In this document: positions 1 to 62,704 of the stretch, one piece after another | How positions within the stretch are numbered: the first letter of the stretch is position 1 | Layout: each line of letters begins with the position of its first letter | Assembly (NCBI GenBank): GCA_036374795.1 | Contig: DASUTC010000116.1 | Location: forward strand, 1 to 62,704 | DNA from: Herpetosiphonaceae bacterium | GTDB lineage: Bacteria; Chloroflexota; Chloroflexia; Chloroflexales; Kallotenuaceae | Direction of reading: 5' to 3' | Length of the DNA stretch: 62,704 bases | The notes under the pieces: generated by a model | Databases searched by the model: none | What the model saw: the letters and a program-made list of their open reading frames with translations, nothing else | What the model was told of the DNA's origin: nothing | Translations under genes and position numbers: made by a program

Positions 1-140
1 AGATGGTGATGCCGGGGGACAACGTCCAGATGGGCGTGGAGCTGATCGTGCCGGTGGCGATCGAAGAAGGCTTGCGGTTCGCGATCCGCGAAGGCGGGCG
101 GACGGTAGGCGCCGGTGTCGTCACCAAGATCGAAGAGTAA
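1..140 (+). CDS. tuf: Elongation factor Tu, C-terminal end (partial)
   Basis: Only the last 45 codons are in the window; the reading frame begins at base 3 and the gene starts upstream. The translated end contains MPGDNVQM, a run rich in Val and Ile, then [15 protein letters not shown] and a stop at 138-140. This is the canonical end of EF-Tu domain 3, the GTPase that delivers aminoacyl-tRNA to the ribosome. It is followed by rpmG, secE and nusG in the same direction, the usual bacterial tuf-secE-nusG order. The identification is secure because this C-terminus is among the most conserved in bacteria. Confidence 0.96.
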
Positions 141-212
141 CTCGCATAGCACACACGGCAGGGTGAGGGATCACGCATCCCTCACCCCTTAGCTACTTCT
201 AAGGATAGGGAC

Positions 213-380
213 ATGGCTTCAAAGAAGGGCAATCGCATCGTTATCACCCTGGCGTGTACCGAGTGCCGCGAGCGCAACTACACGTCGCAGAAGAACCGCA
301 AGAACGACCAGGGCCGTCTGGAGCTTCAGAAATACTGCCCGCGCTGCCGCGTCCATCGGCCGCACCGGGAAACCAAGTAG
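213..380 (+). CDS. rpmG: 50S ribosomal protein L33
   Basis: A 55-residue basic protein beginning [18 protein letters not shown] and ending in HRETK. Two CxxC pairs (Cys15/Cys18 and Cys42/Cys45) form the zinc knuckle of the zinc-bound (C+) L33 form. The ATG lies downstream of AAGGATAGGG (201-210), an acceptable Shine-Dalgarno site. The gene sits 72 bases after tuf and 85 bases before secE, its usual place in many bacteria. I looked for the tRNA-Trp gene that often lies between rpmG and secE and found no cloverleaf in 381-465. Confidence 0.95.
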
Positions 381-465
381 CGTCAGGCACACGATCGACC
401 GAACCGCGAGACAGGCGTCTCGCTGCCTACACCGACCGAGAACAGCGGTCTAAAAGGAGCGCACA

Positions 466-672
466 GTGGCCGTGGTCAAAGACAGCAAACAAGAAGGCGG
501 CATCCAGCGTTGGTTCCAAGAAACGCGCGGGGAGCTGCGTAAAGTCGTATGGCCGACCCGCGAAGAGGCTCTGCGGCTAACGTACGTCGTTATCGCGATC
601 TCGCTGGTTATGGGTGCCGTGCTGGGACTGATGGATCTGACCCTCAACACGCTCTACGGCCTGCTGGTATAG
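466..672 (+). CDS. secE: Protein translocase subunit SecE
   Basis: A 68-residue protein with a charged N-terminal half containing the conserved stretch RGELRKVVWPTREEA, followed by one hydrophobic membrane segment (about residues 38-60). This is the short, single-span SecE form that clamps SecY in the translocon. The start is GTG at 466, preceded by AAAAGGAGC at a good distance. It lies directly upstream of nusG, the near-universal arrangement. Nothing in the sequence is unusual for the family. Confidence 0.95.
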   Translation: MAVVKDSKQEGGIQRWFQETRGELRKVVWPTREEALRLTYVVIAISLVMGAVLGLMDLTLNTLYGLLV

Positions 673-705
673 GATCATTGCTGGCGTTGAGCTGGGAGGC
701 GACAA

Positions 706-1281
706 GTGGCCGAACGTGATGAAACAGCACGAGTAACACCGCCAGAAGGTGAAGAGATCCGCTGGTACGTGATCCATACCTACTCGGGCTACGAAAACAA
801 GGTCAAGCAAAATCTGGAGCATCGCATCGAATCGATGGAGATGAGCGACCAGATTTTTCGCGTCGTCGTGCCGACCGAGGAAGAGATCGAGATCAAGAAC
901 GGTCAGCGTCGAACGGTCAACAAAAAAGTTTTTCCAGGCTATGTTCTGGTGCAGATGAAGCTGACCGACGACTCGTGGTACGTTGTGCGGAACACGCCCG
1001 GCGTCACCGGATTTGTTGGCCTGGGCACGCGGCCCACACCGCTGGAAGACAGCGAGGTCAAGGCGATCCTCAAGCAGATGGAAGAGGAAGCGCCCAAGGT
1101 GCGGGTCAACTACCAGGTCGGCCAGGCCGTCAAGATCACTGATGGACCGTTCACCGATTTCGAGGGCACCGTCGATGCCATCGACCAGGAGAAGGGTCGT
1201 GTGCGGGTGATGGTGTCGTTCTTTGGCCGCGACATGCCCGTCGAGCTTGATTTTCTTCAGGTCATGCGACTGGTAGATTAG
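706..1281 (+). CDS. nusG: Transcription termination/antitermination factor NusG
   Basis: A 191-residue protein with an N-terminal NGN domain (RWYVIHTYSGYENKV near residues 19-33, FPGYVLVQM and TPGVTGFVG further on) and a C-terminal KOW domain (VKITDGPFTDFEGTV). NusG binds RNA polymerase to modulate elongation and links it to Rho or the ribosome. The start is GTG at 706 with GGGAGG about 7 bases upstream. A 106-base gap separates it from rplK, so rplK may be read from its own signal as well as by read-through. Confidence 0.96.
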   Translation: MAERDETARVTPPEGEEIRWYVIHTYSGYENKVKQNLEHRIESMEMSDQIFRVVVPTEEEIEIKNGQRRTVNKKVFPGYVLVQMKLTDDSWYVVRNTPGVTGFVGLGTRPTPLEDSEVKAILKQMEEEAPKVRVNYQVGQAVKITDGPFTDFEGTVDAIDQEKGRVRVMVSFFGRDMPVELDFLQVMRLVD

Positions 1282-1387
1282 AAAGAAATGCGCCATTCGA
1301 TCGAGTGATGCAGGCGCTTCCCGACGGATAACGCCTGGACGCTCTTGACGCTTTCGCTTTTGATACAGTCTTTTATCGGAGGTATCC

Positions 1388-1813
1388 GTGGCAAAAAAAG
1401 TCACCGCTGTCGTACGGCTCCAGCTTCCGGCTGGCAAGGCCAATCCGGCACCGCCAGTCGGCCCCGCGCTGGGCGCGACCGGCATCAACATCATGGGTTT
1501 TTGTAAGGAGTATAACGAGCGCACCGCGTCCCAGGTCGGGATGATCATCCCGGTCGAAATTACGGTGTTCTCGGACCGCTCCTTTACCTTTATCACGCGC
1601 ACGCCGCCCGCCGCCGATCTACTGCGCAAGGCCGCGAAGATCGACAAGGGCACCGGCACGCCGAGCCGCGCGGTCGCGGGATCGATCAGTCGCGCGCAAC
1701 TGCGCCAGATCGCCGAAACCAAGATGGCCGACCTGAACGCGGTTGACGTCGAGGGGGCGGAGAAGATCATCGCTGGCACCGCGCGCTCGATGGGCATCGC
1801 CATCAGCGACTAA
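1388..1813 (+). CDS. rplK: 50S ribosomal protein L11
   Basis: A 141-residue protein with the L11 hallmarks [16 protein letters not shown] near residues 15-30, [10 protein letters not shown], and a C-terminal RNA-binding domain rich in Ala and Ile. L11 shapes the GTPase-associated centre of 23S rRNA. The start is GTG at 1388 with a GGAGG core at 1378-1382. In most bacteria rplA follows within a few bases; here 259 bases intervene and hold a repeat element and a promoter (separate entries), so the usual rplKA coupling seems broken. Confidence 0.96.
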
Positions 1814-1829
1814 TAGGGAGCACAGCCAG

Positions 1830-1935
1830 ACAAAGAACAAAGAACAAAGGATTGATACGCCTGAGCTGCGCTCATACGTCTTTGTGCGCCGGGCGCCCTT
1901 TGGGCATGGCACCCGGTTTCGTTGTTCTTTGTGCT
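1830..1935. repeat. Heptamer-arm repeat element in the rplK-rplA gap
   Basis: The left arm at 1831-1850 is nearly three copies of the heptamer CAAAGAA and the right arm near 1921-1931 reads TTGTTCTTTG, its inverse complement. Between them, at 1890-1915, is a GC-rich hairpin core containing GCCCTTTGGGC bordered by CCGGG and CCCGG. A nearly identical core and the same arms occur at 30174-30370, in the cphB-cphA gap. No open frame in it looks coding. It resembles a small dispersed repeat unit rather than a gene. Confidence 0.75.
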
Positions 1936-1947
1936 TCCTAAGAGTCC

Positions 1948-1975
1948 TTGTACATTTAGCAAGATCTGATATACT
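1948..1975 (+). promoter_or_regulatory. Promoter of rplA
   Basis: TTGTAC at 1948-1953 and TATACT at 1970-1975 are separated by 16 bases, a good match to the housekeeping sigma consensus. It lies after the repeat element and about 100 bases before the rplA start, so rplA is probably transcribed on its own in addition to any read-through from rplK. Confidence 0.65.
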
Positions 1976-2072
1976 GCAACGGCTGCGCTTCGAGTCGTCA
2001 AAGCACTCGGCGCAGCACGATTATGTCTAGGGTGGGAGAGCATCGGCTCGCTATCACCACAGGAGAATATTC

Positions 2073-2798
2073 ATGGCTCAGAAGCACGGTAAAAAGTATC
2101 TGGCGGCGGCTGCCAAAGTCGATCGCGACCGCATTTACTCGCCCGACGAGGCAGCGCAGCTTGTCAAGGATACGTCCTACACGAATTTCGACGGCACCGT
2201 CGAGGCCCATCTGCGGCTCGGCATCGATCCGCGCCACGCGGACCAGCAGGTGCGCACCACTGTCTCGCTGCCGCACGGCACCGGCAAGCAGGTGCGTGTC
2301 GCCGTGTTTGCGCAGGGGGACGCCTCGCGCCTCGCGGAGCAGGCAGGCGCGGATGTTGTCGGCGCGGACGACCTGATCACGCGGATCGAGAAAGAAGACT
2401 TTCTTGAGTTCGACGTGGCGATTGCGACGCCCGACATGATGGGCAAGGTAGGCAAGCTTGGCCGCATCCTTGGTCGGCGTGGCCTGATGCCCAACCCGAA
2501 GAGCGGCACAGTCGTGCAGCCTCAGGATATGGCCCGCGCGATCGGCGAGCTGCGCCGGGGCAAGGTCGAGTTCCGCAACGATAAGACCGGCCTGCTGCAC
2601 GTGGCGATCGGCAAGACCTCGTTCAGCGCCGAGCAGATCCGCGATAATTTTGCGGCGCTGATGGATGCCGTCAAGGCGGCTAAGCCGAGCGGCGCGAAGG
2701 GCGTGTACATCAAGAGCATCACGCTGACCAACACGATGGGACCTGGCATTCCGATCGACATCAGCGCGGCGCAGAGCTTGAGCGTCGCCCAAGAATAA
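2073..2798 (+). CDS. rplA: 50S ribosomal protein L1
   Basis: A 241-residue protein with the L1 signatures [22 protein letters not shown] and the two-domain layout around [15 protein letters not shown]1 binds the L1 stalk of 23S rRNA and in other bacteria represses its own mRNA. The ATG at 2073 follows CACAGGAGAATATTC, a clear Shine-Dalgarno site. Upstream is a repeat and a separate promoter, downstream the structured leader of rplJ. The protein is full length for the family. Confidence 0.97.
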
Positions 2799-2821
2799 CG
2801 CGATCCTTTTGGGCTATTGTG

Positions 2822-2830
2822 TGGTAGAAT
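2822..2830 (+). promoter_or_regulatory. Extended -10 promoter of rplJ-rplL
   Basis: TGG followed by TAGAAT at 2825-2830 forms an extended -10 element 23 bases after the rplA stop; no convincing -35 box was seen. It is flanked by a 7-base inverted repeat, GCTATTG at 2813-2819 and CAATAGC at 2839-2845. The 11-mer TATTGTGTGGT at 2815-2825 recurs exactly at 2959-2969 in the leader. The predicted start near 2837 gives a leader of about 184 bases. Confidence 0.5.
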
Positions 2831-2836
2831 ACTCCA

Positions 2837-3020
2837 GGCAATAGCACTATTCTTATAACTGCATAGCCCTAGACAGCCGGCGCTCACAATGAGCTTAATG
2901 GCCCAGCCACCTGCCGAGGCACCCAGATGCATCAGATGCCACGATTGATGGCTGCGTGTATTGTGTGGTTTCGCTGTCTAGGACATGCGAAACCATTTTG
3001 TTTGCAAAGGGGGTGAATCT
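2837..3020 (+). promoter_or_regulatory. Structured rplJ leader with alternative pairings (L10-leader type)
   Basis: CCTAGACAGC at 2868-2877 pairs perfectly with GCTGTCTAGG at 2973-2982, closing a roughly 95-base domain. An alternative local hairpin pairs GGTTTCGC at 2967-2974 with GCGAAACC at 2987-2994, extended by TGTC/GACA across a bulged T, and is followed by the T-rich run ATTTTGTTTG. The two pairings share bases and cannot coexist. In other bacteria the rplJL leader is bound by L10(L12)4 and switches transcription or translation; the layout here fits such a switch, but I cannot align it to a covariance model. Confidence 0.6.
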
Positions 3021-3566
3021 ATGCCGAATAAGCAAAACCTGGCTGCTGTCGAAGAGCTGAAGGATAAACTGGGCCGCTCACAGTTGACGCTGGTCAGCGA
3101 GTACCGTGGCCTGACGGTAGCCGAGATGGCCGATCTGCGCAACGCGGTGCGCAAGACCAACGCCGAAGTGATCGTCGCCAAGAATACGCTGACGAAGATC
3201 GCGGCGAACGAGATCGGCATCACCGGCCTCGACGAGTTCCTGGGCGGTCCGGTCGCGCTGACTCTGGCCTACGGCGATCCCGTGGCGGCGGCGAAAGCCC
3301 TCAACGATTACCTGAAGGGCGCGAAGAAGGCGATGACCGTGCGCGGCGGTATGCTGGGCACGACCCGGCTCACGGGCGGCGATCTGGATCGGGTTGCCAG
3401 CACGCCGAGCCGCGAGCAGAGCATCGCCCGGATCATGGGCGGCGTGAACGCTCCGGCCAGCCGCATCGTCGGCGCGCTCAACGGCGTGATGCGCAACATC
3501 GCCTACATCCTGTCGCAGGTCGGCGAGGGCAAGGCGAATCCTGGCGGCGCAGCCACCGAGGCATAG
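3021..3566 (+). CDS. rplJ: 50S ribosomal protein L10
   Basis: A 181-residue protein starting MPNKQNLAAVEELKDKL, with the L10 core LTLVSEYRGLTVAEM and the typical helical C-terminal tail that holds L12 dimers. I chose the ATG at 3021 because AAAGGGGGTGA lies just upstream; the open frame extends 12 codons further up, into the leader hairpin. L10 anchors the L7/L12 stalk and, with L12, probably represses this operon through the leader. rplL follows after 82 bases. Confidence 0.96.
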   Translation: MPNKQNLAAVEELKDKLGRSQLTLVSEYRGLTVAEMADLRNAVRKTNAEVIVAKNTLTKIAANEIGITGLDEFLGGPVALTLAYGDPVAAAKALNDYLKGAKKAMTVRGGMLGTTRLTGGDLDRVASTPSREQSIARIMGGVNAPASRIVGALNGVMRNIAYILSQVGEGKANPGGAATEA

Positions 3567-3582
3567 AAGGAAAATCGTGCAG

Positions 3583-3600
3583 CGCTCAGGTTGCTGAGCG
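3583..3600 (+). other. Intercistronic hairpin rplJ-rplL
   Basis: CGCTCAG and CTGAGCG form a perfect 7-base stem with a GTTG loop in the 82-base gap between rplJ and rplL. There is no T-tract after it, so it is more likely an RNA-processing or translation-tuning structure than a terminator; L12 must be made in excess over L10. Confidence 0.45.
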
Positions 3601-3648
3601 GCAGCTTGATATTGATCTATTCACTTTATCTATAGGAGAACCTAAGCA

Positions 3649-4047
3649 ATGGCATCCGAGAAAGTTCAGAATATTCTGGAGCAGATCCAGGGCTTGACGC
3701 TGCTTGAGGCGGCTGAGCTGTCGAAGGCGATGGAAGAGGCGTTCGGCGTGAGCGCCGCGGCTCCCGTGATGATGGGCGGCATGGCTCCTGCGGCTGGCGG
3801 CGACGGCGGCGCGGCTGCTCCGGCGGTGGTCGAGAAGGACGAGTTCGATGTGATCCTGACGGCGGCGGGCGCGAACAAGATCAACGTGATCAAGGCGGTC
3901 CGTGAGCTGACCAGCCTGGGCCTGAAGGAGGCCAAGGATCTCGTCGACGGCGCGCCGAAGCCGGTCAAGGAAGGCGTGTCGAAGGAAGAGGCCGAGGCTG
4001 CCCGCGCCAAGCTGGCGGATGCGGGCGCGTCGGTCGAGGTCAAGTAA
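3649..4047 (+). CDS. rplL: 50S ribosomal protein L7/L12
   Basis: A 132-residue protein with an N-terminal dimerisation helix (residues 1-35), an Ala/Gly-rich flexible hinge (about 40-62) and the conserved C-terminal domain with [20 protein letters not shown] and [13 protein letters not shown]-like motifs. The C-terminal domain recruits translational GTPases. TAGGAGAACC upstream of the ATG is a good Shine-Dalgarno site. Unlike the common arrangement, rpoB does not follow; a terminator comes instead, then an unrelated accessory gene in the opposite direction. Confidence 0.97.
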
Positions 4048-4064
4048 CGACTTCAATCGCGGAT

Positions 4065-4097
4065 GGGGCGAGCATAATGCTCGCCTCGTTTGTGTTT
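4065..4097 (+). terminator. Intrinsic terminator after rplL
   Basis: GGCGAGCA at 4067-4074 and TGCTCGCC at 4078-4085 form a perfect 8-base stem with a TAA loop, followed by TCGTTTGTGTTT. It ends the ribosomal protein operon 18 bases after the rplL stop codon. Confidence 0.85.
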
Positions 4098-4183
4098 AAG
4101 ATAGCTGCCTATCCATAATTTCATCTAGGGCAGGGCTGCGGAAGGCACGCATGATCCTTCGAGCAAATAAAAGAGAGCTTCTC

Positions 4184-6145
4184 TCATTTCGTGAAGGCAT
4201 AAACATATACACCACCCACATTATCAATATCAGTTGGGCCAATTTTACACTTAAATATAATGTTGAATCCCATCAACTTTAGCAGTCTTTCATAATGTTC
4301 ACAAGAAACTTTAAAGTCTCCCCATCCTTTTAGCCCAGACTCTAAGGCTCCTTCTTCTAAACGTTCCAAGATCGGATGGTTTTCTGCCTTGGCAATAGAA
4401 ATTATATGATGATGATACAATTCCAAAGCTCGTTTCCTCGCATTATCATCTTTATCATCATGTTCCGGCAAAAATTCATCTCCAACAATGACAACCCCAC
4501 CATCTTCAAGATTACTTTGGATATTTCTAAAATATTTAGGTTTATCCAAAAAGTAGATGTGATGATCTGCAAAAGAAGAGACGATAAACTTAAACTTACC
4601 ACCTGGATTGTATCGTCTACTATCTTTGTTCATCGGCTCAAATTTTGTATTTCGGCATTCCATGTCTGATATCAAGCGTGCCATGTTCTTCTTTAAGAGA
4701 TGGAAGCACGCCCAGTCAATCTCCATAGCGACAATGTCTAAGTTTTCAAGCTGTGCTAACCTCTTCGTAAATATTCCTGTTCCAGCACCCAGCTCTAAAA
4801 CTCGCTCCACAGAGCTTGTATCACTTCGGTACTGATTTATAAGTTCAATCATTTTATCCATCATTTGTGAGTAATAGGCATGTTCTTCTTCATGTTCATC
4901 ATACTCAGTAACTTCTATATAAGACGACATCTCTACCTGTCTTTTTCCAAATGCCCTAAATTCAGGAGTAAAGACTTTGTCTAACAAATCCTCTACTTGC
5001 CGATCATCCTCCACATTTATCGTCTTATCAATAAGAATTGCAATCTTAAGAATTCCAGATATAGCCTCTTCATGCCTGGATACTTCGGAGGCAAGGGTAG
5101 AAAAACGAATCATCTTTAGAGGGAGCGCACCTCGTTCCTGAGATGATGACTCGGCATAGTAGGCAAGGAGTGGTGTTGATGCACCTCCAACGATACTAAA
5201 ATCTTGAACGTAATCTGGATATTCACCAGCCAATCTATTGAAGCTCAAGGCATAAACGTTGTACTGGCTAGCGTGTCTTAGCAACATTGCCAGATTGGCC
5301 TTTAGATGATCACGTTCACGGAATACGAAAACTCGCGTACTATCTTTGTTAGTTGCTTTTCGTATCTCCTCACCCTCCTTTTGGGGCCAAAATTTCTCAA
5401 TGGCATCAACTATAGCGATAGCTTTCACAACTGGATTAAATGTCTTTAGCAAATTAACCAAATGCAAAGGATACAAAGTAAGGGGAACATCATAATAAGG
5501 ACCAGCCTCCTTTAAGCTAGTTTTGACCTGCTGTAATGAATCAAATATTACTTGTGTAAAGTATCTATTTTCCGCAAACCACTTCCTGTCTCGTACTTCA
5601 GCCAGTGTATCAGCTAATTCTTGATTAAGATGACCAAGGCCAATCGAAATATCTGAATGAACAGATGGAATTTCATTTAATTCCTTATCAAGATCTGCCC
5701 ACAAGTAGTCAAAGTTAATGTCAAGCTGACCTTGAAAGACCTTTTGGTCGCCTAATATCTCATTGATCGCAAAAACCAGCTTTCTTGTACCAGCCTTATC
5801 GGCCTTAACAGCATTGAATTGCTCTAGTGGTGGTTTAAGGTCGCTAGCTTCGAGGTCATATAAGTAGGGACACACAGAGCCTTCACCAGCAGTTTTTGAT
5901 AAAGCACCACTTTCAAACAATAACCAGGGAGCTTTCAAGTTCTCCGGTGTAAGGCACAAAATACCAAAGACACTCTCCCGTAATGCTGCATTGATAACCT
6001 CACTCCATCTTGCAGCAGCACGGATATCTACGGTCGATACAAAGACTTCTACCGGGGCAGTCTGAAAAACCCTTTTCAACCAGGGGGCTATAGCATCTGC
6101 TATTTGTCGGCTCCGTCGCCCCGACCAACTAATAAATATTTTCAT
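4184..6145 (-). CDS. TIR domain-methyltransferase fusion protein
   Basis: A 653-residue protein with three regions. Residues 1 to about 138 are a bacterial TIR domain: it opens KIFISWSGRRS, and WLLFESGALSK supplies the expected NADase glutamate (Glu78). About 195-425 is a region I do not recognise. About 430-653 is a class I SAM-dependent methyltransferase with motif I VLELGAGTG at 449-457 and acidic motif II AMEID. It lacks an NPPY/DPPY amino-methylase motif; SSFADHHI stands at motif IV, so a small-molecule or protein substrate is likelier than DNA. The ATG at 6145 has AGGAGC 7 bases upstream. Base composition is far more AT-rich than the ribosomal genes beside it, which suggests transfer. 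Such TIR proteins often act in anti-phage defence; that role here is inferred from the fold and the divergent ATPase gene nearby. Confidence 0.85.
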   Translation of the reverse strand: MKIFISWSGRRSRQIADAIAPWLKRVFQTAPVEVFVSTVDIRAAARWSEVINAALRESVFGILCLTPENLKAPWLLFESGALSKTAGEGSVCPYLYDLEASDLKPPLEQFNAVKADKAGTRKLVFAINEILGDQKVFQGQLDINFDYLWADLDKELNEIPSVHSDISIGLGHLNQELADTLAEVRDRKWFAENRYFTQVIFDSLQQVKTSLKEAGPYYDVPLTLYPLHLVNLLKTFNPVVKAIAIVDAIEKFWPQKEGEEIRKATNKDSTRVFVFRERDHLKANLAMLLRHASQYNVYALSFNRLAGEYPDYVQDFSIVGGASTPLLAYYAESSSQERGALPLKMIRFSTLASEVSRHEEAISGILKIAILIDKTINVEDDRQVEDLLDKVFTPEFRAFGKRQVEMSSYIEVTEYDEHEEEHAYYSQMMDKMIELINQYRSDTSSVERVLELGAGTGIFTKRLAQLENLDIVAMEIDWACFHLLKKNMARLISDMECRNTKFEPMNKDSRRYNPGGKFKFIVSSFADHHIYFLDKPKYFRNIQSNLEDGGVVIVGDEFLPEHDDKDDNARKRALELYHHHIISIAKAENHPILERLEEGALESGLKGWGDFKVSCEHYERLLKLMGFNIIFKCKIGPTDIDNVGGVYVYAFTK

Positions 6146-6271
6146 CTCCAAGCTCCTACACCAAGTTCTAGTTTGTTATTGTGGTGGAGAAAAGATATAC
6201 CAGCAATAATACAAGATTCATGTTCGTTTGAGAACCCCAGAGATAATCGGGAGAGAACGGAGATGGGTGTT

Positions 6272-6609
6272 TCAGAGGGGCTCGCGTGAAGGCCAGCGGA
6301 TGCTGACGACGATCGGGCCTCGGCCCGCCACGAGTGCGGCACATGCGGCCCCCACAGCACAAAATCGCCCTCATGCTCCAGCAGCACATCGCGATCGGGA
6401 AAGCTGATCCGAAAGCGTCCGCGCACCAGAATGCTGATCGTCGTGGCGTCGTTGGCGGACCACGTGGCGCCGGTCTGGCCTGCGGGATGATCGCCCCACT
6501 TGCTCTCAACCTCTGATGAGTGCAGCGGAGCGCCGGGCAGGCCCATGAAGTGGCCGACGAACCAGCCGCGCCGCGCTACCTCACGTGCATTTCCGGCGTA
6601 GATCTCCAT
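6272..6609 (-). pseudogene. Cupin-domain protein gene with a frameshift
   Basis: From the ATG at 6609 (preceded by AGGAGT) the frame reads MEIYAGNAREVARRGWFVGHF, then VKWG-like and HPAG motifs, SILVRGRFRISFPDRDVLL and GDFVLWGPHVPHSWRAE. This is a single-domain cupin, a small beta-barrel sensor or isomerase type. Right after WRAE the frame runs into unrelated residues. Shifting frame by one base near 6301 restores IVVSIRWPSREPL and a stop at 6272, which looks like the natural end. A single-base loss in the run GGCCCG explains this. The gene is therefore either recently broken or carries a sequencing error. It sits between the TIR gene and the divergent ATPase gene. Confidence 0.7.
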
Positions 6610-6826
6610 ACAACTCCTAGCAGCCATATTCATCGTTCGCAAAGCCGATCGCTTGCAAGCTCTGCTACACTATGCTTGGGCAGAACGATACTCACACATA
6701 CTAATTCCCCTGTTCAATCCTTGCCGACGATAACATACACTCGTATTGCGCGAAGCAGCGCTGGGCATCATAAGCATCTATCCCATCAGCATGGCTGGTG
6801 ATGCATGCATGTGAAGGAGCGGAGCG

Positions 6827-9800
6827 ATGAGCACAGCACCACTTGAGAGCGGAACATACGATTGGCGTCAGACGAAGTTATGGCAACTGCTTGAGCAAAC
6901 TGACAAACCGGAAGCCGAACCCGTCCGAACCACGCTTCAAGTGTGGCTGCCTACCATCCAGAAGATCTTGAATCAAGGAGGCACCGCTCCGCTGGATTTC
7001 ACGCTACACGATGCAGAACATTCCTTCCGAGTCGCCGAGCGCATGGTCGATGTTATACCGGACGATGTTTTAGCGGAGCTATCGACCTACGAGCTAGCGC
7101 TCCTGCTGCTGTCCGCCTACCTCCACGATATTGGGATGACCCCCGGCCAGAGTTTGCTCAGATCGCACCATGATTACCTGCTCACCGGCGACCGTCAAGG
7201 ACTTGATCAAGCACAGATCGACACCTTCCAAACCTGGCTCGACGATTGGAACGAAGATATAACCATTCCGCTTGCCGAGGGCACGCCCACACCGGCGACG
7301 CTCTGTAAAGCGCAATTGCTCATCACGCACTACTGCCGCGCACGCCATGTGGATTGGAGCGAGAAGTGGATCGACGACAACTTCACCGAGCAAAAACAAA
7401 AGCTTGGCTCCTACGCCCAATGGATCGAAGACCTCAAAACGCTGTGCCGCAGCCATCATCAAGGCTATGCCGAGCTCATGGAGACGCGCTTCGATCCCAA
7501 GCCCGTGGGAAGTGCGGGCATGGTCGTTCATCTGCGCTACCTCGCGGCTGTGCTGCGTGTGGCCGATATTCTAGAGTTCGATCCTGAGCGAACGCCGGAG
7601 GTCGTCTTCCAGCACCGCGCTGTGAGCCCAGGCAGCGCTATCTATTGGTATAAAGATCATTCCGTCACCTCTCTCTTCGACAACCGGCGGCTGACCATCT
7701 CCGCCGAGTCGCCGGATGCGCGGATTCACCGCGCGATCGAGATCATGACCGACGACATCGAGGCCGAGCTGCAACTTGTGCGCCGAATTGACGATGAGAA
7801 ACGTTTTGAAATCGCCAATTTTCAAGAGGAACCGCTCCCGCATCAGTGGAACATTCTTCCCGATGTGCGCCGTAACATTCGTCCCCGGCACGATGCCTAC
7901 GAATATATCGACGGCGCATTTCGCCCCGACACTCAAAAACTGCTGCAACTGCTATCCGGCAAAGAATTATATGGCGATGAGATGGTTGCCATTCGTGAGC
8001 TGCTGCAAAACGCTTTTGACGCGGTACGTGAGCAGATCGCGTATGAGCGGCTGAACAGGCAGCATCCGGGCGATCCCAAGTGGGAAGAAAGACTCGGCGA
8101 CATTCATGAGGTCGAAGTGCGCCTGGAATTCGATGGAGATGAGATCTGGCTGGTCTGCACCGACGACGGCGTAGGCATGACCAAAGCGATTATTCGTGAT
8201 TACCTGCTGGTAAGCGGCAACGCGCATCACCGTGATGTGCGCTTATTGGAGCGTCGCTGTAGGAAGGCAGGGTTTGAGCTTGGGCGTACCGGACAGTTTG
8301 GCATCGGCGTGCTCAGCTACTTCATGATCGCCGACCAGGTGCAGATCCGCACACGCCGCAGCGGTCTTGCCGGAGACGCCGAGCTAACCGGCTGGTCTTT
8401 CGAGACAGAGGGCATTGGATCGTTTGGTGAGCTGAGGAAGGATCAAGGATGGCGACAAGGCACGCAGGTGCGGCTGCGGTTGAGTCAGCAAGGAATCCAA
8501 GCGCTTGGAAAGTCACAATATGACTCCTTTGAAACCGAGTTCTCAGAGTCCCTAGAAACCCCTCATGGTAATCTTCAAGATCACATGCGTGTTAGATTAG
8601 CCGATTACCTCAATGACACGTTACGCTATGTTCCGTGCAACGTTCGATTGACTACGAATCTTAGCAAGGGCGCACTTCTTACTCTGAATCCCGGATGGAC
8701 GCGAGAGCCAGGCGACTTGTCAGGTATTTGGTCAGATATCGGAGAACTGATGAGTAGATCCACAGCACGTCAAAATACTGAGGATGAGCTGCTGCCTGCT
8801 CGACTTAGAGAGGAGCACGAAGCTAAACGCCAGAAAGACGAAGAGGAATGGGCCTCTTATAAGAGTCTACCTCACGAGATCCAGAGTTGTTTGACATGGG
8901 AGACAGTTGTGGGCAGCCTTCCCAACAACTTAGGAAGTTTTCGCATCCATATTCCCGTGTTTAAGCTTGAGGGAGGGCACTCACACTTTTTTGCACGCCT
9001 GGCGAAAGACGATGGTCAGATCAGTATAAGATTGCTTGGTGGTTGTCACTTTTACATTCCACAGGCCAAACTTTATATGAGCTGGAAAGGTATGGCTCTT
9101 GATTCAAATAGCGCACCTTTTGTGAGGTACTCTTACGTTAGAAGTATATTTGAGAATCCGCTAAAGAATGCAATCGTTGAGATAGATTGGCACAGTATGG
9201 AGGTTGGTGTTCTCTCGGTAAGTCGGGAGAAGATTATTTTAAGTGAGGTTGGAAAGGAGGCATTAGATTGGCTTCAACTGCCCATAAGAACAAAAATCGA
9301 AGAGTTTATATCCAAGAACCAAGACTCGCCTTTTGTCCAACTCAGCCAACTCCTAGCAGCAGAAGATCCTTCCATAGTAACTAAAGATACATGGTTATCT
9401 CTCAACCCATCTCAGGATCGTGGAGGAAAATGGGAAGCAGTTCAATTTCCCGCGATTGATCGCTGCAGTATTTTTAGATCACATTTGTTCGACATAGATA
9501 AGCTGTACTGGAAGGGAGAACGTGTCCACCAATTGATGCCAATACAACTATTCCAAGCAGAGAGATGGAGTTCAATGGGAGATGCTTACATATTAAGCTG
9601 GAGCAAATCTAATTACTTTGCCGACCGTCTCGTTAAGCTGAGACATAGTGAAGGTTCGATTGTTGTTGAGCTCTGGCTGCGCAAGCCTGCTTGGGGCAAT
9701 GCGGGTTACTTCGGTGATGTCAAAAGCACATTTCCACCAAGCTGGGCACGTCTTGCATATGTAACCATTAATCCTCAATGGACTGAGACAAGATATATTG

Positions 9801-10261
9801 GGAATAGGGATCATCCAATAGGCCAGGCAGCAGATCCTAATGTCGAAACATGGATCAAACAGGCATTTGGTGAGTTTCCCTGGATTAGTAAACTGGACCC
9901 TCGTCCACATAGAGACGCACTTCTCGCTGAAAGAGAGAAAGCTATCGGGTGGTTAGCTCGTGTTCTACAACAACCCAACAAAGATTTTTGGGATGCGCTC
10001 ACCGAACAAGAGGGGGCATTTTTGCGGGAAGTTTGGCAACTTATATTTGCTTCTACCCAACCAAGCCCTATAGAAACACCGATTTACAGTCTACATCAGG
10101 CGTTATTTAGTGTTAGTCAAAGGCCAGCGCGTTCTGTGCTCTGGATTCTTACTCCCGCATCCTGCGAAGTTATCGACGATCCGGCGGAGATTGAGAAATA
10201 TCTGCCCGATCCTGGGCCGGAGTGGACGCTAGCGGTGGTTGAGCGAGATGAGCAGGAGTGA
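6827..10261 (+). CDS. HD-domain / HSP90-type ATPase protein
   Basis: A 1144-residue protein. Residues 50-330 are an HD phosphohydrolase-like domain: His61 and His65 in LHDAEHSF, His100-Asp101 in YLHDIG, SHHQGY, and LRVADILEFD. About 355-560 is a GHKL (HSP90/MORC-like) ATPase with the N-box ELLQNAFDAV near residue 390, DDGVGM near 445, GQFGIGVLSYF near 488 and a GTQV(R)L motif. The last 550 residues match nothing I know. The ATG follows AAGGAGCGGAGCG. Base composition switches: the HD and ATPase part and the last 40 codons are GC-rich, while about 8520-10130 is much more AT-rich, as if the C-terminal region had been exchanged. HD and GHKL ATPases occur in prokaryotic conflict systems; with the TIR gene alongside, a defence role is plausible but unproven. 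Confidence 0.85.
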   Translation: MSTAPLESGTYDWRQTKLWQLLEQTDKPEAEPVRTTLQVWLPTIQKILNQGGTAPLDFTLHDAEHSFRVAERMVDVIPDDVLAELSTYELALLLLSAYLHDIGMTPGQSLLRSHHDYLLTGDRQGLDQAQIDTFQTWLDDWNEDITIPLAEGTPTPATLCKAQLLITHYCRARHVDWSEKWIDDNFTEQKQKLGSYAQWIEDLKTLCRSHHQGYAELMETRFDPKPVGSAGMVVHLRYLAAVLRVADILEFDPERTPEVVFQHRAVSPGSAIYWYKDHSVTSLFDNRRLTISAESPDARIHRAIEIMTDDIEAELQLVRRIDDEKRFEIANFQEEPLPHQWNILPDVRRNIRPRHDAYEYIDGAFRPDTQKLLQLLSGKELYGDEMVAIRELLQNAFDAVREQIAYERLNRQHPGDPKWEERLGDIHEVEVRLEFDGDEIWLVCTDDGVGMTKAIIRDYLLVSGNAHHRDVRLLERRCRKAGFELGRTGQFGIGVLSYFMIADQVQIRTRRSGLAGDAELTGWSFETEGIGSFGELRKDQGWRQGTQVRLRLSQQGIQALGKSQYDSFETEFSESLETPHGNLQDHMRVRLADYLNDTLRYVPCNVRLTTNLSKGALLTLNPGWTREPGDLSGIWSDIGELMSRSTARQNTEDELLPARLREEHEAKRQKDEEEWASYKSLPHEIQSCLTWETVVGSLPNNLGSFRIHIPVFKLEGGHSHFFARLAKDDGQISIRLLGGCHFYIPQAKLYMSWKGMALDSNSAPFVRYSYVRSIFENPLKNAIVEIDWHSMEVGVLSVSREKIILSEVGKEALDWLQLPIRTKIEEFISKNQDSPFVQLSQLLAAEDPSIVTKDTWLSLNPSQDRGGKWEAVQFPAIDRCSIFRSHLFDIDKLYWKGERVHQLMPIQLFQAERWSSMGDAYILSWSKSNYFADRLVKLRHSEGSIVVELWLRKPAWGNAGYFGDVKSTFPPSWARLAYVTINPQWTETRYIGNRDHPIGQAADPNVETWIKQAFGEFPWISKLDPRPHRDALLAEREKAIGWLARVLQQPNKDFWDALTEQEGAFLREVWQLIFASTQPSPIETPIYSLHQALFSVSQRPARSVLWILTPASCEVIDDPAEIEKYLPDPGPEWTLAVVERDEQE

Positions 10262-10292
10262 CACCCCGCCCAACCACCGCTAAAGCATGCTG

Positions 10293-12428
10293 CTACCGCT
10301 CCACCGCCACGCTGTGGACCATCACACTGAGCGGACGCGGATCGGCGCTGGCCGGATCGGCGCGCATCGGCAGGTAGGTCGGCGCGTGGAGCCGCAGGCG
10401 AAGCTGACGCTGACCGGCAAGCGCGGGCGGTACGGACAGGCGATACACCCGCCACTGCGCATCGGGACGCAGCACGGCAGCCGGAGCGTTACCGACCGAA
10501 ATCTGAAGCGGCCCGTCCAGCGGGATCGGCGCGGCGAGCACCATGCTGACGGTATTCCCTGCGGCAAGCGGCTGCTCCAAGGGAAGCACAATCTCACCGT
10601 CGCCCAGCAGCCAGCGAAAGGTCAGATCGCCGCTGCGCTCACTGCCCGCAAAGCCCGCGACATAGCCAAGATCGAGCGCATCGTCGCCGAGCACCAGCGA
10701 CTCGCGAGGCTCGACCGGCACATAATCGAGCGCCCAGCGCTGCGCATCCTCGCCCGCCCGCTCCTCAGCCGGATTGAGCAGCGGGCGCGCATGGGATTCA
10801 TCGCCAACGGCACGGCTGAGCACACCCGCGACCAGCCCGGAGCGGCGCGAGTCGTTGGACGAGAGCACGGCCAGGGCCTCGGATCTGCGGCCCTGCGCAG
10901 CCAGCGTCAGCGCCAGCGACAGCTCGCTCTCGACAAATTCGGGATCGACCTTCAGCGCGGCGCGATACTCACGCTCAGCCGCTTGGTAGTCGCCGCGCGC
11001 AGACGCCTGATCACCGCGCCACACGTAAAGCTCGCGCTGCACACCCCGCCCGATGATCTCAGGATAGTTGCGATAGGTCAAGAAGAGCGCGGCAAGGATG
11101 ATCGCGGTGCTGTAGACGATTGCCCCGCGCCAGTGGAGATCGCGCAGGCTGGCCCCTAGACGCGGGGCGTAGCTCAGCGTCCAACCGGCGTACAGCCCCA
11201 GCAGCAGCCAGATCGACAGCAGGTAGCGCGGCTCGACATGAAAGACCAGCACCGTCGCGAAGGAGTAGAGCAGCCACAGGCCCAGCAGCGCCTTGAAGGC
11301 GCGATCGGTGGCGGGATGCAGCAGGCCGATCACGCCTGCGAGCGAGGCGACAAGCCAGAGCAGATCGCCGAAGAGGCCGAGCGGCGCGGCCTCGCGCAGC
11401 GGACGGGTAAAAAAGCTGCGCTTAACCCAAAAATCCTCGACAAACTGCGCCTTCCAGATATGGAGAAAGGTCGGCCAGACGTTGCGGAACGGACGCAACG
11501 GCTCCGCGCTCAAGATCTCACGCACGCGCGCAGAGGCGTATGCCTGCCGATCGGCCTGCGGAAGCTGGCGCAGTTCCTCGATCTTGGCGTTGCGCTGATC
11601 GGGGCTGCCGAGATCCAGCCAGAGATTGATCGGGCCGAGCGTATCGATCGGGATGAAGCGCTGATAGACGATCCAGTTGCGCGCGGTCCACGGCAGCACG
11701 ATGATCAGCGTGCAGACCGCCAGCACCGCAAAAGGCACGACCGACGAGCGCAGCGCGATCCGCGCCAATTGGGAGCGCGCCAGCTTCTCTGCGAGGCCAC
11801 GCTCCGGGCGCGGCCAGTTGCGCAGCAGCAGCCAGGGCACCGCAAAGACCAGCGCGTACAGCGCCGGAGAGCGTGTCAGCGCGGCCATGCCCAGCACGAG
11901 GCCGGAGAGCACCAGATCGCGGTAGCGTCCGGTCTGATCGAAGCGCAGCAGCAGCCACAGATGCAGCGTGAACAGAAACAGATAGATCGGCTCGGAGAAG
12001 AGCGTCGCGGGCAGCTCGACAAACGGAAACCAGACCGCCCAGAATCCGGCGAAGAGCAGCCCCGCGCGGCGGTTGAACAGGCGCGTCGCCAGGGCATAGC
12101 ACAGCGGCACCATCAGCACGCCGAGCACCGTTTGAAAGCCCTGGATCAGGCGCACCCCGAACGACGGAGCCTGGTTCAGCAGCAGCGCGAGCTTGAGCCA
12201 GGCCGCGAAGACCCAGACATGAAAGGGTGGCCGGATCAGCCAGGAATCGTCGACGTACTGGCCGGTGACAGCAAAGCGCAGCGCCCGCTGGAAATAATCG
12301 CCGTCGTCGGCGTTGGAGAACTGCGGCCACAGCGGATTGATCGTGAGATACCAGATGCGCAGCGCCAACGCGATCAGCAGCAGCAGCAGTAGCACCCAGT
12401 GTCGGCGAAGCGTGTATACAACCTTCAT
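10293..12428 (-). CDS. PMT/ArnT-type membrane glycosyltransferase with TPR-like tail
   Basis: A 711-residue polytopic membrane protein and the last gene of a five-gene leftward cluster. The first membrane segment (residues about 9-27) is followed by a luminal loop with ADDGDYFQRAL, the acidic position expected of GT39/GT83 enzymes that take sugars from a polyprenyl carrier. Eight or more hydrophobic segments follow. About residues 515-600 form a TPR-like repeat (ARGDYQAAEREYRAALKVDP), and a beta-rich domain ends the protein. I start it at the ATG at 12428, which overlaps the previous stop as ATGA; the longer open frame upstream is antisense shadow. The acceptor is unknown. Confidence 0.75.
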   Translation of the reverse strand: MKVVYTLRRHWVLLLLLLIALALRIWYLTINPLWPQFSNADDGDYFQRALRFAVTGQYVDDSWLIRPPFHVWVFAAWLKLALLLNQAPSFGVRLIQGFQTVLGVLMVPLCYALATRLFNRRAGLLFAGFWAVWFPFVELPATLFSEPIYLFLFTLHLWLLLRFDQTGRYRDLVLSGLVLGMAALTRSPALYALVFAVPWLLLRNWPRPERGLAEKLARSQLARIALRSSVVPFAVLAVCTLIIVLPWTARNWIVYQRFIPIDTLGPINLWLDLGSPDQRNAKIEELRQLPQADRQAYASARVREILSAEPLRPFRNVWPTFLHIWKAQFVEDFWVKRSFFTRPLREAAPLGLFGDLLWLVASLAGVIGLLHPATDRAFKALLGLWLLYSFATVLVFHVEPRYLLSIWLLLGLYAGWTLSYAPRLGASLRDLHWRGAIVYSTAIILAALFLTYRNYPEIIGRGVQRELYVWRGDQASARGDYQAAEREYRAALKVDPEFVESELSLALTLAAQGRRSEALAVLSSNDSRRSGLVAGVLSRAVGDESHARPLLNPAEERAGEDAQRWALDYVPVEPRESLVLGDDALDLGYVAGFAGSERSGDLTFRWLLGDGEIVLPLEQPLAAGNTVSMVLAAPIPLDGPLQISVGNAPAAVLRPDAQWRVYRLSVPPALAGQRQLRLRLHAPTYLPMRADPASADPRPLSVMVHSVAVER

Positions 12429-14656
12429 TGATCTATCAAGATGTGATATGGCTCGACCACGACGAGCGACGACAGCGCCGGTCGTTTCTGGTGCGACGGC
12501 CATACCACGTAGCGAGCGATTGACGAGTCGGAGGGCGCGGGCAGCAGCGCTTGCGGCACCAATGCCCGATCCTGATGCTCCAGCACGTAGCGCGCGCCGA
12601 TCTGCGGGCCGCGCGCCAGCACCGCCACAAGCACGATGCCCAGCGCCAGCAGCCATTGCGCCCGGCTCAGATTAAGCCGCCGCGTCCATCTGCTCTGAGC
12701 GAGCACGCGCGCGGCGTACACGAGCGGCGCGGCGCTTGCCAGCGCCCAGATCGGCGCGAGCGGCAAGAAAAATCGCGGCAGCACAAAGCCGATGCAGACG
12801 CCGAGCACGTACACCAGCGCGCCGACGACGAGCAGCCGGTGACGACGATCGCCGCGCCAGAGCCAGAGCGCCAGGCCGAGCAGCGCCAGCCAGTTGGCCG
12901 GAAACGCCAGCAGCCGCAGCCCGATCGCCTGGCCGAACTCGCTCGTATCCTCAGCGCCGGTGCCGACGAACGCTTGCAGATTGCGCAGCCAGTTACCGAA
13001 AAAGCGCGGCGGATCGGCCAGCACGATCTCGCGCAGCGTCACATCGTCGGCGGCCTCCTGCCAGCGACCGCCGAAGTCGATGTTGCCATAGACCGCCAGC
13101 CAGATGTTTTTTGCCTGCTGGCTGTAGAGCGGAGTGCCCGTATCGGCGAGGTTTACGACGAGCTGCGGCGCGGCACCCAGCAGCCAGCCCAGCGTCAGCC
13201 AGCCACACAAACGCCAGGGTACGCGCTGCAACCAGCGACGCGGCGATTCGGGCGCGTCGGGAGCGAGCACCATCAGCGCGATCCAGCCGACCGGCAGCAG
13301 CACCAGGCCGGGATGACGGATCAGAAAGGCCAGGCCGCACAGCAGACCGGCCAGCAGCGCCGAGCGCCACGTCGCCACACGCGGCACCAGCAGCGCGGCC
13401 AGCGCTGAGGTCCAGAGCGCGGCGAAGGGCATGTCCGTGCCGACATACAGCGCGTACCGCACCACGAACGGGCTGAGCGCCAGCGCCAGCACCGCCAGCA
13501 GCGCCCCGCCACGCCGCGACTCGACCGGAGCGACGATCAGGCCAAGCAGCCAGGTCGTCAGCAGCAGCAGCAGCCCGCTCAGCGCCGCGATCGGACGGGC
13601 GGCGAGAAACGCACTCGCGCTCGTGAGCGGCTTGACCAGCCAGAGCAGGAAGGGATAGCCAAGCTGGTAGAAGCCATCGGCGCGCAGCACACAGGCCGTC
13701 TGACCCGCGCCGCACAGCAGCGCCGTCGCGCGCGTCGCAAAGACCGGAAAATCACGCTCGACGCCCGGCACCGAGAGCGCGACATGCCCGCGCGCCGTCA
13801 GCAGCAGCCAGCCGAACCACAGCAGCGGCAGCGCGACGCCAAGCGCCAGCAGCAACCTCGACTGGGCCGCAGCGCCAATCTGCGGCAGCGCGCGCACCGC
13901 CAGCAGCGCGCCGAGCGCCACCAGCAGCAGCGGCGGCAGCGTGCGCAGCGGATAGGGCGTGAGCTGCAAGCGGTAGAGCAGCAGAAAGACCAGCGCGATC
14001 GTCAGGGCGACAGCGAGCTGCCGCAAGCGACGACGCACCAGGGCCGTACCCAGGACGATCGCGGCGGCACCGTAGGCAAGCTGCGACGGATAGGGCCGGA
14101 TCGGCCATGCGCTCGTCGCCAGCGCCGCGCGATCGACCTGCACGCCGCGCGTCTCGTCGTCGGCCTCGACCGGCGGCTCGACTCGCAGCTCAAGAAAGAT
14201 GTCATTGGCCTTGAGCAGCCCGCCGTCGATAGTGAAGCTATGCGTCTCCCACTCGCCAGTGGCCTGAAACACGCCTAGCTCTTGCCGCCCATTGAGCAGC
14301 ACACGCACCGTCGGCAGCGGCGCACCTTGTGGACGCAGTGCCCGCCAGCGCACGGTCGCCGTCGCCGGAAGACCGATCTGCGGAAAGATCAGGTACGATT
14401 GTGCCCGACTCCAGCGCAGCGGCGCTGTCGCGTGGCTTTCGGGATCGAGCACGCCCCAGCGATTGACCGGATCGTTGAAGCCCTGGGCATAGGCCGCGTC
14501 GTTGTAGCCGACGTGGACTGAGTGCCGCGCGGGAACCTGATACATCAGCACGATCAGCAGCAGCCCAGCGAGGCCCCAGGCCAGCGCGTGGAGCAGCCAG
14601 CGCAGCAGCGCCGTCGGATGGGATCGCGTCGATTGGATCGGCAGTACCCGCTTCAT
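12425..14656 (-). CDS. Large polytopic membrane protein, glycosyltransferase-39-like
   Basis: A 743-residue protein that begins with a membrane segment (about 14-38) followed by an extracytoplasmic beta-rich domain (residues 40-190: carbohydrate- or jelly-roll-like, WGVLDPESHATAPLRWS). At least ten membrane segments follow and the C-terminal end is soluble. The loop GVERDFPVFATRATALL and the segment QLGYPFLLWLVKPLT resemble the luminal loops of PMT-family transferases. The ATG at 14656 was chosen because it sits 22 bases after the previous stop; the Shine-Dalgarno site is weak. It overlaps the following gene by four bases, so translation is coupled. Confidence 0.65.
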   Translation of the reverse strand: MKRVLPIQSTRSHPTALLRWLLHALAWGLAGLLLIVLMYQVPARHSVHVGYNDAAYAQGFNDPVNRWGVLDPESHATAPLRWSRAQSYLIFPQIGLPATATVRWRALRPQGAPLPTVRVLLNGRQELGVFQATGEWETHSFTIDGGLLKANDIFLELRVEPPVEADDETRGVQVDRAALATSAWPIRPYPSQLAYGAAAIVLGTALVRRRLRQLAVALTIALVFLLLYRLQLTPYPLRTLPPLLLVALGALLAVRALPQIGAAAQSRLLLALGVALPLLWFGWLLLTARGHVALSVPGVERDFPVFATRATALLCGAGQTACVLRADGFYQLGYPFLLWLVKPLTSASAFLAARPIAALSGLLLLLTTWLLGLIVAPVESRRGGALLAVLALALSPFVVRYALYVGTDMPFAALWTSALAALLVPRVATWRSALLAGLLCGLAFLIRHPGLVLLPVGWIALMVLAPDAPESPRRWLQRVPWRLCGWLTLGWLLGAAPQLVVNLADTGTPLYSQQAKNIWLAVYGNIDFGGRWQEAADDVTLREIVLADPPRFFGNWLRNLQAFVGTGAEDTSEFGQAIGLRLLAFPANWLALLGLALWLWRGDRRHRLLVVGALVYVLGVCIGFVLPRFFLPLAPIWALASAAPLVYAARVLAQSRWTRRLNLSRAQWLLALGIVLVAVLARGPQIGARYVLEHQDRALVPQALLPAPSDSSIARYVVWPSHQKRPALSSLVVVEPYHILIDQ

Positions 14657-14678
14657 GCGTCGCTCGTCACCAAAACCT

Positions 14679-16676
14679 TTACTGCGTGATCGTGATCGTG
14701 CCCAGCGGCACCACGTTGCCGGGCTGCGCCTGACCATCGATCGTCAGCGGCGGATGCCCACCTGTCGCCGGGTCGAACATGCCGACGACCAGCGTGTACT
14801 CGCCCGGCGGCAGCGCCGGAAGCGGCACGTCGTTGACATCGACCACTATTGTACCCGCTTGCCAGGATGATGTCGGGAAGCGCCCCTGCCACGGCGGCGT
14901 GTCGCGCTGCGCCACGGTATTGCCCGCCGCGTCGCGCACATGCACAAAGATGAACACATCCTCAGCGAGCGGCTGCTCGACCTGCCAGAAAGTACGCAGC
15001 GCCAGCACGCCACCGGCCCGCAGCTCGCGCGTCGGCTGAATCCCGGCCTGTGGCTGCTCCGGGTCGGGCTGTCCTAGAGTCGCGCCCAGGAAGCGCACGC
15101 CGCCAAAGCGCGCCTCGCCCGTGGGACGCTCCGCCGCATCCGCCGCCGACAGGCCGGTCGAGTAGATCAGGAGGCGCGGGCCGAACATCTGCTGATCGGG
15201 CAGGCCAAACTCGGCCACGGCGCTGCCACCGGCCCAGCGCAGATACACGTCGGGGATCGCCCACTGCCGCCACACATCCGACGACGCGATCACGTAGGCG
15301 TAGCCCTGCTGCCGATACCAGGCCAGATCGCGCTGCGGCAGATACTCGACCTCGGTCCAGCGGCTTTCCTGCGCGCCCGGAACCGGCTTTAGCTCGGCGG
15401 CAAGCCGCACGCCCGGCGGCACGTGCGCGTCAACCCAGTGAAGCGCCTGCACGCGCGAGTCGCCGCGTCGCAGCCGATCGGCGTAGCGCAGCGCCTCGAC
15501 GGACGAGGGCAGAAGCAGCAGCGCGAGCAGCACCGCGCCAGCGGCGATCAGCGCCGGACGAGGCAGCGCCGCGCGCAGACGATTGAGGAGATCGGCGAAG
15601 CCAGCGCCCGCCAGCACAAACAGCGGCACCTGCGTGGCGATGATGTTGCGCATCCAGTGGTTGCCCTGCGGCAAAAAGATCAGCAGATAGGCCAGCAGCA
15701 GCGCCCACAGCACCACGACGCGCCAGTCGCGCCGCAGGAGCAGCGCCACGGTGCCCCACAGCGCCAGCAGGCCGCCAATCGTACCGACGGCGCGCTCACG
15801 AAAGAAGCCGAGATAGTAGCGCACCGGCCACGCGCCAGTAATATCGCCGTGCGCGCCGATCGCGTAATCGCCAAGCTGATGGGTCAGATCGCGCTGAAAC
15901 TCGTCAAAGGCCAGCACGATGTAGGGCGATGTCAGCAAAAACACGCCGATCATCGCGCCAGCCGCCGCGATCAGCCGGGGCAGCGTGTGCAGCATCCGCC
16001 CGCGCCAGTGGAGCGCGTGCGCAGCCGTGATCGCCACCGCCGCCAGCGCCGCGTGATGCTTGGTCGCAGCAGCAGCGCCCGCCAGCGCGCCCGCCAGCAG
16101 ATAATCGCGCCAGCCGCCCCGCTCGTAGATCGCCAGCGTCCAGACCAGCGCCAGCGCGACAAAGAACTCGCTCGGCACGTCGGTGGTGATGTAGTGCGAG
16201 TGGATGATATGCAGGGCGTTGACCGCCAGCAGCGCCGCCGCGACCAGTCCCGCGATCGGCCCCGCCACGCGCCGGGCCAGCGTGTAGAGCGCGGGCACCG
16301 TGGCCGCGCCCGTCAGCGCGGTAGCGATACGGCCCCAGGTGAAGAAGCCCGGCACCGAAGTCGCGATGTCGGTCGTCTCCGGCAGTTGGGCCGCGCCCGC
16401 GTACCAGCCCTGCGCGATACCCCAGTGCAGATGCAGCCAGGCGACCGCGCTCTGCACGTAGATCCAGAGCGACGGATAGTAGAAGAAGTGCGGATTGGGA
16501 TCGCCGTTGCGCAGCATGCGCAGCACAACATTCATGATCGCGGGCTCGTCGGGATGCGGCACGAACGGCAGCGACCAGTTGGCCTTCCAGAGACGCAGCG
16601 CCAGCGCGATCAGCGTGAGTGCGCCGAGCGCGACGAGCGCCGCCGACTGATGCCGCACCGGTGGCCGCAGCCTCAC
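14679..16676 (-). CDS. PMT-family glycosyltransferase (paralogue 1)
   Basis: A 665-residue protein. The luminal motif PHPDEPAIMNVVLRM after the first membrane span matches the DE motif of GT39 enzymes, and NGDPNPHFFYYPSLWIYV and HIIHSHYITTDVPSEFF are shared almost word for word with the next gene upstream, a clear tandem paralogue. About 11 membrane segments lead into a C-terminal beta-sandwich region ending with PPGEYTLVVGMFDPATG. The start is GTG at 16676, overlapping the previous stop as GTGA. Such enzymes move a sugar from a lipid carrier to a protein or lipid acceptor outside the membrane. Confidence 0.82.
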   Translation of the reverse strand: MRLRPPVRHQSAALVALGALTLIALALRLWKANWSLPFVPHPDEPAIMNVVLRMLRNGDPNPHFFYYPSLWIYVQSAVAWLHLHWGIAQGWYAGAAQLPETTDIATSVPGFFTWGRIATALTGAATVPALYTLARRVAGPIAGLVAAALLAVNALHIIHSHYITTDVPSEFFVALALVWTLAIYERGGWRDYLLAGALAGAAAATKHHAALAAVAITAAHALHWRGRMLHTLPRLIAAAGAMIGVFLLTSPYIVLAFDEFQRDLTHQLGDYAIGAHGDITGAWPVRYYLGFFRERAVGTIGGLLALWGTVALLLRRDWRVVVLWALLLAYLLIFLPQGNHWMRNIIATQVPLFVLAGAGFADLLNRLRAALPRPALIAAGAVLLALLLLPSSVEALRYADRLRRGDSRVQALHWVDAHVPPGVRLAAELKPVPGAQESRWTEVEYLPQRDLAWYRQQGYAYVIASSDVWRQWAIPDVYLRWAGGSAVAEFGLPDQQMFGPRLLIYSTGLSAADAAERPTGEARFGGVRFLGATLGQPDPEQPQAGIQPTRELRAGGVLALRTFWQVEQPLAEDVFIFVHVRDAAGNTVAQRDTPPWQGRFPTSSWQAGTIVVDVNDVPLPALPPGEYTLVVGMFDPATGGHPPLTIDGQAQPGNVVPLGTITITQ

Positions 16677-18697
16677 TCCCGCACCTCGATCGTCGTCAAC
16701 ACAAAGGTCGAGCCGTCCGATCCCGGCTCAGGATACGCCAGCGGCAGGCGCTCGCCGCTATCCATGCGGTACACGCCGATCTTGACCGTATAGCTACCGG
16801 GCGTGAGCGCCGGAAGCGGCAGATCGGCCCGATCGACGACCACCTCGTCGGGCAGCCAGCGCGACGACGGATACTCATCCTGACGCAGCAGCGCGTCGCG
16901 CTGCGCGACGACGTTTCCGGCGCTGTCCAGCACATGCACGAAGAGCGCGTAGTCGTGCGGCAGCGGCTGCTGGACCTGCCACATGAGATTGATCTGCAAG
17001 CCCTCGCCGACACGCAGCACGCGCTGATCGGCACCTTCGAGCGGCGAGATCGCCGGACGGAGCGCGCCCGGCTGAAGCTCGTAGCCCAGCAGCCACAGAT
17101 TCGCGCCGAAGAGCGCCTCGCGCCGCACGATCGAGAGCCGCCCCGGATCGAAGCCGAGATCCAGCACCTCGATCCGTGGCCCTGGCTGCCCGCCCTGGTC
17201 GCCGCGAAACTCGCGCAGCAGCGTCGTGCCCGCCTTGAACTCCTGATAGATCGGCGTGTCCTGCTGGTCGCGCCAGCTATTGTTGGCGACGAGATAGCGG
17301 TAGCTGTTGGCACGATACCATTCAAGCGGATGCTGCGTCAGAAACGGCACAGGCTCGACGATCGGATCGCCCGCCCACGCGACGGGATTCAGCTCAAGCG
17401 CGATCCGCTGGCCGCGCGGCAGGGTGCTCACAAACGCCGCCGCCGCAACTTTGCTGTCGGTTCGCGCCTGAAACGCCGTCAGCCCCACCGCCGACTTCGC
17501 CGGATAGCTGTAGAGCAGCAGCACCACGCCGACGGCAGCCAGCGGTCGATAGCGCGGCATGTGCCGTCCCAGCCAGTCGATCGCCGCCGCGCCGCCGACG
17601 CCGACCGGCAGCGCGCAGAGCACCACCAGCGGCATCAGGTTGCGCATAAAATGGCCGGGCTGCGCCAGAAAGACCAGCAGATAAGGCACCGCGAAGCTCA
17701 GCCAGAGCAGGCCAAGCCGCCAGCGTCGCAGCAGCAGCGCCAGGCCGAGCAGCAGCGCCAGACTGGCCGCCGGACGCAGGCCATCGTGCCAGAAGAAATC
17801 GAGGTAGCCCGCGACGTTCCACGCGCCAAGGTAATCGCCGTGCGCGCCCGCGCCGTAGTGCGACATCTGGTGCAGCAGGCCATCGCGAAATTCGGGCCAG
17901 GCCAGCAGCGCGTATGGCGTTCCCGCCAGAAAGCTGAGCAGCGCCACCATGCCCGCTCCGAGCAGCCGCGCCGAGCGCGCTACCGCCTGCCGCCGCCAGT
18001 AGAGCGCGTGCGCCACGATCAGCGGGATCGCAATCGCTCCGGCGTTGTACTTCGTGGAGGCTGCTAGGCCCGTCCACAGCCCGGCCAGCAGATAGGATCG
18101 CCAGCTTCCGGTGTGCAGCATGGCGGTCGCGCCGAGGTAGGCCAGCAGCACGAACCAGGCGCTTGCCACATCGGTGGTGACATACTGCGAGTGACGCATA
18201 TGAAACGGCAGCGTCGCCAGGAAGAGCGCCGCCAGCAGGCCCGCGCTGCGGCTCCAGGCGCTCTGACCCAGCACGAATACGCCCAGCACGGTCAGGCTGC
18301 CGAGCAGGATCGCCAGCATGCGGCCCCACACAAAGAACTCAGGGATCGTCGTGTACAGATCGGTCGTGGCGCTCAGGTGATCCAGGCCGGGGTACAGGCC
18401 GGTCGCCATGCCCCAGCGGTGATGCGCCGTGAAGATCGCGAGCAGCAGGTAGAAGTAGAACGAAGGATACAAAAAAAAGTGCGGATTCAGATCGCCGGAG
18501 CGCATCATCCGCAGCACGACATTGACCAGCGCGGGCTCGTCTGGATGATCGACGTAGGGCAGGCCCCAGCGCACGGCCCACATCCGCAGGCCAAACCCGA
18601 CCGCCGTAATCGAAACCGCCAGGAGCCATTCCCAGCGCAGCCAGATAACACGCGGCTGGGGCGCGACCGAAACTTCTGGTGTGACCATGTGTTCCAA
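16673..18697 (-). CDS. PMT-family glycosyltransferase (paralogue 2)
   Basis: A 674-residue paralogue of the downstream gene: VDHPDEPALVNVVLRMMRSGDLNPHFFLYPS and HMRHSQYVTTDVASAWF are its matching motifs (quoted in parts; the acidic pair in HPDEPA is the probable catalytic site). About 11 membrane segments are followed by a beta-sandwich tail ending PGSYTVKIGVYRMDSGERLP. The open frame starts at a TTG (18697) with GGTAGG six bases before it; an in-frame ATG at 18688 is the alternative. The gap to the preceding gene is only 14 bases. Confidence 0.8.
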   Translation of the reverse strand: MEHMVTPEVSVAPQPRVIWLRWEWLLAVSITAVGFGLRMWAVRWGLPYVDHPDEPALVNVVLRMMRSGDLNPHFFLYPSFYFYLLLAIFTAHHRWGMATGLYPGLDHLSATTDLYTTIPEFFVWGRMLAILLGSLTVLGVFVLGQSAWSRSAGLLAALFLATLPFHMRHSQYVTTDVASAWFVLLAYLGATAMLHTGSWRSYLLAGLWTGLAASTKYNAGAIAIPLIVAHALYWRRQAVARSARLLGAGMVALLSFLAGTPYALLAWPEFRDGLLHQMSHYGAGAHGDYLGAWNVAGYLDFFWHDGLRPAASLALLLGLALLLRRWRLGLLWLSFAVPYLLVFLAQPGHFMRNLMPLVVLCALPVGVGGAAAIDWLGRHMPRYRPLAAVGVVLLLYSYPAKSAVGLTAFQARTDSKVAAAAFVSTLPRGQRIALELNPVAWAGDPIVEPVPFLTQHPLEWYRANSYRYLVANNSWRDQQDTPIYQEFKAGTTLLREFRGDQGGQPGPRIEVLDLGFDPGRLSIVRREALFGANLWLLGYELQPGALRPAISPLEGADQRVLRVGEGLQINLMWQVQQPLPHDYALFVHVLDSAGNVVAQRDALLRQDEYPSSRWLPDEVVVDRADLPLPALTPGSYTVKIGVYRMDSGERLPLAYPEPGSDGSTFVLTTIEVRE

Positions 18698-18711
18698 TGG
18701 AGCCTACCTTG

Positions 18712-21700
18712 CTAGCGCTGAACGTCGATCTCGTCGAGGATGATCATGCTACCTTGCGCCTGCGCCCCGCCGACCGGCAGGCGCTCGCCCGTCGCGGCGC
18801 TGTACAATCCGACCACCAGCCGGTAGCGGCCCGGCGGCGTGGCCGGATCGAGCTTAAGCGGGATCGATTGCCAGATGCGGTCGTCGGGCTGCCACGCCTG
18901 CGACGGCCACCAGTCGCCGCCAGCAGCGCCGTCCCACGCGGCCCATTTATGATCGTCCGGCCCAAGGATCTGCGCGAAGACCAGCAGCGGCTCCGCCACG
19001 GGCGCGGCGACAAGCCACTGCACGCCCAGACGCAGATCGGCTCCGGGCTGGATCGGCTGCGGCGCGAGCGTGTAGCCCGCCAGCCGCGCGGGTCCGACCG
19101 TCGCATCGAGCACGCGCTCAGGCCGGGCCACGCGCGCAAAAGTCGCGTTGGCGTCGATCGGCTGGATCGCCGTGATCTGCCCTGCCTGTCGCCGGAAGCG
19201 CACAAACGGCACGCGCCGGACCAACCCATCGCCGTGATAGAGCCAGAGCGCGCCGAAATACTCGCCGTCGCTCACATCGCCGGGCTGGATCGGCACCGGG
19301 CCGCCGTTCAGCGTCGCCCTGAGCGCTTGCAGATCGAGATTCAGCGCGGCGGGCTCGTTGGCGCGCACCGCCAGCGTGCCCCCGGCGTAGCGGCGCGGCG
19401 TCCGCTCGCTGATCTCGTACAGCTCCAGGCCGAGATGCAGCACATCCCGCTGCGCGCCGGTCACGTCGATCATGGTCGTCACCGTGGGAGCGCTGGCCTC
19501 CGTTGTCGTGCGCAGCGCCAGCGTATCCGCGAGCTGCTCAACGCCCGCCTGTCGAGCGCCTGGCCGCAACAACTGCGCCGAGCGGACCACGATCGGCTCG
19601 TGGGAGGCCGCTAGCTCAAGTGTCAGCGGCAGGCTCCACGGCTGTGTTGTGATGCGGCTCACGCCCCGCGCCAGATCAAAGCGCTGCGTCTGTCCGTTCG
19701 CGCTGAGCGTGAGCGTCTGCGGCGCAGCGCTGGCAAGATCCAGCGCCAGCATCCGGCTCTCTCCGTCGCCATCGGCTTCGAGCGGCTGCCAGCTCAAGCG
19801 CTCACCGTCGCGGTCGATCCCTGCATACAGGCGTAGCGACTGGCCCGGCGGCACCGTCTGAAAATCGCCGTGTGTCAGATCCTGCACCTCAAGGCTATCC
19901 AGACCCTCGCGCAGCGAGCCGGTCGCGGGCGTGTACGAGGCCGCGCTGCCGCTGAGAAACGCACCCGCATCGTCGGGAGCGCGGTAGAGCGCCATGCGCG
20001 GGCTGCGAAAAACGACGGAGTCCGGATCGAAGCCCCAGGCGCGCGGATCGTCGCTCGGATGCATCAGACCGTAGGCCGCCGCTCGTCCGGGCATCAGCCG
20101 GTTGAAGACCGCGAAGCCGGTCTGCCCACGCCCGATCCACGGATGGCCGTACAGCCCCAGCGACGCGATGCCCAGCCCGGTGCCGCGCAGCTCAGGATGA
20201 TCGACCAGCAGCACCGTGCCGCTGTCCTCAAGCGGACGCAGCGCGCCGACAAAGTCGATCAGAGCGCGCGACGCCAGCACGGGAGCGCGATACGTTTCCA
20301 GCAGCCGGTAGTTACTCCAGCCGGTCATCCCCAGCGCCAGCAGCGTCAGCGCCGCGCCTGCCGCCAGATTCAGCGGATGTGCGAGGCGCGCGGCGTGTGG
20401 TCGACGATCCAAAAGGCTGCCCAGGCCGACGCCCGCGACGCCCAGCGGCACGAAGCTCAGGTAGCTCACGCCCTTGTAAAAGCCGTACGGAAAGGCGATC
20501 ACGTAGCGCAGGCCAAGCGCGTACAGCAGCGCGAAGGCCAGCAAGCCCAGCGCCGGGCCGCGCCAGATCGCGCCGCGCCACAGCGCCACGCCGATGCCAG
20601 CCAGCAGCGCGCCAAGCGCGAGCCAGCTCAGCGCCGACAGCCAATCAGGCCCGTCCACCGCCAGCGCGAGATGATGAAACGTCTCTACACCCAGCAGCTC
20701 GGTCGGACGGGCAAAGCGCTCGCCGCCGATCGAGGGCGTCTGGATACGGTAGACATCGAAGAAGGCCACGGGCGCGCGCCAGTGTGCCAGCCAGCCCAGC
20801 GCGAGACAGCCGACCATGATCGCCAGGCCGCGCAACACCACCGCCAGCTTCGCCCGCTGCGTCGCCAGCGCCCACACGCCAAGCCCGCCCGCCAGCGCGC
20901 CGTAGGCCAGCAGCGCAGGATGATACGACAGCGTCAGCGCGGTCGTCGCGGCGATTGCGCCCGCCAGCGCCAGCCCGTGCCCTCGCCAGAAGCGACGCGG
21001 ATCGCCCGAATTGCCAGGCAGACAGCAGGACGCGAGCGCCAGCAGCGTCAGCAGCGTCGCCAGGGGGACCAGCGGCATCGACGAGACGTGCATCGCGAAG
21101 TTGTTGAAGCCGATCCACAGCAGCAGCTCGTTTCCGCCGACCAGCAATGCGCCCAGCGCCGCGCCCTTGACATTCGCGCGCAGGCCAGCCCGCAGCACCA
21201 GATAGACCGGCGCGACCGCCAGCGACCGCAGCAGCGCCAGCAGCAGCGGAAACGTGCCGACCGGCGACCAGCCGCCGAGCAGATCGACGACGCCGTGCAG
21301 ATACGAGTACCCGATCGCCCGCACGCTGGTCGGCTCGGCCAGAATCACGTTCAGCAGCGGCGCGGGCGCTGCCGAGGATAGGCTCAGATAGCTGTAGTCT
21401 TGCAGGTAAGCCGCCAGCGGCAGATAGAACTCGATGTCCCAGCCGTGGCCGATCGGCGCGAGGTAGCCTGCCCGGAGCAGCGGCACCACGCCCAGCACAC
21501 CCGCCACCAGCCCGATCGCCACGATCAGCAGCGTCTCGTTCAGCGGCGCGCGCGGCAGACGCTCGCGAGCTTTGAGCAGCCGCCAGATCCCCAGCGCCAC
21601 CGCGACACCCGATGCGACAGCCAGCGCGTGGCGCAGCGTCAGACCGACATTGAGGCCATAGTAGGCGATCAGCACCAGCAGCGCGTAGCCCCACAGCGGC

Positions 21701-21837
21701 ATCAGCCAGAGCTCGTAGGGCTTGAGCGCGGGCGGCGTCAGCCAGCGCCCGATGCCGTAGCCGAGCGCGCCCAGCAGCGCCAGCGCGACGGCCCAGACGC
21801 CCAGAATCGAGACGAGGACCGTCATGAGCAGATCCAC
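18712..21837 (-). CDS. Large membrane protein with C-terminal beta-sandwich region, first gene of the cluster
   Basis: A 1041-residue protein. About 13 hydrophobic segments occupy residues 5-550, with a luminal loop [17 protein letters not shown] after the fourth. From about 560 the protein is soluble and beta-rich and contains repeated jelly-roll-like units. It ends [23 protein letters not shown], the same closing motif as the two PMT paralogues downstream. This shared tail suggests a common partner or a shared sugar-binding function. The start is GTG at 21837, with an ATG at 21825 as alternative; neither has a strong Shine-Dalgarno site. The exact activity is not known to me. Confidence 0.65.
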
Positions 21838-22109
21838 CGCCGCCGGATTGTCCAGCCCGCCGATCTGAGCCGCAGATCAGCTATCTTTATCAAGCAACAC
21901 CATTGGCTATCGTGTGGGGAGCAGCGGCGTTTCAGCATCTACCAACCGTAAAAGCGCTCAGCTCGCAACTAGAAAAGCCCACGTGCTGGGCTTTGAACGG
22001 GGCCATTATACCACGGAGCTTTCGACGTTCGACACGTCAGGACCGCTGCGCTATACTCTGCTGCGCCGTTCTGAGCTACGATACCTGGCATTTGGGATAC
22101 GGAGGTTCT

Positions 22110-23132
22110 ATGCCCAGCATTGGTCGCAACGATCCCTGCCCCTGCGGCAGCGGCAAAAAGTACAAGCAGTGCCACGGCCCGATCGACGCGGAGCGCGCCG
22201 CCGCGCTGCGCAAGCTCAAGCAAGCGCCCGATACGCTCTGGCCCAAGCTGATGGATTCGCTCGATCGGTTTGGAACTGCGGTGCCCGCCACGCTTAGCCT
22301 GTTCTGGAACGACGCCTACCGCACGCAAGATATTCAGGAGCTTGATCAGCGCGAGGATCGCGGCAGCGAGCGGTTTCTGACGTGGTTTGCCTTCGATACG
22401 GTCAACGAGGAAGGCCAGACGCCGGTCGAGCAGTTGACCGCCGATCCTGAGGGGCTGGAGCTAACCGAGGCGGAGGCGCAGGTGCTAGCAGGCTGGAAGG
22501 ATGTGCGCCTTCAGCCCTATGAGATCGTCGAGGTCCGCAAAGGTCAGGGCATGCGCGTGCGTCCGCTCTTTGGCGAGACGCTGATCGACGTCGAGGATCA
22601 TGCGGCCTCAAAACGGCTTCAGGCTGGCGAGGTGCTGATCACGCATCTGGTGCCCGCCGCAGACACGCATTTTATCGCAGGTGCCGCCGCGCATCTCACG
22701 CCCGACACCGTCGATAAGCTGCGCGAGTTTGCCGAGGTCCATCTGCAAGACGTGCAGCAAGCGCAGCCCGACGCCACCTACGACGACCTGATCCGGTCGC
22801 GATCGTATATTTTCAACCATTTCGTGATGGCGCTGCCGCGCGAGGAACACGATAACACTTCGCTCAACGAGCTTGTAGCCAGGACGCGCGCGACGCTCAG
22901 CATGACGGCGGAGCAGATCGGCTTCAAGGGCGGCACGAGCGAAGCCGCCGATGCTGCAACTGACCGGCCTGTCTCGGATGCGGAGACGGTCGCGCTGGAT
23001 GTGGACGCCGATGTGCATGGCGTCTCCGGTCTGAGCGACACCAGTTCCACGCTTGAGAGTGGCGGCGCGGAAGCCGCCGAGCAGCCGAGCGGTACCGACG
23101 AGCCAAGCGCCTATCAGGGCCAGGACGACTAG
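22110..23132 (+). CDS. SEC-C motif protein
   Basis: A 340-residue protein opening with [20 protein letters not shown] then CHG, a textbook SEC-C zinc motif (CxC plus CH). SEC-C tails occur on SecA and on many free-standing proteins and bind zinc and the ribosome or SecB. The rest of the protein (residues 25-280) is alpha/beta with no motif I know, followed by an acidic, Ala/Ser-rich disordered tail of about 60 residues. The ATG at 22110 has GGAGG at 22101-22105; the open frame runs 69 codons further up but without a start signal. It diverges from the membrane protein cluster. Confidence 0.8.
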
Positions 23133-23141
23133 GCCGAGCGG

Positions 23142-23270
23142 CAGGGGAACGAGAAGGAAACAGGGGAACAGGGGAACAGCGGGAGAACCGAGAACCGGCA
23201 CTGGCTGCTCCCCTCGCCTCTGCCGCAGGCTGCGCAGGCGGGCTGCTGCCTGCGCGGGACAGGGGTGAGT
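23142..23270. repeat. Intergenic repeat tract downstream of the SEC-C gene
   Basis: The gap holds short tandem units (AGGGGAAC repeated near 23158-23178, then GAGAACCGAGAACCG) and a GC-rich stretch with GCTGCGCAGGCG, which also occurs at 51134-51145. It is similar in character to the heptamer tracts elsewhere in the window but less regular. No gene is seen. Confidence 0.5.
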
Positions 23271-23295
23271 GCCTGGACGAGCCCAAGGAACAGCG

Positions 23296-23871
23296 CTACA
23301 CGCGATCGTGTGCCAGGATATATTCCACAGCCGCCGCCACATCGTCGACGATCGCGTCGGGCTGCGCGCCGTCGCCGTCACGCACCTGGTCCTCATAGGC
23401 CGCGCCGTAGCCGCTGCGCACCAGCACGGTACGGCAGCCTGCCGCGCGGCCCGCGCCAATATCGCCGCCCGTATCGCCAACCAGCCAGCTTCGCGTCAGG
23501 TCGATCCCGTGCTCAGCTGCCGCTTGCAGCAACATACCCGGCTGCGGCTTGCGACACTCGCACGTGCCCGAAAAATCGGGATGGTGCGGGCAATAATAGA
23601 TCGCGTCGATGCGTGCATCCTGGGCGGCTAGCGCCTGCGTGAGATGCTCGTGCAGCGTGTGGAGCGCCGTCTCGTCGTAGTAGCCGCGCGCGATGCCCGC
23701 CTGATTGGTGACGACGATCACCAGCCAGCCTGCCCGGTTGAGCGCGCTGATCGCCCGCGCCGCGCCCGCAACCAGCACCAGATCCTCGATGCGGTGCAGA
23801 TAGTTGACCTCGACGTTGAGCGTGCCGTCGCGATCGAGAAACACTGCGCGGCGGCCTGCGCTACGTCCCAC
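23296..23871 (-). CDS. gmhB: D-glycero-D-manno-heptose 1,7-bisphosphate phosphatase
   Basis: A 191-residue HAD-superfamily phosphatase. Motif I is FLDRDGTLN (nucleophile Asp13 and Asp15), motif II VVTNQAGIARG, and the GmhB zinc loop is visible as CPHHP followed by CECRKP; GDTGGDI supplies the last acidic motif. GmhB removes the C7 phosphate in ADP- or GDP-heptose synthesis. The start is GTG at 23871, overlapping the end of gmhA by 11 bases. HldE/GmhC-type kinases are not in this window, so the rest of the pathway lies elsewhere. Confidence 0.92.
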   Translation of the reverse strand: MGRSAGRRAVFLDRDGTLNVEVNYLHRIEDLVLVAGAARAISALNRAGWLVIVVTNQAGIARGYYDETALHTLHEHLTQALAAQDARIDAIYYCPHHPDFSGTCECRKPQPGMLLQAAAEHGIDLTRSWLVGDTGGDIGAGRAAGCRTVLVRSGYGAAYEDQVRDGDGAQPDAIVDDVAAAVEYILAHDRV

Positions 23872-24469
23872 AGCCAGACCCGAAGATCGCCTCCTCGATC
23901 AGATCGCACAGCAGATGCCCGACGATCATATACACCTCCTGAATTACGAACGACTGTTGCGCGGGCACGACCAGCGCCGCGTCGCAGAGCGGCAGGACTG
24001 TGCCGCCGTCGCGGCCCAGCAGCCCCAGCACGGCGCAGCCTTTGCGCCGCGCCACCTCCGCCGCTTTGACGATGTTCGGCGATGTGCCGCTGGTCGTCAG
24101 CGCGACGAGCACATCGCCCGGCTGCAAGTGAGCCTCGGCCTGCCGCGAAAAGATCTGGTCGTAGGCGTAATCGTTGGCGATAGCCGTCACCGCCGATGTG
24201 TCGGTGTGGAGCGCCAGGGCTGGCAGCGGCGGACGATCGATCAGATAGCGCCCGACCAGCTCTGCGGCGAGATGCTGGGCATCGGCAGCCGAGCCGCCGT
24301 TGCCGCAAAAGAGCGCTTTGTTGCCGCGCCGGTAGCACGCTACCAGCATCTCGGCCATGCGCGCGATCTCCGGCGTTTGCTCATCGACCACCCGCCGGGC
24401 CATCGCGATATGCGCCTCGAACTGCTGTCGAATACGCTGCTCGTATCCGCTGGATGCTTGAGTCTCCAC
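23861..24469 (-). CDS. gmhA: Sedoheptulose 7-phosphate isomerase
   Basis: A 202-residue SIS-domain protein. NKALFCGNGGSAADAQHLAAE is the family signature (quoted within limit as GNGGSAADAQH), followed by LHTDTSAVTAIANDY and LTTSGTSPN. GmhA converts sedoheptulose 7-phosphate to heptose 7-phosphate, the first step towards nucleotide-heptose. The start is GTG at 24469, ten bases after the end of the upstream glycosyltransferase gene, so the three genes form one operon. Heptose is probably attached to a surface glycan. Confidence 0.93.
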   Translation of the reverse strand: METQASSGYEQRIRQQFEAHIAMARRVVDEQTPEIARMAEMLVACYRRGNKALFCGNGGSAADAQHLAAELVGRYLIDRPPLPALALHTDTSAVTAIANDYAYDQIFSRQAEAHLQPGDVLVALTTSGTSPNIVKAAEVARRKGCAVLGLLGRDGGTVLPLCDAALVVPAQQSFVIQEVYMIVGHLLCDLIEEAIFGSGCGT

Positions 24470-24478
24470 GATGTTGTA

Positions 24479-25741
24479 TCACTCCGCTTGCGAGTTTCGA
24501 GTTTTGAGTTTCGAGTTCAACGCCTCATTTGTTCTTTGTTCTCCATCAGGCGAGGGAGAAGGAATAGTGGGGGACGCACCGGGCTGGGTGCCCAACGGGC
24601 ACGGGCATGGCACCCTCCCGGCCTGGCGGCGTGCTAGCGCCTCCTCGTACACCTCAAGCGTTCGGTCGATCATATGCGCGTGGGTAAAATGATCGGCAAC
24701 CCGCCGCTGTGCCTGCGCGCCGAGTCGTCGGCGAAGCTCGGGATTGGCAAGCAGCACCCGCAGCGCGGTCGCCAGTGGCAGCGGATCGCCCGGCGGCACG
24801 ACAAAGCCGCTCACGCCGTGCTGGTTCACGACGCTGGTGCCGGTGCCGAGATCGGTGCTGACAACGGGACAGCCCGCCGCCATCGCCTCAAGCTGGACGA
24901 TCCCGAACGCCTCCGCGCGCAGATGCGACGCCAGCACGAACACATCGGCGGCTCGATAGTACGTCGGCAGGTCGGCGTCGGGCACGTGGCCCGCGAAATG
25001 GACCCGCCTGGCGATGCCAAACGCCTGAGCCAGATCGCGCAGCCGTTGCTCCTCCGGCCCGGCCCCGACGATGAGCAGCGTCGCGTCGAGCTGCGTGAGC
25101 GCGTCGAGCAGAATATGCAGCCCCTTGTAGTAGCGCAGCACGCCCACAGACAGGATCAGGCAATCGCCCGCCGAGCGGGTATAACGCCGCCGCAAGGCAG
25201 CCACGCCCGCCTCCGCCACATCCGCGAAGCGCGCCGCATCGACCGACAGCGGCACGATCCGGCATTTGGCGGCGTAGCGCCGCAGAAACGGCGACGACTG
25301 TACGTACGGCTCGCTCGTCGCGATAATCCGCTTCGACCGTCGCAGCGTCCACTCAAGCAGCGGACGGTACAGGCGCAGCAGCTTGCGCTGGCGCACGATG
25401 TCGCTGTGGTACGTCACAACCAGCGGCGCGTCCTTGATCGCATGAGCGGCCAGATCGCCGGGGGGGTAGGGCATGTGCAGATTGACGAGATCGGCTTGCA
25501 GCGTGCGGGCATACCGAACAAGCTCGATGCTGAGCGGCGTGGATGCGGCTTTCCAGATGCGCCCGGCTTTGACGACTTGCACGCCCTGACGCTGCTCGAC
25601 GACGGTGCCGCGCCCGGTGTTGGTCACAAGCACGCTGACCGTATGACCCCGTGCGGCCAGTCCCTCGGCCAGGACCTTGACATGATTTTCGATGCCGCCG
25701 ACGACCGGATCGTAATCTTTGTAGATCTGAACGATGCGCAG
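24479..25741 (-). CDS. Family 4 glycosyltransferase, predicted CTG start
   Basis: A GT-B glycosyltransferase of about 420 residues. The C-terminal half carries ILSVGVLRYYKGLHIL, LLIVGAGPEE and the donor-site motif RAEAFGIVQLEAMAAG. The longest frame with a standard start begins at a GTG (25633) and would lack the N-terminal strand. Upstream in frame, without a stop, lies RIVQIYKDYDPVVGGIENHV, the expected GT4 N-terminus. At the Met position stands CTG (25741), with GGAGGAGGAG five bases before it and an extended -10 about 27 bases before it. I therefore call CTG as the start. The last 25 residues (about 24479-24550) are encoded by an intergenic-type repeat and look like an accidental tail. 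It heads an operon with gmhA and gmhB. Confidence 0.85.
   Translation of the reverse strand: MRIVQIYKDYDPVVGGIENHVKVLAEGLAARGHTVSVLVTNTGRGTVVEQRQGVQVVKAGRIWKAASTPLSIELVRYARTLQADLVNLHMPYPPGDLAAHAIKDAPLVVTYHSDIVRQRKLLRLYRPLLEWTLRRSKRIIATSEPYVQSSPFLRRYAAKCRIVPLSVDAARFADVAEAGVAALRRRYTRSAGDCLILSVGVLRYYKGLHILLDALTQLDATLLIVGAGPEEQRLRDLAQAFGIARRVHFAGHVPDADLPTYYRAADVFVLASHLRAEAFGIVQLEAMAAGCPVVSTDLGTGTSVVNQHGVSGFVVPPGDPLPLATALRVLLANPELRRRLGAQAQRRVADHFTHAHMIDRTLEVYEEALARRQAGRVPCPCPLGTQPGASPTIPSPSPDGEQRTNEALNSKLKTRNSQAE
24492..24630. repeat. Heptamer tract overlapping the 3' end of the GT4 gene
   Basis: 24492-24518 is GAGTTTC, GAGTTTT, GAGTTTC and GAGTTC in a row; 24528-24541 is TTTGTTC twice. A GC-rich core with GGGTGCCC, GGGCATGG and CACCC follows at 24588-24619. 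Most of the element lies inside the open frame of the glycosyltransferase, extending its C-terminus. Confidence 0.7.
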
Positions 25742-25767
25742 GATTGCTCCTCCTCCACGACCTTCGG

Positions 25768-25776
25768 ATTATAGCA
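25768..25776 (-). promoter_or_regulatory. Extended -10 promoter of the GT4-gmhA-gmhB operon
   Basis: Read on the minus strand, TGC followed by TATAAT is a perfect extended -10 element. Transcription would start near 25761, leaving about 20 bases that contain GGAGGAGGAG before the CTG start at 25741. No strong -35 box is visible. Confidence 0.65.
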
Positions 25777-25830
25777 TAGCGCCCTGGTGTGCCAGCATTT
25801 GACACAATAACTGTACTTTAATTCACAATA

Positions 25831-25859
25831 TTGACCTTTATTAAACCATTTGGTATGCT
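25831..25859 (+). promoter_or_regulatory. Promoter of the subtilase gene
   Basis: TTGACC at 25831-25836 and TATGCT at 25854-25859 are 17 bases apart, a close match to the housekeeping consensus. The predicted start near 25866 gives a 100-base leader before the gene at 25967. The region is notably AT-rich compared with its surroundings. Confidence 0.7.
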
Positions 25860-25966
25860 GCACGCTATCCTGCAGGACCAAGCCACCGCTGCCGTGCCAG
25901 CGTCGAACGTTCCGTTAGCCCATCTTAAAAACAATCCCTTTTACGGCAACTTAAGGAGAAGTGCTG

Positions 25967-27292
25967 ATGAAGCGCTACGTGAGTGCTCTTTTGCTCGCTG
26001 GTCTGACGATTGGCATGTATAGCCCCCAAGCTGAAGCGGCCAAAACCTCATCAAACTATGTTCCTAATGAAGTGATTGTGCAGTATCGCGACGGCACGAC
26101 TGAAGCCCAGCACGCAACGGCGCGCGGGCGCGTAAAAGCTGATCGCAAAGAAGATCTTCGCACGCAGGGCAGCGGCGTCTCCAAGCTCGAAGTGATCGTA
26201 CTGCGCGAAGGCAACGTTCAGAGCGCGATCGACGCGCTGAAGAGCGACGCCAACGTCGAGTTTGCCGAGCCGAACTGGATCTATACCCACAGCGCGACAG
26301 CTACCGATCCGTACTTCACCAACGGCTCGCTCTGGGGCATGTACGGCGCCGGCACAACGCCCGCCAACCAGTACGGCTCGAACGCGGCGGCGGCATGGGC
26401 GGCAGGCACGACCGGCTCCAAGTCGGTCTATGTCGGCGTGATCGACGAGGGCATCCAGTACACGCACCCCGACCTCGACGCTCAGGTGTGGGTCAACCCC
26501 TTCGATGCGGCTGACGGCGTGGACAACGACGGCAACGGCTATGTCGACGACGTTCGCGGCTGGGACTTCGCCAACAACGACAACACGATCTACGACGGCG
26601 GCTCGCGCGGCAGCCTCGACGATCACGGCACGCACGTCTCCGGCACGATCGGCGCGGAGAGCAACGGCGCTGGCGTCGTCGGCGTCAACTGGAACGTCAC
26701 GCTGATCTCGGCCAAGTTCCTGGGCCGCGCCGGCGGCACCACGGCCAACGCGGTCCGGGCCGTCGATTACCTGACGAACCTCAAGACCCGCCACGGCCTG
26801 AACATCGTCGCGACCAACAACTCGTGGGGCGGCGGCGGCTACTCGCAGGCCCTCTACGACGCGATCAACCGCGCCAATAGCGCGAACATCCTGTTCATCG
26901 CGGCGGCTGGCAACAGCGGCAGCAATAACGATACGACGGCGAGCTATCCGGCGAACTACGATCTGCCCAACGTCATCGCGGTTGCCGCGATCGATCGGAA
27001 CGGCGCGCTGGCAAGCTGGTCGCAGTACGGCGCTCGCACGGTTGACCTTGGAGCGCCTGGCGTGGCGGTCTACTCGACCACCGCGTTCAACCTGTACGAG
27101 TCGTACAGCGGCACCTCGATGGCAACGCCGCACGTCACCGGCGGAGCAGCGCTCTACGCCTCGACCCATCCGGGCGCAACCGCAGCGCAGATCAAGAACG
27201 CGCTCTTGAGCAGCGCCGTGCCGACCGCGTCGCTTCAGGGCAAGACCGTCACAGGCGGACGCCTGGACGTGAACGCGGCGCTCAGCCGGTAG
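25967..27292 (+). CDS. Secreted subtilisin-like serine protease (S8)
   Basis: A 441-residue preproenzyme. A signal peptide covers about residues 1-24 and ends with AEA. Residues 30-110 form an I9-type inhibitory propeptide (VPNEVIVQYRDG). The catalytic triad is seen as Asp in YVGVIDEGIQYTHPDL, His in DHGTHVSGTIGAE, and Ser in SYSGTSMATPHVTGGAA; NNSWGGGG and FIAAAGNSG are the substrate-binding strand and oxyanion Asn. The layout and Asn/Asp-rich loops resemble thermitase- or fervidolysin-type enzymes. AAGGAG eight bases before the ATG at 25967 sets the start. It has its own promoter and terminator and is probably an extracellular degradative protease. Confidence 0.94.
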   Translation: MKRYVSALLLAGLTIGMYSPQAEAAKTSSNYVPNEVIVQYRDGTTEAQHATARGRVKADRKEDLRTQGSGVSKLEVIVLREGNVQSAIDALKSDANVEFAEPNWIYTHSATATDPYFTNGSLWGMYGAGTTPANQYGSNAAAAWAAGTTGSKSVYVGVIDEGIQYTHPDLDAQVWVNPFDAADGVDNDGNGYVDDVRGWDFANNDNTIYDGGSRGSLDDHGTHVSGTIGAESNGAGVVGVNWNVTLISAKFLGRAGGTTANAVRAVDYLTNLKTRHGLNIVATNNSWGGGGYSQALYDAINRANSANILFIAAAGNSGSNNDTTASYPANYDLPNVIAVAAIDRNGALASWSQYGARTVDLGAPGVAVYSTTAFNLYESYSGTSMATPHVTGGAALYASTHPGATAAQIKNALLSSAVPTASLQGKTVTGGRLDVNAALSR

Positions 27293-27315
27293 TTTCCAGC
27301 ACAGCCTCTCACAGC

Positions 27316-27354
27316 ACGACGGCGCGGATGTTCCGCGCCGTCGTCTCGTGTTTA
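27316..27354 (+). terminator. Terminator after the subtilase gene
   Basis: A perfect 13-base stem (27316-27328 with 27332-27344) closed by a TGT loop is followed by CTCGTGTTTA. It lies 23 bases after the stop codon and also faces the convergent cphA gene. Confidence 0.8.
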
Positions 27355-27409
27355 TGATTCCTGGCCTACGACTGACCCGTATCGCCGAGCACCCTCAGCC
27401 GCCTGATCG

Positions 27410-30154
27410 TCAGATTCCTTCAGCGCCTTCGACGGGCGGGCCGCTAAACTTCTGCGGATCGCGGTTGAAATAGATGATCCGCTTCCAGACCGGCGTCACC
27501 TGATCGGCGAAGATCACCACCAGATCGTTTGGCCGGGCCTGCCGCAGCGCGTGGTCGACAGCCTCTAGCTCCGGCAGGATCGTCGTGATCTGCGCTTCCG
27601 GCAGCCCGCCGTTGAGCGCGCCCTGCTTGACCAGCTCCGCCGTCTCGCCGGAGCGCCGCCCGCGCAGGCTGTTATCCTGCTTGATAATCAGCCGATCGAA
27701 CATGCGCGCGCCAAGCTCGCCCAGCCGGATCAGATCTTGATCGCGGCGGTCGCCCGCGCCGGAGAGCACGCCGATCACCTGCTTGTGGTTTGGCCGCAGC
27801 TTCGCCACAAGATCGACCATCGGCTCAAGCGCCGCCGGATTATGGCCGTAGTCCATGATCACGCGGAACGGATGCTCATCGAAAATGTTGAGCCGTCCGG
27901 GCGTCTGGTAGAACGACGTGGTGAACGTGCGCAGCGCCTGGCGAATCGTCTCGACTGGCACCTCCAGCGAGTAGGCGATTGCGGTCGCCGCCAGCGCATT
28001 CGCCACGTTGACGCGAGCCTTGCCCTCAAGCGTCGCCGGGATCAGATGCGTCCAGAGCAGCGGAATATACTGCTCCTCGTCGTAGATCGCGATCATCTCG
28101 CCGCGCACGCCCTGCTGAAGCACCACCGCGACGCCACCCTCGGCGATGTGCTCGCGCAGATGCTCAGGTCCGTCGTCGCCGCCGTGCATCGAGAAATAGG
28201 CGATCCGGCCACCCGCCTGCTCGCGCATGCCCACGGTCAGCGGATCGTCGGCGTTGAGCACGCTGGTGCCGTTCTTCTGCACTACCTCTACCACCAGCGA
28301 CTTGATCCGCGCCAGATCTTCGAGCGTCTCGACGCCGCGCAGCCCCAGGTGATCGGCCTGCACGTTGAGCACCGCGCCGACATCGCAGCGGTCGAAGCCC
28401 AGGCCCTCGCGCAGAATACCGCCGCGCGCCGTCTCCAGCACCGCCGCCTCGATCGTTGGGTCTTTAAGCGCCATGCGCGCGCTCCACGGCCCGGTCAGAT
28501 CGCCGCGCATGTACAGCTCGCCGTCGATATAGATTCCGTCGGTCGTGGTCAGGCCCGTGCGCAGGCCGTGCATCTTGAGCATATGCGCGACCATCCGCGA
28601 GGTCGTCGTTTTGCCGTTGGTGCCGGTGATCGCCACGACCGGAATGCGGCTCGGCGCGGTCGGCGGGAAGAGCATGTCGATCACCGGCCTGGCGACGTTG
28701 CGCGGCGTGCCCTCGGAGGGCTGAAGATGCATCCGAAAGCCCGGCCCGGCGTTGACCTCGACGATCCCACCGCCGCTCTCCCGCAGCGGCGCGGAAATAT
28801 CCGGCGAGATAATGTCGATGCCCGCGATGTCCAGGCCGATCACGCGCGCGGCACGACGTGCGATCTCGATGTTGTCGTAGTGGATCTCGTTGGTCCGATC
28901 GATCGCGGTGCCGCCCGTGGAAATATTCGCCGTCGAGCGCAGGTAGAAGACCTCGCCCGCAGGCAGCACGGTATCGAGCGTGTAGCCCGCATGCTCCAGC
29001 AGCCGCTCGGCCTGATCGTTGACCGTGATGCGCGTCAGCACCTTCTCGTGGCCGATGCCGCGCCGGGGATCGCGGTTGACGATCGCGATCAGCTCGGCGA
29101 TCGTGTGCTTGCCATCGCCTTTGACGTGCGCGGGAACGCGCTCGGCGACCGCCACGACCTGATCGTTGATCACCAGCACGCGATAGTCCTTGCCGCGCAG
29201 ATAGCGCTCGACCAGCACCTTCGAGCGGTACTGTGCCGCCTGCTCATAGCCCCAGCGCACCTGATCGGCGTCGTGCAGGTTGAGCGACACGCCGCGCCCG
29301 TGGCTTACATCGAGCGGCTTGGTGACGACTGGATAGCCGATGCGCTCGGCGGCGGCGACCGCTTCGTCGGCGGAGCGGACGACGATGTTACGCGGCACCG
29401 GCAGACCAACATCATCCAGCAGCCGATTCGTCAGCTCTTTGTCGCTGGCCGTCTCGACGGCGATGTTCGAGGTATGGCCGGTGACGCTGGCGCGGATGCG
29501 CTTCTGGTGCTTGCCGTAGCCCAACTGCACCAGGCTATGATCGTCGAGGCGGATCGCCGGAATACCACGGCGACGCGCCTCCTCGACCAGCGCTCCGGTC
29601 GTCGGGCCGAGCGCCAGCCGCTCCGCCAGCCGGATCAGATCCTCAAGCTCGGCTTTGAAATCAAGTGGCGCGTCCGGCTCCAGCACTCCCGCGACGCGGT
29701 CGGGCGTGAGCAGATCGAGGCCCTGCACGCCCTGAAGCTCCGGCGGCAGCAGATGATTGATCAGCCGTAGCGCCAGACGAGCCGCCAGCAGGCCCACGCG
29801 CTCCTCGATGTACGAGTAGACGACGTAGTAGATTCCTTCGGCCTCGCCGCTGCTGCGGGTCTTGCCGTAGGTCACGGGCGTGCCCGCCAGCGATTGCAGC
29901 TCCAGCGCGATATGCTCGGAGATATGGCCGATCCACGTCCCCTCACGCAGCCGACGTACAAAGCCGCCGGCCTCACCGTAGGAGCAGCCGTGCTCGTGCA
30001 GCGTCGGGATCAGCTCAAGCAGCCGGTCGTTGAACGTGCCGAGCTTGCTGGAGGGATAGTCTTCGAGCTGTCCCAGATCGAGCTTAAAGCGAATGACCGG
30101 GCGGTAGCCGTACGGATTCGGGCCACGATAGACTCGCGTTTCAAGGACACGCAT
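27410..30154 (-). CDS. cphA: Cyanophycin synthetase
   Basis: A 914-residue protein. The N-terminal domain contains RGPNPYGYRPVIRFK and GTWIGHISEHIALELQ. The central ATP-grasp domain (about 220-480) has PVVTKPLDVSHGRGVSLN and EVNAGPGFRMH. The C-terminal Mur-ligase domain (about 490-880) carries the P-loop AITGTNGKTTTSRMVAH and MDYGHNPAAL. CphA adds aspartate and then arginine to the growing cyanophycin polymer, a nitrogen and carbon reserve, with one ATP per step. Length and motif order are those of bona fide CphA. The ATG at 30154 is preceded by TGAGGTG. Cyanophycinase lies directly upstream, separated by a 224-base repeat-filled gap. Confidence 0.95.
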   Translation of the reverse strand: MRVLETRVYRGPNPYGYRPVIRFKLDLGQLEDYPSSKLGTFNDRLLELIPTLHEHGCSYGEAGGFVRRLREGTWIGHISEHIALELQSLAGTPVTYGKTRSSGEAEGIYYVVYSYIEERVGLLAARLALRLINHLLPPELQGVQGLDLLTPDRVAGVLEPDAPLDFKAELEDLIRLAERLALGPTTGALVEEARRRGIPAIRLDDHSLVQLGYGKHQKRIRASVTGHTSNIAVETASDKELTNRLLDDVGLPVPRNIVVRSADEAVAAAERIGYPVVTKPLDVSHGRGVSLNLHDADQVRWGYEQAAQYRSKVLVERYLRGKDYRVLVINDQVVAVAERVPAHVKGDGKHTIAELIAIVNRDPRRGIGHEKVLTRITVNDQAERLLEHAGYTLDTVLPAGEVFYLRSTANISTGGTAIDRTNEIHYDNIEIARRAARVIGLDIAGIDIISPDISAPLRESGGGIVEVNAGPGFRMHLQPSEGTPRNVARPVIDMLFPPTAPSRIPVVAITGTNGKTTTSRMVAHMLKMHGLRTGLTTTDGIYIDGELYMRGDLTGPWSARMALKDPTIEAAVLETARGGILREGLGFDRCDVGAVLNVQADHLGLRGVETLEDLARIKSLVVEVVQKNGTSVLNADDPLTVGMREQAGGRIAYFSMHGGDDGPEHLREHIAEGGVAVVLQQGVRGEMIAIYDEEQYIPLLWTHLIPATLEGKARVNVANALAATAIAYSLEVPVETIRQALRTFTTSFYQTPGRLNIFDEHPFRVIMDYGHNPAALEPMVDLVAKLRPNHKQVIGVLSGAGDRRDQDLIRLGELGARMFDRLIIKQDNSLRGRRSGETAELVKQGALNGGLPEAQITTILPELEAVDHALRQARPNDLVVIFADQVTPVWKRIIYFNRDPQKFSGPPVEGAEGI

Positions 30155-30173
30155 GGAAGCACCTCAATAAACG

Positions 30174-30370
30174 AAGAACAAAGAACGGGCGCCCTCTGGG
30201 CAAACAAAGAACCGAGTGCCAGACCGGGTGCCCTTTGGGCATGGTACCCCGGCATGGGCACCCGGCACACCAAGAACCGGGAACTCAGAACTTTGAGCCT
30301 CCGGCCCCGATGCGTGATCCCTAAGCTCTGATCTCGTTGTTCCGTTGTTCTTTGTTTGCTCCTTTGTCTG
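30174..30370. repeat. Heptamer-arm repeat element in the cphB-cphA gap
   Basis: The left arm (30174-30186) reads GAAGAACAAAGAAC, the right arm (30334-30357) TTGTTCCGTTGTTCTTTG, inverted relative to each other. The core at 30223-30245 differs at one base in 21 from the rplK-rplA core, and a second degenerate copy lies at 30188-30202. GAACTCAGAACTTTGAG at 30281-30297 belongs to the GAGTTTC-type tracts. The element fills nearly all of the 224 bases between two genes expected to be co-transcribed. Confidence 0.75.
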
Positions 30371-30378
30371 CCTGCCAC

Positions 30379-31275
30379 TCAAATACCCTCGCCTTCGGCG
30401 TACAGACCCGCCTCGAACGGCAGTGGCGGCGTCGCCGGGATTACAGGATCGCGGTGTGTTATATCAAATTGATAGCCATGAGTGAGCAGATGGAAGCGCA
30501 TGTTGTGGATCGCCAGCGGCGCGTGATCCGAGATGCGGTAGATGTCGTTATAGCTCATGTCGGTGCCGTCGACAACTGTGACCGAGCCTCGGCCAATCAC
30601 GGTCATCATGCGCTGCCCATCGACTTCGATCGCGGTGTCTTCGTCGAGGCCAACGCCCAGCAGGTAGGGGTTGTGCGCCAGGGCTGTCACCAGCCGCCCG
30701 GTGCGGCCACGCGCGCCAAAGTGCTGATCGACCAGCAGCCGGTTGATCAGGCCCAGCCCCGGCGCGAAGTGCATCATCGATTTGCGGGGCGTGATGCCGC
30801 TCAGGCCGTAGGCCATCATATGCTGGCAGACGGCGGAGGCTCCCGCGCTGGTGCCCGCGACCACACAGCCGCCACGGTAGGCGCGGCGGATGCGCGTCGC
30901 GGCGGGCGTGCCCCCCAGGATCGTCATCAGCTTGAGCTGATTGCCGCCGGTCAGAAAAATGCCGGTCGCATCGGCGATCGGCGCGAGCATCGACTCGTCG
31001 CAGCACTGCTCGCGCGAGTAGAGCTTGAGCACATAGACCTTCGCCGCGCCCAGCTCAAGGAAGATGCGCTCGTAGATCTGCGAGACAAGCTCGTAAATCT
31101 CCGAGGCCGTAGCGATAATCGCGATGTGGCTATTCGTGCCACCCGCCAGCTCGACAAACCGGCGGAGAATCGTGCGATTGCCGACTTTATCTTCCGCACC
31201 GCCGATCATCATCAAGGTGCCGGTATTTGGAAAGGGCTCGGTGCCCGCCGGATCATAAGAATAAGAAGCCGTCAT
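30379..31275 (-). CDS. cphB: Cyanophycinase
   Basis: A 298-residue serine exopeptidase of the PSTS/class I glutamine amidotransferase-like fold. GTLMMIGGAEDKVG opens the protein, GIFLTGGNQLKL follows, and GGCVVAGTSAGASAV contains the nucleophile serine. It releases beta-Asp-Arg dipeptides from cyanophycin. I set the start at the ATG at 31275: a TACAAT -10 box lies only eight bases upstream, so the mRNA may be leaderless, and no Shine-Dalgarno site is visible. The open frame extends 29 codons up but through the promoter. Together with cphA it gives a complete cycle of storage and mobilisation. Confidence 0.93.
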   Translation of the reverse strand: MTASYSYDPAGTEPFPNTGTLMMIGGAEDKVGNRTILRRFVELAGGTNSHIAIIATASEIYELVSQIYERIFLELGAAKVYVLKLYSREQCCDESMLAPIADATGIFLTGGNQLKLMTILGGTPAATRIRRAYRGGCVVAGTSAGASAVCQHMMAYGLSGITPRKSMMHFAPGLGLINRLLVDQHFGARGRTGRLVTALAHNPYLLGVGLDEDTAIEVDGQRMMTVIGRGSVTVVDGTDMSYNDIYRISDHAPLAIHNMRFHLLTHGYQFDITHRDPVIPATPPLPFEAGLYAEGEGI

Positions 31276-31283
31276 GAGGGCGA

Positions 31284-31319
31284 ATTGTAGCATAAAGACG
31301 ACATTCGTTGAGACGAATG
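31284..31319 (-). promoter_or_regulatory. Promoter and palindromic operator of cphB
   Basis: TACAAT (minus strand, 31284-31289) is a good -10 box. A perfect inverted repeat, CATTCGT at 31302-31308 and ACGAATG at 31313-31319 with a 4-base spacer, covers the -35 region, where no consensus hexamer is seen. This placement fits a repressor or activator site for regulated cyanophycin use. Confidence 0.5.
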
Positions 31320-31360
31320 CCGCCCGCTTGCTTTTCCAGGAATTCAGAGGTCCGGAGCGC

Positions 31361-31475
31361 AAGGAAACAAAGGAGCAAGGAGGTTGAACGTTTTGTTCTT
31401 TTGTGCTCGTGTTCTTTTATTCAGCTCTCAGCGCTTGGTTGGTGGTTCTCGTCTTGTTCTTTGCAGGAGTTACGC
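31361..31475. repeat. Degenerate heptamer tract in a 336-base gap
   Basis: The gap 31276-31611 between cphB and the CitE-like gene holds no gene. After the cphB promoter come AAGGAAACAAAGGAGCAAGG (31361-31380), TTTTGTTCTTTTGTGC (31391-31406) and TCTTGTTCTTTGCAGG (31452-31467), imperfect copies of the TTTGTTC tract in both orientations. The remainder shows nothing recognisable. Confidence 0.55.
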
Positions 31476-31611
31476 AAAAAAACTGTTCTTGGAGCGGCTT
31501 TTAGCCTGCGGCAGCAAGGAAGATTCGCTGCTGTGGCACACAACACAACCTTGACCAATGCCGTACCGCTCTGCCGAAGACAATGCGGCCACTGCGTAAG
31601 TCCTGGTTTCT

Positions 31612-32529
31612 TTATCGCCCCCGGCCCGCCGCACGGCCTTTTGCCAGCACGCGCTCGGCCATTTTGAGCGAGGCCGCGTCGATCAGATCGCCGTCCAGCG
31701 ACACCGCGCCGCGCGACTCGCCGCCTAGCGCCTGCTGGTAGCGATCGTGGATCTGCTGCGCGCGGGCCAACTCCTGCTCCGTGGGCGAGAAGATCGTGTT
31801 GATCGGCTCGATCTGACCGGGATGGATCGCCCACTTGCCGTCGCAGCCGAGCATACGCGCCAGCATCGCGCTCGTCTTAAGACCCTCGGCGTCGGTGTAC
31901 ACGCCGTACGGCCCGTCGATCGCCTCCAGCCCGGCAGCCTTGGCCGCGACGACCATCCGGCTCAGCGCGGCGTGCCAGATATGCCCCGGATACTGCGTCA
32001 CATGCTCGCCGATCGTCAGCATGGGAGCGCCGATCGACGCCGCGAAATCGCCCGGCCCGAAGATCAGCGCCGCCAGGCGGCGGCTCGCCGTGGCGATCTG
32101 CTCGACATGGGCCATGCCCTGCGCGCTCTCGATCTGCGCTTCGATCGCGATGGGACGGGTCAAGCCTTGCTTCATCTCGATCTGGCTCAGCAGCATATCG
32201 AGCATATAGACATCGCCCGGCAGGTTGACCTTGGGCAGAACGACCACGTCGAGATTGTGCCCCGCGCCCTCGACCACCGTGATCAGATCGTCGTAGAACC
32301 ACTGCGAGGTCGTCGCGTTGACCCGCACGGCGCGAATTTTGCCGCCCCAGTCGTTCTCGTTGAGCGCTTTGATGATCTGCTGACGCGCCTGCGGTCGCTG
32401 GTCGGGCGCGACCGAGTCTTCAAGATCCAGAAAAACCAGATCGGCGCTGGTCGTGAGCGCTTTGGCGATAAACCTGGGGTTGCTGCCCGGCACCGCCAGC
32501 TCCGTACGGCGCGGTTGCGTATTCGTCAC
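31612..32529 (-). CDS. CitE/malyl-CoA lyase-like CoA-ester lyase (HpcH/HpaI family)
   Basis: A 305-residue TIM-barrel protein: RTELAVPGSNPRFIAKAL near the start binds CoA, LVFLDLEDSVAPDQ and IRAVRVNA supply metal and phosphate contacts, VVLPKV and IEAQIESAQGM the catalytic Glu, and LIFGPGDFAAS the Asp. The GTG at 32529 follows GAGGAGAG. The family cleaves or forms malyl-CoA, citramalyl-CoA or citryl-CoA. Glyoxylate from the glycolate oxidase encoded 6 kb away could be a substrate partner, but this is only a guess; sequence alone does not fix the substrate. Confidence 0.82.
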   Translation of the reverse strand: MTNTQPRRTELAVPGSNPRFIAKALTTSADLVFLDLEDSVAPDQRPQARQQIIKALNENDWGGKIRAVRVNATTSQWFYDDLITVVEGAGHNLDVVVLPKVNLPGDVYMLDMLLSQIEMKQGLTRPIAIEAQIESAQGMAHVEQIATASRRLAALIFGPGDFAASIGAPMLTIGEHVTQYPGHIWHAALSRMVVAAKAAGLEAIDGPYGVYTDAEGLKTSAMLARMLGCDGKWAIHPGQIEPINTIFSPTEQELARAQQIHDRYQQALGGESRGAVSLDGDLIDAASLKMAERVLAKGRAAGRGR

Positions 32530-32599
32530 GATCGTCTCTCCTCACGGTGATCTCGCTTGACAGCAGAGTATACACCATGCGCGGCGATCGTCTGCAACC

Positions 32600-33556
32600 T
32601 TACGGGCGGACTTTGAATCGCAGCCCGCTGCCGCCTCGGAACTGCTCGACGGCGTAGGCGATGCCGCTCTGAAGATCGGCGCGCGTCTCCAGGGTGCCGA
32701 GATCAACTCCCAGGCTGACCAGAATCTGCGCGATCTCCGGACGAATGCCGGTGAGCACCGCGCGCGCGCCGAGCAACTGCACCGCCTGCGCAGCCTGGAC
32801 CAGAATATTTGCAACCTGCGTATCGACCACCGACACGCCCGTGATGTCGATCAGCGCCGTCTCGGCACGGCGCTCGGAGACACCCTCCAGCAGCGTCTCG
32901 ACGATCTGCTGTGCCCGCCGCGAGTCGATCGCGCCGATCAGCGGCATGACTACCACCTGATCGCTGATCGGGATCAGCGGCGTGGACAGCTCGCGCAGCG
33001 TAGCCTCCTGCACCTGAATCATCTCGTTCTGGAGCCGCTGGCGCTCCTCCTCAGCCCGTTTGCGGACGGTAATATCACGAACACTGCAAATAATCTGTAT
33101 AGAGTCCTCGCTTTCCAGCGGGCTCAAGCTGATCTCGATCGGAAACTCGCTGCCGTCCTTGCGCCGACCGACGAGATCCAGGTCAAAGCCCATCGGGCGG
33201 AGGTGCGGATCTGAGACATAGTTGCTGCGATGAGTGACATGCCGCTTGTGGAACCGCTCAGGCAGCAGTATATCGACCGACTGATCGAGCAGCTCGTTTC
33301 GATCATACCCGAAGAGATCCTCGACCTGATGGTTGACCAGCAGCATAAATCCTGCCTGGTCGGTGATAATGATCGCATCCGGGGCGGACTCGATCAGCCT
33401 GCGGAAGCGATCCTCGGCACGTGTGCGCATTGCTTCGCTCGCGCGCAGCCTGGCGGCAATATCCTGATACTTCGATAACGCCCGCTCCAGCTCATCGATG
33501 CGCTGCCGCAGCAGGTCGACGTCTTCGTCTGTTGGTGGTAGGGAAGGGTAACTCAT
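32600..33556 (-). CDS. PAS-STAS regulatory protein (RsbR-like)
   Basis: A 318-residue cytoplasmic protein. A short coiled coil (residues 12-45) precedes a PAS domain (about 45-165: RLIESAPDAIIITDQAGFMLLVN) with a PAC motif, a second coiled coil (165-195), and a C-terminal STAS domain (about 200-310: LIDITGVSVVDTQVANIL). RsbR-type proteins act as stressosome sensors; the Ser/Thr positions in the STAS domain would be kinase targets, though no partner kinase is nearby. The ATG at 33556 has no Shine-Dalgarno site close by; AAGGAGG lies 26 bases up, separated by a hairpin. An in-frame GTG at 33580, two bases after AAGGAGG, is the alternative start. Confidence 0.8.
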   Translation of the reverse strand: MSYPSLPPTDEDVDLLRQRIDELERALSKYQDIAARLRASEAMRTRAEDRFRRLIESAPDAIIITDQAGFMLLVNHQVEDLFGYDRNELLDQSVDILLPERFHKRHVTHRSNYVSDPHLRPMGFDLDLVGRRKDGSEFPIEISLSPLESEDSIQIICSVRDITVRKRAEEERQRLQNEMIQVQEATLRELSTPLIPISDQVVVMPLIGAIDSRRAQQIVETLLEGVSERRAETALIDITGVSVVDTQVANILVQAAQAVQLLGARAVLTGIRPEIAQILVSLGVDLGTLETRADLQSGIAYAVEQFRGGSGLRFKVRP

Positions 33557-33866
33557 CGTAGCACGTGGCGCTAAAGCCACGTCCTCCTTTTCGATACAAG
33601 CATCAGGGCAGCATGGAGGGGGATGGTATTCGGTCGGTATGGCACATCGCACTATAGTGGAGCGCAACCCACACGACAATATGCATTTGGTAACTCTCCC
33701 TGCTAACCTCTTTATCCCCGGTAGTAAGGGCTGCACGGGTTTAATGATTTTGATGATCTTCCAGAGCGCTGGCGAGGGCACGCCACACCGCCACGCCTTA
33801 CGAACTCATGGCACAGCTTTTGCACATGATTTGCCATATCTAAACCATTAGCTGGAGGGATGAGGT
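33557..33866. other. Divergent intergenic region, 310 bases
   Basis: It separates the PAS-STAS gene from the rightward SRPBCC gene and must hold both promoters. ACGTGGC and GCCACGT (33563-33582) form a hairpin between the Shine-Dalgarno site and ATG of the PAS-STAS gene. ATGGCA (33812-33817) and TGCCAT (33832-33837) form a short palindrome ahead of the SRPBCC gene. No reading frame here looks coding, and I could not choose a convincing promoter. Confidence 0.4.
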
Positions 33867-34331
33867 ATGGCGAACATTGAAAAATCGATCGACGTGAATG
33901 TGCCGGTGCGCGCAGCCTACAACCAGTGGACCCAGTTCGAGGAGTTTCCAAAATTCATGGAAGGCGTGCAGGAGGTCAAGCAGCTCGATGATAAGCGCCT
34001 GCACTGGCGCGCGAATATCGCGGGCAAGGAAGAAGAGTGGGACGCGGTGATCACGGAGCAAGAGCCGGATATGCGCGTGGCCTGGACGAACACGACGGGC
34101 GCACGCAACGCCGGTGTGGTCACGTTCCACCACCTCGACGATAACAAGACGCGCGTGATGTTGCAGCTCGACTACGATCCCCAGGGCGTGGTCGAAAACG
34201 TCGGCAGCGCGCTCGGCTTTGTGGAGCGCCGCGTTGAGGGCGATCTTGAGCGCTTCAAGAAGTTCATCGAGTCGCGCGGGCATGAGACTGGCGGCTGGCG
34301 TGGCACGATCGAGCAAGAGCACGGGCGCTAG
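33867..34331 (+). CDS. SRPBCC-fold (polyketide cyclase/START-like) protein
   Basis: A 154-residue single-domain protein starting MANIEKSIDVNVPVRAAYNQ, continuing WTQFEEFPKFMEGVQEV and closing with a long C-terminal helix (GDLERFKKFIESRG). This helix-grip fold binds hydrophobic ligands; members with the FEEFPKFM pattern are widespread and often stress-induced, with no assigned reaction. TGGAGGGATGAGG precedes the ATG at 33867. It stands alone, divergent from the PAS-STAS gene, and is followed by a repeat tract. Confidence 0.85.
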   Translation: MANIEKSIDVNVPVRAAYNQWTQFEEFPKFMEGVQEVKQLDDKRLHWRANIAGKEEEWDAVITEQEPDMRVAWTNTTGARNAGVVTFHHLDDNKTRVMLQLDYDPQGVVENVGSALGFVERRVEGDLERFKKFIESRGHETGGWRGTIEQEHGR

Positions 34332-34335
34332 CGAG

Positions 34336-34460
34336 CGACGAAAGAGCAAGGGATCGCAAGAACAAGCGACTAAAGCGAGAACCAAGGGCCGAGCACCAAC
34401 GGCTCCCTTCTCCCACTGCCGTGGGAGAGGGCCTGCAACTCGAACTTTGAACTCAAACCG
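34336..34460. repeat. Repeat tract after the SRPBCC gene
   Basis: Irregular GAGC/GAAC units (AAGAACAAGCG, GCGAGAACCAAGG) are followed by a perfect hairpin CTCCCAC-TGCC-GTGGGAG (34411-34428) and then by CTCGAACTTTGAACTC (34439-34454), the inverse of the GAGTTTC-type tracts. A further hairpin, GCAGGGG/CCCCTGC, lies at 34510-34531. No gene is seen in 34332-34545. Confidence 0.55.
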
Positions 34461-34545
34461 CTGGTCAACGGATTACGTGATTCTGCGCTAGCGCAGCGGC
34501 AACGGACGAGCAGGGGGCGTGCGTCCCCTGCTTCGATCACCATCG

Positions 34546-35070
34546 CTAGGCAAACAAATGTGGGGCGACCTCCCGCAGCGAGGTGTAGCCCTTCTGGGTG
34601 TAGATAATATGATCGAGCAGCTCGACATCGAGCTTGCGACAGCCGTCCATCAGCCTGGCGGTGATCAGCGCGTCGCCCTCGGAGGGATCGAGCTGCTCCG
34701 ACAAGTGGCTGTGTGCGACGACCACGCCCATCGCGCGCAGCACCACGATCTTGCGAAAAATCGCCGTGGCATCGAGAGCCGCGCAATCCCGGCTGCGGGA
34801 TACGATCGTCTCATAGCCGATGATGTCGCGCGCCTCATCCAGGGCAAGCACCAGGATATGCTCACGCTTGCGGTCCAGGGTGGCAAAGATGATGCGGAGG
34901 ATTTTATAGAGCGGCACGGGAGTATCCATGCCAGCGGCATACTTCGGCGTAATCCTCAGCCGTAGCATACTCCGGCCTGTGCCCTGGAGCGCTGCCGACC
35001 TAGCCGGATCGAGCGTCTGATCCGGCATCGCATCGACCAGATGATCAAGATTGTCCTGCTTCTTACTCAT
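34546..35070 (-). CDS. RadC-like JAB/MPN-domain protein
   Basis: A 174-residue protein whose C-terminal two thirds match the RadC-type JAB fold: HILVLALDEARDIIGYETI precedes VVVAHSHLSEQLDPSEGDAL, which carries the H-x-H and S-x2-D positions of the metal site (the usual form is HNHPSG...PS..D). The UPF helix-hairpin-helix part of classical RadC is missing and the N-terminus is short. The start MSKKQDN at 35070 was chosen by length; the Shine-Dalgarno site is weak. RadC proteins have no settled role in DNA repair; small JAB proteins are metalloprotease-like. Confidence 0.72.
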   Translation of the reverse strand: MSKKQDNLDHLVDAMPDQTLDPARSAALQGTGRSMLRLRITPKYAAGMDTPVPLYKILRIIFATLDRKREHILVLALDEARDIIGYETIVSRSRDCAALDATAIFRKIVVLRAMGVVVAHSHLSEQLDPSEGDALITARLMDGCRKLDVELLDHIIYTQKGYTSLREVAPHLFA

Positions 35071-35173
35071 GCCACACCTAGCAAAACTCACATCCGCAGA
35101 CTGTACGACGGATGTGAGTGTATCACGATGCATCGGTAGTAGCAATTCGGCGTCGATCCTCGCGCTGCCTGGA

Positions 35174-35347
35174 CTAGCCCAGGAACTTACAGAGCCACAT
35201 CGACTGGGTATACACCGGAAGCGGTCGAACGATACGGCCCATCACAAACACCGATCCGAGAATCGCCGCTGAGATCGCAAACTGGAGCAGTTCGGGAATA
35301 TTGACGCCCGCAAGCTCTTTCAGCGCCAGCTCAACGCCGATCGCCAC
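35174..35347 (-). CDS. Possible small membrane protein
   Basis: A 57-codon frame beginning at GTG (35347) encodes VAIGVELALKELAGVNIPEL, then a hydrophobic span ISAAILGSVFVMG and a short basic tail ending in KFLG. It begins 13 bases after the stop codon of the upstream methyltransferase and lies in the same frame. The composition (periodic hydrophobics, third-position GC) looks coding, but there is no clear Shine-Dalgarno site. It may instead be the remnant of a longer membrane protein. Confidence 0.4.
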   Translation of the reverse strand: MAIGVELALKELAGVNIPELLQFAISAAILGSVFVMGRIVRPLPVYTQSMWLCKFLG

Positions 35348-35359
35348 CAGAGCGACGAT

Positions 35360-36133
35360 CTACCGCCGACAGAAGAAGATCGCCTCGCCGTGCGAAAGCC
35401 CCATCCGCTCGATCTCGGCGGCGCTGACCAGATCCTCCGGCCTGATCGAGAACACATCGAAGCCCGCCTCGGCCAGCCGATCGCTGAAGTCGTGCCCGTA
35501 GCGCCGCACATGATCGTGCTGCCCGAAGAGCTTTTCGCGCTCGATCGGGTCGGTGATCGATGGATCTTCAAAGGTCTGCTCCCCAAAAATCGGCACCAGG
35601 ATGATCGCCTGTCCCGTGCTCGCCAGAACGCGATACAGCTCACGCATCGCCTGCCGATCATCGGGCACGTGCTCCAGCACATGGCTACAGTAGACTAGAT
35701 CGAAGCTGCTGGCGGCGGCAGGAATGGCGCACAGGTCCATGGTGATCATCGCCTGTGGATCGTAGAGATCGGCGCTCACGTACTCGATGTGCGGCAGCGC
35801 CTTGAACTTCGCCGCCAGCGCAGGCTCCGGCGCGATATGCAGCAGCCGCCTGCGCTCCGAGCGCAGCAGATCAGCCTGGGTCTGCAAGCAAAGCCAGACC
35901 CAGCGGTGACGCTGCAACGATCGGCAGATCGGGCACCAGGCATGATACGGACGATGCAGCGCCAGGAAGCGGCGAACGCTGCTCCGACACAGCGGGCAAT
36001 AGTGCTGCTCGCCGCCAAAAACCCGCTTACGCAGCCCGACCGGCAGCCTGAACAGCAGCGTTGCAAGCAGAAAATCTCGAATTCGGCTCCATCGATCCGG
36101 CGCGTGGAGCGTATTTTTAATCCGTATCAGCAT
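35360..36133 (-). CDS. Class I SAM-dependent methyltransferase with N-terminal cysteine pairs
   Basis: A 257-residue protein. The N-terminal region has two CxxC pairs, CPLC and CPIC (about residues 50-53 and 70-73), probably a zinc knuckle. The methyltransferase core follows: LLHIAPEPALA replaces the usual motif I glycine loop, YVSADLYDP is motif II, and DLVYCSHVLEHVPDD is a clear motif IV. This type often sits in glycan or secondary-metabolite clusters; the substrate is unknown. The ATG at 36133 is preceded by AAGGAT eight bases up. The open frame goes another 105 codons upstream, over a GC-rich hairpin terminator, and that part is rejected. Confidence 0.8.
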   Translation of the reverse strand: MLIRIKNTLHAPDRWSRIRDFLLATLLFRLPVGLRKRVFGGEQHYCPLCRSSVRRFLALHRPYHAWCPICRSLQRHRWVWLCLQTQADLLRSERRRLLHIAPEPALAAKFKALPHIEYVSADLYDPQAMITMDLCAIPAAASSFDLVYCSHVLEHVPDDRQAMRELYRVLASTGQAIILVPIFGEQTFEDPSITDPIEREKLFGQHDHVRRYGHDFSDRLAEAGFDVFSIRPEDLVSAAEIERMGLSHGEAIFFCRR

Positions 36134-36317
36134 AGCTCGATCCTTGAGTACAGGCGTGGATGGCGGCTGCCGATTATCTGCCGGGCCATCCGCTGGCACA
36201 CACGATGGTCGGCAGCAGCGGCCTCGTCGCGGGGGACAAGTATAAACGGCTGCGGATAAAACGACAATCCAGCCGTAAGCAGCGCGATCGACGATGCCTG
36301 CGTGGCGCGCAACAACA

Positions 36318-36352
36318 CCAGCCCCGGCGTTGTCGGATGACGCCGGGGCTGG
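36318..36352 (-). terminator. Terminator after the DoxX-family gene
   Basis: A perfect 12-base stem, CCAGCCCCGGCG with CGCCGGGGCTGG, has an 11-base loop. On the minus strand it is followed by TGTTGTTGC. It ends the DoxX-like gene and separates it from the methyltransferase gene. Confidence 0.65.
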
Positions 36353-36386
36353 CGAGCTGTAGAGATGCGCGCTTAGCGTGTTTCGG

Positions 36387-37124
36387 TCATGTGGTGACGC
36401 CAGCCTGTGGCCTCTGGAAGAACGTGCCGGGGCTCCACGGAGCGCCAAGGACCGGCAGCAAGAACCGATCGACGCCGATGTATCCGGCCACTTTCCAGGC
36501 CAGGATCAACCCAATCGCGAGCGTGAAGAGCAGCGGGTTGGTCGATGCGGAGCCTGCCAGCATGAAGCTCATATTCATCAACGCGCCGAAGAAGGCTGCG
36601 ACGCCCACGAGCGCGCCGACGATCAGCGCAACGCCTACCAGCAGCTCTCCAAAGGCAACCAGCGGAGCAAACCACGTCTCATGACCGCCGTTGAGCAGCC
36701 CCTGCAAGAAGTCGCGATACCAGTCGTACGTCACGGGCGGACGGCCCTGTTCGGGAATGCTTGCGGCTCGCTCCCAGTAGGCCCTGAGCGACGTGCCCTC
36801 CATCCACTTAGGATCGATGATCTTGTGCCGCCCGGCATCGAACCACTCATAGCCCAGGTACACACGCGCGCCAAGCCAGAGCGGTGCCGAGCGCGGACTC
36901 TCGAAGAGAAAATGGGTGATGGTGGGATTGCGAACCGCGATGGTGTCCTGGCGCGGGTCGTAATCGCGCATCAGCCACCATCCTGAGCCGACAAACAGCA
37001 CCAGCCCTGCCAGCAGTGCCAGCGCCTGCATCCCACCGCCGAGCGTCTCCGAAGCCGTGCCCAGGCGGAAAAGGTAAAAACCGACAAATGCCACAGCGGC
37101 TACAATAATAATCCGCGTTCGCAT
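36387..37124 (-). CDS. DoxX/DoxD-family membrane protein
   Basis: A 245-residue protein with an N-terminal membrane pair (residues 5-22 and 33-52), a soluble stretch with LWLGARVYLGYEWFDAGRHK (the DoxX hallmark: helix with conserved Arg, Trp and Lys), and three further spans (about 150-225). DoxX-type proteins are related to the small subunit of thiosulfate:quinone oxidoreductase and to oxidoreductase-associated membrane proteins; the reaction is usually unknown. The ATG at 37124 is preceded by an AAGGAGGAAGATC-type site (reverse of 37125-37137). It is a single gene with its own terminator. Confidence 0.82.
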   Translation of the reverse strand: MRTRIIIVAAVAFVGFYLFRLGTASETLGGGMQALALLAGLVLFVGSGWWLMRDYDPRQDTIAVRNPTITHFLFESPRSAPLWLGARVYLGYEWFDAGRHKIIDPKWMEGTSLRAYWERAASIPEQGRPPVTYDWYRDFLQGLLNGGHETWFAPLVAFGELLVGVALIVGALVGVAAFFGALMNMSFMLAGSASTNPLLFTLAIGLILAWKVAGYIGVDRFLLPVLGAPWSPGTFFQRPQAGVTT

Positions 37125-37258
37125 GATCTTCCTCCTTGTGGTATCGAGGTGATGGTCGTCTACCTACACCCTGCTCCGTACCACGTTACGTATAGTGTAG
37201 GAGCGAGCGGCGAGCGCATCGTGAATATTTGGTCATCGCAGGTGGTTATTTACCCACC

Positions 37259-37286
37259 AAAAAAGCTCCCATCGACGGATGGGAGC
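37259..37286 (-). terminator. Terminator of the glcDEF operon
   Basis: On the minus strand GCTCCCATC and GATGGGAGC form a perfect 9-base stem with a CGTC loop, followed directly by TTTTTT (37264 to 37259). It lies 20 bases after the glcF stop codon, a textbook intrinsic terminator. Confidence 0.92.
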
Positions 37287-37306
37287 CTGTCGCACTATGT
37301 GCTATG

Positions 37307-38653
37307 CTAGCGCCGCGCCAGAGCCGCCGGCAGCACGCCGCGAATTGAGGCGTCGAGCAGCTCGACGGGATGAACCGCAGGCATGGGACGGCCCGCGCGC
37401 CGCAAGCCGTTCATGATTTGCAGCAAACAGCCGGGATTGCTCGTCGCCAGCAGCTCTGCCCCGGTTGAGAGCACATGCTGCACCTTGCGGTCGGCGAGCT
37501 GCTGGGCTGGCTCCGGCTCCACCAGATTGTAAACGCCCGCCGAGCCGCAGCAGATCGCCGCTTCGGGGATCTCACAGATCTCAAGGCCGGGGATCGTGCC
37601 TAAGACCGTACGCGGCGCGGCGCGCACGCCCTGCGCGTGCTGCAAATGGCAGGCGTCGTGGTAGGCCACGCGCAGATGCAGCGGATGGCGCGGCGCGCGC
37701 GGCTCCAAGTCCGCCAGCACCTCGGAAATATCTTTGCACCTGGCGGCGAACGTTCTGGCCCGCTCGGCGTAGGCCGGATCGTCGCGCAGCAGGTAGCCAT
37801 ACTCCTTGAGCGTCGAGCCGCAGCCCGCCGCGTTGATCACGATCGTATCCACATCGGCGCGCTCCCACACGTCGATCATCCGCCGCGCCAGATCGAGCGC
37901 GCCCTGCTCCTGCCCGGCATGGACCATCAGCGCGCCACAGCAGCCCTGCTCCGGCGGCGCGACGACCTCGCAGCCTTCGGCGGCCAGCACCCGAGCGGTC
38001 GCGGCGTTGACATCGCCGAAAAAGACACGCTGCACGCAGCCCAGCAGCAGCCCAACCCGCCGCCTGCGCGTGCCATTCGCGGCGGTGCGCGGCGGCACGT
38101 TGGCGCGCAGCGCGCCGAGCGAGATCGGCGGCAGGAGCGTCTCCATCGCCTTGAGCCGCGCGGGAAGCACATTCAACACGCCCGATCGCTGGACGACCTG
38201 CCGCAGCCCCGACGCCTGATAGAGCCACAGCGGCGCGGCCAGCACGCGCAGCCGGTTGGGATACGGAAAGAGCGCAAACAGCATCCGCCGAAAGAGCTTG
38301 TCGGGCAGCGAGCGTGGATAGTTGCGCTCGATCTGCGCGCGCGTGGCCTCGATCAGCTTGTCGTACTGCACGCCCGACGGGCAGGCTGTCAGGCAGGCCA
38401 TGCAGCCCAGACATTGATCGAAATGGCTCACATACGTATCGGTCAGCGCGGCCCTGCCCTCGTTGCCGAGCTTCATCAAATAGATCCGCCCGCGCGGCGA
38501 GTCCATCTCCTCGCCCCACAGCAGATACGTCGGACAGGTCGGCAGGCAAAAGCCGCAGTGGACACAGTCGTCGATCAGCTCCGGCGACGGCGGATGAAAC
38601 TCGTCGAAGATGCTGATCGGGCTGCGGGTATCTTCGCTCACGGCCTGCGCCAT
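37307..38653 (-). CDS. glcF: Glycolate oxidase iron-sulfur subunit
   Basis: A 448-residue protein with two 4Fe-4S motifs, CVHCGFCLPTCPTY near residues 30-43 and CLGCMACLTACPSG near 81-94. Two CCG-type domains follow (GCVQRVFFGDVN, CCGALMVHAG; and YHDACHLQHAQG, CCGSAGVYN). GlcF passes electrons from the GlcD/GlcE flavins to the quinone pool as glycolate is oxidised to glyoxylate. Its ATG overlaps the glcE stop as TGATG. Length and order are typical of the family, and it is the last gene before a strong terminator. Confidence 0.93.
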   Translation of the reverse strand: MAQAVSEDTRSPISIFDEFHPPSPELIDDCVHCGFCLPTCPTYLLWGEEMDSPRGRIYLMKLGNEGRAALTDTYVSHFDQCLGCMACLTACPSGVQYDKLIEATRAQIERNYPRSLPDKLFRRMLFALFPYPNRLRVLAAPLWLYQASGLRQVVQRSGVLNVLPARLKAMETLLPPISLGALRANVPPRTAANGTRRRRVGLLLGCVQRVFFGDVNAATARVLAAEGCEVVAPPEQGCCGALMVHAGQEQGALDLARRMIDVWERADVDTIVINAAGCGSTLKEYGYLLRDDPAYAERARTFAARCKDISEVLADLEPRAPRHPLHLRVAYHDACHLQHAQGVRAAPRTVLGTIPGLEICEIPEAAICCGSAGVYNLVEPEPAQQLADRKVQHVLSTGAELLATSNPGCLLQIMNGLRRAGRPMPAVHPVELLDASIRGVLPAALARR

Positions 38654-39921
38654 CAGATGCCTCCTACAAAACGTCCTGGGTTAAGCACGCGCTGCGGATC
38701 GAACTGCTCTTTGACACGCCGCATCAGCGGCAGCGCGCTTTCATCCGCGCCCCACACATCCAAGCGCGCTTTCACGGCAGACGGCGCATGGAGCGCCGCG
38801 AGCGAGCCATGCAACCGTCCGACTTCGGCCCGCAGGATGCTCAGCGCCGCCAGCAGCGCCTGCTCGTTCGTGGCCGCAAGCCGCAGCCAGCCCACGCCCG
38901 CTGCCTGCGCGAGCAGCTCCCACGATAGCCGCAGCGGAGCCGACACGCGCCGAATCGTCTGCACCAGCGCGTCAAGCTGCGCGGGCAGCACGCTCGCTTT
39001 GCAGATCAGCGCCAGATCCGCGTCGTCCCACAGCGGCTCGGCGGTCGGCCAGGCTTCGGGAGCGAGCGGCTGGGAGGCGATGCCGGGCGCAAGCCGCGCG
39101 AGCTGCTCTAGCTGCGCGTCGAGCGCGGCGGCGATGCCCTCGAAGCGGAGATCGAGCGCGGGCGCTGCGCCCTGCCGCGCGTGGAGCTGCACGCCGCTCG
39201 GTGCCAGCGTCGAATCGAGGACGCGCAGCAGCACCGGGTGAAGCGCGCTCACCTCGGATGCGCTCAGGCGCACACAGGACACATGCGACGGCAGCGGGTA
39301 GAGCCGAAACGTGGCCTCGGTGATCACGCCCAGCGTGCCGAGCGCGCCCGTCATCAGCTTGGGCAGATCGTAGCCCGCCACGTTTTTGACCACCTTCCCG
39401 CCGCTGCGGGCCAGCGTCCCATCCGGCAGCGCGATCGTCACGCCCAGCACGAGATCGCGCAGCGTGCCGAAGCGCGCCCGCAGCGCGCCGCTGTCGTTGG
39501 TCGCCAGGATGCCGCCGATCGTCGCCGTAGCGGGCCAGAGCGGATCGAGCGCTAGCCGCTGACCATGCTCGGCCAGCACGCGCTGAAGCTGCGCCACCGT
39601 ACAGCCCGCCTGCACCGTGGCGGTCATATCGGCCCAGGCGTGCTCCACCACCCGATCGAGACGACGAGTTGAAAGGATCAGATCGACGCGCCGTGGTGGA
39701 TTACCCCAGCCCAGCTTGGAGCCGCCGCCGCGCGGCGCGACAGATAATCCTGCATCTCTGGCAAGGCGCAGCACCGCCGCGACCTCCGCCGCGTCGCCCG
39801 GCTCGACTACCACCTGCGCCGGTACGCCGTCGATCGCGTCGGCAGCCGTCGCCGGACGCACGTGCTCCGCTCCCACAAGCGCGCGCAGATCGGCTTGCAA
39901 CGTTTCGGCGTCTACCATCAT
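38653..39921 (-). CDS. glcE: Glycolate oxidase FAD-binding subunit
   Basis: A 422-residue protein of the FAD_binding_4 (PCMH) type: VVVEPGDAAEVAAVLRLA and SVAPRGGGSKLGWG in the N-terminal half, then IGGILATNDSGALRARFGTLRD and SGGKVVKNVAGYDLPKLM. It is shorter than GlcD, as GlcE should be. Two adjacent ATGs (39921 and 39918) follow AAGGAG at 12-15 bases. The much longer open frame upstream runs through a heptamer tract and then antisense to glcD, and is not part of the gene. A 100-base repeat separates it from glcD. Confidence 0.92.
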   Translation of the reverse strand: MMVDAETLQADLRALVGAEHVRPATAADAIDGVPAQVVVEPGDAAEVAAVLRLARDAGLSVAPRGGGSKLGWGNPPRRVDLILSTRRLDRVVEHAWADMTATVQAGCTVAQLQRVLAEHGQRLALDPLWPATATIGGILATNDSGALRARFGTLRDLVLGVTIALPDGTLARSGGKVVKNVAGYDLPKLMTGALGTLGVITEATFRLYPLPSHVSCVRLSASEVSALHPVLLRVLDSTLAPSGVQLHARQGAAPALDLRFEGIAAALDAQLEQLARLAPGIASQPLAPEAWPTAEPLWDDADLALICKASVLPAQLDALVQTIRRVSAPLRLSWELLAQAAGVGWLRLAATNEQALLAALSILRAEVGRLHGSLAALHAPSAVKARLDVWGADESALPLMRRVKEQFDPQRVLNPGRFVGGI

Positions 39922-39942
39922 CGGCGCTCTCTGCTCCTTATG

Positions 39943-40018
39943 CGAGTTTCGAGTTCTGAGTTTCCGGTTCTTGGTTCTTATCCCTTTGTTCTTTGTTCTT
40001 CTTGGTCCCTTGTTCCTG
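39943..40018. repeat. Heptamer tract between glcD and glcE
   Basis: CGAGTTTCGAGTTCTGAGTT at 39944-39963 is followed by GGTTCTTGGTTCTTATC and by TTTGTTCTTTGTTCTTC at 39985-40001. Both heptamer types seen elsewhere occur side by side. It occupies almost the whole 100-base gap inside the operon. Confidence 0.75.
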
Positions 40019-40021
40019 CGC

Positions 40022-41470
40022 TCAGAACAACTCCGCCACGCCTGCCTGTTCGAGCGGATGCGGCTCGTAGCGGCCCTGTTTTTCGGCGCAGAGCCGGGGT
40101 CGCGGGAAGACTTTGTCGGGATTGGCGAGATGCTGCGGGTCGAAGGCGCAGCGCACCAGTTGCATCGTGTCGAGATCGGGCTCGGCGTACATCGTGGACA
40201 TATACTTCTGCTTCTCGCGACCAACGCCATGCTCGCCGGTGATCGAGCCGCCCGCCTGCACGCATAGCTTGATGATGTCGAAGGCCAGCGTCTCGGCGAT
40301 GTGCTCCTGGCCGGGCACGCTGCGATCGTAGAGCACCAGCGGATGCAGGTTGCCGTCACCCGCGTGAAACACATTCGCGACGCGCAGCCCGGCTGCCTCG
40401 CTGAGCTGCCGGATCTCGCGCAGCACGCGCGGCAAGGCCGTGCGCGGGATCACGCCATCCTGCACGATGTAGTCGGGCGCGACCCGGCCCATCGCGGCGA
40501 AGGCGGCTTTGCGGCCCTTCCAGACGACCATCCGCTCGGCCTCGGATTGCGCCAGGCGGATCTCCCACGCGCCACATCCGCGACAGATCTCGGTGACGCG
40601 CTCCATCGACAGCGCGACCTCGGCGGCGGGACCGTCCAGCTCCACCAGCAGCAGGGCGTCGCACTGGGGATAGCCCGCGTGGACGGCGGCCTCAGCCGCC
40701 TGGATGCTCAGCGCGTCCATCATCTCGATCGCGGCGGGCAAGATCCCGGCGGCGATGATCTCGCTCACGGCAGCGCCCGCCTCGTCGGTCGAGTGAAACG
40801 CCGCCAGCAGCGTTTGCACCACCTCCGGTCGCTTGACGACGCGCAGCGTGATCTCGGTGGCGATGCCGAGCGTGCCCTCGGAGCCGACGAAGACGCCCAT
40901 GAGATCGTAGCCGGGCGGATCGAGCGTCTTGCCGCCAAGCTGGACGATCTCGCCGTCGGGCAGCACCAGCTTCAGGCCCAGCACATGATTCGCGGTGAAG
41001 CCGTACTTGAGGCAGTGCGCGCCGCCTGAGTTTTCCGCGACGTTCCCGCCGATCGTGCAGACCGACTGTGATGACGGATCTGGCGCGTAAAAATAGCCAA
41101 ACGGAGCCACGCGCTCCGTCACGTCGAGGTTGATCACGCCCGGCTCGACCACGACTCGCGCGTTGGGAATATCGACCTCAAGGATGCGATTCAGGCGGGA
41201 CAGGCTGATCACCACGCCGCCCTCGACCGGCAGCGCGCCGCCGCTGAGGCCGGTGCCGGAGCCGCGCGCCACGAATGGGATGCGCTCGCGGTGGCAGACG
41301 CGCACCACCGCCTGCAAGTGCTCGCCCGACGCGGGCAGCACCACCGCCGAGGGCACCACCCGCAAGTTCGTCAGGCCATCGCACTCGTAGGTCCGCAACT
41401 GCTCAGGCTCGGCGATCAAGCCATGAGTCCCGACGATCGCGCGGAGTTCATCGATGATACGCGGATGCAT
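40022..41470 (-). CDS. glcD: Glycolate oxidase subunit GlcD (FAD-linked)
   Basis: A 482-residue flavoprotein: VVLPASGEHLQAVVRVCH and FVARGSGTGLSGGALP form the FAD pyrophosphate site, CTIGGNVAENSGGAHCLKYG the second part, and GSITGEHGVGREK the C-terminal catalytic motif. It oxidises glycolate (or D-lactate) to the 2-oxo acid. The ATG at 41470 is preceded by GGCAGGAATC. It heads glcD-glcE-glcF behind a near-consensus promoter and a short upstream frame with a hairpin, so translation-level control is possible. Confidence 0.93.
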   Translation of the reverse strand: MHPRIIDELRAIVGTHGLIAEPEQLRTYECDGLTNLRVVPSAVVLPASGEHLQAVVRVCHRERIPFVARGSGTGLSGGALPVEGGVVISLSRLNRILEVDIPNARVVVEPGVINLDVTERVAPFGYFYAPDPSSQSVCTIGGNVAENSGGAHCLKYGFTANHVLGLKLVLPDGEIVQLGGKTLDPPGYDLMGVFVGSEGTLGIATEITLRVVKRPEVVQTLLAAFHSTDEAGAAVSEIIAAGILPAAIEMMDALSIQAAEAAVHAGYPQCDALLLVELDGPAAEVALSMERVTEICRGCGAWEIRLAQSEAERMVVWKGRKAAFAAMGRVAPDYIVQDGVIPRTALPRVLREIRQLSEAAGLRVANVFHAGDGNLHPLVLYDRSVPGQEHIAETLAFDIIKLCVQAGGSITGEHGVGREKQKYMSTMYAEPDLDTMQLVRCAFDPQHLANPDKVFPRPRLCAEKQGRYEPHPLEQAGVAELF

Positions 41471-41491
41471 GATTCCTGCCCCTCTCCTGGC

Positions 41492-41513
41492 GAGCGCGCC
41501 CTAGAGCGCGCTC
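41492..41513 (-). promoter_or_regulatory. Hairpin between leader frame and glcD
   Basis: GAGCGCGC and GCGCGCTC form a perfect 8-base stem with a 6-base loop, ending 21 bases before the glcD start codon. The leader frame's stop codon lies within the stem, so a ribosome finishing the leader would open it. Confidence 0.5.
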
Positions 41514-41580
41514 ATCTGCGGCTCGGCTCCTCAATCGCCAGCGCCACCGTCACGATCGGCTTGATCCGGCGCTGCGGCAT
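41512..41580 (-). CDS. Predicted 22-residue leader peptide of glcDEF
   Basis: From the ATG at 41580 a frame of 22 codons encodes MPQRRIKPIVTVALAIEEPS then two Arg. GAGAGGAACT directly precedes the ATG, a good Shine-Dalgarno site, and the promoter start is predicted only about 15 bases further up, so this is the first frame on the mRNA. It ends at the glcD-proximal hairpin. The arrangement suggests a translated upstream frame; the residues give no hint of the signal. Confidence 0.5.
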   Translation of the reverse strand: MPQRRIKPIVTVALAIEEPSRR

Positions 41581-41601
41581 AGTTCCTCTCGAAGCGCCTA
41601 G

Positions 41602-41631
41602 AGTGTATGCCAAACGTTAAGCCATTGTCAA
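41602..41631 (-). promoter_or_regulatory. Promoter of glcDEF
   Basis: On the minus strand TTGACA (41631-41626) and TACACT (41607-41602) are separated by 18 bases. The -35 box is perfect. The spacer holds TTAACGTT, a possible operator half. The predicted start is near 41595. Confidence 0.8.
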
Positions 41632-41740
41632 GGCGCGTGAGCAGGCGATGAGCAGAAAACGACTCGTCAGGCGGGAAGGTATTTTGCGCTCGTCGGAATC
41701 GCGTATCATAGATCGTAGGTGAACGGAAGGAGCAACAGCG

Positions 41741-43039
41741 ATGCGCGTTTTGATCGTCGGGGCCGGTCTTGCAGGGCTGACCTGCGCCCGGCACCTGCAC
41801 CAGCAGCAGATACCTGTCACTGTGCTCGAAGCCTCGGACGACGTCGGCGGGCGCGTACGCTCGGATCGCGTCGAGGGCTTCACGCTTGATCGAGGCTTTC
41901 AGGTGCTCTTCGATGCCTATCCTGCCGTGCGGCGTAACCTGGACCTGGCGGCGCTCGATCTGCGCCCGTTCGAGCCCGGCGCGATCATCAGCTACAGCGG
42001 CCAGCAGACGGTTCTAACCGATCCGCTGCGCGATCGAAACTGGCGCGACGTGTCGCGTGCGGCGCTCACGCTGGCGATCCCGCCCGCCGACAAGCTGCGC
42101 ACGCTGCGGCTGGCGCTCACGCTGCGCGGCGCTGAGACGGATCAGGACGCCGAGCCGGATACACAGAGCACGCTGGAGTATCTGCGCGCCGAGGGCTTTA
42201 GCGAGCGGACGATCGACCGCTTCTTCCGCCCCTTCTTCGGCGGCATCTTCCTCACGCGCGACCTGAGCACGACCGCCGCTGCGTTTCGCTTCTACTTTCG
42301 GATGCTGGCGAGCGGCAGGACCACGCTGCCCGCCGCCGGGATCGGCGCGATCACCAGGCAGCTTGCAGCGCCGCTCCGATCAGCGGAGCAGATCCGCTGC
42401 AACACGCGGGTCGTCGCGCTGCTGCGGGAGGGCGGTCGTGTCACCGGCGTGCGGCTGGACGACGGCGAGGAGCTGCGGGCCGATGCTGTCGTGCTGGCGA
42501 CGGACGCGCCGAGTGCCGCGCAGCTCGCCGACCTGGCTACGCCGCAGGGAGCGCTTCAAACCGCCGCCGTCTATTTCGCTGGCCTGGAGCCGCTCTACAC
42601 CAGCCGTAAGATCGTGCTCAACGCCGCATCGGATGCGTTTGTGAACAACGCCCAGCAGTTGAGCAACGTCGTGCCGGGCTACACGCCGCCGGAGCGCCAC
42701 CTCTTGAGCGCGACCGTGCTGGACGTGCCCGACATGGACGACGGACAACTGGCGCTTGAGGTCATGCGCGATCTGCGGCGTATGTTTGCGGGCGATCAGG
42801 CGGCGCTTCAGGCGCTGCTGGGCTACTTCCCGCTGCGCGTATATCGCATTCGCTACGCGCAGTTTCGGCAGCCGCCCGGCATCTTCGGCACGCTGCCGGA
42901 TAATCGCACCGAGCAGCCGGGCCTGTTCGTCGCCGCCGAGTGGACCGAAGCCAGCAGCATTAACGGCGCGATAACCAGCGGCGAGCGCTGCGCGGCGCTC
43001 GTCGCCGAAGCGCTACGCCAGCCCGTCGTCGGCGCGTGA
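41741..43039 (+). CDS. FAD-dependent oxidoreductase, carotenoid desaturase/amine oxidase type
   Basis: A 432-residue protein with an N-terminal Rossmann motif VLIVGAGLAGLTCARHL followed by LEASDDVGGRVRSD, the standard FAD site of the phytoene desaturase/protoporphyrinogen oxidase/MAO superfamily. GFTLDRGFQVLFDAYP and the C-terminal LFVAAEWTEASSINGAITSG (FAD contact) fit this family. The ATG at 41741 follows GGAAGGAGCAACAGCG. It is monocistronic and diverges from glcD. Close relatives are annotated as NAD(P)-binding amine oxidases; the substrate could be a carotenoid or polyisoprenoid. Confidence 0.82.
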   Translation: MRVLIVGAGLAGLTCARHLHQQQIPVTVLEASDDVGGRVRSDRVEGFTLDRGFQVLFDAYPAVRRNLDLAALDLRPFEPGAIISYSGQQTVLTDPLRDRNWRDVSRAALTLAIPPADKLRTLRLALTLRGAETDQDAEPDTQSTLEYLRAEGFSERTIDRFFRPFFGGIFLTRDLSTTAAAFRFYFRMLASGRTTLPAAGIGAITRQLAAPLRSAEQIRCNTRVVALLREGGRVTGVRLDDGEELRADAVVLATDAPSAAQLADLATPQGALQTAAVYFAGLEPLYTSRKIVLNAASDAFVNNAQQLSNVVPGYTPPERHLLSATVLDVPDMDDGQLALEVMRDLRRMFAGDQAALQALLGYFPLRVYRIRYAQFRQPPGIFGTLPDNRTEQPGLFVAAEWTEASSINGAITSGERCAALVAEALRQPVVGA

Positions 43040-43073
43040 TCGATCCAGACATGTGAGCATCGAAAATCTGGTG

Positions 43074-43095
43074 GGGGCGTATTGCAATATGCCCC
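43074..43095. terminator. Hairpin between convergent genes
   Basis: GGGGCGTATT and AATATGCCCC form a 10-base stem with one G-T pair and a minimal GC loop, 34 bases after the oxidoreductase stop codon. It has no clear T-tract but lies where a terminator for both convergent genes is expected. Confidence 0.4.
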
Positions 43096-43163
43096 TACGG
43101 AAGCTATCACCCTCTAAAACGATGGGTTATCGTAGCACCGCCCACCGTGCCTGTGTCCAAAGG

Positions 43164-44030
43164 TTAGACCTTCTTCCCGCACGCGACGATCTCAAGCACG
43201 CTCATGAAAAAGTCGGGGCGATCGAGCAGATACACCTCGGAGCGAGGATCGATCAGCATATCGAACGCCTCGCGGGCCGCCGGTTCGAGGTAGCGCTCCG
43301 CGCGCTGGCGCAGATCGGTGAGATAGCCCTGGAGAAACGTTCGCTCGTCGTCGCTCAGCGGCGCTCCCCGGTTGATCGTGTAGGTCTTGATGCTGCACCG
43401 TGCCAGCTCAGCCATATCGAACGTGCTGCACAGATTGCGGCCAATATAAAACTTGCCGGTCATCTGCGTCTGCGCTTCGAGCGCCTCAAGCTGCGCCTTG
43501 CGCACCGTCAGCTCAAGCTCGGCGGGCCACGGCAGCAGCAGATGATGCACCGAGTCGTTCTCCAGAATGGCGACCGTGCCGCCAGGCCGCACTACGCGGC
43601 GCATCTCGCGCAGCGCGGCGACCGGATCGGGCAGGCTGTACAGGCTGTGCGCGCACCAGACCAGATCGAACTGATCGTCAGGGAAGGGCAGTCCGTCGAT
43701 GCTCCCGACCTCGAAGCCGATCCGCCCGGCGACAGCGCTGCTGCGGACCCGCTCGCGCGCCGCCTCGATGTACGCGGGCGCAATATCCACGCCGATCACG
43801 CGGCCATCCGCCCCGACATGCTCCGCCAGCCACACCGAGTAGACGCCATCGCCGCAGGCCATGTCGAGCACGCGATCTCCCTCGCGCAGCGGTAGCTCCC
43901 CCACGATCGCGCGCAGCTCGGCGGCACACGCGCGATGATACGCGGCCAGCATCGGCGCGTACGCGGGCAGCGCGTGCTTGTCCAGCCCAGCGCCGACCTC
44001 CTGGGCAAATACGCTTTCTTGCTGTGTCAT
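43164..44030 (-). CDS. Class I SAM-dependent methyltransferase (UbiE-like)
   Basis: A 288-residue protein with motif I VLDMACGDGVYSVWLAEHV, motif II VIGVDIAPAYI, motif IV FDLVWCAHSLYSLPDP and REMRRVVRPGGTVAILEND. This is the Methyltransf_11/25 fold acting on small molecules. The C-terminal third, with EAFDMLIDPRSEVYLLDRPDF, looks like a substrate cap. The ATG at 44030 lacks a strong Shine-Dalgarno site. It lies downstream of the THUMP methyltransferase gene, 83 bases away, perhaps in one transcript. Confidence 0.85.
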   Translation of the reverse strand: MTQQESVFAQEVGAGLDKHALPAYAPMLAAYHRACAAELRAIVGELPLREGDRVLDMACGDGVYSVWLAEHVGADGRVIGVDIAPAYIEAARERVRSSAVAGRIGFEVGSIDGLPFPDDQFDLVWCAHSLYSLPDPVAALREMRRVVRPGGTVAILENDSVHHLLLPWPAELELTVRKAQLEALEAQTQMTGKFYIGRNLCSTFDMAELARCSIKTYTINRGAPLSDDERTFLQGYLTDLRQRAERYLEPAAREAFDMLIDPRSEVYLLDRPDFFMSVLEIVACGKKV

Positions 44031-44113
44031 GAATCTCTGATCCGATCTCCTCTGCGTTTGCGGGCCGAGCCACGTATATCAAAAAATATGCCAGCTCTCT
44101 GGCGCTTCCGGCA

Positions 44114-45205
44114 TCAGCCTTTGCGGCGCAGCACGTAGATGCGCGGACGCAAATGTCCGCCGCCGAACGGCAGCTTGATCGGCAGCACATGATCCAGCGT
44201 CCAGTCGGCGGCGGCATCCGCGACCAGTCCCTCCCACAGCCGAATGTCCTGCGTGATCGCCACGAACACGCCGCCGCCGATCGTGACGCGCGCGGCCTCA
44301 CGCAGAATGCGAGGATAGAGCACAGTATTCGTCGCGTGGGAGCCGACCAGCTGGCCGAAGGGCAGGTCCGCCAGGATCGCATCAACCCATCCGTCGGGCG
44401 TGGGAAGATCGCCCGCGTCCCAGGCTTCCAGCCGGATGGCCTGCACATCGCTGGCCGCCACGTTTTCACGAGCGCACGCCAGCGCCGCCGGATCGATGTC
44501 GCAGCCCACGCCGATGCGCGCGGGCGCGGCCAGCAGCCGCTCGATCAGCAGCGAGCCGGAGCCGCAGCAGAGATTCAGCACCGTGTCGTCGGGATGCGGG
44601 TGAGACAGCAGCGCCATCGCATGGGCGACCGAGGCGTTGAGCGCGCCCGGCAGATTACAGACTCGCCAGGGACGCACCGAGAGCGGACGCGGCGACAGAC
44701 GCAGCAGGGCATCCCAGCCCTCGGCATCACCCAGCGAGCGCCGCAGCCGCAGCAGCAGATCGCCTTCTTCGGGCGTGTACGCTAGCCCCGTAGCGCGCGC
44801 GATCTCGTCGCGCAGCCGCAGCATCACCGACGACTCCTGGCCTGCCGCGCTGATCCGAAAGGTCCGGAACGCGCCGCGTGGATGCAGATCGCGCACGTCG
44901 GCGATCATCCTCAGCAGCGTATCGAACGACGACTGTCCGAGCAGCGCCTTTGGACGCGGCACCGCGAAACGGCGGCACTCGTAGACCGCCAGCACGGTTT
45001 GCAGATCGAGCAGCGCGGCAGGATCGCCGCCGTAGCGGATCGGAATCAGCCCCTCCTTAGCCTGCGCCTCGATCGTCACATGCCGCCGCAGCCGACGCTG
45101 AAGCTCGTCGGCGGCAATCGCTTCCAGGCCGGGAATAACCTCCGCCTCGTAGCGCAGCGCTTCGGGCCGCGCGGGTGGGTGGTGCTCGGCTCGCCTACGT
45201 GTCAT
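44114..45205 (-). CDS. THUMP-domain RNA guanine N2-methyltransferase-like protein
   Basis: A 363-residue protein. An N-terminal THUMP-like RNA-binding region (residues 15-150: EVIPGLEAIAADELQRRL) leads to a UPF0020 methyltransferase domain with VLNLCCGSGSLLIERLLA (motif I), VGCDIDPAALACAREN (motif II) and ILADLPFGQLVG, the N/D-PPF-type motif IV of guanine N2-methylases such as Trm14 and RlmL. It should methylate a guanosine in tRNA or rRNA. It is shorter than RlmL and resembles archaeal Trm14 in layout. The start ATG at 45205 is well placed for the family. Confidence 0.85.
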   Translation of the reverse strand: MTRRRAEHHPPARPEALRYEAEVIPGLEAIAADELQRRLRRHVTIEAQAKEGLIPIRYGGDPAALLDLQTVLAVYECRRFAVPRPKALLGQSSFDTLLRMIADVRDLHPRGAFRTFRISAAGQESSVMLRLRDEIARATGLAYTPEEGDLLLRLRRSLGDAEGWDALLRLSPRPLSVRPWRVCNLPGALNASVAHAMALLSHPHPDDTVLNLCCGSGSLLIERLLAAPARIGVGCDIDPAALACARENVAASDVQAIRLEAWDAGDLPTPDGWVDAILADLPFGQLVGSHATNTVLYPRILREAARVTIGGGVFVAITQDIRLWEGLVADAAADWTLDHVLPIKLPFGGGHLRPRIYVLRRKG

Positions 45206-45287
45206 AGCTCTTTCACCAGGTGTGGCAGTTACTTGTCGGTTTCATAGCGCGGTGATCTAGCAACTTTCTCGCCTTCACGAGCGCGGC

Positions 45288-45737
45288 TCACTCGTCGCTC
45301 CGGTTGATCCACTTGGACATCGCCGGGCTATGGGGTGGCTGAGCCTTGTACCCGTGTCGCTCGTAGAAGCGCTGCAAGCCCGGCGTTGGCATGACGCCGA
45401 CGATCAGGTTGCGATACGGCATCGCCTCGACGAAGCGGGTCAGCGCCGCCACGATGCGGCTGCCAATGCCACGGCCCTGGTATTCGGGCACAACCACCAC
45501 ATCGGTCAGGTACAGGTGCAGCCCGCCATCGCCGATCACCCGCCCGAAGCCAACGGTTTGATCGTCCGCCTGGGCGCAGACGGCATAGAGCGAATTGCTC
45601 AGGGCTAGCTCGACGGCGCGCTGCTCACGCCGCCGCCAGCCGACCGCCGTGATCGCTCGCAGGTACTCCTCCACAGTCGGCACACGCTCGACGATCGACA
45701 CGGTGGGAGATTGCAGCGGTTGAGATCCGTTTGGCAT
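45288..45737 (-). CDS. GNAT-family N-acetyltransferase
   Basis: A 149-residue protein with the GNAT motif A VVVPEYQGRGIGSRIVAALTRF (acetyl-CoA loop Q-G-R-G-I-G) and motif B LQRFYERHGYKAQPP. The N-terminal region YLRAITAVGWRRR resembles the small GNAT group that acetylates arylalkylamines or antibiotics, but the acceptor cannot be told. The ATG at 45737 begins MPNGSQPLQS. It stands alone, 217 bases from the ECF41 operon. Confidence 0.88.
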   Translation of the reverse strand: MPNGSQPLQSPTVSIVERVPTVEEYLRAITAVGWRRREQRAVELALSNSLYAVCAQADDQTVGFGRVIGDGGLHLYLTDVVVVPEYQGRGIGSRIVAALTRFVEAMPYRNLIVGVMPTPGLQRFYERHGYKAQPPHSPAMSKWINRSDE

Positions 45738-45902
45738 ACGCTAAGGTCTTTCAGGCTCCTCGCCTCGCTCTGCGAGAGATCCGGGTAGTCTTCCGCTGAA
45801 GCAGCAGACTCACGGTGCAGTTCGTCAACCGATTGTCCCTGCAAGCTAATCGCGCATAGATTTTACAGCGTTAGACAGCATAGAGCCACATGACCACGTA
45901 CA

Positions 45903-45935
45903 AAGCGCTGGCGGTCGGTGTGACCGCCAGCGCTT
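45903..45935 (-). terminator. Terminator of the ECF41 operon
   Basis: A perfect 14-base stem (45903-45916 with 45922-45935) with a 5-base loop lies 20 bases after the sigma factor stop codon. The tail on the minus strand is only TTTGTACG, so termination may be Rho-assisted. Confidence 0.65.
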
Positions 45936-45954
45936 GACCTGAACCACCGCAATC

Positions 45955-46881
45955 TTAATCGGCCAGCCGCTCGTACGGGCCGTGCGGCAGCTTGTCGGGA
46001 TTGACGACCAGAAATAGCCGTTGGATCTTGCCATCGACGATCAGCAGGCTGACCACATTCTGCAACTGCCCGTCGATATAGATCAGCATGCCGGTCCGAC
46101 CGTTGATCGTCGCCAGCCGCACCTCAAGCTGTCCCACGAACTTGCGGTCCAGCCCGATCAGGTAGCGCGCGATATGATCCGCGCCGCTGATGGGGTTGCG
46201 CGCGGCAAGCGCCTTGCCGCCGCTGTCGGCGTAGAGCACAGCATCGTGGGCCAGAAGCTGGACCATGCCCTGCACGTCGCCGTCGCGGGTGGCACGCAAA
46301 AAGTGATGGAGCAGCAGATCGTGCTCCTGCGGATCGGCGGGCGCAAGATGCCCCCCTGTGTCGAGGTGCTGACGAGCCCGGCGGGCGATCTGCCGACAGT
46401 TCTGCTCCGACTTGCCGATCACCTGCGCGATCTCGCCGTAGCTGAAGCCAAACGACTCGTGCAGCAGAAATACCGCCCGCTCCACCGGCGTCAGCCGCTC
46501 CAGCAGCAGCAGAAACGCCATCGAGAGATCGTCGGCCAGCTCCAGCATCGCAGCCGGATGATCGGCGTGCCCATCGGAGACAAGGAACGGCTCCGGCAGC
46601 CACGGCCCGACATAGTCGGTACGCCGGTTGCGCGCCGACTTCAGCGCGTCGATGCAGAGCCGCGTGACCAGCCGCACCAGAAACGCCGACGCATTCTCGA
46701 CGCGCTCATGCGCGACGGCATGCCAGCGCACGTACGCATCCTGCACAATATCTTCCGCCTCGCTTACCGAGCCGAGCATCCGGTAGGCGATGCCGAAGAG
46801 CCGACGGCGCTCCCGCTCGAACATCGCTAGCGCCGTGTCCGGCGTGCGGCGCTCCCCGACCGGTCCATCCGCGTCGATCAT
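45955..46881 (-). CDS. ECF41-family sigma factor (SigJ-like)
   Basis: A 308-residue protein. Region 2 (residues 12-80: RLFGIAYRMLGSVSEAEDIVQDAY) and region 4 (about 125-180: TPVERAVFLLHESFGFSYGEIAQVIGKSE) flank the linker motif YVGPWLPEPF, the signature of the ECF41 group. The C-terminal 120 residues form a SnoaL-like domain, with VVNPDKLPHGP near its end. In this group the extension takes over the anti-sigma role. The ATG at 46881 follows AGGAGATC and overlaps the upstream oxidoreductase stop by four bases. An ECF41-type promoter drives the pair, so the sigma factor probably activates itself. Confidence 0.93.
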   Translation of the reverse strand: MIDADGPVGERRTPDTALAMFERERRRLFGIAYRMLGSVSEAEDIVQDAYVRWHAVAHERVENASAFLVRLVTRLCIDALKSARNRRTDYVGPWLPEPFLVSDGHADHPAAMLELADDLSMAFLLLLERLTPVERAVFLLHESFGFSYGEIAQVIGKSEQNCRQIARRARQHLDTGGHLAPADPQEHDLLLHHFLRATRDGDVQGMVQLLAHDAVLYADSGGKALAARNPISGADHIARYLIGLDRKFVGQLEVRLATINGRTGMLIYIDGQLQNVVSLLIVDGKIQRLFLVVNPDKLPHGPYERLAD

Positions 46882-48098
46882 GCCGAGATCTCCTGTGCTC
46901 TGCCCGCAGCCTGGCCGATCTCCCCCTGAGCCTTGCCGCTGCCCACCCAGTGATAGAGCGGAATGCCAAGCCGTAGCTCCTGCGCCACGATCGTATAGGT
47001 CGCCCGACAAATCAGCTCCTTGCTGTACACCGCGCGGCGCTGGGTCCAGATCTTGGGCCGCGCAGTGTCGTCGAGGGTGGTCCACTGCACCAGCCCATCG
47101 CGTCGCCCCAGGCTAATGCAGCGGGCGGCAAAGCCCAGGTCGAAGGGCTTCAGCTCCGCGCCGCGCAGCAGCCGCCGGATATTGTCGCCGACATGCCCGC
47201 CCATCGGCAGCGCGCTCGCACAGGCCATGCGGATCGTTTTCCCCCCCACGGTGATCGCCGCGGCGTCGCCAACTGCGAAGATGTTGGGCTGATCGACGGC
47301 CCGCAGCACCGCATCGACCACGACCCGGCCATCGCTGTCGACCTGAAGACCGGCCTCACGCGCCAGCGGCGGTGCCTCGAAGCCGCCGCACCATACACAC
47401 ATATCGAAGGGGAGCACCGTGCCGCTCGCCGTCCAGGCATGGCCCTGCTCGACGCCCGTGATCGGGGTCTGCTCCCAGACCTCGATGCCCAGCCGCGCCA
47501 ATCGCTGGCGGAGATAATGCTCGCCTTCAGCGGAGTAGCCCTCGCCGATCCGCCCATTCGTCGTCAGGCCGACACGCAGCGTCGGAAAGCGCTCGGCCAG
47601 CTCCGCCGCCGTCTCGATGCCGGTCAGGCCCGCGCCGACGATCAGCACCCGCCCGCCGCGCCGCGCGACCTGCCGGATCTGCTCGGACGCGGCCTGCGCT
47701 GCCGCCTGATCGTCGAGCCGAACCGTGTGCGCCGCAACATCCGGCGTAGGCGCGGCGGTGCGGCTGCCAAGCGCGACGATCAGCTCGTCGTAGCCTAGCT
47801 CAAGGCGATTGCCCGCGCTATCACGCCCAACGACCCGCTGCCGGTCGGGCTGTAGCTGCTCCACAAACCCCTGCACGAACCGAACGCCGCGCCGTGCCAG
47901 CGCGGGCGCGAGCGCCAGCGTGCGCGGCGACGAGCCCGCCAGCGCCTCATGCAGCCGAATCCGCTGCACGAACTCAGGCCGCGCATTCACCAGCGTTATC
48001 TCCGCCGATCCGGCACGCGCGCTCCGTGCCGCCGCGATCAAACCAGCATATCCTCCGCCGAGGATCAGAATACGTCGTTTTCGTTGTAGGTACGTCAT
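46878..48098 (-). CDS. NDH-2-like FAD/NAD(P)H oxidoreductase
   Basis: A 406-residue protein with the FAD motif RILILGGGYAGLIAAARSA, the NAD motif RVLIVGAGLTGIETAAELAE, and the second FAD motif IFAVGDAAAI. The C-terminal membrane-anchoring part of type II NADH dehydrogenases is short or missing. ECF41 genes are typically linked to an oxidoreductase, carboxymuconolactone decarboxylase or epimerase; here it is the oxidoreductase. The ATG at 48098 has AAGGAGGAACGT in front, an ideal site. It is the first gene of the two-gene operon. Confidence 0.88.
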   Translation of the reverse strand: MTYLQRKRRILILGGGYAGLIAAARSARAGSAEITLVNARPEFVQRIRLHEALAGSSPRTLALAPALARRGVRFVQGFVEQLQPDRQRVVGRDSAGNRLELGYDELIVALGSRTAAPTPDVAAHTVRLDDQAAAQAASEQIRQVARRGGRVLIVGAGLTGIETAAELAERFPTLRVGLTTNGRIGEGYSAEGEHYLRQRLARLGIEVWEQTPITGVEQGHAWTASGTVLPFDMCVWCGGFEAPPLAREAGLQVDSDGRVVVDAVLRAVDQPNIFAVGDAAAITVGGKTIRMACASALPMGGHVGDNIRRLLRGAELKPFDLGFAARCISLGRRDGLVQWTTLDDTARPKIWTQRRAVYSKELICRATYTIVAQELRLGIPLYHWVGSGKAQGEIGQAAGRAQEISA

Positions 48099-48120
48099 AC
48101 GTTCCTCCTTATACAAAGAA

Positions 48121-48147
48121 GACGAACGACGCGGGCGAAACGTGACA
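48121..48147 (-). promoter_or_regulatory. ECF41-type promoter
   Basis: On the minus strand TGTCACG (48147-48141) and CGTC (48124-48121) are separated by exactly 16 bases. The published ECF41 target motif is TGTCACA-n16-CGTC, so all but one base agrees. The start would be near 48115, giving a 17-base leader with the Shine-Dalgarno site. Confidence 0.8.
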
Positions 48148-48187
48148 GGCAGATCCGGCAATTCGAGCAGGACATTTTTTACACCAT

Positions 48188-48220
48188 CTTAACTTTAGCT
48201 TAACTCTATGCTACTATAAT
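48188..48220 (+). promoter_or_regulatory. Pho box and promoter of phoX
   Basis: CTTAACT at 48188-48194 is repeated at 48199-48205, an 11-base period, and TATAAT stands at 48215-48220, nine bases after the second copy. This replaces a -35 box, as in PhoB/PhoP-activated promoters; CTTAACCT-type tandem repeats are the Pho box of cyanobacteria. The leader before the gene is about 180 bases. Confidence 0.7.
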
Positions 48221-48406
48221 CCTGAGCGGCAGGAATCAACGATAGCTTTGCTGAACGACCGCGCCATCCCACCGCTCCACTCCACGCCGCTCGCCCACCT
48301 GAGGAGCGCTGCCCAGCATCCTCCCTGCATGCTGCGGATGAACGTTGCACAAGTTCAGACCAAGCTAGCCAATATGTCCGATCATGTTAGGAAAAGGGAG
48401 CTTCAC

Positions 48407-49810
48407 GTGACGAACATCGACCGACGAACGTTTCTACGGCGCACTGCGATTGCCAGCGGCGCATTGTTCGGGCTGGAAGGGTTGATTGCTCGTGGCGCGC
48501 TTGCCGCGCCGCATGATGGCGCGGGCCGGGCCGACAAGGGCAGCGGCGGCTATGGGCCGGTCTATCCCAGGCCCGCCAGGAATACCGGCGAGGTGCTGCT
48601 GGCGCTGCCTGAAGGCTTCGAGTACACCGTGCTCAGCCGCACCGGCTCGATCATGTCGAACGGCAGGCCGACGCCGCCCGTGTTCGATGGCATGGCCGCG
48701 TTTCCCGTCAACGGCCAGGTCCGGCTGGTTCGCAACCACGAGATCCGCAATCCGATCGGCACGCCTGGCGTAGCCATGGGCGATCAGTCGAAGGCGTACG
48801 ATCCGCTGGCGGGCGGCGGCACGACGACGCTGATCGTCGATCCGCAGACGCGCGCGCTTGTCGGCGATTTTGTCAGCCTGGGCGGCACGCTCGTCAACTG
48901 CGCGGGCGGTCCCACGCCGTGGGGCACGTGGATTAGCTGCGAGGAAACCACGCTGGGTCGGCGCAAGCTCTTCGGACCCGGCGGTCGGCTCTTCGGCGGC
49001 GGCTTTGCCCAGGAGCACGGCTACTGCTTCGAGGTCAGCACGGCAGCCGACGATCAGACACCGGGTGTGGCGCTGCGGGCGATGGGCCGCTTCGTCCACG
49101 AGGCGGTTGCGGTCGATCCCGACACCGGCATCGTCTATGAAACCGAGGATCAGATCAGCGCCGGGTTCTACCGCTTCATCCCCGATCAGCCGGGCAACCT
49201 GGCGGCAGGCGGTCGCTTGCAAATGCTGGCGATCAAAGACCGTCCCGGCTACGATACGCGCCAGGGCCAGCGCATGGGCAAGCCGCTGCCGGTGACATGG
49301 GTCGACATCTCCGATCCCGATCCGACCAACGCCGACCTCAATCCGCTGGCGGTGTATCAGCAGGGCATCGCTCAGGGCGCGGCGACCTTCGCCCGGCTGG
49401 AGGGCTGCTGGTACGGCAACGGCAGCGTCTTCTTGAACGCGACGAGCGGCGGCGATCGGCGGCTGGGCCAGGTCTGGGAGTATCGTCCACGCGGCAACTC
49501 CGGCGGACAACTGATCCTGCTCTTCGAGTCGCCGAGCGCCGACGTGCTGGACGCGCCCGACAACCTGTGTGTCAGCCCGCGCGGTGGTCTGGTGCTGTGC
49601 GAAGACGGACGCGGCGATCAGTATGTGCGCGGCCTGACGCAGGATGGGCGAATCTTCGACATCGCGCAAAATCTGGCATACGTCAACGGCTCGGCCAACG
49701 AGTTCGCCGGTGCCACATTCAGCCCCGACGGCGAGACGCTGTTTGTCAACATCCAGAACCCCGGCCTGACATTCGCGATCTGGGGTCCGTGGTCCGAGGG
49801 CGCGCTCTAA
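48407..49810 (+). CDS. phoX: PhoX-type alkaline phosphatase (Tat-exported, DUF839)
   Basis: A 467-residue protein with a Tat signal: DRRTFLRRTAIASGALFG (twin Arg) near residues 4-22, cleaved after about ALAA. The mature part is a beta-propeller of the PhoX family: NGQVRLVRNHEIRNP, GTWISCEETTLG, GRFVHEAVAVDPDTGIVYETED, and TNADLNPLAVY supply Ca/Fe ligands. It would release phosphate from phosphomonoesters outside the cell. I chose the GTG at 48407, six bases after GGGAG; an ATG at 48374 is possible. The Pho-box promoter supports induction by phosphate shortage. Confidence 0.86.
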   Translation: MTNIDRRTFLRRTAIASGALFGLEGLIARGALAAPHDGAGRADKGSGGYGPVYPRPARNTGEVLLALPEGFEYTVLSRTGSIMSNGRPTPPVFDGMAAFPVNGQVRLVRNHEIRNPIGTPGVAMGDQSKAYDPLAGGGTTTLIVDPQTRALVGDFVSLGGTLVNCAGGPTPWGTWISCEETTLGRRKLFGPGGRLFGGGFAQEHGYCFEVSTAADDQTPGVALRAMGRFVHEAVAVDPDTGIVYETEDQISAGFYRFIPDQPGNLAAGGRLQMLAIKDRPGYDTRQGQRMGKPLPVTWVDISDPDPTNADLNPLAVYQQGIAQGAATFARLEGCWYGNGSVFLNATSGGDRRLGQVWEYRPRGNSGGQLILLFESPSADVLDAPDNLCVSPRGGLVLCEDGRGDQYVRGLTQDGRIFDIAQNLAYVNGSANEFAGATFSPDGETLFVNIQNPGLTFAIWGPWSEGAL

Positions 49811-49835
49811 GCTATCACCCTCACCCCTCACACAC

Positions 49836-49863
49836 ACGGGGCGACCGCAATGTGTCGCCTCGT
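49836..49863. terminator. Terminator between phoX and the convergent coxE-like gene
   Basis: ACGGGGCGAC and GTCGCCTCGT form a 10-base stem with one G-T pair and an 8-base loop, followed by GTCGATCTTTATT. It probably stops phoX transcription and may act both ways. Confidence 0.6.
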
Positions 49864-49895
49864 GTCGATCTTTATTCCCTGCTCTTGATGGGACG

Positions 49896-51056
49896 CTACC
49901 GCCGCAGCGTGTCGGCCAGCTTCGCGCCGAGCTGCTCCAGGCTATGCAGGTTATGCACCGGCAGAAAATCGTCCACGTGCGGCAGCGCCGCTTGCAGGCC
50001 GCGTGTCAGCGGCTGGTAGCCGGGCATGCCCAGCAGCGGATTGAGCCAGATCAGCCGGTACGAGGTGCGCTGCAACCGCGCGATCTCGCGGCCCAGCAGC
50101 TCAGGATCGCCGCGATCCCAGCCATCGCTGATCAGCAGCACCACCGCGCCCCGTCCGAGCACGCGCCGACCCCACTTGAAATTAAACTCTTTGATCGCGT
50201 CGCCGATGCGCGTGCCGCCGCTCCAATCCTGCACCGCGCTGCCGACCGCCTGCACGGCCTCGTCGATGTCTTTGTGCTCAAGCATCCGCGTGATCCGCGT
50301 GAGCCGCGTGCCGAACACGAACGTCTCGACATCGCGCAGGCCCATGCTGATCGTGTGGACGAATTGCAGCAGAATCCGGCTGTAGCGATCCATCGAGCCG
50401 CTGATGTCGCAGAGCACGACCAGCGGACGCTGCTTGAGGCGGCGGGTTTTACGCCAGAGCATCACCATCTCGCCGCCGCTGCGCAGCGTGTGGCGCAGCG
50501 TCCGCCGCACATCGATCCGCCGCCCGTTGCCGCCGATCCAGCGCCGCACCGGGCGCAGCGACATACGGTAGGCGAGCTGCGCGATCAGCGCGCGGGCCTG
50601 CTCCATCTCATCGGCGTTGAACTGGGCAAAATCCTTGTGCCGCAGATGCTCGCTCCGGCTGAACGACATCTGGATCTCGATCTCTTCCTGCTCCTCGCGC
50701 GGACGCTCATCGTCGTGTGCCCGCTCAGGCCGATCGCGCTGCAAACGCCGTGGGATGCGCACCTCTTTGACGCGGCTGTCGGGCAGCGCAACGCCGCCGC
50801 CCTTGCCCTGGCGCTGCATGGCCCAGAAAAACTCCCAGGCTTCGTCGAAGAGCGGCAGGTCCTCGCGCCGCCGGATCAGGATCGTGCGGCAGGTGAGATA
50901 GACATCATCGCGCCGCCCGATCTCGACATGCTCCAGCGCAGCCAGCAAGTCGAGCATCTGGCCGGGATTGATCGCCACGCCAAACTGGCGCAGCAGCCGC
51001 CCGAAGGCCAGCAGGTGATCGAGCAGATGATGCTCGGTGAGCGGAGATGGCATCAT
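49896..51056 (-). CDS. CoxE-like VWA-domain protein
   Basis: A 386-residue protein. The N-terminal helical part (LLAFGRLLRQFGVAINPGQML) is typical of CoxE. The C-terminal von Willebrand A domain has the MIDAS motif VVLCDISGSMDRYSR and VVLLISDGWDRGDPELL. With a MoxR-type AAA+ protein, such VWA proteins help mature molybdenum hydroxylases, especially CO dehydrogenase. Two adjacent ATGs (51056, 51053) open the gene; the Shine-Dalgarno site is poor because a repeat occupies the upstream gap. Confidence 0.85.
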   Translation of the reverse strand: MMPSPLTEHHLLDHLLAFGRLLRQFGVAINPGQMLDLLAALEHVEIGRRDDVYLTCRTILIRRREDLPLFDEAWEFFWAMQRQGKGGGVALPDSRVKEVRIPRRLQRDRPERAHDDERPREEQEEIEIQMSFSRSEHLRHKDFAQFNADEMEQARALIAQLAYRMSLRPVRRWIGGNGRRIDVRRTLRHTLRSGGEMVMLWRKTRRLKQRPLVVLCDISGSMDRYSRILLQFVHTISMGLRDVETFVFGTRLTRITRMLEHKDIDEAVQAVGSAVQDWSGGTRIGDAIKEFNFKWGRRVLGRGAVVLLISDGWDRGDPELLGREIARLQRTSYRLIWLNPLLGMPGYQPLTRGLQAALPHVDDFLPVHNLHSLEQLGAKLADTLRR

Positions 51057-51060
51057 AGTC

Positions 51061-51180
51061 AGCTCAAAGTTCCAAGTTTCGAGTTGCAGGACCTCACCCC
51101 GGCCCTGCGGGGCCACCCCTCTCCCGCTGCGCAGGCGATGGGGAGGAAGAGAAATCTGTGGGGGGCACCCGCCCCCGGCC
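51061..51180. repeat. Repeat tract between the moxR-like and coxE-like genes
   Basis: CTCAAAGTTCCAAGTTTCGAGTT (51063-51085, quoted at its limits as CTCAAAG to CGAGTT) is a GAGTTTC-type tract. It is followed by a GC-rich stretch with the hairpin GGCCCTGCGGGGCC (51104-51117) and CGCTGCGCAGGCG, also found near 23226-23238. It fills the gap between two genes of one functional unit. Confidence 0.6.
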
Positions 51181-51189
51181 TGACGGCTC

Positions 51190-52089
<900 letters not shown>

Positions 52090-52354
52090 AACGTTCGCTC
52101 CCTCCTTCCGGGCGCGTCGGCGGCGCATCCCGCTGCCTGTATCGTACCACGATCGTTCCAGATCGAAACGCAGGCAGCGCGGAGCCACTTGTCACCGCCA
52201 CACAACCGCGATTGGAACCGCCTGGATCTATGCTGAAGCTAGAGCGCGGCAGCGCAGCCGACGTGCTCGCGGCAAGCAACGGCGCTACGCCAGGATCGAC
52301 TCGAAAGAGCTGAGAGCCAGGAGCAGAGCACAACACCTCATTCCTTAGCCGACT

Positions 52355-52425
52355 GTTTGTGTGTTCCCTTGTTTCCTTGTTCTTTTGTTCCTTTGTTCTC
52401 TGGCTGTTCTTTGTTCTTTGTTCTA
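52355..52425. repeat. Heptamer tract upstream of cysA
   Basis: TGTTTCCTTGTTCTTTTGTTCC leads into CTTTGTTCTC, and 52405-52424 is a perfect run of TTTGTTC units (TGTTCTTTGTTCTTTGTTCT). It is the longest regular copy of this heptamer in the window. Confidence 0.75.
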
Positions 52426-52432
52426 CTCATAC

Positions 52433-52451
52433 CTGTCACCGTTTTGTCACC
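52433..52451 (+). promoter_or_regulatory. Direct repeat, candidate regulator site of the sulfate transporter operon
   Basis: TGTCACC occurs at 52434-52440 and 52445-52451. Including the flanking bases the arrangement CTGTCAC, four bases, TTGTCAC matches the E. coli-type Pho box in spacing and much of its sequence. It lies 38 bases before the cysA ATG. The regulator is unknown; the phoX box in this window has a different sequence. Confidence 0.4.
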
Positions 52452-52488
52452 GGCCTGGAACCGAGATGCTACCCGACGAGGAGAGCGT

Positions 52489-54414
52489 ATGTCAATTGTG
52501 CTTGAACATCTGACCAAGCGCTACGAAGGCCATCCAGTCGTCAACAACACCTCGCTGGAGATCGCCGACGGCGAGTTTTTCGTGCTGCTGGGGCCGAGCG
52601 GCAGCGGCAAAAGCACGGTGCTGCGGATGATTGCGGGCCTGACCGGGATCGACCACGGGCGGGTGCTGCTCAATGGCCGCGACGTGACCCATCTGCCGCC
52701 GCAGCAGCGCAACGTCGGCTTTGTCTTTCAGCAGTACGCCCTGTTCCGCCACATGTCGGTCGCCGACAACATCGAGTTTGCGCTGCGCATTCGCAAAGTT
52801 GCCGCCGCCGAGCGCCGCCGCAAGCGCGACGAGCTGCTGGATCTGGTGGGGCTGGCGGGATTGGGCAATCGCATGCCGCACCAGCTTTCGGGCGGCCAGC
52901 AGCAGCGTGTGGCGCTGGCCCGCGCGCTCGCGCATCAGCCAGCGGTGCTGCTGCTCGACGAGCCGTTTGGCGCGCTGGATGCCAAGATTCGCACGGAGCT
53001 GCGGCGGACGCTGCGGCTGATTCAGCGCGAGCTGGGCACGACCACGATCTTTGTGACCCACGATCAGGAGGAGGCGTTCGAGCTGGCCGATCGGCTGGGC
53101 GTGATGAACGTCGGTCGGCTGCTTGAGGTCGGGCCGCCAACCGAGCTGTACCAGCGGCCACAGACCGAGTTTGTCGCCACGTTTCTGGGCACGGCCAACC
53201 TGCTGCTCGGCGAGTGTACCCCGCAGGGCGTGTGTGTCGGGCCGCTGCATTTTCCGCTGGAAACCGAGGCGCGACAAAACGGTGCTACCCAGCGCGTGCA
53301 GGTGCTCTTCCGGCCCGAAGACGTAACGCTGACTCTGGCGGACGCTCCGGCTATCGGCGCGACGCTGGGCCAGGCTGAGATCGAGCAGATCACGTTCGTC
53401 GGCTCGTTCGAGCGGCTGCGGCTGCGGCTGCCACCGCTGCCCCGCGTTCGTCCGATCGCTCCGGCCCCGCCCTTTGGCAGCGACACGATCCTGGTCGACG
53501 CGGCGCGCACCCAGGATCAGGCGCGTAGTCAGCCGCTCCAACCCGGCCAGCAGGTCTGGGTCGGCGTGCGGCGGATTCACGCGCTGACGCATCCCGGCCT
53601 GAATATCCTGATCGTCGCCGATGAAGCGATGGACAGCTCGGCGGCGCTATCCGTCGGCGGTCAACTGGCGCGGCTGGCACACGCGCGCACGACGCTGCTG
53701 GGCTACGGCAAGCACACCGCGACGCTGCAACAGCAGCTTCAGACGGCCCGCGAGCAGCTTGGCAGCGGCCTGCCCGCGCTCGACACGCTTGCTACCGTCG
53801 AGCCGCCCGCGGTCGCGGTCGCGCGCGAAACCGAGCGCAACCCCTACGATCTGGTGGTGCTAGGCGTGTCAGCACAGCAGGACATCGAGCTATCGGAGCA
53901 GATGCTTCAGGTAGGAGAGCATCATCTGCTGCTGGTGCCCAGGGCGCAGCCAACGCCCACGCACCTGCTGATCTGTGTCGCCAGCGGCGAGCCCGGCAAA
54001 GAGGATGTGCTCTTTGCGGGACGGCTGGCGCGGCACGTGGGAGCCGACGCGACGCTGCTCTCGGTGGTGCCAAACGATGATTCGCACGATCAGGCGCGCG
54101 AGCGAGCCGAGCGCTTTCTGGCAGCCGGTGCGCGGACCCTGGCAACGCTCGGCGTGTCCGCGCGGACGGTGATTCGCGCCGGGCAGGTGCGCGACGAGAT
54201 TATTGCCGAGATGCGCGACGGCGGCCATGACCTGCTGGTGCTGGGCGCGCCTCTGAGCAGCCGCGACAGGCGCGGCGCGTTCGCCGGAGTGGTCGCGCAG
54301 CTTCTGGGCCAGGCTACCGAGCATCCCGTGCTGATCGTCCGCTCGCGCTACGCCGCCGGCACGGCGCGCGTGAGCTACAGCCGTGCAACCATGCTAGAGG
54401 AGGCTATTCGATGA
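52489..54414 (+). CDS. cysA: Sulfate ABC transporter ATPase fused to two Usp-like domains
   Basis: A 641-residue protein. Residues 1-235 are an ABC ATPase: Walker [20 protein letters not shown]-loop FVFQQYALF, signature [15 protein letters not shown], Walker [15 protein letters not shown] and H-loop FVTHDQEEA, followed by a TOBE-like region to about 365. Normal CysA ends there. Here a further 275 residues form two universal-stress-protein-like domains: [17 protein letters not shown] to DLVVLGVS, and [19 protein letters not shown] to [17 protein letters not shown] and PVLIVRSR. The fusion may let ATP or a nucleotide signal gate uptake. The ATG at 52489 follows GAGGAGAGCGT. It overlaps the next gene by four bases. 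Confidence 0.88.
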
Positions 54415-55466
54415 ACAAGTGCATCGCACTTTTGATCCTGTCCTTGCTCCTGACCGGCATCCTGGCTGGTTGCGGCGCAGCGCCCGGCAGCGCGGCATCT
54501 GGCGCTCCCGCCAGCGGCAAAGAGCTAACGCTGACCCTGGGCGCGTACACCACGCCGCGCGAAGCATACAAAAAGCTGATCCCGATCTTTCAGGAGCGCT
54601 GGAAGCAGCAGACGGGCCAGACCGTCAAGTTCGAGGAGTCGTATCTTGGGTCGGGCGCGCAATCACGGGCGATCGTCGAGGGCTTCGAGGCCGATATTGC
54701 CGCGCTGTCGCTGGAGGCCGACATCACCCGTATCGCGGATGCTGGCCTGATCACGCACGACTGGAAGGCCAGAAAGGACAACGGCATCATCAGCACGTCG
54801 ATCGTCGCGTTCGCGGTGCGTGAGGGCAATCCCAAGCAGATCAAAGACTGGGCCGATCTGGCGAAGCCGGGCGTCGAGGTGCTGACGCCCAATCCCAAGA
54901 CCAGCGGCGGCGCGATGTGGAATATGCTGGCGCTCTACGGCGCGGCGCGGCGCGGCTTTGTGCAGGACGTGCCCAAGAACGACGACGCAGCCGCGACGAC
55001 GTTTCTCAAGGCGGTGCTCAAAAACGTGAGCGTCCTCGACAAAGGCGCGCGCGAGAGCATCACCAACTTCGAGAAAGGTGTCGGCGATATCGCGATCACC
55101 TACGAAAACGAGGTGCTGGTCGCGCAGCAGAGCGGCGAGAAGATGGATCTGGTTATCCCGCGCTCGACGATCCTGATCGAAAATCCGATCGCGCTGGTCG
55201 ATACCTACGTGGACAAGCACGGCACGCGCGAGGTGGCGGAGGGGTTCTTGGAGTTCCTCTACAGCCAGGAGGCGCAGCAGGTCTTCGCCGAGTACGGCCT
55301 GCGCTCGCTCGATCAGCAGGTTGCCAAAGCTACCGCCGATCGCTATCCGGCGGTCGAGGATCTGTGGACGGTACAGGAGTTTGGCGGCTGGGCGAAAGCC
55401 ACGCCCGATTTCTTTGGCGAGAGCGGGACCTACACGCGCGCTATCGCCGAGGTGCAAGGCCAATGA
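54411..55466 (+). CDS. Sulfate-binding lipoprotein
   Basis: A 351-residue solute-binding protein. A lipoprotein signal covers residues 1-20 with lipobox LAGC (Cys21), followed by an Ala/Ser/Gly linker. The body matches Sbp/CysP: TLGAYTTPREAYKKLIP, FEESYLGSGAQSRAIVEG, SIVAFAVREGNPKQIKDW and LTPNPKTSGGAMWN, all of which line the sulfate site. It hands sulfate (or thiosulfate) to the permease pair encoded next. ATGA overlaps on both sides show tight coupling within the operon. Confidence 0.92.
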   Translation: MNKCIALLILSLLLTGILAGCGAAPGSAASGAPASGKELTLTLGAYTTPREAYKKLIPIFQERWKQQTGQTVKFEESYLGSGAQSRAIVEGFEADIAALSLEADITRIADAGLITHDWKARKDNGIISTSIVAFAVREGNPKQIKDWADLAKPGVEVLTPNPKTSGGAMWNMLALYGAARRGFVQDVPKNDDAAATTFLKAVLKNVSVLDKGARESITNFEKGVGDIAITYENEVLVAQQSGEKMDLVIPRSTILIENPIALVDTYVDKHGTREVAEGFLEFLYSQEAQQVFAEYGLRSLDQQVAKATADRYPAVEDLWTVQEFGGWAKATPDFFGESGTYTRAIAEVQGQ

Positions 55467-56332
55467 CCACACTTACGTCAACTCGCCCGTATCCGATCAA
55501 GGAGCCGTCGGCGCGGCCCTGGGGCCGCTGGAGCGTGCGCGCGGTCGCGCTGACCTACCTGACGGTTATGCTGATCCTGCCGCTGGCGGTGATCGTGCGC
55601 TACGGCTTGCAGGACGGACTACGCGGCATCTGGGAGTCGCTCACGCAGCCAGTCGCGTGGCACGCCCTGAAGCTCACGCTGTGGACCGCCGCGATCATGG
55701 CGCTGATCAATGCGGTGATGGGCACGCTCACGGCCTATGTGCTGGTGCGCTACACCTTTCCGGGCAAGGCGCTGCTCAACGGCGTGATCGATCTGCCGTT
55801 TGCGATCCCGACGCTGGTCACGGGCGTGACGCTGGTGGTGCTGTACGGGCCGCAGAGCGCCCTCGGCTCCTGGCTCGACCGGGCGCTTGGCCTGCGGATC
55901 ATCTTCGCGCCGCCGGGGATCATCCTGGCGCTGCTCTTCGTGGCCTTTCCCTTCGTGGTGCGCACGGTGCAGCCGGTGCTGGAAGCGCTCGATCGCGATC
56001 AGGAGGAGGCGGCGGCCACGCTTGGCGCGGGCGCGTGGACCATCTTCCGGCGGGTGACGCTGCCACCGCTGGCGATGCCGCTGATCAGCGGCACGCTGCT
56101 CAGCTTTGCCAGAGCGATCGGCGAGTTCGGCGCGATCGTGATCGTCGCGGGCAATCTGCCGCTGCGCTCGCAGACGGCGGCGGTCTATGTCTATGGCGAG
56201 ATCGAGGCGGGCAACCAGCGCGACGCGAGCGCGATCTCGGTGGTGATGCTGGCAATCGCCTTTGCGCTGGTGCTGCTGGTCGATTATCTTCAGCCACGGA
56301 GCGCCCGGCGCGCGCAGGAGGAGCCGCGATGA
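55463..56332 (+). CDS. cysT: Sulfate ABC transporter permease CysT
   Basis: A 289-residue permease with six predicted spans. The conserved cytoplasmic EAA loop reads EEAAATLGAGAWTIFRRVTLP (quoted in part), and FAIPTLVTGVTLVVLYG and FARAIGEFGAIVIVAGN are CysT/CysU hallmarks. The start MTTLTSTRPY at 55463 overlaps the binding-protein stop as ATGA; the longer frame upstream is antisense or out-of-frame shadow. Together with CysW it forms the membrane channel. Confidence 0.92.
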   Translation: MTTLTSTRPYPIKEPSARPWGRWSVRAVALTYLTVMLILPLAVIVRYGLQDGLRGIWESLTQPVAWHALKLTLWTAAIMALINAVMGTLTAYVLVRYTFPGKALLNGVIDLPFAIPTLVTGVTLVVLYGPQSALGSWLDRALGLRIIFAPPGIILALLFVAFPFVVRTVQPVLEALDRDQEEAAATLGAGAWTIFRRVTLPPLAMPLISGTLLSFARAIGEFGAIVIVAGNLPLRSQTAAVYVYGEIEAGNQRDASAISVVMLAIAFALVLLVDYLQPRSARRAQEEPR

Positions 56333-57168
56333 GCACGATGATCGATGCGCATAGCGCGCGTCCGGCGACGACGCTTGAGATCTGGCGGCGGCGCGTGCTG
56401 ATCGGCATTGTCGTCGGCTACATGGCGCTGCTGATTCTGGCCCCGATCGGTGCGCTGATCGCCGGGGCGTTCGCGGAGGGCATTGGCGCGATGTTCGGCG
56501 CGCTGAGCGATCCCGACGTGCTATCGGCCTTCTGGCGCACGCTGCTGATCGCGGGCATTGTGATCGTCGTCCATGTGATCTGCGGCACCGCTGTAGCCTG
56601 GGTGCTGGTGCGGCATCGCTTTCCCGGTCGGCGGCTGCTCAACGCGCTGATCGATCTGCCCTTCGCGGTATCGCCGGTGATCGCGGGCCTGATGCTGATT
56701 CTGCTCTTTGGGCGGCGTGGCCTGTTCGCGCCGCTGATCGAGACAACCGGCATCCAGATCGCCTTTGCGCTGCCGGGCATGATCATCGCGACGCTCTTCG
56801 TCACGCTGCCGTTCATGGTCCGCGAGCTGATGCCGGTGCTTGAGGCGTTCGGGATCGAGCAGGAGCAGGCCGCCGCCACGCTCGGCGCGAGCGGCTGGCA
56901 AAGCTTCCGGCTGGTGACGTTTCCGGCGCTGCGCTGGGGCTTTATCTACGGCCTGACGCTGACGTTTGCCCGCGCACTGGGCGAGTTCGGCGCGGTGCTG
57001 GTGGTGAGCGGCGGCGTGCAGGGCCGCACCGAGACGGCGACGATGTACGTCTTTCGCGCGCTTGACGAGCGGCAGTATACTGGGGCGTATAGCGCGGCGC
57101 TGGTGCTGGGGCTGTTTTCGCTCCTGCTGGTGCTGGGCGCTGAGCTGCTGCGGCGCAGGGAGCGCTGA
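56329..57168 (+). CDS. cysW: Sulfate ABC transporter permease CysW
   Basis: A 279-residue permease with about six spans. FAVSPVIAGLMLILLFG, the EAA loop EQAAATLGASGWQSFRLVTFP and LTFARALGEFGAVLVVSGG followed by ETATMYVFRAL are typical of CysW. The ATG at 56329 overlaps the cysT stop by four bases, with GGAGGAGCCGCG before it. It is the last gene of cysA-sbp-cysT-cysW; a long hairpin follows in the next gap. Confidence 0.92.
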   Translation: MSTMIDAHSARPATTLEIWRRRVLIGIVVGYMALLILAPIGALIAGAFAEGIGAMFGALSDPDVLSAFWRTLLIAGIVIVVHVICGTAVAWVLVRHRFPGRRLLNALIDLPFAVSPVIAGLMLILLFGRRGLFAPLIETTGIQIAFALPGMIIATLFVTLPFMVRELMPVLEAFGIEQEQAAATLGASGWQSFRLVTFPALRWGFIYGLTLTFARALGEFGAVLVVSGGVQGRTETATMYVFRALDERQYTGAYSAALVLGLFSLLLVLGAELLRRRER

Positions 57169-57211
57169 GAGCGGCTCCGCGCGGTTGCTGCAACTGACGG
57201 ACACTGCGACA

Positions 57212-57254
57212 CGTACAGCTTAACATGGCTGTCGCGTCGCAGTGTCGCAGCCTT
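57212..57254 (+). terminator. Hairpin after the sulfate transporter operon
   Basis: CACTGCGAC (57212-57220) pairs with GTCGCAGTG (57246-57254), and inside it ACAGC with GCTGT. There is no T-tract, so it is a possible Rho-assisted terminator or an mRNA-stabilising end. It lies 44 bases after the cysW stop. Confidence 0.5.
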
Positions 57255-57382
57255 ATGGCTATGCATGACCATGCCTGTTCTCCCGACGCAGTACGTTTCA
57301 TCGCTAGCATTCGCCGCGCATCGTGCTATCATTCAGTGACAGTTGTACAGAATAGTGGTTGCCGTTGGTAGCTTGAACCCTC

Positions 57383-59464
57383 ATGCAGAATCTCATCCGC
57401 CGGTTACGCCTCAGCACGCTGCTCATCGGCCTGAACGTTGGGCTGCTGCTGCTGGCTGTCACCGGCGTTGCCTTTGTGGCCGTGCGGCTGCTTCAGCAGC
57501 TTGCCGATGAGCAGGCCTTGGCCCGTGTCTCGCAGGCCGGGCTGATCGCCCGCCAGGAGATCGTGCTGACCGGAGACGATGCGCTGACCTCGGCGCGGCT
57601 GCTGGCGGAGCGGCCCACGCTGCACCGCATGCTCCGGAACGACGACGCACCGGCTCTGGCGACGTTTCTCGCGCAGTTCCAGCAGACCAGCCAGCTTAGC
57701 GGCAGCGCCGTGCTCCGTGATGGGCGAATCGTCGCGCGGAGCGGCGCGGACCTGCCGTGGAGCGCGATCTGGGCGGCCCGGCAGCATGACGAGATGCGCT
57801 TCCTCCACCCGGCACAGCCCGACGATCCACTGATCCTCGGCGCGTGGGCCAGCCTTCCCGAACAGCCCGGCAGCTTCGTGATCGTCGCGCATCTGCTCGA
57901 TGCGACCTTTGCCCAGGCGTTGAGCGCCGAGCTAAGCCTGCCCACGGCGATCGTCAACCGGCAAACAGCACGGACGAGCGCTCCGCCACATGCCGCGCTG
58001 CGCGAGCAGACGCTTACAACCGGCGAGCCAGCCGCAGCGCGCATCGACGCGCAGAGCCGCTACGTCGCGGTTGTGCCCGTGCGCGCGTTTGGCAGCGATA
58101 CGGTGGGACTGGTCGAGATTACGATGCCGACCAGCAGCGTTACCCGCTCGCTGCAAAAGCTGGTCCAGACGCTACTCGTGCTGGCGCTGCTGGTGACTAC
58201 GCTGGCGGCGCTGGCAAGCTTGCTGATCGGGCGACGGCTCGGACAGCCGCTTCAGGCGCTAACCGTCTCGGCGGAGCGGATCGGACACGGCGATCTGGCA
58301 ACGCCGGTGCCGGTCGCTTCGGGGGCGGAGATCGGCACACTGGCGACGACGCTCGACGAGATGCGGCGGCATCTGCTTCAGCTTACCGCCGATCTGCGGC
58401 GGCAGCAGGCGGAGGCTCAGGCGATCGTCACGGGCATCGTCGAGGGCGTCTTTACCGTGGACCGCCAGCGCCGCATCCGCTATCTCAATCCCCAGGCCGC
58501 CGCGCTGCTTGGCGTCGAGGCGCACGCGGCGATCGGGCGCTTCTGCGGCGATGTGCTCAATCCTCAAGGTCCCGGCGGCGTGCGGCCCTGTGAGGAGCAG
58601 TGCCCGATCGTCCATGCGCGCTTCCGTGGCGGCGCGCGCGCGACCGAGCATTTGCTGCTGCGCGACGGACAGCGCCGAACGGTGGTGATCACCAGCGCGC
58701 AGCCAGAGGAGGAGCAGCAGGTGCAGGTGTTGCGCGACGAGACTGAGATCGAGGCGACGCGGCGGCTGCGCGATAGCGTGCTGGCGAATATCTCGCACGA
58801 GTTCCGCACGCCGCTGTCGGCGCAGCTTGCCTCGATCGAGCTGCTGCTCGATCAACTCCCCGATCTGACGATCGATCAGATCGGCCATCTGGTGCTGGCG
58901 CTCCAGCGCGGCACGCTGCGTCTGACGCAACTGATCGATAATCTGCTGGAGAGCGCACGCATCGAGTCGGGCCAGTCCACGATCCGCCACCGGCCCGTCG
59001 CGCTGGACGAGGTCGTCGAGTCGGCGCTTGAGCTGGCGCATCCGCTGATCGATCAGCGCGGCCAGGATGTGGTCGTCGAATTACCATATCCGCTGCCGGT
59101 GATCTCCGGCGACGCGCCGCGCCTGACGCAGGTCTTCGTCAATCTGCTGGCGAACGCCAACAAATTCGCGCCGCCCGGCTCGACGATTCGGATCGGCGGC
59201 GCGGTCGATCGGACGACCGTCACGCTGTGGGTGCAAGATCAGGGGCCGGGCATGCCGCAGCATGCCGGGCCTGCGCTCTTCGGGCGTTTCGTGCGCTCCT
59301 CCGACGAGGAGCCGGAGCAGAGCGGCGTGGGCCTCGGCCTGTGGATCACTAAGTCGATCGTCGAGCGCCACGGCGGGCGGATTGCGGTTCAGAGCGCCGA
59401 TAGCGGCACGCGCATCGAGGTTATCTTGCCGCAGGAGCAGACCCATGAAACTATTAGTCGTTGA
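57383..59464 (+). CDS. Membrane sensor histidine kinase (extracytoplasmic sensor-HAMP-PAS-HisKA)
   Basis: A 693-residue protein. Membrane span 1 (about 12-35) and span 2 (about 258-283) flank an extracytoplasmic sensor (36-257) of dCACHE-like size. HAMP follows (284-335), then a PAS domain (about 345-455) that contains four cysteines around FCGDVL and RPCEEQCPI. HisKA carries ANISHEFRTPLSAQLA (His near 473) and the HATPase has FVNLLANANKFAPPG, VQDQGPGM and GVGLGLWITKSIVERHGG. The Cys cluster may bind a metal or Fe-S group. The response regulator gene overlaps its end by 20 bases. It lies directly downstream of the sulfate transporter operon, but a link is not shown. Confidence 0.9.
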   Translation: MQNLIRRLRLSTLLIGLNVGLLLLAVTGVAFVAVRLLQQLADEQALARVSQAGLIARQEIVLTGDDALTSARLLAERPTLHRMLRNDDAPALATFLAQFQQTSQLSGSAVLRDGRIVARSGADLPWSAIWAARQHDEMRFLHPAQPDDPLILGAWASLPEQPGSFVIVAHLLDATFAQALSAELSLPTAIVNRQTARTSAPPHAALREQTLTTGEPAAARIDAQSRYVAVVPVRAFGSDTVGLVEITMPTSSVTRSLQKLVQTLLVLALLVTTLAALASLLIGRRLGQPLQALTVSAERIGHGDLATPVPVASGAEIGTLATTLDEMRRHLLQLTADLRRQQAEAQAIVTGIVEGVFTVDRQRRIRYLNPQAAALLGVEAHAAIGRFCGDVLNPQGPGGVRPCEEQCPIVHARFRGGARATEHLLLRDGQRRTVVITSAQPEEEQQVQVLRDETEIEATRRLRDSVLANISHEFRTPLSAQLASIELLLDQLPDLTIDQIGHLVLALQRGTLRLTQLIDNLLESARIESGQSTIRHRPVALDEVVESALELAHPLIDQRGQDVVVELPYPLPVISGDAPRLTQVFVNLLANANKFAPPGSTIRIGGAVDRTTVTLWVQDQGPGMPQHAGPALFGRFVRSSDEEPEQSGVGLGLWITKSIVERHGGRIAVQSADSGTRIEVILPQEQTHETISR

Positions 59465-60128
59465 CGACGATCTGGAGCTACAGGGCTTGATCGGCTTCGC
59501 GCTGCGCCAGGCTGGCTATCTCGTGCTCACAGCCGACGACGGGCCGGGCGCACTGGCCGTGTTCGAGCGCGAGCAGCCCGATCTGGTGATCCTTGACGTG
59601 AATCTGCCGGGGCTGAGCGGCTTCGAGGTCTGCCGCCGCATTCGCGCGGATTCTACCACGCCGATCATGATGCTGACGGTCCGCAGCGGCGAGGAAGATA
59701 TAGTCCACGGGCTGGATCTGGGCGCGGACGACTATCTCGCCAAGCCGTTCAGCCCGCGTACGCTGCTGGCTCGCGTGCGCGCGCTGCTGCGCCGGTCCGA
59801 GATCGAGCGCCCCGCGCCGCTCTCCGCAGGCGATCTGCATCTCAACGTCGAAGATCAGACGGCTCGCATCGGCAGCAGCCCCCCGATTCGCCTGACCAAC
59901 CTCGAATTCCGGCTGCTGCAATACCTGCTGGCGAACGCCACGCATACGATCCCCGCCGAGCGGCTGACCAGCCATGTGTGGGGCTATCGCGGCGTCGGCG
60001 ATCGGCAGCTGCTCAAGCAGCTTGTGCATCGTCTGCGCCAGAAGATCGAGCGCAGCCCGACCGAGCCGCAGTATATCATCACCGTCGCCGGGATCGGCTA
60101 CATGCTCCAGCCGGGCAGGCAGCAGTAG
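59445..60128 (+). CDS. OmpR-family response regulator
   Basis: A 227-residue protein with a receiver domain: LLVVDDDLELQ acidic pocket, LVILDVNLPGLSG (phosphorylated Asp near 52), MLTVRSGEED, and DDYLAKPFSP (Lys). The C-terminal winged-helix domain (about 130-222) reads LTNLEFRLLQYLLANA and LVHRLRQKIERSP, typical of OmpR/PhoB. The ATG at 59445 is preceded by GCAGGAGCAG inside the kinase gene. The cognate kinase is directly upstream. OmpR-type regulators bind 11-base direct repeats; both such repeats in this window are candidate targets, though this is not shown. Confidence 0.93.
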   Translation: MKLLVVDDDLELQGLIGFALRQAGYLVLTADDGPGALAVFEREQPDLVILDVNLPGLSGFEVCRRIRADSTTPIMMLTVRSGEEDIVHGLDLGADDYLAKPFSPRTLLARVRALLRRSEIERPAPLSAGDLHLNVEDQTARIGSSPPIRLTNLEFRLLQYLLANATHTIPAERLTSHVWGYRGVGDRQLLKQLVHRLRQKIERSPTEPQYIITVAGIGYMLQPGRQQ

Positions 60129-60170
60129 CGCGGATGCTCACGTCAATAGCGCAATCGATTCATGAAAACC

Positions 60171-60200
60171 TTGCCAGGCTGGTCTAGCTCATGCTACGAT
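60171..60200 (+). promoter_or_regulatory. Promoter of the vapB-like gene
   Basis: TTGCCA at 60171-60176 and TACGAT at 60195-60200 are 18 bases apart. It lies 36 bases before the start codon. Confidence 0.55.
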
Positions 60201-60235
60201 AAACTCATCGCTTGAGAACATGAGAGGGAGCATCT

Positions 60236-60529
60236 ATGACGGCAAACCTACAGCATCTTATTGGCGAAGCGCAGGTGCTCTCGCCGCAAGAACAGGTCGA
60301 GCTTATCAGTGCCGTATCGCAGTTCTTGCACCAGAGCTATCAGCCACCCCTAATAGCTGACTTCTGGCAGCCAAAAACGCCTGACCAATTGATACAGGCG
60401 CAGGCCATCCAGCCTGTTCGTGATATTTCCGACCTCGTTTTTGACGATTGGCCGGAGGGCGAGACAGTGGACGATATGGTTGCATACATCGAGCAGCAGC
60501 GCCATGCGGATCGGTTTCATAGAGCATGA
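60236..60529 (+). CDS. VapB-like antitoxin
   Basis: A 97-residue acidic protein, MTANLQHLIGEAQVLSPQEQ followed by VELISAVSQFLHQ; the second half is acidic (DISDLVFDDWPEGETVDDM). It has no obvious AbrB or RHH domain at this length, but gene order is diagnostic: its stop overlaps the ATG of a PIN-domain frame as ATGA. GAGAGGGAG precedes the ATG at 60236. Its partner is broken, so it appears to be an orphan antitoxin. Confidence 0.65.
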   Translation: MTANLQHLIGEAQVLSPQEQVELISAVSQFLHQSYQPPLIADFWQPKTPDQLIQAQAIQPVRDISDLVFDDWPEGETVDDMVAYIEQQRHADRFHRA

Positions 60530-60740
60530 GCGTCTTACTACTCGACACAAATATCGTTTCGTATCTCCTGAAAGGTGACACACGCAACTGCTTATGCGCC
60601 CTACTTGAATGAGCAGACATTAGCCATCTCGTTTATGACTGTTGCGGAGCTTTACCAATGGGCAGCCATTCGCGCTTGGGGACCGCAGCGCAGGAGACGC
60701 CTCGAAGAACAGCAGTTACAAAGACCTCGTAGCACAAAGC
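60526..60740 (+). pseudogene. vapC-like PIN-domain toxin, frameshifted and truncated
   Basis: The ATG at 60526 opens MSVLLLDTNIVSYLLKGDTR, the classic PIN start with the first acidic residue. Around 60584-60590 the frame shifts: the continuation AYAPYLNEQTLAISFMTVAELYQW is in another frame and carries the second acidic residue of a VapC. It breaks off after RRRLEE near 60720, without the third and fourth acidic residues. Frameshift plus truncation make an active RNase unlikely. Confidence 0.7.
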
Positions 60741-60803
60741 CTGTCAATCGGCCCAACCCTCACCCCGTCATCCGTGGATACGACGGGATCAACGCCTTAG
60801 CCC

Positions 60804-61907
60804 TCAACGCTGCGCCGGCCTCCAGGCTGGCTCATCGCCCGCTTTGAGCACCTGTCGCGGCTCGCGTGCGCCGCCGGTCGTCGGCACGATCCACAGACCG
60901 GCCAGATCTTCCTCAAGGCCCTTCCTGGCAAAGACCAGCGCCCGGTCGTCGGGCGACCAGTCCATCGCCACGATCTCGCGGTTGGTGAAGACCTCCTCCA
61001 TCAGCGGCTTTGCGCCCGCCAGATTCAGCGCCGAGATGCCCGTGTTGATCTGCGGGCTGCAATCCAGCGCGGTGATCGCCGCCAGACGCGGCTGCTGGTG
61101 TGCCCAGGTCGCCTGGTAGACGCAGCTTGTCGGCGCGTACTCCTGGCTGATGTCGATCGTCGTGCTGGTCGCCAGATCGATGAAAAAGGCGTTATAGCCC
61201 CGCCCACAGCCGATCGACAGCGCCACCTGCGTCTCCGATCCCACGCTCAGATGAGCCGCGCGGCACAGTCCGCCGGGCTGCGTATAGACCACCGTCTCGG
61301 CTCCCGATGCATCGCGTCGGACCACCTCGATCTCTGCCTCGTCGGCCTGCGCGCGCCGCGTGAAGAAGAGCGCGCCGTCGCGGGAGTACGCAGGATACAG
61401 CTCGTCGGCGGGCGTGCTCGTGACACGGGTCAGGTCCGATCCATCCGCGCGCATCGTCGCGATTTCGGGATTGCCGTCGTAGAGCCGCACAAACGCGAGC
61501 GTCTGCCCATCCGGCGACCACGCCGGGCTGCTGCTCTGGCCCTCGCCGGTTAGCTGCCGCGTCTCGCCGCTCGCCAGATCGAGCAGCCAGATGTTGCCGT
61601 CCTCGACGTAGGCGATCTCGCCGCCGGACTGATCTACGGCGGCGGTGCTCGTCACGGCGGGCGCGGGCGGTGTGCTGGTAGCGGCGCTGGTTTCGACAGC
61701 CGTCGGCAGCATGGTTGGTACAGGCTCGGCGGTCGGCGTAAGCTGAGCGGAGGCGCTGGACGCTGCCGGTTGTGGCGACGGACTCGGCATGGGCTGGTCG
61801 GCGGGGAGCGCAGGGCCGCCACACGCGACCAGCAGGCAGAGCAGCGCAGGCAGCAGACAGCGCTGCCGGATTCGCCAAAAGGCCTGAGACGTAGGTCGGA
61901 TCGACAA
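60804..61907 (-). CDS. Lipoprotein with TolB-like beta-propeller
   Basis: A 367-residue protein. The N-terminal signal (LPALLCLLVACGG) ends at a lipobox Cys near residue 26. A Pro/Ser/Thr/Ala-rich linker (30-90) leads to a six-bladed-type propeller built of WD40-like PD40 repeats: IWLLDLASGETRQLT, SSPAWSPDGQTLAFVR, DGSDLTRVTSTP, YPAYSRDGALFF and AMDWSPDDRALVFAR. These domains bind peptides or proteins; the target is unknown. AAGGAG lies nine bases before a TTG (61907), and no ATG or GTG fits the frame nearby; the much longer upstream frame is shadow of the CoxM-like gene. Confidence 0.8.
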   Translation of the reverse strand: MSIRPTSQAFWRIRQRCLLPALLCLLVACGGPALPADQPMPSPSPQPAASSASAQLTPTAEPVPTMLPTAVETSAATSTPPAPAVTSTAAVDQSGGEIAYVEDGNIWLLDLASGETRQLTGEGQSSSPAWSPDGQTLAFVRLYDGNPEIATMRADGSDLTRVTSTPADELYPAYSRDGALFFTRRAQADEAEIEVVRRDASGAETVVYTQPGGLCRAAHLSVGSETQVALSIGCGRGYNAFFIDLATSTTIDISQEYAPTSCVYQATWAHQQPRLAAITALDCSPQINTGISALNLAGAKPLMEEVFTNREIVAMDWSPDDRALVFARKGLEEDLAGLWIVPTTGGAREPRQVLKAGDEPAWRPAQR

Positions 61908-61993
61908 AACGTGAAACTCCTTAGCTGACGACTCCTTCACAGCAGGGCACAGCCTGCGACGTTGCAAGCCGTGCCCTCCGCTTCCAGCCATCG

Positions 61994-62704
61994 TTATTGT
62001 GCCTGCTCCAGCGCCCTGGTCAGCGCCCGCTTCGCCAGCACCCGCGCCAGATGCGCGCGATACGACTCGGAGGCGCTGATGTCCTCGATCAGCTCCAGCC
62101 CGCTCGACGCCTGCTCGGCTGCCGCCGCAATGCTGTCGGCTGAGGGCTGCTTGTCGAGCAGCATATTCTCGGCCAGCGTCGCGCGCTGCGCCTTGGGACC
62201 AGCGCCCGTCACCGCGATGCGGCAGGCGGCGACGCTGCCGGTATCGCCCAGGTGCAGCAGCGCCGCCACCCCGACGATCGCGTAGCCCGACGCCGGATGC
62301 TTGAACTTCTCGTAGGCCATGCCCACGCGCCCAGAGATCTGCGGAATGCTGATCTCGGTTAAGATCTCGCCCTGATCCAGCGCGCTCTGGAGCATCTCGA
62401 CAAAGAAATCGTCGGCGGCGATCGTCCGCTCGCCGCTCGGCCCGACCGCCCGCATCTGCGCGCCGAGCGCCAGCACCACGGCGGGCATATCGGCGGCGGG
62501 ATCGGCGTGGGCCAGCGAGCCGCCGATCGTGCCCCGGCTGCGCACCTGCGGATCGCCGACGCTCTGCGCGCACTCGACCAGCATCGGCACGCGCTGCGCC
62601 AGCTCCGACGATTGCTCCAGCTCGTGATACGTCGTGTACGCCCCAATGCCGATCCCGCCGTTGACCCGAATGCCCTTCAGCTCTGGGATCTTGCCGATGT
62701 CCAC
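61994..62704 (-). CDS. CoxM/XDH-type FAD-binding subunit of a molybdenum hydroxylase (partial)
   Basis: The last 236 residues of a FAD_binding_5 protein; the start lies beyond the window edge. GGIGIGAYTTYHELEQS, SVGDPQVRSRGTIGGSLAHADPAADMPA and YEKFKHPASGYAIVGVAA are the FAD-binding and C-terminal (CO_deh_flav_C) signatures. This subunit carries electrons from the molybdenum/Fe-S subunits to an acceptor. The large and small subunits would be upstream, outside the window. CoxE- and CoxD-like maturation genes are 10 kb to the left. Confidence 0.9.
   Translation of the reverse strand: MDIGKIPELKGIRVNGGIGIGAYTTYHELEQSSELAQRVPMLVECAQSVGDPQVRSRGTIGGSLAHADPAADMPAVVLALGAQMRAVGPSGERTIAADDFFVEMLQSALDQGEILTEISIPQISGRVGMAYEKFKHPASGYAIVGVAALLHLGDTGSVAACRIAVTGAGPKAQRATLAENMLLDKQPSADSIAAAAEQASSGLELIEDISASESYRAHLARVLAKRALTRALEQAQ

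What the first reader, a model, noticed from the sequence alone, without database searches (positions are those of the whole stretch)
4184..10261. Candidate undescribed defence island: TIR-methyltransferase and HD/HSP90-type ATPase genes, divergent
Seen: two large divergent genes, separated by 681 bases with a broken cupin gene between them, lie in an AT-richer patch between the ribosomal operon and a glycosyltransferase cluster. Known: TIR domains in bacteria are often NADases triggered by phage, HD domains often cleave nucleotides, and GHKL ATPases of the HSP90/MORC type occur in several conflict systems. Inference: the two proteins may form one system, the ATPase sensing and the TIR protein executing, with the methyltransferase as modifier or control. 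I know of no named system with this pair.
Basis: partly seen in the sequence, partly recalled or inferred. Interest (0 to 1): 0.85.

Follow-up and report, generated by a model that had tools for sequence, protein, structure and literature searches.

The report
Inserted pair of likely phage-defence genes
A bacterium of the phylum searched here as Chloroflexota carries a 6-kb foreign insert holding two uninterrupted genes that look like phage-defence enzymes, one with an NAD-cutting TIR domain fused to a methyltransferase and one with an HD domain fused to an HSP90-type ATP switch; each part is of a known kind, the TIR-methyltransferase fusion was found nowhere else, and whether the two work together is open.

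Summary
P0001 (4184-6151, minus) is TIR + ~265 unassigned residues + class I SAM methyltransferase. P0002 (6827-10261, plus) is HD-CE + HSP90-type GHKL ATPase + long C-terminus. A cupin remnant lies between. Two same-family genomes have the empty site, with rplL 61-66 bp from the same glycosyltransferase gene, so the ~6 kb block is inserted. The two-gene-system claim is only partly supported. The pair was not seen in other genomes: none of 128 relatives of the TIR has the methyltransferase or an HD-HSP90 neighbour, and about 15 HD-HSP90 loci have no TIR-methyltransferase. Composition differs between the genes (40% and 51% GC; cupin remnant 66%), which suggests separate arrivals. Against that, the closest relative of P0002 found, in Nostoc (44% identity over the aligned part), carries a TIR fused to its N-terminus and has lost most HD active-site residues; caspase fusions occur in related proteins. 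So this family seems to swap effectors, TIR among them. P0002 keeps its HD residues and may act alone. Best reading: two probably self-contained abortive-infection proteins in one acquired patch (0.5); a cooperating pair is the main rival (0.33). The methyltransferase lacks DNA-methyltransferase motif IV. New variant of a known kind.

The parts
4184..6151 (-). P0001: N-terminal TIR (residues 1-165), unassigned middle (about 166-428), C-terminal class I SAM methyltransferase (about 429-655). Probable start ATG at 6145 (653 aa). GC 40%.
   Evidence: TIR modelled at high pLDDT and matched to SPARTA TIR-APAZ, Z 14.0, 145 aligned, rmsd 4.3, 21% id
5657..6145 (-). TIR domain; W76 and E80 form the WxxxE motif (likely catalytic Glu)
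   Evidence: E80 invariant and W76 at least 90% conserved in an alignment of 26 TIR proteins; E77 is the catalytic residue mutated in SPARTA TIR-APAZ (PMC10474274)
4184..4867 (-). Methyltransferase domain; SAM motif I ELGAGTG present, no DNA-MTase motif IV
6206..6234 (-). promoter-like -35/-10 for P0001 (TTCTCA-17-TATTAT), weak
   Evidence: number of promoter-like sites in the region is not above chance
6286..6609 (-). probable 5' remnant of a cupin gene (about 108 codons), GC 66%; not at this site in relatives and not found in 82 genomes of the order
6827..10261 (+). P0002: HD-CE domain (57-316), HSP90-type GHKL ATPase (364-579), about 565-residue C-terminus. GC 56% in the first half, 45-47% in the second.
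6995..7774 (+). HD-CE domain with HD residues H61, H100-D101, H174, H210, D247 intact
7916..8563 (+). GHKL ATPase with E391/N395, D446xGxG, GxxGxG intact

Best explanation
The ~6.2 kb between rplL and the glycosyltransferase gene is horizontally acquired DNA carrying two probably self-contained abortive-infection-type defence genes that accumulated at one site. P0002: the HSP90-type ATPase works as an ATP-driven clamp that, on a phage-dependent signal taken up by the long C-terminus, releases the HD phosphohydrolase domain, which degrades nucleotides or a nucleotide signal. P0001: the middle and methyltransferase-like region acts as sensor or gate; on triggering, TIR domains oligomerise and cleave NAD+ through E80, stopping the infected cell. 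Shown: domains, intact active-site residues, insertion relative to two same-family genomes, TIR and caspase fusions in relatives. Inferred: sensing, activity, phage protection, independence of the two genes.
For: Insertion: empty site in two same-family genomes. Both ORFs long and intact. P0001's TIR belongs to a family of short stand-alone proteins, also found in viral contigs and on plasmids; 128 loci, median 293 aa, maximum 459. HD-HSP90 genes elsewhere mostly stand alone, some on plasmids near Shedu, restriction or Abi genes. All HD and GHKL key residues are present in P0002. In the Nostoc relative with a fused TIR, H61, H100, H210 and D247 are changed or missing, as if the TIR replaced HD as effector, so a protein with an intact HD need not depend on a TIR. 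Different GC of the two genes plus a host-like cupin remnant between them point to separate arrivals.
Against: No activity was tested. The TIR-HD-HSP90 fusion suggests that this HSP90 subfamily can drive a TIR, which favours partnership. The two genes sit back to back within 681 bp inside one insertion. The Nostoc copy is itself interrupted by a stop, so its lost HD residues could be decay rather than effector replacement. GC also varies within P0002, so composition is a weak argument.
Confidence: 0.5

Rival explanations
1. One split system: P0002 is the sensor and ATP switch, P0001 the TIR NADase effector it licenses, as in the single-chain TIR-HD-HSP90 of Nostoc; the methyltransferase-like region is the docking or gating part.
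For: Nostoc TIR-HD-CE-HSP90 fusion, 44% identity to P0002 over the aligned part, followed by a piece resembling P0002's C-terminus; Zymomonas HD-HSP90 followed by a TIR gene; a Verrucomicrobial GHKL ATPase gene 46 bp upstream of a TIR of P0001's own family; caspase fusions show effector variety in the HD-CE families; both genes in one insertion.
Against: Pair not found elsewhere; 0 of 128 TIR-family loci with HD-HSP90; the Nostoc TIR is of another TIR family; divergent, not operonic; different GC; P0002 keeps its own HD residues.
Confidence: 0.33
2. The block is not defence: P0002 is a chaperone-like regulator and P0001 a TIR-gated metabolic methyltransferase.
For: Closest methyltransferase models are small-molecule, peptide or rRNA type; no phage assay exists; HSP90-type ATPases are chaperones in general.
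Against: TIR family found in viral contigs and plasmids and matched by PADLOC; HD-CE is fused to TIR, caspase and NACHT and matches the HD part of the DRT candidate UG24; sporadic distribution and insertion.
Confidence: 0.1
3. Decaying cargo: recently acquired genes, of which one or both are already inactive.
For: Broken cupin between them; Nostoc and at least two other HD-HSP90 relatives (L243, L232) are interrupted.
Against: Both ORFs are full length with all key residues intact.
Confidence: 0.07

Closest known systems
TIR-TM family of PADLOC (PDLC03016)
   Same: P0001 residues 3-165 match strongly (E 1.1e-50)
   Different: Relatives found are 156-459 aa with other tails; the match stops at residue 165 and P0001 carries a methyltransferase instead
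HD-CE (PF24391) HSP90-type proteins, e.g. Nonomuraea, Hymenobacter, Lachnospira
   Same: HD-CE followed by GHKL ATPase, same invariant residues
   Different: P0002's C-terminus resembles only the Nostoc protein among those found; overall identity to the others about 17-24%
Nostoc sp. NMS9 TIR-HD-HSP90 protein (L241, P0005)
   Same: 44% identity over the aligned part; C-terminal stretch also similar by eye
   Different: TIR is fused in front, HD residues mostly lost, ORF interrupted
SPARTA TIR-APAZ/Ago
   Same: Best fold match of the TIR domain (Z 14.0, rmsd 4.3, 145 aligned); WxxxE glutamate
   Different: No Argonaute gene beside P0001; APAZ not seen
iHD-CE / wHTH-HSP90_Na-assoc proteins with caspase domain (L242, L097)
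   Same: Effector domain in front of an HD-CE-type domain in a protein with a wHTH-HSP90_Na-associated Pfam domain
   Different: Caspase rather than TIR; the GHKL domain itself is not a Pfam hit there

Membership tests
TIR NADase | TIR fold | tested here: met
   Pfam TIR_2 above cut-off; high-confidence model of 1-165 matches TIR structures
TIR NADase | conserved catalytic glutamate (WxxxE) | tested here: met
   W76/E80; E80 invariant in the 26-row alignment
TIR NADase | NAD+ cleavage | not testable with these tools
   needs an assay
PADLOC TIR-TM | match over the whole 293-position model | tested here: not met
   only model positions 1-161 match; the L226 relative matches 1-280
HD-CE (PF24391) | score above gathering cut-off | tested here: met
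   165 bits against 27
HD-CE (PF24391) | metal-site residues H..HD..H..H..D | tested here: met
   H61, H100, D101, H174, H210, D247 invariant among nine HD-HSP90 proteins
HSP90/GHKL ATPase | N box E/N, DxGxG, GxxGxG | tested here: met
   E391, N395, D446-G448-G450, G489-G494
HSP90 chaperone (HtpG) | HtpG-type equivalog score | tested here: not met
   87.9 and 71.8 bits against cut-offs 455 and 371; match ends at about residue 579
DNA methyltransferase (N6A/N4C or C5) | motif IV [DNS]PP[YFW] or PCQ | tested here: not met
   no match in P0001
Class I SAM methyltransferase | Pfam methyltransferase model above cut-off | tested here: met
   PF13489 44.7 bits against 27
SPARTA | short Argonaute partner and APAZ domain | tested here: not met
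   the insert holds only the two genes and a cupin remnant; no APAZ/Ago model among the Pfam or PADLOC hits of P0001-P0003
MADS (mad2) | other mads genes beside it | tested here: not met
   mad2 model matches only the methyltransferase domain (E 1.6e-13); P0002 and P0003 match no mads model

The most novel reading that the evidence does not exclude
A two-gene immune system in which an HD-HSP90 ATP switch licenses a TIR NADase in trans, with a SAM-binding methyltransferase domain as gate or sensor on the TIR protein: an HSP90-driven NAD-depletion system not described in the papers and models searched.
Probability: 0.28. Interest if true: 0.75.

Novelty: new variant of a known kind. Interest (0 to 1): 0.45.

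Why it matters
If the HD-HSP90 family is a switch with exchangeable effectors (HD, TIR, caspase, perhaps small membrane proteins), one core explains several uncharacterised bacterial conflict proteins and gives a testable link between HSP90-type ATPases and TIR/NAD immunity, a pairing otherwise known from plant NLR immunity, where HSP90 is a cofactor (general knowledge). The TIR-methyltransferase fusion is an architecture I could not find elsewhere.

Tried and rejected
Close-relative scans of viral contigs with P0001 or P0002 alone, and with P0002 + Nostoc, found nothing; the nine-sequence HD-HSP90 alignment had no stretch conserved enough to scan with. DNA-level search of plasmids: no match. 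AlphaFold2 of P0002 without an alignment was useless (mean pLDDT 34.9); in P0001 only the TIR was modelled, so the fold of the middle and methyltransferase regions is untested. Profile of the TIR family against PDB sequences: none. A profile of HtpG proteins did not extend past the ATPase domain of P0002; a VSRE stretch near residue 793 resembles the HSP90 middle domain by eye only. Literature: no held paper on HD-CE-HSP90 or TIR-HSP90 defence found in ten searches; PMC8195603 and PMC7159879 treat related conflict systems, with no occurrence of GHKL and no passage on this pair, and the Burroughs and Aravind 2020 J Bacteriol paper is not held. Rejected: the methyltransferase as R-M-type DNA modifier. 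Considered: assembly chimera; unlikely, because both flanks are collinear with relatives. No clear direct or inverted terminal repeats at the block ends.

Full report
What is there. P0001 (4184-6151, minus) carries a TIR domain (PADLOC TIR-TM E 1.1e-50 over residues 3-165; TIR_2 above cut-off), about 265 residues with no convincing database match, and a class I SAM methyltransferase. P0002 (6827-10261, plus) carries HD-CE (165 bits), an HSP90-type GHKL domain (E 5.4e-25 to an HSP90-family model; about 30% identical to HtpG proteins over residues 364-555) and a C-terminus with no convincing match.

It is an insertion. In two genomes of the same family (L273 from G150, L274 from G869) rplL is followed within 61-66 bp by the orthologue of the glycosyltransferase gene that ends at 10293 in the window. 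Neither has the cupin, P0001 or P0002 at that site. A same-genus genome has a different gene after rplL (L272). GC is 40% for P0001, 66% for the cupin remnant, and 56% falling to 45-47% along P0002, against about 66% for the flanking genes. I infer more than one acquisition step. No clear terminal repeats were found.

Distribution. P0001 has no full-length relative in 400 Chloroflexota genomes, in the 82 genomes of its order, in the plasmid or phage collections, or among the best 80 of 348 TIR relatives in a scan of about 85,000 species. That scan used two TIR patterns, so it is not exhaustive. In 128 TIR-family loci the proteins are 156-459 aa, and none carries the methyltransferase. The remaining 491 residues have only weak methyltransferase matches on plasmids (E 0.007 or worse). 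HD-CE proteins are sporadic: over the cut-off in 10 of 400 Chloroflexota, 21 of 194 in the second phylum (a Nostoc locus was the centre; only two of those are strong) and 12 of 249 in the third (a Pseudomonas locus was the centre).

Neighbourhoods. I read the surroundings of about 26 HD-CE loci, about 15 of them with HD-CE plus HSP90 in one protein or in adjoining pieces. Most stand alone among unrelated genes. TIR links are: a TIR fused to HD-CE-HSP90 in Nostoc (L241; Pfam TIR_2 E 1.3e-16, HD-CE E 1.3e-21); a TIR-AAA-TPR gene 975 bp after HD-HSP90 in Zymomonas (L095); and a TIR-HD-CE-NACHT-WD40 protein in the window's order (L285). Caspase domains are fused to iHD-CE/HD-CE proteins in L242 and L097. 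In two Chloroflexota loci HD-HSP90 has, downstream, the same small protein with predicted membrane spans (L284, 42 bp; L243, about 0.5 kb after the second piece of an interrupted gene; E 1e-51). A GHKL ATPase without HD lies 46 bp upstream of a TIR-TM gene in a Verrucomicrobial genome (L226).

The key comparison. The Nostoc protein is the closest relative of P0002 found (44% identity over the aligned part). It has a TIR in front, and at the positions invariant in nine HD-HSP90 proteins it has lost H61, H100, H210 and D247 while keeping D101 and H174. Its GHKL boxes are kept. I infer that the TIR replaced HD as effector behind the same HSP90 switch. The copy ends at a stop, so decay is a rival reading. 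If the inference is right, it cuts both ways. This HSP90 subfamily can drive a TIR, which favours the pair idea; and P0002, with its HD intact, does not need one, which favours independence.

Mechanism. TIR: high-confidence fold for residues 1-165, best matches SPARTA TIR-APAZ (Z 14.0, 145 aligned, rmsd 4.3); in that system TIR tetramerisation turns on NAD+ cleavage and E77 is catalytic (PMC10474274). P0001 has the WxxxE glutamate at E80. The methyltransferase has motif I but no DNA motif IV, so a gate, sensor, small-molecule or protein methyltransferase role is more likely than restriction-modification. P0002: ATP clamp by analogy with HSP90 (family knowledge) releasing an HD phosphohydrolase; unproven.

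Verdict. Observation confirmed; interpretation partly supported. I put 0.5 on two separate single-gene systems at one site, 0.33 on a working pair, the rest on non-defence or decay. New variant of a known kind, interest 0.45.

Noticed in passing
L241:7612-10683: Nostoc sp. NMS9 protein with TIR, degenerate HD-CE and HSP90 domains, interrupted by a stop; closest relative of P0002 found.
   Followed up: yes
L284:6635-7174 and L243:6895-7419: Homologous small proteins (174-179 aa) with two or three predicted membrane spans beside HD-HSP90 genes in two Chloroflexota genomes; no Pfam or PADLOC match; candidate effector.
   Followed up: partly
L226:5645-9038: GHKL ATPase gene (771 aa) 46 bp upstream of a full-length TIR-TM gene, same strand; looks like a two-gene operon.
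   Followed up: partly
L242:8378-13771 and L097:4411-9039: Caspase domain fused to iHD-CE/HD-CE and wHTH-HSP90_Na-associated domains.
   Followed up: partly
L285:8635-12435: TIR-HD-CE-NACHT-pentapeptide-WD40 protein in the same order as the window genome.
   Followed up: partly
L284:7216-10170 and L062:5425-8334: HD-CE of these proteins matches the PADLOC model of the DRT candidate RT_UG24 (54-58 bits), so UG24 reverse transcriptases appear to carry a related HD domain.
   Followed up: no
window 27410-31362: By eye, ORFs resembling cyanophycin synthetase (27410-30154) and cyanophycinase (30379-31362) side by side; not searched.
   Followed up: no
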